In this document: positions 1-24,201 of the stretch, piece after piece
How positions within the stretch are numbered: position 1 is the first letter of the stretch
How the letters are laid out: every line of letters begins with the position of its first letter
Virus record (IMG/VR): IMGVR_UViG_3300044620_001687
Span: 1-24,201 of that record
DNA: 24,201 bases
Reading direction: 5' to 3' (one strand)
Source of the DNA: a virus
Notes under the pieces: model-generated
The model's database searches: none
Seen by the model: only the letters and a program-made list of their open reading frames with translations
What the model was told of the DNA's origin: nothing
Program-made: the position numbers and the translations under genes

Positions 1-22
1 ACCCCGTCAGTCAGTCGAAGAA

Positions 23-298
23 TCATTTGTCATTTCCTTTCTCGGAAGAGGGCTCTGCATCGACGACAACCCACTTATGTTGCTGCTCGAGACGCAGCAG
101 CTTGTGATCCGGAGTCAAAATACCCAGGTAGCCTTCGAAGTCCTCGTCATAGCCCATGCTGTCAGCTTCAGCCAGCACCGCCTCAATCGAGTCAAACGGC
201 CCTTCAATGTCGGGCTCTGGGCATCTTTCGTAACCGATCACCAATGAGTAAAGCCGACTCGTAGTCTTCGTTTTCGGCTTTGTCTTCTTAGCGGTCAT
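23..298 (-). CDS. Small lysine-headed phage protein, paralog 1 of 3
   Basis: Unknown function; 91 residues. The first 13 residues are very Lys/Thr rich, followed by a compact region with the pattern SLVIGYERCPEPDIEGPFDS, then an acidic helix-like stretch and a strand-like segment ending in DHKLLRLE. This layout matches the next two upstream genes (starts at 783 and 1057): basic head, hydrophobic strand, Cys/Pro, Gly-Pro-aromatic, Ser, Ala-rich helix, then a second strand. I infer a tandem paralogous family. The start ATG at 298 has an AAAGGG site five bases upstream and overlaps the preceding stop by four bases (ATGA type), so translation is probably coupled. No signal peptide or membrane segment is visible. 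The basic head could bind nucleic acid or an acidic protein, but nothing proves it. Confidence 0.75.
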   Translation of the reverse strand: MTAKKTKPKTKTTSRLYSLVIGYERCPEPDIEGPFDSIEAVLAEADSMGYDEDFEGYLGILTPDHKLLRLEQQHKWVVVDAEPSSEKGNDK

Positions 299-783
299 CG
301 CTTCCCTTTCTTGCTTGGGGTCTTGGCTTGGCTTCGCTTGACGCGGATAACGTCTGGCGAATCACAGAGATCAGTTGCATCGATGTGCTGAAATGCCGCA
401 TCGTGCTCATCGAAAACGAAGAACGGACCAATTGGAGCTGGGTTAGTAAACTTGGTTTTGATGTACTCGATTGCAGCTTCGTAATGCCGGCCTGCATCTT
501 GATCTGCTACGGTGCAGCGAACTTTGACAGAGTAAAAATCGAGGCCTGTGTCGTACTGAGCACCAACAATGACGATCAGCGTCAGGATATCCTCAAGTTC
601 TTGCACTTGGTGATCGGCGTGAACCATGAAGATTGTTCCGACGCTGTCGTCATCAAGGAGGTCCATTGCAGCGTCAATCGCTAAATCTGCCGAAGCGTAA
701 GGACCGGAAAGTTGCGGTACGCAACCCTTGGCCCCGTACATGAGCGAGCAGATGCCGCTTGTCTTCGCTTTTACCTTAGCCAT
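295..783 (-). CDS. Small lysine-headed phage protein, paralog 2 of 3, with extra C-terminal domain
   Basis: Unknown function; 162 residues. The N-terminal half (about residues 8-65) repeats the plan of its two neighbours: SLMYGAKGCVPQLSGPYAS, an Ala/Asp-rich helix, then a strand ending DHQVQELE. About residues 75-150 form a second region found only in this copy, with alternating hydrophobic strands (FYSVKVRCTV, IGPFFVFDEHDAAF) and a helix between them, giving a small alpha/beta look. The C-terminus is basic (SQAKTPSKKGKR). The start ATG at 783 has GGAGA six bases upstream and overlaps the previous stop by eight bases. It could have arisen by duplication of a neighbour and gain of a second domain; that is inference. 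Confidence 0.75.
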   Translation of the reverse strand: MAKVKAKTSGICSLMYGAKGCVPQLSGPYASADLAIDAAMDLLDDDSVGTIFMVHADHQVQELEDILTLIVIVGAQYDTGLDFYSVKVRCTVADQDAGRHYEAAIEYIKTKFTNPAPIGPFFVFDEHDAAFQHIDATDLCDSPDVIRVKRSQAKTPSKKGKR

Positions 784-1057
784 CGATCTTCTCCTTTGTT
801 TTCTTTTCGATTGGGTTTGATATATAGAAACGCACGACGTCGCGACTCAGGACTTCAATCACTTTGAGAGATTCCGTCACGATAATCAGCTCGTCGACTG
901 GAAACATGTCTGGATCGGCATTCAATGCGTCCACTGCGGCTTGCACGCTTTTATACGTGCCCAGATCTCCGATCAAACTTGGTGCAGATGGCCGGCAGTC
1001 AATGCGTAACAGTCGGCAGCGTTCTGCCCTGCCGGTCGGGGTCTTTTTCTTAGCCAT
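776..1057 (-). CDS. Small lysine-headed phage protein, paralog 3 of 3
   Basis: Unknown function; 93 residues. It opens with MAKKKTPTGR and then follows the plan of the next two genes downstream: a hydrophobic strand with Cys and Pro, a Gly-containing turn (IGDLGTYKS), an Ala-rich helix (VQAAVDALNADP) and a hydrophobic strand (VDELIIVTESLKVIEVL). It is the most divergent of the three and lacks the GP-aromatic turn, so the relationship is less certain here. The tail is basic (IEKKTKEKIDG). The start ATG at 1057 has a clear AAGGAG five bases upstream, which fixes it. The stop overlaps the next start by eight bases. Confidence 0.72.
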   Translation of the reverse strand: MAKKKTPTGRAERCRLLRIDCRPSAPSLIGDLGTYKSVQAAVDALNADPDMFPVDELIIVTESLKVIEVLSRDVVRFYISNPIEKKTKEKIDG

Positions 1058-1071
1058 TGCAGCTCCTTAGG

Positions 1072-1557
1072 TTAGATGTGCATCCAGTGCTTCTCGACAA
1101 AATCAGCAATCCGATGGAGGTCCCAGTAGTAGTCGTCATTGAGGTTCATGAGGGCCTCCGTCATGCCTAACTGACCCGGCAAATCATCAACCATGTCGTT
1201 GGTAACTTCAAACATGCCGGCTTGTGATTTCAATCCGGCCCATTCAACGACTGTCTGGGGCAATACGCTTTCGAATGCACACTTTTCTACCTTTTGATCG
1301 CTGTCTGTTACGTCGAGGACAAACAGCATCTCAGGAGTCGGCCGCCCAAAAAAAGTTGATCGCTCCCAGTAAGCAAAAGAATGCTCGTTAGCGAATAGGT
1401 CACACAGGATCCCAAGGATGCAGAAACACGACCGCTCCTCGCCAACGTCAATGCCTGCTTCAACAACTTTCGTTGTATTTCGAAGACAGCCTCGCGTCTG
1501 CTTGTACTTACCGCTTCTCGCAGCTTCCACGAGCTTTTTTGCCACTTCTTCTTTCAT
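1072..1557 (-). CDS. Common phage protein of unknown function (GKYKQT...FCxLGxLCDL type)
   Basis: 161 residues. The N-terminal MKEEVAKKLVEAARSGKYKQ followed by TRGCLR, and then ERSCFCILGILCDLFAN, match a small protein that recurs in many tailed-phage genomes. In that family the typical strings are an SGKYKQxxGxLR-like motif and FCCLGVLCDL. As far as I know it has no assigned function. The paired cysteines in CFCILGILC are part of the family signature and may be structural or metal-related. I chose the ATG at 1557 because it has AAGGTG about five bases upstream and begins the family-like N-terminus. An in-frame TTG at 1599 would add 14 residues lying inside a strong hairpin (1583-1617), so I rejected it. 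Confidence 0.82.
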   Translation of the reverse strand: MKEEVAKKLVEAARSGKYKQTRGCLRNTTKVVEAGIDVGEERSCFCILGILCDLFANEHSFAYWERSTFFGRPTPEMLFVLDVTDSDQKVEKCAFESVLPQTVVEWAGLKSQAGMFEVTNDMVDDLPGQLGMTEALMNLNDDYYWDLHRIADFVEKHWMHI

Positions 1558-1582
1558 CTCACACCTTTGGCTGTAAACACAC

Positions 1583-1617
1583 CAGGGGCGCAAGGACAAC
1601 GCATCCCTGCACCCCTG
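1583..1617 (-). other. 14-bp hairpin in the gap before the 1557 gene
   Basis: Positions 1583-1596 and 1604-1617 are inverted repeats forming a 14-bp stem with a 7-base loop. Read as minus-strand RNA, all 14 positions pair, two of them as G-U wobbles. Read as plus-strand RNA, those two become C-A mismatches. The structure therefore favours the strand on which the genes lie. There is no U-run after it, so it is not a standard intrinsic terminator. It sits between the 1635-2108 stop and the Shine-Dalgarno of the 1557 gene and could influence mRNA stability, processing or translation. Confidence 0.6.
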
Positions 1618-1634
1618 ATAGCTTGAATTGGTTG

Positions 1635-2108
1635 TTAGTTCTTGACGCGAATCGGGACTACAGGCTCGAGAGCTGGTGCCGTCTGGAACGTAGCCGCCAG
1701 CTCTTTCTCTTGCCTACGTGCCTTCCTGGCCTCGTATTCTCGCTTCTTACGGTTTTGCTGCTTCTGCTCCCCTGTCAGACGCCTGGACCGCTGTTTGGCC
1801 TCCTGAGGGGCCGCTGAGGGCTTTGGCGTGCCCATGGTAACCTCGGGGGTCCGGGTAACTGGCCCTGTGACGCTTTGAATAGCCCCAGTAGGCCCTGAAA
1901 CCGATACTGAATAACCGCCTCCGGGACCGGTAGGGCCGTTCGTAGATTCAACTGCGTCGGCCTGCGTCTCCGATTGATCTTTCATGCAAATCCTTTCAAG
2001 CATTTCTTGTTGTAGGTTTGACGACATCTCATGCCACGTTCTTTCAAATGCCTTGAATTCTTGTTCTCTTTTGGCTTGTTCTTTTCGTCGCTTTTCTGCG
2101 CCACTCAT
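1635..2108 (-). CDS. Basic coiled-coil protein with Gly-Pro-Thr linker
   Basis: Unknown function; 157 residues. Three regions are visible. Residues 1-55 are a highly charged, helix-prone segment rich in Lys, Arg, Glu and Gln. Residues about 57-98 form a Gly/Pro/Thr/Ser/Val linker with three GPTG-like units (GPTGPGGG, SGPTGAIQS, VTGPVTRTP), mildly collagen-like. Residues about 105-140 are again strongly basic and helix-prone (SRRLTGEQKQQNRKKREY). This looks like two charged helices joined by a flexible spacer, as in scaffolding, internal virion or nucleic-acid-associated proteins, but no family is recognised. The start ATG at 2108 has GAGG eight bases upstream and overlaps the previous stop in an ATGA. 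Confidence 0.7.
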   Translation of the reverse strand: MSGAEKRRKEQAKREQEFKAFERTWHEMSSNLQQEMLERICMKDQSETQADAVESTNGPTGPGGGYSVSVSGPTGAIQSVTGPVTRTPEVTMGTPKPSAAPQEAKQRSRRLTGEQKQQNRKKREYEARKARRQEKELAATFQTAPALEPVVPIRVKN

Positions 2109-2797
2109 ATCCCAGACCTCGGGAGTCGCATCGTGATGTCTGCCACTTTAGGTTCTTCGCCTGGACCTACCGGAGGATCGATTTCGTATCCCCACGTGTT
2201 CTTGAATTGCAGAGCCAACTCATCGAGCCGATCACAGTTGCCATACGGGTCGTCGCAGTAATCGAACGTGTTGTGACCGTAGCGTTCAAACCTAATGCTT
2301 TCGATGAGCGGTAATCGCTTGCTGGCTAACACCTCATACACCGCAGCAAGCACTTCGTGATCGCAGCCTTCTGTATCGATCTTGAGGTACACAATCTTCT
2401 CGATTGCTTGGTTGTCACAGAGTTGCTGAAACGTCAACCCGTGGCAATGAAGCATTTGGAAGATTCTTCTATCGAGTGCTTGAGTGAAGTTAATACCCTG
2501 GCCTTGCAGCCAGCCAAGCACACCCTGGTGAGGTTGACGCAAACGGCTACAGCCTCGCGTCCAGAAAGGCATGTTGTACCGTTCAATAGCCTCGGTCGAC
2601 ACGTGAAAGATTGAGCAGTCTTCCCCTGTGGCAGTAATCGCTGCACACACTTTCACGACACCCGGTGGATTAGGCAAAGCTTCAAGGAACTGCACAACCG
2701 GTTCAACAAGCAACACAGTTTCACCGGCCGCTACATTTTGCTTGTCAAGCGACGTCTCGAAGTCGCAGACGCCAATATCGACGTAATTGAAAATCAT
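2105..2797 (-). CDS. FkbM-family AdoMet-dependent methyltransferase
   Basis: 230 residues; matches the FkbM-type methyltransferase plan. The AdoMet-binding start is NYVDIGVCDFETS (about residues 4-16), where the family usually has a VDVGANxGxxS-like motif. Next comes an acidic strand end, VLLVEPVVQFLEALP (about 28-42), in which the Glu normally contacts the AdoMet ribose. The hallmark KIDTEGCDHEVL (about 139-150) corresponds to the family's LKIDxEGxE/D motif. FkbM enzymes usually O-methylate sugars, polyketides or glycans. The gene directly follows a glycosyltransferase with a 4-base ATGA overlap, so I infer it caps or trims the sugar product of that cluster. The ATG at 2797 is preferred over an upstream in-frame start at 2962, which would bury about 165 bases in the neighbour. 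Confidence 0.85.
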   Translation of the reverse strand: MIFNYVDIGVCDFETSLDKQNVAAGETVLLVEPVVQFLEALPNPPGVVKVCAAITATGEDCSIFHVSTEAIERYNMPFWTRGCSRLRQPHQGVLGWLQGQGINFTQALDRRIFQMLHCHGLTFQQLCDNQAIEKIVYLKIDTEGCDHEVLAAVYEVLASKRLPLIESIRFERYGHNTFDYCDDPYGNCDRLDELALQFKNTWGYEIDPPVGPGEEPKVADITMRLPRSGI

Positions 2798-3702
2798 GCA
2801 AACACCTCGAGCCAGGTTGGTAGCGTGACTGACCAATCGAAATGCTGCCGGCAGTATTCCTGAGCTGTCTGACAACGTTCCCGGTATTGCTGCGGGCTGT
2901 CCTTGTAATGCAACAGGATGGCTCTGGCATCCTGCACAAATGCTTTCGGCTCCAAGCTGCACAGAGCACCTAGGCCCTGATAATGCTTGCGGAAATATCC
3001 AGTCGGCGTACTTACGACAAGGCGACCGGCCGCGGCTGTCTCAAGAGCTGGAAGTCCGCAGCTCTCGTACGAAGAAGTGACAAGTGTGGCGTCGATATCC
3101 CAGTAACGGGATGGCATCGCCATGTAGTGCTGACGTGGTTGCTGTTTATGAACCAGAGGCAAGCCATGCAAGACTTCGTCGAGCAAGCCAGGACGCTTGC
3201 AATCTTCAACGTTATCCCACGTCAGCGTGTGTGGGCCTACGTGACCAATGGCGTTAAGACTGATAGCCGGCGGACCGGCAAACATGGCAGTCTCGACGCC
3301 GTTGGTCACGAGCTTAAATGCTCGGGTTATGCCAAGCCGGCTCGCTGCTTCTGCTGCAATGTCTTCATTCACAGCCCCAAGCCCGGCGACCTCGTTTAGG
3401 AAGTCAAAACCACCCATTCGTTTTCCGGCAACAACCAAGTCTTCGGTGTGGTGGGCTATGGTGAAGATGCGGTTTAAAGGCACCCTGTAATGCTCACTTG
3501 AGTGCAGGATATTCAAGCTATCTGGCGTTACGAGAAAGTAGTCATACACCCGCATTAGGTGTTGGAACTCTTCCTGGGTGTAGCTCGCACGCCAGTCAAG
3601 CACATCAGCATGAATGCCATGTGCTAGCAGCCTCTTCGACAAAGAAGCGTGAAGCACGCCCAACGCCCATACGGTCGAAGTGAAGAACAGAATCTTCCGC
3701 AT
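2794..3702 (-). CDS. GT4-like glycosyltransferase (GT-B fold)
   Basis: 302 residues, short for GT4 enzymes, which usually run 350-400. It opens with a Rossmann strand-turn (MRKILFFTSTVWALGVLHAS) and a helix (SLSKRLLAHGIHADVL), typical of the acceptor-binding lobe. TIAHHTEDLVV and FKLVTNGVETAMF (about 129-141) resemble the segment entering the donor lobe. The donor-site signature is clear: SSYESCGLPALETAAAGRLV (about 210-229), with the E-x7-E pair at Glu213 and Glu221 that in GT4 enzymes contacts the nucleotide sugar. It should transfer a sugar from a nucleotide-sugar donor; donor and acceptor are not readable. It sits in a cluster with other glycosyltransferases and overlaps the FkbM methyltransferase by four bases. 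Confidence 0.88.
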   Translation of the reverse strand: MRKILFFTSTVWALGVLHASLSKRLLAHGIHADVLDWRASYTQEEFQHLMRVYDYFLVTPDSLNILHSSEHYRVPLNRIFTIAHHTEDLVVAGKRMGGFDFLNEVAGLGAVNEDIAAEAASRLGITRAFKLVTNGVETAMFAGPPAISLNAIGHVGPHTLTWDNVEDCKRPGLLDEVLHGLPLVHKQQPRQHYMAMPSRYWDIDATLVTSSYESCGLPALETAAAGRLVVSTPTGYFRKHYQGLGALCSLEPKAFVQDARAILLHYKDSPQQYRERCQTAQEYCRQHFDWSVTLPTWLEVFA

Positions 3703-3712
3703 GCCTGGCTTT

Positions 3713-3895
3713 CTATTTTTTCGGCTGCAACTTGTCGGTGATGTCCATGATCAGCTTTTGAAGTCCTGTCATGTATTCCGATCGACCGCGGGACGGATGG
3801 ACTTGCTGTGCGTGATCGCGATTCTCTTTCTCGAGCAATTGCTTGAGATAGGGAAGTGCTGCTTCAATCAACAAGTTGTCTTGAGGCTTAGTCAA
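3713..3895 (-). CDS. Small hypothetical protein
   Basis: 60 residues; not recognised. It is helix-prone throughout (NLLIEAALPYLKQLLEKEN, then YMTGLQKLIMDITDKLQPKK) with a polar Arg/Ser/His stretch between, suggesting a short helical hairpin. The start is a TTG at 3895. An AAGGTG lies four bases upstream, inside the last codons of the previous gene, and the reading frames overlap by eight bases. The next Met (about residue 42) would leave too little protein. Support is its fit in the tightly packed gene string rather than family similarity. Confidence 0.6.
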   Translation of the reverse strand: MTKPQDNLLIEAALPYLKQLLEKENRDHAQQVHPSRGRSEYMTGLQKLIMDITDKLQPKK

Positions 3896-4352
3896 ATTTC
3901 ACCTTGAGCAGTGCTATTGTGTGTGCGTCAACATCGCTTAGTTCCACGTGACCAAGTTCGTGCTCGTCGCTCGGTTCGCAATCGGGAGTGATAGATGCAA
4001 TAAATGACTTACCGATAAAGGATGGCTTTGCAGCCATTGAAAATCCGCTGCCTTGAGGGGCGGTCGGTCCCGTCCAGCCAGAACCAAGTGAAGACAGAGG
4101 CAACGGAGCACGGAGTCTTTTCCGCAGATCAGCCAACGCCTTATCGACGTTAAAGTTTGCACCAACTGGCTCAGCTAGTCCTGCTCGTTTCCGTAGTACT
4201 GTTAAATCTGTTTGCCACGCTTGTGATTTAGACCAGGCAAGCAGATCAGCCAAAACTACATCACTAAAAGAATAACCGTTCATCGTTACATGCTGTTTAG
4301 GGATGGTGTTAGCAGCCGACAACATCTCTTTTGTGAAGAAAGATTCACTCAT
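3888..4352 (-). CDS. Hypothetical protein
   Basis: 154 residues; not recognised. The N-terminal third is helix-prone with two Trp (LLAWSKSQAWQTD). The middle has a basic ALADLRKRLRAPLP segment and a Gly/Ser/Pro linker (SSLGSGWTGPTAPQGSGFS). The C-terminal third is acidic and strand-like (IASITPDCEPSDEHELGHVELSD in outline, ending ALLKVKFD). No membrane segment or catalytic motif is visible. The ATG at 4352 has AAGGTG four to five bases upstream, provided by the last codons of the preceding gene, with an eight-base overlap. Confidence 0.7.
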   Translation of the reverse strand: MSESFFTKEMLSAANTIPKQHVTMNGYSFSDVVLADLLAWSKSQAWQTDLTVLRKRAGLAEPVGANFNVDKALADLRKRLRAPLPLSSLGSGWTGPTAPQGSGFSMAAKPSFIGKSFIASITPDCEPSDEHELGHVELSDVDAHTIALLKVKFD

Positions 4353-4719
4353 CTTGCACCTTAAATTCGATATAGCGGTCAGTCGTCAGGAGCGGAGCTT
4401 CTTTCAGCGTGTACGTGACATCTTGCAACACGATCTCTCGCTTCTTGACCCACTGAAGTTCGCCCGCTGAATCCGGATGCCTGAAGCAATAAAACGCAGC
4501 AAGAGGAGGGTTACGACCAGCCCTAAACACCTTCGGAGCTAGAATCCGGAATCTAGCCGGCAAGTCAATTTCGAGATGAACACCGCATGCAACTGTTGGC
4601 ACACATCGGTCACCAACCCACGTCTTGATCTGCATTCTAACGTGACCTACTTGCTTGCAAGAAGCAGAGCCACTCACTGCAAAAAGTGCAGCTACCCACC
4701 GGGCGATACAGTTGAACAT
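4345..4719 (-). CDS. Hypothetical protein with possible signal peptide
   Basis: 124 residues from the ATG at 4719. The N-terminus reads MFNCIARWVAALFAVSGSAS followed by Cys-Lys: an Arg, a hydrophobic core of about ten residues and small residues before a Cys. This could be a signal peptide or a weak lipoprotein signal, but the lipobox is not canonical. The rest is beta-rich (VGHVRMQIKTWVGDRCVPTV, VHLEIDLPARFRIL, and EIVLQDVTYTLKE), with three further cysteines. GGAG lies nine bases upstream of the ATG. An in-frame TTG at 4758 and an ATG at 4635 are alternatives; the latter would drop the hydrophobic segment and leave a gap of about 140 bases. The function is unknown. Confidence 0.62.
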   Translation of the reverse strand: MFNCIARWVAALFAVSGSASCKQVGHVRMQIKTWVGDRCVPTVACGVHLEIDLPARFRILAPKVFRAGRNPPLAAFYCFRHPDSAGELQWVKKREIVLQDVTYTLKEAPLLTTDRYIEFKVQDE

Positions 4720-4777
4720 GATGCGGTACTCCGTTACTCGATAATCGACTCCTTTCAATGCTTGTGTGGCTAGCGGT

Positions 4778-5776
4778 TCAACCGTAGACGGCTTTTAACC
4801 TGTCAGTGATGTAGCTTATCTGCCTGTGCTGTATGAAGCCGTGTCCCCGCCAACGGTTAAACGCATCCGCAGTCGCTTTTACATCGAGACCTAGCCGGGA
4901 TCCGATCTCAAAGCTGGAATCGTCGAAGTCATTATCCAGCTTCCGAATAGTCTCTGTGCGAATGAACTGAGGATCGATAGCTAGCCGTGTGTAATTGTAA
5001 ACGGCTTTAGCTACCGAGTCAGGATCAGCATTTACCCACGAGCAGAACCGTCCGTCTAGATACCTGTCTCGCCCACCTATATTGACAGTCGTGACAACCG
5101 GCAAACCAGCCAACAGGTACTCGATTGAAGCGTAGTTTCCGCCTTCTACATCCGACAAAATCAACCCGCATTTTGCCGCGTTGTAGGCTTCATTAACGGC
5201 AGACCACGACAACCAGGAAGATCCGTTTTCTGCCTCGTTTGCAATTACAGCCTGCGGCAACGTCGACTTTATTCCGGCCACAGCGTCAGGCTCGAGAAAG
5301 TAACTGATCAACGACAAAGACGAAATCTTAGTAGCTAGCCAGTGACGCTTGTACTCTCTGAACGCCGAGTTCATTACAGCGTCGTATTTCTTTTCTCGCT
5401 GCAACGGCTTAAAGCTACTTCGATCGACGAACTGGTTTTGATGAACCAGCAGGTAATTAAAGTTCAGTTGCTCACAAACAAAGCCGTCCTCCGGCGTGTT
5501 GCAAAGCACAAGACAGCGATGGTTAGGTGCTAGCTCTGCTACGCGTGACAAAAGGAACTTTAAGCCGTCTACCATTGGTTGATGTGACATGTGCCAAGGC
5601 ACAGCCAGCAACCAAACAACTGGGTAATCTTTTGTTTGTTTTACGATGCCGTGAATTGCCAAATTGTGCCAGAATTGCAAACCCCACGTTTGCACATAAA
5701 TCAACGGAACTTCGGCTTCGATAAGTGTTCCGTTGAACACGCCTTCAGCGCAGTCTGGATGCTCTTCTACGTTCAC
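4778..5776 (-). CDS. GT4-like glycosyltransferase (GT-B fold)
   Basis: 332 residues. The N-terminal lobe carries VPLIYVQTWGLQFWHNLAI and an inter-strand YPVVWLLAVPWHMSHQP segment. The C-terminal donor lobe has the GT4 signature LSDVEGGNYASIEYLLAGLP then VVTT, with an E-x7-E pair, followed by GGRDRYLDGRF, where such enzymes have a loop after the donor helix. It should transfer a sugar from a nucleotide-sugar donor to an unknown acceptor. The start is a GTG at 5776. An in-frame TGA two codons upstream excludes any longer form, and GGA about ten bases upstream is a weak ribosome site. It is one of three GT-B enzymes in this window. Confidence 0.85.
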   Translation of the reverse strand: MNVEEHPDCAEGVFNGTLIEAEVPLIYVQTWGLQFWHNLAIHGIVKQTKDYPVVWLLAVPWHMSHQPMVDGLKFLLSRVAELAPNHRCLVLCNTPEDGFVCEQLNFNYLLVHQNQFVDRSSFKPLQREKKYDAVMNSAFREYKRHWLATKISSLSLISYFLEPDAVAGIKSTLPQAVIANEAENGSSWLSWSAVNEAYNAAKCGLILSDVEGGNYASIEYLLAGLPVVTTVNIGGRDRYLDGRFCSWVNADPDSVAKAVYNYTRLAIDPQFIRTETIRKLDNDFDDSSFEIGSRLGLDVKATADAFNRWRGHGFIQHRQISYITDRLKAVYG

Positions 5777-5790
5777 AATTCAGGTTCCAG

Positions 5791-6099
5791 CTATCGCGTA
5801 CTGATAATGGAAACGGAGCTATCTTTGCTGGCCATCGAGCCTGGTCCGGCTTCGCTTGTAACGTCCGGACAGAGCTTTAACCTAACGCCGTTGGTCAATA
5901 CAAAACCGTAATTTCGATCTACTGGAAAAACTTCTGACGGGCGATTTTCCGTCAGATACTGCTTTGCCCATTTGAGAAATGCGTAACCTTCAACTGCAAT
6001 GCTTGCATGCAGCTTCGTATGCTCTCGATAAGCAACCTCAAGGTGGTTGATAAGGTCGGGAAGCTCACCGCTGACGTGCACAGGGCCGGTCGAAAACAT
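5791..6099 (-). CDS. Hypothetical protein
   Basis: 102 residues from the ATG at 6099; not recognised. It appears to be a small alpha/beta protein: GELPDLINHLEVAYREHTKL and AFLKWAKQYLTENRP look helical, followed by YGFVLTNGVRLKLCP as a strand pair. The C-terminal 25 residues are Ser-rich and probably loose. An in-frame TTG at 6156 would add a hydrophobic 19-residue N-terminus but lacks a convincing ribosome site. The ATG has only a weak GAG ten bases upstream, so the start is uncertain. This is the first gene after a non-coding gap of about 180 bases. Confidence 0.6.
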   Translation of the reverse strand: MFSTGPVHVSGELPDLINHLEVAYREHTKLHASIAVEGYAFLKWAKQYLTENRPSEVFPVDRNYGFVLTNGVRLKLCPDVTSEAGPGSMASKDSSVSIISTR

Positions 6100-6281
6100 G
6101 ATTAATTTTCTCGCTGGTTGTGTAAAAACGACGAACGTTATAGCGCTAAACGCCAAACCAAAGCCGGTTTTGACCGCAAAATGTGGGTACCTAGTTTACC
6201 CAACTTGTCTTATTTACGGTTATTTGCCCGGATAGCAGCAATTTCAAATCGATCCAAATCGACTTTGACGCAGTTTTGGTG
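6100..6281 (-). other. 182-base gap with small inverted repeats
   Basis: No convincing gene on either strand. On the gene strand it holds a 6-bp inverted repeat (6184-6189 with 6197-6202, 7-base loop) and a weaker 5-bp one about 40 bases downstream. A TATAAC string follows about 45 bases before the 6099 start. No matching -35 box is visible at normal spacing, so I do not call a promoter. This is the longest gap of the window and the likeliest place for a regulatory site between the tubulin gene group and the downstream glycosyltransferases. Confidence 0.4.
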
Positions 6282-6533
6282 TTATTCCGGCGACAAACCA
6301 TAAAAAGGGCCTCGGTTCAGCCTGTCATATTCTTCGCGTGAGATCAGGACGTACTGCCTTGCCTCAAGTTCTGTTATCAGTGCCTCACCGCACTTGTCCC
6401 AGTCGTAATGGACAACTTCCACGGCCGCAACGCTGTTAGTAGCCAGACTGATCTTCAGTGACTGAACGTTTGGTAAGCCGAGTGCTTTCACCAAACGAGA
6501 TTCAAGATTATCGTCAGCCGCATTATTCGGCAT
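6282..6533 (-). CDS. Small hypothetical protein
   Basis: 83 residues; not recognised. It is acidic and alpha/beta-like: ESRLVKALGLPNVQSLKISL, VAAVEVVHYDWDKCGEALIT, and a terminal REEYDRLNRGPFYGLSPE. The ATG at 6533 has a strong AGGAG seven bases upstream, which decides against the in-frame non-ATG start 11 codons earlier. It lies 39 bases after the tubulin-family gene and is probably co-transcribed with it, so it is a candidate partner of that protein by position only. Confidence 0.72.
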   Translation of the reverse strand: MPNNAADDNLESRLVKALGLPNVQSLKISLATNSVAAVEVVHYDWDKCGEALITELEARQYVLISREEYDRLNRGPFYGLSPE

Positions 6534-6572
6534 ATCAATGCTCCTAACTGTTAAGCGGAATATCAACTGGGA

Positions 6573-7865
6573 TCAGTCGTTGACGCCAAGAAACTGGGCA
6601 AACCCGCCAAGCTGGGCTTTGCTCAGGTTTGCTTCCTTGGCCAGCTTTGACAAAGTAGCGGCTGGCGGCTTGAGATCGCTGATCATGGCGTAGACCTGTA
6701 GGCCAGGAGCAGCACCAACGTAGACACCTCGATGCACAACACTGTTAGCACCACCCTTCAGCGTTCGATTCATTTGCGTGAAGCCGGCCTCAAAGTAGTC
6801 CAGCCCGAGATTGTCCATGTGGTGCTGATCACCAACGAACAGGCAGGCACCTTTTGTCCCTGACTTGAGGTCAACTTCGGCTAGCACGTTGTTTGTCAGC
6901 TGATCTCGAATTGCTGCTGAAATGTCAGCTGGGCTTTTGATGTCTTCGAGACTTGCGGCACCCATCACACAAATGCCGTGATCGAGCAACTGGGCAAGCT
7001 CGCTACGATCAAATGTGATGAGAGGGCTGTGCACAGCGGCGAGCTGATTGAACAAGTGAAGCAGTTCGCTGACCGTCCTGTTGGCGACGTTGTAGAGCTG
7101 ACTCATCCCAGGCGTGTAGAGCTGGTTGATCCTCGCATTGTCGATCAAGATCATCGGGCTCGCTTTCAACTCGAGCAAGCGATGGAAAGCCGTTACCGCA
7201 TTGCGGCAAACCTGTTGACCTTCAGTCACAGGCGGAATCGACGCGATGACACCTACACGCGGAGCTTTGCCCTTACTCTCAAGATACTCACGGGCAATCT
7301 GAACGAGCTTGACGCTGGTGCCTGAGCCAGTACCACCGCCAAGACCGACGCAGACAAAGCCGTAATCGACGTCGTTGCCCCACGAGCGTTGCAGCAAATC
7401 CCAGATCTCTTCTTCCCGACCTGTCATCGAGTTCTCTGCAAAACGGGCATCTTTGGCAGCACCGCCAAGCTGAAACACGTGACGCTCGATCTCTTCAGGC
7501 AACCCCTGGAAATCACTTTCGGCCATGTTGAACAACCCAACACGCCGATAGCCCATGTTCCAGAAACTCGAAGCAATACGAGCACCGCCCTGACCAGAGC
7601 CAAGGAATGCGAAGTTGAACGCTACATCGTAATTAAACGCATCCTTGATCTGAACTTGTTGCACAGCATGTCGCTGCGACGCAGGGCTTAAAACAGCAGC
7701 AACATTTGAGATGTTGACAGCTGATGACTTCGGCATAGGGATAGAAGATGTAGCAACAGCTACAGGCTTTGGCGGCGTGGGTGCCGCAGCGGCTACGGGC
7801 TTGTTGCCAGCAGCAATATTCAAAGATGCATCCAGCTTCGGATCTAGCGAGTCTTCGGTGCTCAT
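6573..7865 (-). CDS. FtsZ/tubulin-family GTPase
   Basis: 430 residues. After about 75 Ala/Pro-rich, probably disordered residues comes a tubulin/FtsZ GTPase domain. FAFLGSGQGGARIASSFWNM (about 86-104) is the first nucleotide loop, with GQGG in the position of FtsZ GGGG or TubZ GQxG. VGLGGGTGSGTS (about 173-184) carries the signature GGGTGSG. FDRSELAQLLDHGICVMGAA (about 285-304) matches the T7 loop; Asp286 and Glu289 sit where FtsZ has its two catalytic acids, so assembled filaments should hydrolyse GTP. Known phage tubulins (PhuZ, TubZ) centre or move DNA and capsids. AAGGAG five bases before the ATG at 7865 fixes the start; an in-frame GTG two codons earlier overlaps that site. The gene is embedded among glycosyltransferases. 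FtsZ, TubZ or PhuZ subclass cannot be decided by eye. Confidence 0.94.
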   Translation of the reverse strand: MSTEDSLDPKLDASLNIAAGNKPVAAAAPTPPKPVAVATSSIPMPKSSAVNISNVAAVLSPASQRHAVQQVQIKDAFNYDVAFNFAFLGSGQGGARIASSFWNMGYRRVGLFNMAESDFQGLPEEIERHVFQLGGAAKDARFAENSMTGREEEIWDLLQRSWGNDVDYGFVCVGLGGGTGSGTSVKLVQIAREYLESKGKAPRVGVIASIPPVTEGQQVCRNAVTAFHRLLELKASPMILIDNARINQLYTPGMSQLYNVANRTVSELLHLFNQLAAVHSPLITFDRSELAQLLDHGICVMGAASLEDIKSPADISAAIRDQLTNNVLAEVDLKSGTKGACLFVGDQHHMDNLGLDYFEAGFTQMNRTLKGGANSVVHRGVYVGAAPGLQVYAMISDLKPPAATLSKLAKEANLSKAQLGGFAQFLGVND

Positions 7866-7867
7866 AT

Positions 7868-8446
7868 TCACTCCTTGAAAACAGAGGCCACAAAACGAGA
7901 AAGCCCGTCGATGCGACGATCTTTGATCTCCGCATTTGTCATGGTGTAGACGTGTGCGAACGACGATAGTCGCTCAGTGTAGCGTTCAAGCTGACATTTG
8001 CGAACAAGCTCAAGCTGTTTTTTAGCAATTCCGGCTTTTACCCACTGACTCATGGCCTGGATGTCGTCAGCTTCAGAAGCTCGAATGTCCACAATCGTAT
8101 CGATGTGGTTCGACCACAGCTCGATAAGCGGAAACACGCATACGCCCGAAACGACCGCAGGGCCTACAAACTTAGCTAGAAACTCAGCCGGGCCTGGATA
8201 CGGCAAATCGTAGTAAAGCGGTAAATAGCTGGCGACAGGCGAAACTTTGTTTAGCGATTCAAACTGCTGATAAATACGCTGCACTTCGATGTTCTGGAAA
8301 TTGTGCGTCAGATATCGAAGGCCGTCAGCAACGTCTAAATTCTGCCCGGGCCAGCTTACAGCCCAACCGCGGTCAGCAAAGTATTTCGCACCGTGATTGA
8401 CCCATGCCCCGGGCGTGCCGGCCACGAGGACATGTCGCTTGCTCAT
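7868..8446 (-). CDS. Hypothetical protein with degenerate P-loop-like N-terminus
   Basis: 192 residues; no family assigned. The start, HVLVAGTPGAWVNHGAKYFA, has the strand-turn of a P-loop (GTPG) but no GK[ST], so nucleotide binding is doubtful. A second strand, DTIVDIRASEADDIQAMSQW, and a basic helical region with KKQLELVRKCQLERYTERL followed by VYTMTNAEIKDRRIDGL recall sulfotransferase- or kinase-like layouts, where a C-terminal lid closes over a donor. Given four glycosyltransferases in the cluster, a glycan-modifying role is possible but is inference. The ATG at 8446 overlaps the previous stop in an ATGA, and its own stop lies within the Shine-Dalgarno spacing of the tubulin gene, implying tight coupling with it. 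Confidence 0.7.
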   Translation of the reverse strand: MSKRHVLVAGTPGAWVNHGAKYFADRGWAVSWPGQNLDVADGLRYLTHNFQNIEVQRIYQQFESLNKVSPVASYLPLYYDLPYPGPAEFLAKFVGPAVVSGVCVFPLIELWSNHIDTIVDIRASEADDIQAMSQWVKAGIAKKQLELVRKCQLERYTERLSSFAHVYTMTNAEIKDRRIDGLSRFVASVFKE

Positions 8447-9516
8447 AGAAAAAACTGCGAATGTAAGAATTGCTCGAACTTGAGCTGTTTTGTTTCTAGG
8501 TTAATCGCTGCGTGCTTTTGAAACGATTTCATGGCAGATGGAGCTATGTCGCTAACTCGTAAGAAAAATGCGACGATCTCATCTTCGTTAAAGTCCGCCA
8601 CTGGTTTTCGTTTGGTGGCCTTCTTGCAAGGTATTAGCTCCGCTCCTTGTTGCACATCAAGCAACGATTTAGCAGGCATGAGATCCAAACAAGCAACTGG
8701 GGAATTACTGGCAGCAGCAGCAGTCAACAGGGAGCCGTAATTAAAACGAGTAGCTCCGATAAATACCCAATCATGTTGCCAGCAAATGGCTGCAAGCTCG
8801 TTGTAATTAGGCCTGTCGACAATCTGTACTCGATCGATATGCGTTGCAACAAGTCGCTTAAATGCTTGGCGAAATTGGCGAGAAAATGAATGCTCAAGCA
8901 CAAGCGTAATTTTGAGATTAGGTCGTTCTGTCAACGCACGCTCAATAGCGTTGAGCATGCTTGGACCTTTATCTGCGTGCATAGTCTTTGAAAGCACGAC
9001 AGCAACCGACACAAAGCCTTTCTCGTGAAAACCGGCTTTTGTAGAAAACGGAATTGATGGCGACACAAGATTAGAACTTGCAAACTTTAGCCTACTGCTG
9101 AGCTTTGTGACTTTACCTGTCGCCCACTTGCTCAGTTCGTCATTCAACAAAATGGTAGCATCCATTCGTTTAGCGAAAAACAACGAGGACGCATTCCAAT
9201 GGTTTGCACCAGGCAGGAAAAAATGCTTCGTGCGTCTTTTCTTGTTGCGAGGACAAACCAATTGAGCATTGAAAAAAGCATGCTCATCAGGCAAGAACCA
9301 ACATAGATGCGTGCTTTCAATTGCCCAACTGCAAATAGAATTGAAGCTAATTGCGTTGGCTTTTTTATCCCAAAACGGGTGGACATTCTTGCCGACCTTG
9401 CCGCACGCAAGGAATTGCACGTCTACACCCATGCGAACAAGCCAGTCGGCAAATTGAGTTGCCGCTATGGTTGTCTCTGTTCGAGCGTACGGTGCGTAGA
9501 CGCCGACCTTTAGCAC
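8443..9516 (-). CDS. GT-B glycosyltransferase-like protein, atypical donor site
   Basis: 357 residues, near the usual GT4 length. The N-terminal lobe starts KVGVYAPYARTETTIAATQF followed by a helix, typical of GT-B enzymes. The mid region FVSVAVVLSKTMHADKGPSM is the donor-lobe entry, and the following LKITLVLE strand fits. In the donor-helix position it reads ATRFNYGSLLTAAAASNSPV: the Gly and the PV after the helix are kept, but the E-x7-E pair is missing (Arg/Asn and Ala instead). It may use another donor mode, or it may have lost activity and act as a binding partner. The GTG at 9516 is the only sensible start; the site upstream (GCGGG) is weak. Confidence 0.78.
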   Translation of the reverse strand: MLKVGVYAPYARTETTIAATQFADWLVRMGVDVQFLACGKVGKNVHPFWDKKANAISFNSICSWAIESTHLCWFLPDEHAFFNAQLVCPRNKKRRTKHFFLPGANHWNASSLFFAKRMDATILLNDELSKWATGKVTKLSSRLKFASSNLVSPSIPFSTKAGFHEKGFVSVAVVLSKTMHADKGPSMLNAIERALTERPNLKITLVLEHSFSRQFRQAFKRLVATHIDRVQIVDRPNYNELAAICWQHDWVFIGATRFNYGSLLTAAAASNSPVACLDLMPAKSLLDVQQGAELIPCKKATKRKPVADFNEDEIVAFFLRVSDIAPSAMKSFQKHAAINLETKQLKFEQFLHSQFFL

Positions 9517-9528
9517 GATAGCCCGCTT

Positions 9529-10224
9529 TCATGCCGAACGATGAGGCACAAACTCAAAAAACTCAGAACTTTGCCGATGCCCCGGAATCGTATCGTAAGT
9601 CATACCAGTCCGCCACATCGTGTAATTGAAGCTCAATTGATCACGATAACTAAACCGTTCAATCTCGTGCCACCAAGCCTGATTGAAACGGGCTACATCA
9701 TCGCATGTTTTGCGTACGATGCAAGCCGTTTCAACCAAGCCGTGAAACGGTGGATAACCGCCGTCTCGGTACGCGGCAAGCTGTTGCCGCATCAACAGCT
9801 CATTATCTTTCTTGAGATCACAACAGACTTGCAGCTCCTGATAGGCACACGTTCGCACCGGATGCTTAAACGTCGCAATAGGAAGCTCGAGCTGAAGAGC
9901 TAGAAGTTTCGAGTTGAGGATTTTCTGCGTACCGTCAATCCAAATTGTGCGATCGGCGTCGAAGTGCAATAGATGGCTGTTCACTTTGTGCCATCGGGCC
10001 GTTCTTGTTTGGCACAGCGGGTGCTGCCACAACAACGGTCGCAATTCCCACTCGAGAGTTCCTTCGGAAGCAACCCTTCGCGGCGAAGCTCTTGCCGCAA
10101 TTTCATCTGTGAAGAGTACACAGCGGACATCACTCGTTGACGCTGCTTCGGCGTAAGAAGCAAAGAGAGCAGTGACAGCATCGTCGTAGCCTCCCGTAAT
10201 GCAGCTGTAGATGACAACCTTCAT
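9529..10224 (-). CDS. TOD1/MUCI70-type (DUF616) glycosyltransferase
   Basis: 231 residues; good match to the DUF616 (PF04765) plan. The strand VVIYSCITGGYDDAV (about 3-17) is followed by DVRCVLFTDE (32-41), then RTARWHKVNSHLLH (74-87) and the acidic site IWIDGTQKI (94-102), which takes the place of a DxD motif. The family-typical ATFKHPVRTCAYQE (117-130) follows, then AAYRDGGYPPFHGLVE (150-165) and RDQLSFNY (194-201). These enzymes are predicted GT-A glycosyltransferases; plant members act on cell-wall sugars. Here it opens the sugar cluster downstream of the portal gene. AAAGG five bases before the ATG at 10224 supports the start. Donor and acceptor are unknown. Confidence 0.88.
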   Translation of the reverse strand: MKVVIYSCITGGYDDAVTALFASYAEAASTSDVRCVLFTDEIAARASPRRVASEGTLEWELRPLLWQHPLCQTRTARWHKVNSHLLHFDADRTIWIDGTQKILNSKLLALQLELPIATFKHPVRTCAYQELQVCCDLKKDNELLMRQQLAAYRDGGYPPFHGLVETACIVRKTCDDVARFNQAWWHEIERFSYRDQLSFNYTMWRTGMTYDTIPGHRQSSEFFEFVPHRSA

Positions 10225-10357
10225 TGTTGCCTTTCAGCTGGTAGAAAGATCCGCAGGATAGCAGGTGCAACAAAAGTTGCGACGTGTTTTCCGGCTGCCT
10301 TTCAACAAAACAGGATTTGACTGATCGAATAGATAAGCTGGACAAATTAGGGCGTCA
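10225..10357 (-). other. 133-base gap between portal and glycosyltransferase genes
   Basis: No gene seen. It contains a short perfect hairpin (10267-10271 with 10276-10280, AAAA/TTTT loop) without a terminator U-run. A 9-base direct repeat, TGCCTTTCA, occurs at 10228-10236 and 10296-10304; the first copy holds the ribosome site of the 10224 gene, and the second has no start codon after it. No clear promoter is visible. It separates the structural region from the sugar-transfer region and could hold a promoter for the latter. Confidence 0.4.
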
Positions 10358-12280
10358 TCACTGCATTCCGCCCCCGCCTTGAGCCATCTGTTGCTGTAGC
10401 ATAGCTCCACCCTGCGTCTTCATTTGATTTCGCTTTTCGTCCAGCTTCGAACGAACTAACGAGTGTAGAGTCGGGTTGAACTGCTTGAGCTGGCGTAGCT
10501 GGCTGTCCTTTACGCTCTCAGGTAACCCAAGCAATTCGTTAGCAAGCTGATCAGCCGCGGCTTGCAAATCGTTTGGCGTGACAGGGGTGTTCTGCCCCAT
10601 AGACTGGATGTAGGTCGAAACAGGCGTGTTTCCGGCCCCCATTGCAGACTGAGCGTCTGGTCCTGTCGGATTACCACCTTGAGGTGCGGCACCCGGTTGA
10701 CCACCAGCACCCGGCTGACCGCCCTGCTGTTGCGTAGCAGGGTTCATACCCTTAGAGATTTCAGCAGCAAAGCCTTGCTGATCCATCTCTTCTTGCTGTC
10801 GTGCTTGCATCTCTTGCTGTTGACGTGCCTCGTCAGCAAGTAGCTTTTGCTCGGTCTTCCAGTTGTAACCGATGGCCTTCAATCCAGATGTACCAGAGAG
10901 CTGCTGACCCATCATAAGCTGAAGTGCAGACATTTGTTTCTGCATGTCGTCAGCAATCGTGACGCGCTTGAGCTTTGCGTCGACTTGCTCCCAAGACATG
11001 ATTCGGCTAACCGAATTGCACATCCATTGAAGAAACTCATTGGCATCAGAAACAAGTTCACGATGCGTGCTCTCAAACAGACGCAGAGCCACAGGTGCCG
11101 CCTGTAGCGAAAGTGAGCCTTGGTAGAACTCGACAGGTGTGCCGCACTCATTAAGCAGCGTATCGTGTCCTTGCGAAATCAACTCGGTAGGTGCCAGCTG
11201 GTTGGCGTCACCGCCGAGGAGCTGATAATTCACAGGAAACGGAAGCATTTGCATTGACGCAGGATCACGCCGACGTCTATTCATCATGCCGCGAACTTGC
11301 GATCGAAAATCACCCATGTTATACGTGGCCATGGGATCGCCGGCTGCAATGCCGCCAGCGCTTCCACCGTTACGCGATTCAGGAGTGATAAGCCTGAATG
11401 GAATCACGTAATCCATGGCGATAGCTTCGTTGTAACGACGAAGCACCTGAACGTACCAAAGCTGCCGGAAGTTAATCAAACTGCGAGGCAAACCCCAACC
11501 CATGTTCCGGATACCCGCTAAAGTGGGTTCCTTCATGTGGTAAATCGCTTCCTTTTTGAAGCGGAAAAGTTTGTCATGCTTGATTGCGTCCAACACTTGT
11601 TTGCTGGCCCGCTCGAGATGGAACAAGTTGCCTTCTCGAACCATCCGCTTGTAATACTCAGGAATTCGCCACAGGTAAGCGACTTCCTCTGTAAAAGGAT
11701 CGTGCAGCAGCTCAATTTCGTGCGGGTTCCATCGCTTTAGAATCAGCTGATCTGATTCTTCTCGAGGCTTGTCAATTAGCTGCCAAGGTCCCCGCCAGCC
11801 AGTACGAGGGCATGTTGCAATCCACTGGTGATCATCAGTGAACTTGAAATTGAAGTTTCGGTAGACAACTGCTAACGGATACATGTCGCCCGTCTGCGGG
11901 CACTGTAGAAACCGTCGAAACGGAACAACAATGCTGGCAAATCCATTACCGTAGCACAGCCGATCTCGCAGTAGCTGGGACAGGAACGTCAAAGCTTTGA
12001 GCTTGTTGTCGAGATAGTCTTCGAACTTCTCTTTTTCGTCGTCACCAGCGTCACCGCCAAGCTCGAGTTCCGTAATGAAATAACTGATAATCCGCTCCAT
12101 CGCCATCCGGTAAGTACCCTGTGTCGTCCACATGTACTCCGACCACCAAAGTGCCGACTTCATAGTCGTCGGCATTTGAGTGGTAGCGACGTCGTTAAAC
12201 GGGTCGGCAAAGCCGGAATCGCCAGTCGCGACTCCCGCTCCTCGCTGGAAATACGGACTGCCTGTGCCTAGCAATGACAT
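10358..12280 (-). CDS. Phage portal protein
   Basis: 640 residues, in the range of large phage portal proteins. It forms the dodecameric ring at the head vertex through which DNA enters and leaves. The portal-like core covers about residues 30-440: helical TYRMAMERIISYFITELEL (56-74), RLCYGNGFASIVVPF (107-121), an insertion with two CPxTG turns (Cys127 and Cys157), FKKEAIYHMKEPTLAGIRNM (241-260), and MGWGLPRSLINFRQLW leading to YNEAIAMDYVIPFRLITP, the segment that lines the channel in such proteins. About residues 485-560 are Gln/Gly/Pro rich, as is common in portal tails. AGGAGG seven bases before the ATG at 12280 is one of the strongest ribosome sites here, fitting high expression. The terminase is not in the window. 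The assignment rests on pattern recognition, not a search. Confidence 0.85.
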   Translation of the reverse strand: MSLLGTGSPYFQRGAGVATGDSGFADPFNDVATTQMPTTMKSALWWSEYMWTTQGTYRMAMERIISYFITELELGGDAGDDEKEKFEDYLDNKLKALTFLSQLLRDRLCYGNGFASIVVPFRRFLQCPQTGDMYPLAVVYRNFNFKFTDDHQWIATCPRTGWRGPWQLIDKPREESDQLILKRWNPHEIELLHDPFTEEVAYLWRIPEYYKRMVREGNLFHLERASKQVLDAIKHDKLFRFKKEAIYHMKEPTLAGIRNMGWGLPRSLINFRQLWYVQVLRRYNEAIAMDYVIPFRLITPESRNGGSAGGIAAGDPMATYNMGDFRSQVRGMMNRRRRDPASMQMLPFPVNYQLLGGDANQLAPTELISQGHDTLLNECGTPVEFYQGSLSLQAAPVALRLFESTHRELVSDANEFLQWMCNSVSRIMSWEQVDAKLKRVTIADDMQKQMSALQLMMGQQLSGTSGLKAIGYNWKTEQKLLADEARQQQEMQARQQEEMDQQGFAAEISKGMNPATQQQGGQPGAGGQPGAAPQGGNPTGPDAQSAMGAGNTPVSTYIQSMGQNTPVTPNDLQAAADQLANELLGLPESVKDSQLRQLKQFNPTLHSLVRSKLDEKRNQMKTQGGAMLQQQMAQGGGGMQ

Positions 12281-12305
12281 CTATCGCCCTCCTGGCGGCA
12301 ACAAG

Positions 12306-12518
12306 TCACTTTGTCGTGCTTGCGTCACGTACAACGTCAGCGGCTGCCTTGGTCACATCAAGATCGAGCTTGTCAGCTTCAGCAGACGTTTCAGGGAACA
12401 ACGTAAGTTGCCCGGGCAGACTTAACGTTTGAGATGCTGATTTTGTTCGACTGCAACCACAACCGCTTTTGCAACTGGGAGTTTCGCTGCTGATAGCCCC
12501 ATTCTTTTCCATGCTCAT
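12306..12518 (-). CDS. Small Cys-cluster protein
   Basis: 70 residues; not recognised. A short Cys-rich run CKSGCGCSR (about residues 16-24) is followed by SLPGQLTLFPETSAEADKL and an acidic/Ala-rich helix to the C-terminus. The three closely spaced cysteines could bind a metal or form disulfides. The ATG at 12518 overlaps the preceding stop (ATGA). A longer in-frame form would overlap the previous gene by almost 90 bases and is unlikely. Its place between a putative structural gene and the portal gene suggests a virion or head-assembly accessory, by position only. Confidence 0.6.
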   Translation of the reverse strand: MSMEKNGAISSETPSCKSGCGCSRTKSASQTLSLPGQLTLFPETSAEADKLDLDVTKAAADVVRDASTTK

Positions 12519-13555
12519 TGTTTGGACTCGCTTGTAGTTAGAAGAATCACAACGTCCAGGCATCCGAGCGTGTAGTGCAGTCCGAAAGAATTGCAATTCC
12601 ACGACTTATTGAGCTGCGGCACAGAGATCGAAATGGACTCCTCGCCAAGGTTAGGTGGCAAGTACTGGAACCCATCTTCGAATCGAGTGTCGTAAACCAA
12701 CGCTAGACAGTCTTTGCCTTCCGCAACAGTGTGGTAGCGTGCGGCCATTGTACCGAACTTACCAAGTTCAAAGTAAGTCTCGAACTTGGGTCTTTCAGCC
12801 TTGTCGCTCTTCAAAAACGGAATTGAAAGCGAGTCAAACGGAGTTACGACTTCGACCGGTTGTACTGACTGTAACGGCTCTTTCGGCGTAACGACTTCTT
12901 GCTCGCTCAGCACAGCTCTGACAATGGCGGCAATTTGCGACGTCATGTCTGGGCTAGCAGTTGCAGCTTTCTTCCTGCGTTCCGCAGCTGCTAACTTCAA
13001 TCGCAAAGCTGCAAGCTCAGAATCGATAGCCGCGGTCTCGTCCTCAAAAGAAGGCTGCGAAGCTTCAAACTCCGCTTCTTCGATCATAGAGTCAATCGCG
13101 TTCGACACATCAACGGCAAAATCAGGTTCTTCTTCGTTGTCCACGAGAGAAGAAAGAGACGGAGGTGGAGGTGCTTGCCGTAATGCCGATTTACCCTGGA
13201 TGCTCTTTTTAGACCCGGTTTTAAGTTTCGGCGTTGATGCTACTTTCTTGCTCATGGTCTTACTGACTCGTTTGAGGAACGTGGATGGATCTGAAGCAGC
13301 TTCACCGGTTACCGCAGCTGCGTTGAAACTGGCCTTCATGCCTGACAAGGCTGACATGTCGAGTTTAAAGCCGCCACCGTCTTCGCCGGGATCGACAATG
13401 ACTTCTTGCGGAACATTGTGATCAAAACCAAACGATCGACCGTCTGTTCCAGGTCTCGCTAAAGGCAGCATAGTGCCAGGAGGCTGACCCGGGGCATTAG
13501 TGTGGTACCTACGGGGATCCGGCGAATTGTTGCGAACGCTTGTGTTGTCAGCCAT
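12515..13555 (-). CDS. Putative structural or assembly protein with coiled coil
   Basis: 346 residues; not recognised. The first 130 residues are Gly/Pro/Ser/Lys rich and look disordered, with a basic stretch (KRVSKTMSKKVASTPKLKTG) and a proline run PPPP. About residues 140-200 are acidic then heptad-like (ETAAIDSELAALRLKLAAAE), suggesting a coiled coil. The last 85 residues form a beta-rich domain (KFETYFELGKFGTMAARYHT, LALVYDTRFEDGFQYLPPN, and SFGLHYTLGCLDVVILL). A disordered and coiled-coil head with a folded tail directly before the portal gene fits a scaffold, neck or internal head protein, but that is inference. AGGAGG just before the ATG at 13555 decides the start over an in-frame TTG at 13570. 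Confidence 0.72.
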   Translation of the reverse strand: MADNTSVRNNSPDPRRYHTNAPGQPPGTMLPLARPGTDGRSFGFDHNVPQEVIVDPGEDGGGFKLDMSALSGMKASFNAAAVTGEAASDPSTFLKRVSKTMSKKVASTPKLKTGSKKSIQGKSALRQAPPPPSLSSLVDNEEEPDFAVDVSNAIDSMIEEAEFEASQPSFEDETAAIDSELAALRLKLAAAERRKKAATASPDMTSQIAAIVRAVLSEQEVVTPKEPLQSVQPVEVVTPFDSLSIPFLKSDKAERPKFETYFELGKFGTMAARYHTVAEGKDCLALVYDTRFEDGFQYLPPNLGEESISISVPQLNKSWNCNSFGLHYTLGCLDVVILLTTSESKQ

Positions 13556-13586
13556 ATGACCTCCTGCCAATCAAAACTCAAAAGCT

Positions 13587-14177
13587 TCAGGTCGAGCCTT
13601 CGTTATCGTCTACGTCGTCTTGCTCGGTAAAGCCAGGCTTGAAGAAGCTCCCAGATTGATTGAACGCAGGGTCGCCAAGCCAGCCATCGTCCTGCACTTC
13701 GACACTTGACGGCAATTTGTCTTGCTCGATCAGTTGCACATTCCCTGTCGCAATCCTAACAGCCATCTGATTGGGCAATAGCAAATAGCGATCATACGTG
13801 TCAGAGCTGCCTGCACGCTGTGTCAGTTTGGTAAGCCGAAGGGGTACGCCGTACATCACCCAAACAGCAACTTCTTTTCCTTCTCGTTTGCTGACTGCTT
13901 CGATCAGACTAGTCAGTGAAGGAAACACATATACACGAGGAAAATCACCTTCTGGCGACTCATAGAGACACCAATGATGCTCGATCAGATGCTGCATCTG
14001 CTCGAGATCACGTTCAACGTCGTCACGAAGCCTAGAACTGACGTCGGAAGGCAGCAAGTTAAGCAATGCACCGTATTCAGTTTCAGCATCAGTGCCTGCT
14101 GTCACGCGGCTAATCGCTTCACTCAGTCCGGGTACGTCGTTGCTGTGTTGTTGCCATTTGTTTTTTGCTTTAGACAT
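13587..14177 (-). CDS. Hypothetical protein
   Basis: 196 residues; not recognised. It begins with a basic, polar tail (MSKAKNKWQQHSNDVPGLSE), then acidic helices (SDVSSRLRDDVERDLEQMQH), a beta-rich middle (PRVYVFPSLTSLIEAVSKRE, VAVWVMYGVPLRLTKL, YLLLPNQMAVRI) and an acidic, loose C-terminus (TEQDDVDDNEGST). GGGAGG lies ten bases upstream of the ATG at 14177, and the gene overlaps the previous one by eight bases. A longer in-frame version reaching 14285 would run inside the neighbour and is rejected. It lies in the string leading to the portal gene. Confidence 0.7.
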   Translation of the reverse strand: MSKAKNKWQQHSNDVPGLSEAISRVTAGTDAETEYGALLNLLPSDVSSRLRDDVERDLEQMQHLIEHHWCLYESPEGDFPRVYVFPSLTSLIEAVSKREGKEVAVWVMYGVPLRLTKLTQRAGSSDTYDRYLLLPNQMAVRIATGNVQLIEQDKLPSSVEVQDDGWLGDPAFNQSGSFFKPGFTEQDDVDDNEGST

Positions 14178-14457
14178 CAGCGATTGGCCTCCCGTCTGGC
14201 GAAACGTATGCAAGGCTAATAGTCGCGTTGTTGCCGGCAACCAGCGGGCTGCTGGCAGCCACAACAATGACCTTGTGCAAATCAATCCAAGCGTTGACTA
14301 CCTTGCCAAGGTCATTGACATCTTCGCGAAACCACTTAACAAACAAAATCGTATCTGGCAACAGAAACTGACGAAGCGACGGAATAGGAAACTCTGTCGG
14401 TTTCTTTTTTTCAACGTCGGTCTGCTCGTTACCAAATTGAACGCGATCACTTACCAC
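14170..14457 (-). CDS. Small hypothetical protein, GTG start
   Basis: 95 residues; not recognised. After a polar head (DVEKKKPTEFPIPSLRQ) it has hydrophobic strand or helix segments (LPDTILFVKWF, VVNAWIDLHKVIVVAASSPL) and ends YVSPDGRPIADV. The pattern suggests a small alpha/beta or beta-sandwich protein. The start is a GTG at 14457 with AAGG six bases upstream, inside the last codons of the previous gene, with an 11-base overlap. No in-frame ATG could start it, so the GTG is needed. Confidence 0.62.
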   Translation of the reverse strand: MVSDRVQFGNEQTDVEKKKPTEFPIPSLRQFLLPDTILFVKWFREDVNDLGKVVNAWIDLHKVIVVAASSPLVAGNNATISLAYVSPDGRPIADV

Positions 14458-15178
14458 GTAAAACCTTCCTTCTTTCTGCTTCTTTTTTTAGCCTTTCGGC
14501 TCTGTAGTGAGCGTCTTGCATGCTGAGCATTATCGACTTATACGTATCGAATGCTTTGTCCTGAGTCAGCCCCTTGCGGCTAAAAAGCTTTTTGCCGGCC
14601 TCTACGTGTAGCGGGTCAGGCTTAAAGCTTGCAACAGCCGGTTGGTTCACGACGCCTTTTTTTCGAGTGTCATATGCGTACTGAAGCTCATTCGAAAGCA
14701 CAGCAAACGTTTTTACAAGGACAGTTGGCGTATTTAGACCGACGATTGACTTGGCATCGCAAGAAAGTGGGTCGTAGATTTCCAATTCCTGCAACGCATA
14801 CTGATAGAGTCTCGAGCGAGGAATGTCGAACTGTACAGTCTCAAGTATCGTGTCGACGATTTTGGGCCAATCCGACTCGCTCGAAGCCCATAGCGTGTAA
14901 TCCCATGCCGAATCGGAACCGACAGTCAGTCCGCGAAAGACAGGCTTTTCGAATTTGTACCAGAAGACTTTAACGTCATGTTGCTGAACCAAATCGGCAA
15001 GGTTTGTCTCCGAATACCGGCCCCAGATGTAGATCAACGCAGGCGAATACCAGACGTAGCCTGGGATATCTGCAAGCCGCGTAGCTCGCTGAAACTCAAT
15101 TCGGTACTTAGGCACGCGAAACGGCTTGAACTCGTAGAACTTGTCCTGCTTCGGTTTTGGTGGCTGCTGATCGCTCAT
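14447..15178 (-). CDS. Hypothetical protein
   Basis: 243 residues; not recognised. It is rich in aromatic residues in the first half (KFYEFKPFRVPKYRIEFQ, GYVWYSPALIYIWGRYSE, VFWYKFEKPVFRGL), which looks like a compact alpha/beta domain. The C-terminal 70 residues are basic and helical (KSIMLSMQDAHYRAERLKKE then AERRKVLRGK). The ATG at 15178 has AAAGGG five bases upstream. An in-frame GTG two codons earlier overlaps the preceding stop and lies in the ribosome site, so the ATG is chosen. The basic tail could bind nucleic acid; nothing else points to a role. Confidence 0.7.
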   Translation of the reverse strand: MSDQQPPKPKQDKFYEFKPFRVPKYRIEFQRATRLADIPGYVWYSPALIYIWGRYSETNLADLVQQHDVKVFWYKFEKPVFRGLTVGSDSAWDYTLWASSESDWPKIVDTILETVQFDIPRSRLYQYALQELEIYDPLSCDAKSIVGLNTPTVLVKTFAVLSNELQYAYDTRKKGVVNQPAVASFKPDPLHVEAGKKLFSRKGLTQDKAFDTYKSIMLSMQDAHYRAERLKKEAERRKVLRGK

Positions 15179-15180
15179 GG

Positions 15181-15879
15181 TCACCCTTTACCGCAAAAAC
15201 CGCAAGCGGCTGCCGTGGCCAATAGTGCAAGATTGTCGGCCTCAGCGCTGCAACCGACGCCAGCCCAGCGGTCCAAAATGCTCTGATACTTGTTCTTCGT
15301 GTCGTTGTCCTTGGCGTTGTATGCACAAGCACGAAGCAATTCGACAACCGAATCGCCAGTATCAAGTCCTGGCTCAATCATCCTTGTATTCAACAACAAA
15401 CCAGGCGGCAGTGGCGATCCGAGTGCCGCAGTGCAGTAGCAAAGCCGCGTGAAAAAATCGCGAATACCTGGCATGCCCACAAACACCACTCGCTTACTGG
15501 CCGGTGTTGTGATGTCGCTAAACCATTCATCGGGAAATGTGTTCATCAAAAACGACCTAACAGCGAGGCTTACAGGCAGCCTGTCGCCATCTGGCAGCCG
15601 TTTGGCAAGTTGAAACGTTGTCACCGATTCCAGCTTTGGAATCGCAATCTTTACTGCCAACAGTTCGCGGTTGAGCTTATCCATTGGTAGCTCTGTAAGT
15701 TCCAATTGCCTGCTGGCAAGCACTTCTGTCAGCTCTGTGTACTCAGGAAGCATCTGCTTCAGTTGTGCCCGCTGCTCGGAAAGCTCAGGATCGACTTGAA
15801 CGGGGCCTACTTTTTCAACAAAGTCAAGCAGTTTGGATTCCGCAGCGGACGTGTAAGCCCAGCTCACAAAAACGTACAT
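15181..15879 (-). CDS. Hypothetical protein
   Basis: 232 residues; not recognised. It starts MYVFVSWAYTSAAESKLLDF. A helical middle (EQRAQLKQMLPEYTELTEVL and MDKLNRELLAVKIAIPKLE) precedes a more mixed half with RVVFVGMPGIRDFFTRL and an Ala/Cys-rich C-terminus (ALLATAAACGFCGKG) containing a CGFCG pair. No catalytic motif is visible. The ATG at 15879 has GGAGG seven bases upstream and shares one base with the previous stop (TGATG), so coupling to the upstream gene is likely. An in-frame TTG two codons earlier is rejected. Confidence 0.7.
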   Translation of the reverse strand: MYVFVSWAYTSAAESKLLDFVEKVGPVQVDPELSEQRAQLKQMLPEYTELTEVLASRQLELTELPMDKLNRELLAVKIAIPKLESVTTFQLAKRLPDGDRLPVSLAVRSFLMNTFPDEWFSDITTPASKRVVFVGMPGIRDFFTRLCYCTAALGSPLPPGLLLNTRMIEPGLDTGDSVVELLRACAYNAKDNDTKNKYQSILDRWAGVGCSAEADNLALLATAAACGFCGKG

Positions 15880-16994
15880 CAGCAAACCTCCACAGTTGAG
15901 TCTGGAACGATGATTTTACTTGTCGCAATTACGGGTAGCTGCGATACAACGCACAATTTCCCGTTGAGCAACAGATCGCAAACAATAGATTCGTCCGGCA
16001 ATTTGTAGCTCGGACTGCGTTCGATGACAAAAACGTTGTTGTGCTCAAATAACGGGCTATTATCGGTCAGCGTTTCACCTTCTCGCAAAACCGCGGCACC
16101 GACTAGCAAACAGCCGGCTTCGCGGCACCACTTGGCAAGCCTATGCTGCGACTTGTTAGCGACCGATTCGCTACTAAAAAAATCAGGGGCTTGTACTGTC
16201 AATCGAAGATCGTCAACGATCAAAACGTCAACAGGATTTGTCAGCTGAGAGCCAATTACGGTTTCATATAGCCGCTGAAATGCTTTGCCGGATTCACACA
16301 CGTGCTTCCATGCGTCCTGAGGAACAGTGACAAGTCTCGGATCGCTCGCAACTGGAGCTGTGCAGCCAAGACGCACTGCCTGAAACGACTGATGGTCAAC
16401 CAGAAGGTCTCGAGTCAGTTGATCAAGTACTAGCTGCAAGTCTTGCTTTGCACCGACAAATAGCAGCGGGCGATCTCTTTTGAAGACACAGCCGTGAATG
16501 TGGTCAAACGTGATGGCAGTTTCGATCCTTGCCTTTTCCGCTGCTTCCGCTTCGCTCCTTCGCTGATTCTCACCTGCTGTAATCATGCGAGTGGCAATTT
16601 CTTTTAGTTTCGGCAACAGCACAGCGTCAGTGCCGAAAAGCACACGTCGAATCTCAAACTCATCCTGTGCCTTCATCGCCGCAGCGTTAACGAATACTTC
16701 CTTCAGCTTGGCCTTACGGTCTGCCGTGAGAGGAATTTCCGTTGCCGGTTGATTCAAAGCTTCTGGAAGCTTGAGTGTTGAAAACTCTTCGCTATCAAAC
16801 AGATGATCAAGCTCCTGCAACACAAGGGTGTGCAGTTGTCGAAGAATGATCATCGAATTAAGAATTTCAACGATTGGTTTTGAGGTGGCAGCAAGTTGAT
16901 TAGCAGCGACTGCAACTAACTCCATGTCTCGCATCAAGACGGCTTCGTCCTGCGTCGCAACAGGCGTGTCGGTCATTTGTTCGTCAGTTGACAT
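15879..16994 (-). CDS. Hypothetical protein, RecA-fold-like C-terminal half without P-loop
   Basis: 371 residues; no family assigned. Residues 1-160 are mostly helical and charged. From about 162 the order of elements resembles a RecA/DnaB-type core: RPLLFVGAKQDLQLVLDQL (about 175-193) where a Walker A would lie, VDVLIVDDLRLTVQ (255-268) with the look of a Walker B, then SQHRLAKWCREAGCLLVGAA, like the DnaB/KaiC segment ending in a sensor strand. No GxxxxGK[ST] exists, so ATP hydrolysis is unlikely; it may be an inactive relative that partners another ATPase. This is a visual impression only. AGGAG seven bases before the ATG at 16994 supports the start. The gene overlaps the nuclease gene by 11 bases. 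Confidence 0.7.
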   Translation of the reverse strand: MSTDEQMTDTPVATQDEAVLMRDMELVAVAANQLAATSKPIVEILNSMIILRQLHTLVLQELDHLFDSEEFSTLKLPEALNQPATEIPLTADRKAKLKEVFVNAAAMKAQDEFEIRRVLFGTDAVLLPKLKEIATRMITAGENQRRSEAEAAEKARIETAITFDHIHGCVFKRDRPLLFVGAKQDLQLVLDQLTRDLLVDHQSFQAVRLGCTAPVASDPRLVTVPQDAWKHVCESGKAFQRLYETVIGSQLTNPVDVLIVDDLRLTVQAPDFFSSESVANKSQHRLAKWCREAGCLLVGAAVLREGETLTDNSPLFEHNNVFVIERSPSYKLPDESIVCDLLLNGKLCVVSQLPVIATSKIIVPDSTVEVC

Positions 16995-17415
16995 TTGTCA
17001 GCTCCTCAGCTTCAACGCCATTAGCGGGCAGGGCATTTAATTTAGCAGCAAACGCACGGCGGTCAGCATCGGGAAGATGCATAATGATGTTCTTCGCTAC
17101 AGCGATGATGTCGTCAACCCAGCACATGAACGTCCAGCGGCTGTGATCGCGGCGTGCCCACACTGTCGGCAACTCGCCTTTTCGGGCTGTACCTGCGTCC
17201 CTGGTTGCCTGAGCCATAGCCCCGAGGTGGTTAAGCGACTTGTACCGCTTGCACTCGAGATGGATGCCTTCAAATGCTACGACGTCTTTGCCTTCCGTTC
17301 CGTCGTGCTGCTGCCCGCGACGAGCTGCGATCGGAAACATCTTTTTGAGGTAATTAGCCAGCTCTCGTTCGCCAGCCTTGCCCTTCACGCAAGAGTTAAT
17401 CCTTTTTTTAGCCAT
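16984..17415 (-). CDS. PD-(D/E)XK nuclease, Hjc-type Holliday-junction resolvase-like
   Basis: 143 residues, about the size of Hjc-type resolvases. The N-terminal helix VKGKAGERELANYLKKMFP (about 10-28) has the family-like KGxxGERE pattern with Glu16/18. GTEGKDVVAFEGIHLECKRY (about 39-58) contains the nuclease core: Asp44, then Glu54 and Lys56 in E-C-K, the metal-binding triad. In Hjc-like enzymes these residues cut four-way DNA junctions; other PD-(D/E)XK phage endonucleases look similar, so junction specificity is inferred. It follows a 3'-5' exonuclease by about ten bases and belongs to the same recombination block as the UvsX-like recombinase. AAGGA five bases before the ATG at 17415 sets the start. 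Confidence 0.85.
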   Translation of the reverse strand: MAKKRINSCVKGKAGERELANYLKKMFPIAARRGQQHDGTEGKDVVAFEGIHLECKRYKSLNHLGAMAQATRDAGTARKGELPTVWARRDHSRWTFMCWVDDIIAVAKNIIMHLPDADRRAFAAKLNALPANGVEAEELTNVN

Positions 17416-17425
17416 CAAAGTCCTT

Positions 17426-18310
17426 TCAAACTACTCGCTGCCTGTGGGTCGAACGCACGTGCATTCGCTCCCTTTCCACTTTTGCTTTTGCTAAATCCTC
17501 TTCAACCATTTGCTGCAAAGCCGACGCTTTCGAATCAGGCTCCGCTCTTGAATTGTTGCGATAAATGCGGCTGCGAAACTCTTCCATGATCCAATGCAGA
17601 CAAGTTGAGTCGTACTCCGCACTGTGCAGCTTGTTAGGATCAACGTTGTGTTTTACGTCAAGCCCGTAATGGCTGAGTATAAGTTTCAGATTCCACTTTA
17701 CACCCGGCACTCTCGTATGCAGGATACGCTGGAAATACGTCTTGAGCGTTTCATTCCTGTGTGGAAGCATGACAACTTTGTAGTTGGCAAGGTCGCCCGA
17801 TTGCGCTTCCCAGATTTGCGTAGCCTTATAGATACCACCTGTGTCGAAATAGCCGTGCTGTGGTAACTCAAACGGTTTGTTCAAGAAGCGACCGAAGTTG
17901 CCACGAAGTAGACGCTCATCTGCGTTCTGCCCGTTTTGCGCTACAAAAGGCAAGTTGCGTCTGTTCCACACATCAAAAAGCTTTTGGTAAAAACGTAAGG
18001 CTTTGATGGGATCAATACCTTGCTTGACAACTTCTGGCGTTAGTCGCCAACTTGGACCAACGATTGATCGCATGTTCTGAAGCTGGTAGTCCAACCACGA
18101 AGCTTGAACACCGGGATAGCTATACCAGTTAAGGACTATACTCAGCTTGTCGATGACAAGTCCGTCTTCGACCATGGTGTGGCCGATCTCGACGATGAGA
18201 TCTCGATTTTCGTTGCTACCCGTGAACTCAGTGTCGAAGCACAAATACGAAGACGGAAATTTATGCCCATACTTCGCCGTGAACGACTCGTCCCACTCGT
18301 TGACAATCAT
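17426..18310 (-). CDS. DEDDh-type 3'-5' exonuclease (DnaQ/RNase T superfamily)
   Basis: 294 residues. All exonuclease motifs are visible. Exo I is CFDTEFTG with Asp26 and Glu28. The Exo II region, VAQNGQNADERLL (about 123-135), has Asp131. Exo III is HSAEYDSTC with His229 and Asp234, giving the H-x4-D spacing of the DEDDh class. These enzymes remove nucleotides from 3' ends using two metal ions. Residues 45-125 and 160-220 contain insertions, making it longer than a bare DnaQ domain of about 180 residues. The C-terminus is helical and basic (LAKAKVERERMHVRSTHRQR) and may bind DNA or a partner. AAGGA six bases before the ATG at 18310 supports the start. Possible jobs are replication proofreading or end processing; the substrate is not evident. 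Confidence 0.9.
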   Translation of the reverse strand: MIVNEWDESFTAKYGHKFPSSYLCFDTEFTGSNENRDLIVEIGHTMVEDGLVIDKLSIVLNWYSYPGVQASWLDYQLQNMRSIVGPSWRLTPEVVKQGIDPIKALRFYQKLFDVWNRRNLPFVAQNGQNADERLLRGNFGRFLNKPFELPQHGYFDTGGIYKATQIWEAQSGDLANYKVVMLPHRNETLKTYFQRILHTRVPGVKWNLKLILSHYGLDVKHNVDPNKLHSAEYDSTCLHWIMEEFRSRIYRNNSRAEPDSKASALQQMVEEDLAKAKVERERMHVRSTHRQRVV

Positions 18311-18351
18311 GACACATCCTTGCGAACTGAAGTCAATTAGCTGTTATTGCA

Positions 18352-18876
18352 TCAGGACTTACGAAACGCCGCAAAAGCGTTAGTGATGCGTGACCTCAGA
18401 TGCAAAAGACGCCGCTGCCAACGAGACATACCAGCATAGCGACGAAAACGATCTGCGTACTCAAGTAGCTGTTCAAGACTCGCTAGCGGGCCATCCACTT
18501 TACCGCCAACGGAAATTGACGCGTCTCGAACACCAGCAAACTGAATGCCAGCGTAAGCCGTGCCAATCATTGCCAGAACAGCAACCTGAGCTGCGGGCTT
18601 GCAAGCAAAGAAGCCAGAGGCCTCGATGCTGTCGTGCATGCTCAATTCCGGCTTTGTCGCCGCGGAAGCAAGATAGGTGCAGTAACAACCGCACGCGTTG
18701 CCAAGATCGTCCATAGACACGTTTTCACGTGCTAGAACTTCGGAAAGCTCGACCCATTGCTGGTCTTCAAGCCTGCCAGCGACAAGAGACATTACCTGCG
18801 TGAAATTGTGAGCGACATCGCGGTTGACGTTGTACAGCCGGTTGTCACTAGAACTCATCCTCGCTTGCAGCGACAT
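18352..18876 (-). CDS. Hypothetical protein
   Basis: 174 residues; not recognised. It is largely helical: LYNVNRDVAHNFTQVMSLVA, a VELSEVLARENVSMDDLG helix, a Cys patch CGCYCTYL, and a hydrophobic Ala/Gly-rich segment AAQVAVLAMIGTAYAGIQFA (about 94-113). That segment is borderline for a membrane helix but contains Gln and fits a buried helix too. The C-terminus is very basic (RFRRYAGMSRWQRRLLHLRS). The ATG at 18876 has AAAGGG four bases upstream and overlaps the previous gene by 29 bases; an ATG at 18858 is the alternative but has no properly spaced site. Confidence 0.68.
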   Translation of the reverse strand: MSLQARMSSSDNRLYNVNRDVAHNFTQVMSLVAGRLEDQQWVELSEVLARENVSMDDLGNACGCYCTYLASAATKPELSMHDSIEASGFFACKPAAQVAVLAMIGTAYAGIQFAGVRDASISVGGKVDGPLASLEQLLEYADRFRRYAGMSRWQRRLLHLRSRITNAFAAFRKS

Positions 18877-19183
18877 ATCGCCCTTTCTGTGCCAGTTTCC
18901 TTAGCTTTCCGATTCTGCCAGCATGAGACACGATGGAGTTCCAAGTAAGTTTGAAACCGACTCGCTGCTGATGTGAAGCAAAACCATCTAACGCTCTATG
19001 GTAACAACACAGCAAAGACGCATCAACGCCATCCAAAATCTGAGACACAGAACACCAGTCGGAATAAGGCCGATAGCCGTTCCGAAAAAGCCAAAGCTCA
19101 AACAGCAACTCCCCTTCAGTTACAGCTGGCGAGCCTTGAACAAACAAAGATGACAAACTAGCTTGCTGTACAGCCAAACTCAA
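18848..19183 (-). CDS. Small hypothetical protein, probable TTG start
   Basis: 111 residues; not recognised. It is helical and mixed: TEGELLFELWLFRNGYRPYS (about 22-41), VSQILDGVDASLLCCYHRAL, and a basic SHAGRIGKLRKLAQKGRYV before an acidic end. No ATG exists in the first part. The TTG at 19183, overlapping the previous stop by four bases with GGAGG ten bases upstream, is the best candidate, and a second TTG two codons later is also possible. The start is therefore uncertain, though the reading frame itself fits the packed gene string. Confidence 0.58.
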   Translation of the reverse strand: MSLAVQQASLSSLFVQGSPAVTEGELLFELWLFRNGYRPYSDWCSVSQILDGVDASLLCCYHRALDGFASHQQRVGFKLTWNSIVSHAGRIGKLRKLAQKGRYVAASEDEF

Positions 19184-20022
19184 AGCTTACGTGCCTCCTC
19201 TACACAACTAACACACATCGATAAAAACTCGATTTCTTCAGGATCAAACAAACCAGGCTTTCCACACTTCAAACAAGTGCCTCGCTTGTAAGTTAACCGC
19301 CTTGTTGCCAGCAAGCAACGGTCCGTACCGAATGGGCAATGATAGCAAGCAGGTTCGCCCTCTAACTTTTTGAGGCAGGGAGTCTGAGCCCTGTCCCTTG
19401 CGTCGAGAATTAACGTGTTATGCTTTGTCGTGGCACTGTTATGTCCAAGCTCAAAACCTTGAGGCTCGTCGTTAGACCTTTTTGGGTCTAACAGTATGAA
19501 GCAACGCAAACCGTAAAACTGGTTGGCATGCTCAAATAGCCGCTTGTTTCTCTGCTGGCCTCGGCTGTCTATCGAAGAACGACGAAAACCGAATCCGTAA
19601 CCTTTTGCGTTGCGAAATGAAGCCAGGTAACGGAGCTTTTTAAACGACCACACCTGCACCAGCTTACGAGGAACAATGCTGCCTGCAAGGCTTTGAAACA
19701 CAAGCTGAACGCCAAGCTTACGCCCGTGCCTTCGAACTTGTATTTCGCAGATCTGCACAGGCACCCACTCGTACGCAATCTGCGACACCCAACTAGCGAC
19801 TGGCTTTTGCTCGAGCAGTTGTTCAACATTGCCCGACAATCGCCAACACGTCTCTTTTAGCAATTCGTCCGTCAAAACCTGATTAACAAGAGACTTGACG
19901 CTATTTTGAATCGTGTCTCTCAAAATGTAGTCCGGCAACTCTGCCACGAGTGCGTCCATAAACAGGTGAAAATCCTCACCTGTCAATTTCTTGCCCAGCA
20001 GAAAGCCCAGTCTTTTCATCAT
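19180..20022 (-). CDS. Hypothetical protein with two Cys clusters (putative metal binding)
   Basis: 280 residues from the ATG at 20022; not recognised. The N-terminal 90 residues are helical (FLLGKKLTGEDFHLFMDALV onward). The middle is beta-rich and basic (RRHGRKLGVQLVFQSL, and KKLRYLASFRNAKGYGFGFR). The C-terminal 70 residues hold two four-cysteine groups: one with PCLKK...ACYHCPFGTDRC spacing (C-x9-C-x2-C-x6-C) and one CxxC-x16-CxxC with TCLKCGKPG and MCVSCVEE, the latter a plausible zinc ribbon. The set may bind zinc, or an iron-sulfur cluster in the first group. Lying between recombination genes, it may act on DNA; that is inference. In-frame starts at 20100 (ATG) and 20127 (TTG) would extend the overlap with the previous gene to 125-152 bases; none has a good ribosome site. 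Confidence 0.68.
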   Translation of the reverse strand: MMKRLGFLLGKKLTGEDFHLFMDALVAELPDYILRDTIQNSVKSLVNQVLTDELLKETCWRLSGNVEQLLEQKPVASWVSQIAYEWVPVQICEIQVRRHGRKLGVQLVFQSLAGSIVPRKLVQVWSFKKLRYLASFRNAKGYGFGFRRSSIDSRGQQRNKRLFEHANQFYGLRCFILLDPKRSNDEPQGFELGHNSATTKHNTLILDARDRAQTPCLKKLEGEPACYHCPFGTDRCLLATRRLTYKRGTCLKCGKPGLFDPEEIEFLSMCVSCVEEARKL

Positions 20023-20545
20023 CTTGTTGCGACGTCTCAGCACCAGCTTTACCGAGACAGGGTTGAACGGAATCTGGTCTCCGCTTGAAGTCGATGACAT
20101 TGTTTGTGTCGTCCAGTATGTCCTCAATTGTTAGACCAACATCTACGTACTCGTTGCGAACCCAACGTACGTATTTCTCGCCGTCGTCACTCACAAACTC
20201 ATGAATTCTGTTGCCAGCTTCGCTCAATGAAGTGTCAAAGTAATTCCAACCTGGCAGCTCAAAACTTTTGAAAGCGACACCTTGAAACTCACTGGTGATT
20301 TCGGAAATATCGCCACCAGCGTTAAGGTATTCAGCCACGGCTTCCCAGATAATCAGCTTTCTGCGAAGCTTGCCAACATCCAAAATCGTAGGAAAGTCTA
20401 CAACTTCTGAAACCATAACTTCTTGCACGTCAGCCTTTTCGACTTGAAAGCCAAAAGCCAACGTTGCGTTGACAGTGCCAGCAATATCGAGCCGTGCAAA
20501 AAAACCGTCCTCTGGATCCAGCTTCTTCCAATCAAAAACGTTCAT
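19976..20545 (-). CDS. Hypothetical protein
   Basis: 189 residues; not recognised. It is acidic with beta-like stretches early (GTVNATLAFGFQVEKADVQ, VSEVVDFPTILDVG), a Trp-containing helix (KLIIWEAVAEYLNAGGD), a central aromatic part (SFELPGWNYFDTSLSE, YVRWVRNEYVDVGLTI) and a polar, disordered C-terminus (KAGAETSQQDDEKTGLSAG). GAGG lies five bases before the ATG at 20545, which overlaps the previous stop in an ATGA. Its tail overlaps the next gene, and the loose C-terminal residues may be tolerated because of that overlap. Confidence 0.7.
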   Translation of the reverse strand: MNVFDWKKLDPEDGFFARLDIAGTVNATLAFGFQVEKADVQEVMVSEVVDFPTILDVGKLRRKLIIWEAVAEYLNAGGDISEITSEFQGVAFKSFELPGWNYFDTSLSEAGNRIHEFVSDDGEKYVRWVRNEYVDVGLTIEDILDDTNNVIDFKRRPDSVQPCLGKAGAETSQQDDEKTGLSAGQEIDR

Positions 20546-20940
20546 GCTGTCCTCTGATTAGGTACTTCAATGACCAAACCGAGATAACCTCGGTAACGTC
20601 CATCTACTTCGTGGCAATTTGTGCCGATGAAAACGATTGCCCGTGTAGGCTTTTCAATCGGACAGATGCTTGCCACGAACTTCAACGCAGTTTCAAGGAA
20701 GACCGCTACGAGCAAGCTGTGCAACGAAAAGTCCGACTCAACGTTGGGATTCGGTGTCAACGCGAACACGGGCACTCTTGCAAGCTGACTGTTAGTGGTA
20801 GCTATCGCAAAACTGCCATCGTCGGGCTTTTGCAACACGTAATAGACGTGCTTGGGTTTCATACCGCCCCACCCGATAACGGGTTGTTGCTTAGCCTTCA
20901 AGTACGGTTCAACTTTGACTGAAACGTATTCAAATCGCAC
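20542..20940 (-). CDS. Hypothetical protein, GTG start behind a terminator hairpin
   Basis: 132 residues from a GTG at 20940; not recognised. It looks like a beta-rich single domain: RFEYVSVKVEPYLKAKQQPV, then VYYVLQKPDDGSFAIATT, FSLHSLLVAVFLETALKFVA and TRAIVFIGTNCHEVDGRYRG, with a final strand LGLVIEVP. An AAGGAG six bases upstream fixes the GTG. The frame stays open as far as 21096, but that extension would be the structured non-coding stretch and is rejected. The terminator U-run ends only 25 bases before the start codon, with too little room for a separate promoter. Expression should therefore need read-through or RNA processing, so this gene may be controlled by termination. Confidence 0.7.
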   Translation of the reverse strand: MRFEYVSVKVEPYLKAKQQPVIGWGGMKPKHVYYVLQKPDDGSFAIATTNSQLARVPVFALTPNPNVESDFSLHSLLVAVFLETALKFVASICPIEKPTRAIVFIGTNCHEVDGRYRGYLGLVIEVPNQRTA

Positions 20941-20965
20941 GCAAAACTCCTTGTTGTTGATACAT

Positions 20966-21000
20966 AAAAAAACTCGCAGCAACATCCTTGTTACTGCGAG
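20966..21000 (-). terminator. Rho-independent terminator
   Basis: On the minus strand a 12-bp stem (21000-20989 paired with 20984-20973) with a 4-base loop is followed at once by seven T residues (20972-20966). One pair is a G-U wobble in minus-strand RNA and would be a C-A mismatch in plus-strand RNA, so the structure is tuned to the gene strand. It lies after the poly-Glu gene and directly before the ribosome site of the 20940 gene. On the plus strand only TTTT follows, so reverse termination would be weaker. Confidence 0.9.
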
Positions 21001-21004
21001 TTTT

Positions 21005-21056
21005 GGCGGGGAGGGCGACCTACAGTCGTGGCAAACTGAGGTCGCCCAACCCCGCC
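21005..21056 (-). repeat. Long GC-rich inverted repeat
   Basis: Arms 21005-21021 and 21039-21056 match over a 7-bp outer stem (GGCGGGG with CCCCGCC) and a 9-bp inner stem (GGGCGACCT with AGGTCGCCC), separated by a small A/AA internal loop. The 17-base loop can add a 4-bp CAGT/ACTG pair. Together this is a nearly continuous 20-bp hairpin, far stronger than anything else in the window, and it lies four bases from the terminator stem. It could be an RNA structure or, as DNA, a cruciform or protein-binding site. Confidence 0.85.
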
Positions 21057-21112
21057 TGTCACGGGGAAGCACAGGTGAGGTGGAACCCGGCTTCAATTAA
21101 CCCGCGATAACT

Positions 21113-22102
21113 TTATTCGTCATCTTCCTCTTCCTCTTCCTCTTCCTCTTCCTCTTCCTCTTCCTCTTCCTCTTCCTCTTCCTCTTCCTCTTCCTCTTCC
21201 TCTTCCTCTTCCTCTTCCTGCTGCTTGGAAGCACGCTTGGCAGACGCCGAAGCTAGTTCGTTGGACTCTTCTTCGACCTCCGAGTCGTCATCGTCCTCTT
21301 CTTCCTCTTCCTCGTCATCGTCGGTATCGGCCTGATCGAGGACGTTTACGAACCGCTTGTGAACCTGATCAAGCTTCTTAATCCGTTCCGGAAGCATCTC
21401 GAAAAGCTTGGTAAGCCGATCCTTCAACTCCTCAACACCGCCAACAAGTGTCTCGTCCACCATGTCAGGCTCAAGTTCCAGCAAGCCCTTGAACATCGGC
21501 AGATCGACGGCCTCGTTGAAATTGATCAGCTGATTGCAGATCTTTGTCGACTTCTGCAACATTGCCGGCGGCTTCGTCGGGATGCCGGGCTTCCGACCGC
21601 CACCGGTTCGGAAGTTTGCCGTCTCGCGACGGGCTGCCAATTCGTCAGCAGTCTGGTTGGCACTCCAGTTGTGCTTCACGATCTTAGCAATAAGCGATTC
21701 ACGACGAGCCGGAGTCGCAACCTTTTGAATCTCAACAAGGTGACTGAACGTCAAGGAATTACCGTTAGCCATCTTTTGATCGATGACAGCCTTAAACTCC
21801 TTGATCGTCGGCCACGCCACGTGCACGTTGCGCATGTTGTACAACGAACTAAGCGTTACACCAACACACTCAACGTATGCACCGAGCTTTTGCAGCTCCT
21901 GCTTTCGCTGATTTTCATCAAAAGAGTCGGATTCGTAGATGTCGTTAATCAGTTTACCGACTTCCCAGCAAACAACTGCATGTATCTTGGACGTGTCATC
22001 AATCTTCTTCAGCACTTCCTTCGCAGCTTTCTGCGTGATTTTGTCCATGCCTTCGAAAATCGCTTGCCGCTGCTTGGTCGTGATGAGACCCTTACCAGCC
22101 AT
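21113..22102 (-). CDS. DUF1016-N-like protein with poly-glutamate tail
   Basis: 329 residues. About residues 40-158 resemble the N-terminal domain of DUF1016/YhcG proteins: IHAVVCWEVGKLINDIYESD (family: YWxIGxxI), VTLSSLYNMRNVHVAWP (family: xxNLxxMRxFY) and SLTFSHLVEIQKVATPARRE with NWSANQTADELAARR (family: LSWSHYxxLLxVxxxxxRxFY then WSVRELxRQ). The last stretch also recalls the ParB helix-turn-helix. The nuclease domain usual in YhcG proteins is missing. A basic RTGGGRKPGIP segment follows at about 165, then an acidic C-terminus ending in 32 consecutive Glu and DDE. Such tails mimic DNA or bind basic proteins. AAGGA nine bases before the ATG at 22102 supports the start. The role is unknown; DNA binding is inferred. 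Confidence 0.75.
   Translation of the reverse strand: MAGKGLITTKQRQAIFEGMDKITQKAAKEVLKKIDDTSKIHAVVCWEVGKLINDIYESDSFDENQRKQELQKLGAYVECVGVTLSSLYNMRNVHVAWPTIKEFKAVIDQKMANGNSLTFSHLVEIQKVATPARRESLIAKIVKHNWSANQTADELAARRETANFRTGGGRKPGIPTKPPAMLQKSTKICNQLINFNEAVDLPMFKGLLELEPDMVDETLVGGVEELKDRLTKLFEMLPERIKKLDQVHKRFVNVLDQADTDDDEEEEEEDDDDSEVEEESNELASASAKRASKQQEEEEEEEEEEEEEEEEEEEEEEEEEEEEEEEDDE
21124..21219 (-). repeat. Perfect (TTCCTC)16 hexanucleotide microsatellite encoding poly-Glu
   Basis: 96 bases of an unbroken hexamer, 16 copies, read on the minus strand as alternating GAG and GAA codons for 32 glutamates. The lack of any silent change suggests recent expansion by slippage. A more varied acidic run (DDDEEEEEEDDDDSE) lies about 30 residues before it in the same protein. 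Copy number may differ between virions, and assembly may be imprecise here. Confidence 0.97.
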
Positions 22103-22117
22103 ATCAGAGATTCCTTT

Positions 22118-22696
22118 CTATAGACCCGATTTAGACTTGATGCCGAAGACAATTTCGACACAGTCAACAAACCCTTGAAACGGCTGAACTACGATGTTCG
22201 AGCCGTGCTTCGCACCACCTTTGAAGACATGACAGCTCGCACCGGGCATGACGAAATGTTCATAGCTGCCGGTATGAACAATTAGCCCTTGCTGAAAACC
22301 TTTGCGAGGGAAAACCATGCCAACTGGTTTTCCGTTGCTTACGGCACTCAGCTCTTCAAATCTAGTTTCGAAAACCCGCATGAACGGCAGGCCTGTAAAA
22401 GATTTGAACCACAACGGATGAATCGATCGAGGATCTTTGTGAATCGGCAATTGACCCTTCAACCGATCGGCACTTAACCACACAGGGAAAGACACTACCC
22501 GGTTAAACTCGGCAAACGAGTAAAGAGCAGTGCTTGAATCAGCCAAAAGCTCCAACCGTTCCTTGTTGAGCTTTAGCCTGCGGAGGAGCCACTCTACACG
22601 ACCGGACTCCCATTGTCGATCACTTGTTTGACCTTCCTCAAATCTCGCGACTTGGCTCAAAAGAGGATTCGTGGGATTTGTCGAACGCCTGGTCAT
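22118..22696 (-). CDS. Hypothetical protein
   Basis: 192 residues; not recognised. The first 50 residues are basic and helical (TRRSTNPTNPLLSQVARF, RVEWLLRRLKLNKERLELLA). The remainder is beta-rich with many aromatics: VVSFPVWLSADRLKGQL, IHPLWFKSFTGLPFMRVFET, GMVFPRKGFQQGLIVHTGSY, IVVQPFQGFVDCVEIVFG. The ATG at 22696 shares one base with the recombinase stop (TGATG), with AAGGTG five bases upstream in the recombinase tail, so it is probably translated with it. It could be an accessory of the recombinase by position; nothing in the sequence shows a function. Confidence 0.7.
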   Translation of the reverse strand: MTRRSTNPTNPLLSQVARFEEGQTSDRQWESGRVEWLLRRLKLNKERLELLADSSTALYSFAEFNRVVSFPVWLSADRLKGQLPIHKDPRSIHPLWFKSFTGLPFMRVFETRFEELSAVSNGKPVGMVFPRKGFQQGLIVHTGSYEHFVMPGASCHVFKGGAKHGSNIVVQPFQGFVDCVEIVFGIKSKSGL

Positions 22697-24171
22697 CACT
22701 TCACCTTCTTACGATGATCCCGCATAAGTTCGTCATAGCCCTTGCCGAGCTTTGGACGGATCTTGATGTTCAACGCGTCGCGAATTCGTTCGCACACGTC
22801 TTCGTTCTGCTGGATCATGGCACCAACTTCAGGCCAAGGCAGAAAATCATTTTTACCCATGCCGAGTGCCGGCACATTTGCCAAGCACTCAAGATCAGCC
22901 GTGGGAGACTTCGTCGTGATTGAGATGTCTCTCGACCGCAACCGCTTTTTATCAGTTCCCTCGATATTGTCGAGCAGATGAATCAAAGCCCAATCCCAAT
23001 CCCAACGAAACCAATCGTGTGGTTTGTTGGTCTCTGGATCGTCTTCCACGCCCCAAATAAACCGAGTAGTGATCCTTCGGCCTGTAGGACCAAAAGAATT
23101 CTTCGCACACTGCAACCCGATTTGATTGCCAGTCCACTGCGTATTGTGCAGTTTTCGGCCTGCACGACAACGCAGTTCAACTGACTCGTGAAAGTTGAAC
23201 GTTTGCCCGCCCAGCGTGTACTGGTGGGTGTTGCCCATATCGTCAAGCTTCTCTTTCAAGTGATTGACGACGACAAGCGTAAAAGGCCAACCTTCCAACG
23301 CTGACTTGATGCCGTTGAGGTAAAATGTGTTCTTTAACGCATTAATCGGATGTGCCCGGTTAGCGTTCCCTTCTTTCAAGATTTTCTCCTGGATCTCTTC
23401 AGACGTTGCAGCAGCGAGGCTGTCAATTCCAAACACGCACGGCAACGTTCTGCCAGGGCCGGGAGCTTCCTTTGTGCCCTCCAGAATCTTCTTGGCTTCC
23501 TTGATGTAATGCGTCAGCATCTGCTGCATTAATTCAAGGTTGCTAGCTCGATTCGAGATAATCGGCACAACGTCGTGAGGCACCCGCATGATGTCACAAC
23601 AAAAGTCGGCATCAAACTTGTCTTCGGTGTCGATGTGAAAGCCCAGCCCTGACAAGTCATAAACCCATCGCATCACCTCAAACAGCAACGACGTTTTGCA
23701 CGAACCCCAGCTACCGGCAATCATGACAACAGCCGAAAGCAAAAACACGTCGTTGCCAAGCAAGTGCTCGAGAGCTAACGACGGCAACGGAATACCAGCT
23801 GCTAGCTGCTCAAGCTCTTCTCGAGAACCGAAAACCCGACTAACACCAAACTTCTCTCGAGCTACAGCTCGCATGCTGTCCATGAGGCTATTGCGGCTGG
23901 CCGCACTATTCTCTGCGGACCAGCGGTCACGAAGTGCGGATTCAGACTTCTGGCTCAACTTACGATGCTCGACAATGCGGACAAGCTTGTCTTTACTCCG
24001 CACAAATTCAGGCTTTGGTTTGCCTGCTTTTGCTTTCTTGACCGGCTTAACCTCGTGCTCTGATTTGCTTATCAGATTCGCGATGTAGTCGTCTGCGTCC
24101 TGCAAAGGCTTCTCGGTAGATTCCGGAATTGAGCCGGAAGAGAGCCTCGTTTTTTTCTTCTTTTTTGCCAC
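22696..24171 (-). CDS. UvsX/RecA-like recombinase
   Basis: 491 residues, longer than RecA (about 350) because of a lysine-rich N-terminal region of about 140 residues. The RecA core is clear: Walker A GSWGSCKTS (153-161), HIDTEDKFD (179-187) matching RecA's FIDAEHALD with the catalytic Glu183, Walker B CVFGIDSLAA (245-254, Asp250), VVVNHLKEK (about 300-308) in the place of the RecA L2/Gln switch, and LGGQTFNFHESVELRCR (about 320-336) matching RecA's GGNALKFYASVRLDIR. It should form ATP-dependent filaments on single-stranded DNA and pair homologous strands. The Walker A has Cys instead of the last Gly, recalling T4 UvsX (GPSKSFKS). GGAGG five bases before a GTG at 24171 decides that start; the ATG at 24183 overlaps the ribosome site. 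Confidence 0.88.
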   Translation of the reverse strand: MAKKKKKTRLSSGSIPESTEKPLQDADDYIANLISKSEHEVKPVKKAKAGKPKPEFVRSKDKLVRIVEHRKLSQKSESALRDRWSAENSAASRNSLMDSMRAVAREKFGVSRVFGSREELEQLAAGIPLPSLALEHLLGNDVFLLSAVVMIAGSWGSCKTSLLFEVMRWVYDLSGLGFHIDTEDKFDADFCCDIMRVPHDVVPIISNRASNLELMQQMLTHYIKEAKKILEGTKEAPGPGRTLPCVFGIDSLAAATSEEIQEKILKEGNANRAHPINALKNTFYLNGIKSALEGWPFTLVVVNHLKEKLDDMGNTHQYTLGGQTFNFHESVELRCRAGRKLHNTQWTGNQIGLQCAKNSFGPTGRRITTRFIWGVEDDPETNKPHDWFRWDWDWALIHLLDNIEGTDKKRLRSRDISITTKSPTADLECLANVPALGMGKNDFLPWPEVGAMIQQNEDVCERIRDALNIKIRPKLGKGYDELMRDHRKKVK

Positions 24172-24183
24172 ACAAACCTCCAT

Positions 24184-24201
24184 AAAAAAGCGGGGCTAAC
24201 G
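24184..24201 (-). terminator. Probable terminator 3' half, cut by the window edge
   Basis: Reading on the minus strand from the window edge gives a GC-rich GCCCCGC followed by six T residues, then ATGGAGG. This looks like the descending arm and U-run of an intrinsic terminator whose ascending arm lies beyond 24201. It sits right before the ribosome site of the recombinase gene, the same arrangement as at 20966-21000. The other arm cannot be checked here. Confidence 0.4.

Follow-up and report, generated by a model that had tools for sequence, protein, structure and literature searches.

A family of phage tubulins distinct from PhuZ, TubZ and FtsZ, often linked to the portal gene

The tubulin gene and its neighbours

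Tubulin is the protein that builds microtubules, and a member of its superfamily is encoded on the minus strand of the window, the whole stretch of DNA analysed here, which is a 24.2-kb virus fragment (24,201 nucleotides; Table 1). The GTG start at 7871 overlaps the stop of the upstream gene; translation more probably begins at the ATG at 7865, given that the aligned MS... opens the proteins of relatives. The product matches the Pfam families Tubulin (PF00091; 41.8 bits, cut-off 33, E 1.9e-10) and Tubulin_2 (PF13809; 29.3, above the cut-off of 27). Together with the modelled fold and the conserved GTP site and T7 acids, this bears out its identification as a tubulin-superfamily GTPase, which had been proposed in a sequence-only reading of this DNA. 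The motifs quoted there are also in place: GSGQGG at residues 91-96, GGGTGSG at 178-184 and FDRSELAQLL at 287-296. Six glycines of loops T1-T4 (G93, G96, G179, G180, G182 and G184) are kept in all 51 relatives aligned, as is D288 of T7, and position 291 is always D or E. Positions invariant over the same set are N115, P213, E217, N224, D244, N245, N264, D288, most of the T1 and T4 glycines and the acid at 291. The T7 segment FDRSELAQLL is of the TubZ type (FDASEFAQVI in TubZ; aligned TubZ stretch HFDASEFAQ).

The Ala/Pro-rich head noted before is real; it occupies the central part of an N-terminal extension of 80 residues and differs in length among relatives. The extension consists of a short conserved helix, in which S16 and G22 are invariant among close relatives, then the Ala/Pro-rich linker of variable length, and then a conserved NxAAxLxP segment. 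In the structural model it has low pLDDT at residues 1-8 and 22-48 and helices at 9-22 and 54-68. At the other end the protein stops at residue 432, soon after a helix at 404-413, with a short conserved FLGVND in close relatives. Scans for promoters and terminators over 5500-12700 gave signals at or near chance.

The sequence-only reading had set the gene among four glycosyltransferases, a P-loop-like protein and a methyltransferase. One glycosyltransferase is clear (the TOD1/MUCI70-type gene), two are weak matches below the Pfam cut-off, and the remaining one is unconfirmed, its product having no significant Pfam or PHROG match. The methyltransferase came down to a borderline FkbM match (2105-2962). 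The supposed P-loop-like protein is P192, which has no family match and no Walker A motif by eye; it is kept in 14/14 close relatives compared, at 23-44% identity, an identical copy aside. UvsX-like and RusA-like genes, with the portal gene, also flank the tubulin in the window. We further observed that the PF04765 glycosyltransferase, here carried by a phage, adjoins the portal gene in many relatives, and that the gene at 21113-22102 encodes a protein whose N-terminal half is DUF1016-like and whose C-terminus carries a long glutamate run, with relatives matching only part of it.

Table 1. Coordinates of the tubulin gene, its sequence features and its neighbours in the window
Feature	Position	Strand	Details
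Phage tubulin/FtsZ-superfamily GTPase	6573..7871	minus	432 aa from GTG 7871; 430 aa from ATG 7865
N-terminal extension, residues about 3-83	7623..7865	minus	alignment, head lengths in relatives, pLDDT
T4 nucleotide-binding loop GGGTGSG, residues 178-184	7320..7340	minus	G179, G180, G182, G184 in 51/51 relatives
T7 catalytic segment FDRSE, D288 and E291	6999..7010	minus	TubZ-like signature FDxSExAQ
P121, conserved small gene downstream of tubulin	5791..6156	minus	42-51% identity in 10 close relatives
P192, 192-aa protein	7868..8446	minus	4-base overlap (GTGA) with the tubulin start
Putative glycosyltransferase-like gene (unconfirmed), 357 aa	8443..9516	minus	same position in relatives, 22-36% identity
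TOD1/MUCI70-type glycosyltransferase, 231 aa	9529..10224	minus	PF04765 8.3e-15, PHROG 26101 1.4e-9
Portal protein, 640 aa	10358..12280	minus	tblastn 9e-44 to annotated portal of Salmonella phage Arash; 6e-53 to Vibrio phage D181
Weak GT-group-1 matches	4778-5776 and 2794-3702		below Pfam cut-off

The window is syntenic with contigs of 157-194 kb. These larger contigs encode terminase, DNA polymerase, a DnaB-like helicase, a UvsX-like recombinase and ribonucleotide reductase, and they also carry a large gene for RNA polymerase, similar to both beta and beta-prime. On the contig of the relative L011 this gene (L024:12695-17161) encodes a single RNAP of 1488 aa that matches beta-type profiles mid-protein and beta-prime-type sequences at the C-terminal end, which suggests a fused large subunit, and Arash carries a similar single gene. 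In this regard, the presence of tubulin in jumbo phages has been found to correlate with multisubunit-type RNA polymerases (PMC7824862). The closest isolates by terminase, portal and RNA polymerase are Salmonella phage Arash and Vibrio phages D69, D148 and D181, at only 24-30% identity; no tubulin was detected in the two that were examined for one, Arash and D181. The phiKZ-type chimallin (PF25677) was absent from the 7 contigs searched, which may be incomplete, with a positive phiKZ control; a diverged shell protein would escape this search because the model is of the phiKZ type.

Predicted fold and family relationships

An AF2 model built from the alignment of 51 relatives reached a pLDDT of 86.6 and a pTM of 0.82; the 12 closest relatives alone gave a poor model (pLDDT 45), and the addition of distant relatives gave the good one. 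The model contains both tubulin domains, including the C-terminal one (strands and helices at 300-413, with high pLDDT), and aligns to TubZ over residues 17-420 (338 positions). The closest solved folds are Bacillus TubZ, then CetZ, then FtsZ: VIA-align placed B. cereus TubZ at the top (Z 37.3, 338 residues, 2.9 A), followed by B. thuringiensis TubZ (35.8), CetZ2 (34.7), c-st TubZ (31.5) and FtsZ (29.6 or less), and Foldseek gave the same leading family. Sequence-based searches of solved chains agreed, with Bacillus TubZ at E 1.2e-12, archaeal CetZ at 3.8e-9 and archaeal FtsZ at 1.6e-6 as best matches, and a profile of the 51 relatives matched TubZ best in the PDB (E 3e-36). PhuZ was not among the 50 structural matches listed, which is not evidence against kinship.

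Scanning of viral contigs recovered 17 loci with 62-100% identity, on contigs of up to 194 kb. A first widening by stepwise alignment brought these to 27 loci, including relatives at 51-57%, one at 30% (L080) and Bacillus phage G. Wider searches returned 151 relatives and then, with a second-branch query, 219; the best 80 of each were kept and the two sets overlap. The family is thus spread over hundreds of uncultured viral contigs of up to 235 kb, with redundancy such that 120 loci represent 54 distinct proteins. Two branches were recognised. Branch A, which holds the window tubulin, mostly has the long Ala/Pro-rich head, and in branch B, at about 34-39% identity, the head is acidic and bears a conserved PDI-type motif. 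One branch B open reading frame (L121:857-1306) ends after 150 codons where its relatives are full length, through a sequencing error or in a broken copy.

Outside these contigs, isolated phages yielded no member except the distant gp138 of phage G, and a bacterial and archaeal genome collection yielded none by a search with short conserved peptides, which would miss diverged members. Among plasmids only Cytobacillus TubZ-like genes matched (E 4e-4); one of them, labelled FtsZ (L053:2049-3742), has directly upstream a 113-aa gene that could be its TubR. A Listeria-labelled, unannotated contig was considered as a member and dropped, as its match was only 28% identical at E 0.8. The top viral structure match was UniProt A0A6J5RW92 (E 1e-30, 26% identity), from an uncultured Caudovirales phage and known by automatic annotation only, which is probably a member of the wider group. 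Its label, 'FtsZ Cell division GTPase', means that relatives had already been met in automatic annotation. No description of it was found in the papers searched, which cover the literature on PhuZ diversity incompletely, so that an earlier listing of family sequences is possible; in a comparative study, jumbo phages were found to include two FtsZ/tubulin representatives (PMC7824862).

The window tubulin matches no PHROG family. A recent review treats PhuZ as a tubulin family that belongs to the chimalliviruses and sets it apart from TubZ and FtsZ (PMC12908238), and in our searches the PhuZ C-terminal domain (PF22334) gave no match to the window tubulin up to E 1, as compared with 1.7e-37 for phiKZ PhuZ. 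The PhuZ family PHROG 4733 also failed to match the window tubulin, being matched only by the distant relatives L112 (1.6e-4) and L080 (7.5e-4), against 4.6e-118 for phiKZ. A first tree left L080, phage G and TubZ unplaced; a second, from which the two longest branches were left out and to which bridging sequences were added, was clearer. In this tree the family, TubZ and phage G were split from FtsZ and CetZ with support of 99/97, so that the window tubulin does not fall inside the FtsZ clade, and the family without L080 was recovered at 95/96. Neither of the two outcomes named beforehand as refuting the sequence-only reading was observed, these being placement in an ordinary host FtsZ clade and a predicted fold without the tubulin C-terminal domain. 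Because long branches remain, our claim is limited to the split from FtsZ and CetZ and to distinctness from the PhuZ profiles, with no exact sister group. All these data define a family of phage tubulins distinct from PhuZ, TubZ and FtsZ, which is neither host FtsZ nor PhuZ and probably not a TubR-linked TubZ; the earlier suggestion of a separate phage tubulin group therefore held when the family was followed through viral contigs.

Linkage of the tubulin gene to the portal gene

The tubulin's constant partner on the upstream side is the portal gene, which had been missed in the first reading of the gene context. Branch A loci run from the portal through one to three glycosyltransferase-like genes and, in most cases, a gene at the P192 position to the tubulin, often with P121 behind it. 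Because a survey that begins with the tubulin is biased, the portal was used as scan query. This returned 80 portal loci, of which 40 have a downstream tubulin, 20 lack it despite at least 8 kb of downstream sequence and 20 are mostly too short; the resulting 40:20 ratio among 60 adequate loci is approximate because some loci are near-duplicates. The gap between portal and tubulin was 1.9-4.8 kb in 39 of the 40 loci and 7.6 kb in the other one. In four loci of at least two lineages (L242/L247, L249 and L262; around 14500-15520) the row is intact except for a clean absence of the tubulin: P121 follows the P192-position gene, and a P192 orthologue is retained in L242/L247, both without tubulin. 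When the tubulin-less contigs, one of them 175 kb and another 205 kb long, were searched with a profile, no copy turned up elsewhere; two contigs that carry the tubulin served as positive controls. Since the row stays intact without it, the tubulin is optional within this portal-linked row, and the glycosyltransferases are independent of it. A special tie of the tubulin to glycosylation is not supported, as tubulin-less relatives keep the glycosyltransferase genes and the second branch has other genes around portal and tubulin; the glycosyltransferases around the tubulin are probably beside the point.

The linkage extends into part of the second branch. All 8 loci of branch B2 (L126, L133, L141, L145, L148, L149, L150 and L157) show the order terminase, portal-like gene, tubulin: a terminase-type gene of 608-611 aa is followed by one for a 647-683-aa protein and sometimes by one more gene before the tubulin. 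The family search was run on L150, and the other B2 loci have the same layout and sizes. The second protein is called portal-like because of its place after the terminase and a weak match to the phage G portal gp14 (7e-4 over 41% of its length); it showed no similarity to the branch A portal in profile comparison and no PDB match. Furthermore, seven tubulins with A-type portals (L280, L281, L289, L290, L296, L299 and L308) group with branch B (87/76), so that the portal link either outlasted, or re-arose in, a deep tubulin divergence. The link is not universal, since in branch B1 (L124, L122, L130, L116 and L123) the tubulin lies near SbcCD/helicase-like genes, not with portal and terminase, and the phage G tubulin lies far from its portal.

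Sequence conservation of the tubulin is also high. Among the genes shared by pairs of contigs it ranked 1st, 1st, 2nd, 2nd and 3rd, in the company of portal, terminase and a putative major head protein. Between the window and the contig of L011 the tubulin is 76.9% identical against a median of 46%, and between two large contigs 84% against 60%.

Possible roles of the portal-linked tubulin

With TubZ of Bacillus plasmids (PDB 4ei7 and 2xka) the window family shares the whole fold, including the C-terminal domain, and the FDxSExAQ signature; it differs in being only about 20% identical, in lacking a C-terminal tail and in lying in phage genomes beside the portal, with no TubR or iterons found here. 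The archaeal CetZ proteins (PDB 4b45 and 3zid; Z 34.7 and 31.7) have the same fold, but the tree groups them with FtsZ. Phage G gp138, annotated as FtsZ-like, is also a giant-phage tubulin and joins TubZ and the window family against FtsZ and CetZ, although it is 21-23% identical, has no N-terminal extension and lies away from the portal. PhuZ of the Chimalliviridae (phiKZ gp39) is likewise a tubulin of large phages with multisubunit-type RNA polymerases and is non-essential, as the window tubulin would be, but the window family differs from it in having a conserved N-terminal extension. PhuZ is present in 66.2% of chimallin-encoding phages and can be deleted from phiKZ (PMC10299810) and, though deletable, improves infection (PMC10299810, PMC13282480), which resembles the strong constraint on our family and its clean absence in some relatives, a third of those bearing the portal having no tubulin gene. 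We infer a PhuZ-like role, that of a non-essential dynamic filament, for a family separate from PhuZ.

The linkage to the portal suggests a small cytoskeleton by which these viruses would organise their production inside infected cells. What counts against this reading is that gene neighbourhood gives only a hint of function, that late operons in phages are densely packed, that the link fails in branch B1 and in phage G, and that a third of the portal-bearing relatives have no tubulin gene. The polymerisation, dynamics, cargo and timing that we infer would run as follows. The tubulin would be an active GTP-hydrolysing enzyme and would assemble in the infected cell into polar, GTP-driven dynamic filaments; these may position the replicating phage genome and/or portal-bearing procapsids, and the protein would boost phage yield without being essential. 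What the filaments carry could be DNA, capsids or another cargo. The conserved tip helix on its variable N-terminal linker may serve to dock a partner from the phage or the host, as part of a partner-binding tail comparable to the flexible tail that FtsZ and TubZ carry at the opposite end. We give this reading about an even chance of being correct.

Partition of the TubZ type is an unlikely alternative, in which the phage would persist as a plasmid and the filament would segregate its DNA through a TubR-like adaptor on centromere repeats. It draws on TubZ being the nearest family by profile, fold and T7 signature, and on the tree that joins the family with TubZ and phage G (99/97). However, no iteron-like repeats were found around the gene in the window or in two relatives (three genomes), no TubR-like partner was recognised, though small HTH proteins diverge fast, and the small neighbour P121 persists where the tubulin is gone. 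Additionally, the window tubulin is without the long C-terminal tail by which TubZ binds TubR and TubY (PMC5322520), no integrase was found in 16 related contigs, and no member turned up in the scanned genome collection. Partition is thus weakened by the missing repeat array, C-terminal tail and integrase. Next in probability, and unlikely as well, comes inhibition of host division by co-assembly with, or competition against, host FtsZ. Membership of the FtsZ superfamily, the retention of longitudinal-interface residues and the optional presence of the gene, as seen for many host-takeover genes, are consistent with it. Nevertheless, the catalytic acids and the whole fold are strongly constrained, whereas a simple poison needs no GTP hydrolysis, and identity to FtsZ in structural alignment is only 16-19%; moreover, the phage FtsZ inhibitors so far described are small, unrelated peptides.

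A virion or packaging component, located near the portal or inside the head and acting without a cytoskeleton, ranks lower again and seems improbable to us: the gene sits behind the portal in two branches and is conserved at the level of structural genes, but the residues of a nucleotide-dependent polymer, needless in a static structural protein, are fully kept, and relatives assemble without the tubulin. Lastly, FtsZ is near-universal in hosts and the contigs are metagenomic, so that a recently captured host gene or a mis-binned cellular contig was also considered. This explanation is hardly credible, since the window tubulin scores 38.8 bits against the FtsZ equivalog TIGR00065 (cut-off 295), the tree excludes FtsZ (99/97), a topology that unites the family with FtsZ and leaves out CetZ and TubZ was rejected (p-AU 0.026), and portal, UvsX-like and RusA-like genes flank the gene.

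Returning to the filament that positions genomes or procapsids, a more tentative proposal, which we think possible but hold with less confidence, is that this cytoskeleton works outside the nucleus-forming phages: the widespread, portal-coupled tubulin would move procapsids, or the place where packaging occurs, either with no chimallin nucleus at all or about a shell that consists of an unrecognised protein. The reading as capsid transport is drawn from the PhuZ system, in which capsids travel along filaments to the packaging site (PMC13282480), together with the genetic tie of the tubulin to the portal. Phage cytoskeletons are known almost entirely through PhuZ, in chimallin-making phages, and TubZ, in plasmid-like elements. 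If the portal-linked tubulin does form filaments, it would show that the known phage nucleus is not needed for a tubulin to organise phage production, and the family would offer a direct way to ask which came first, capsid transport or genome positioning.
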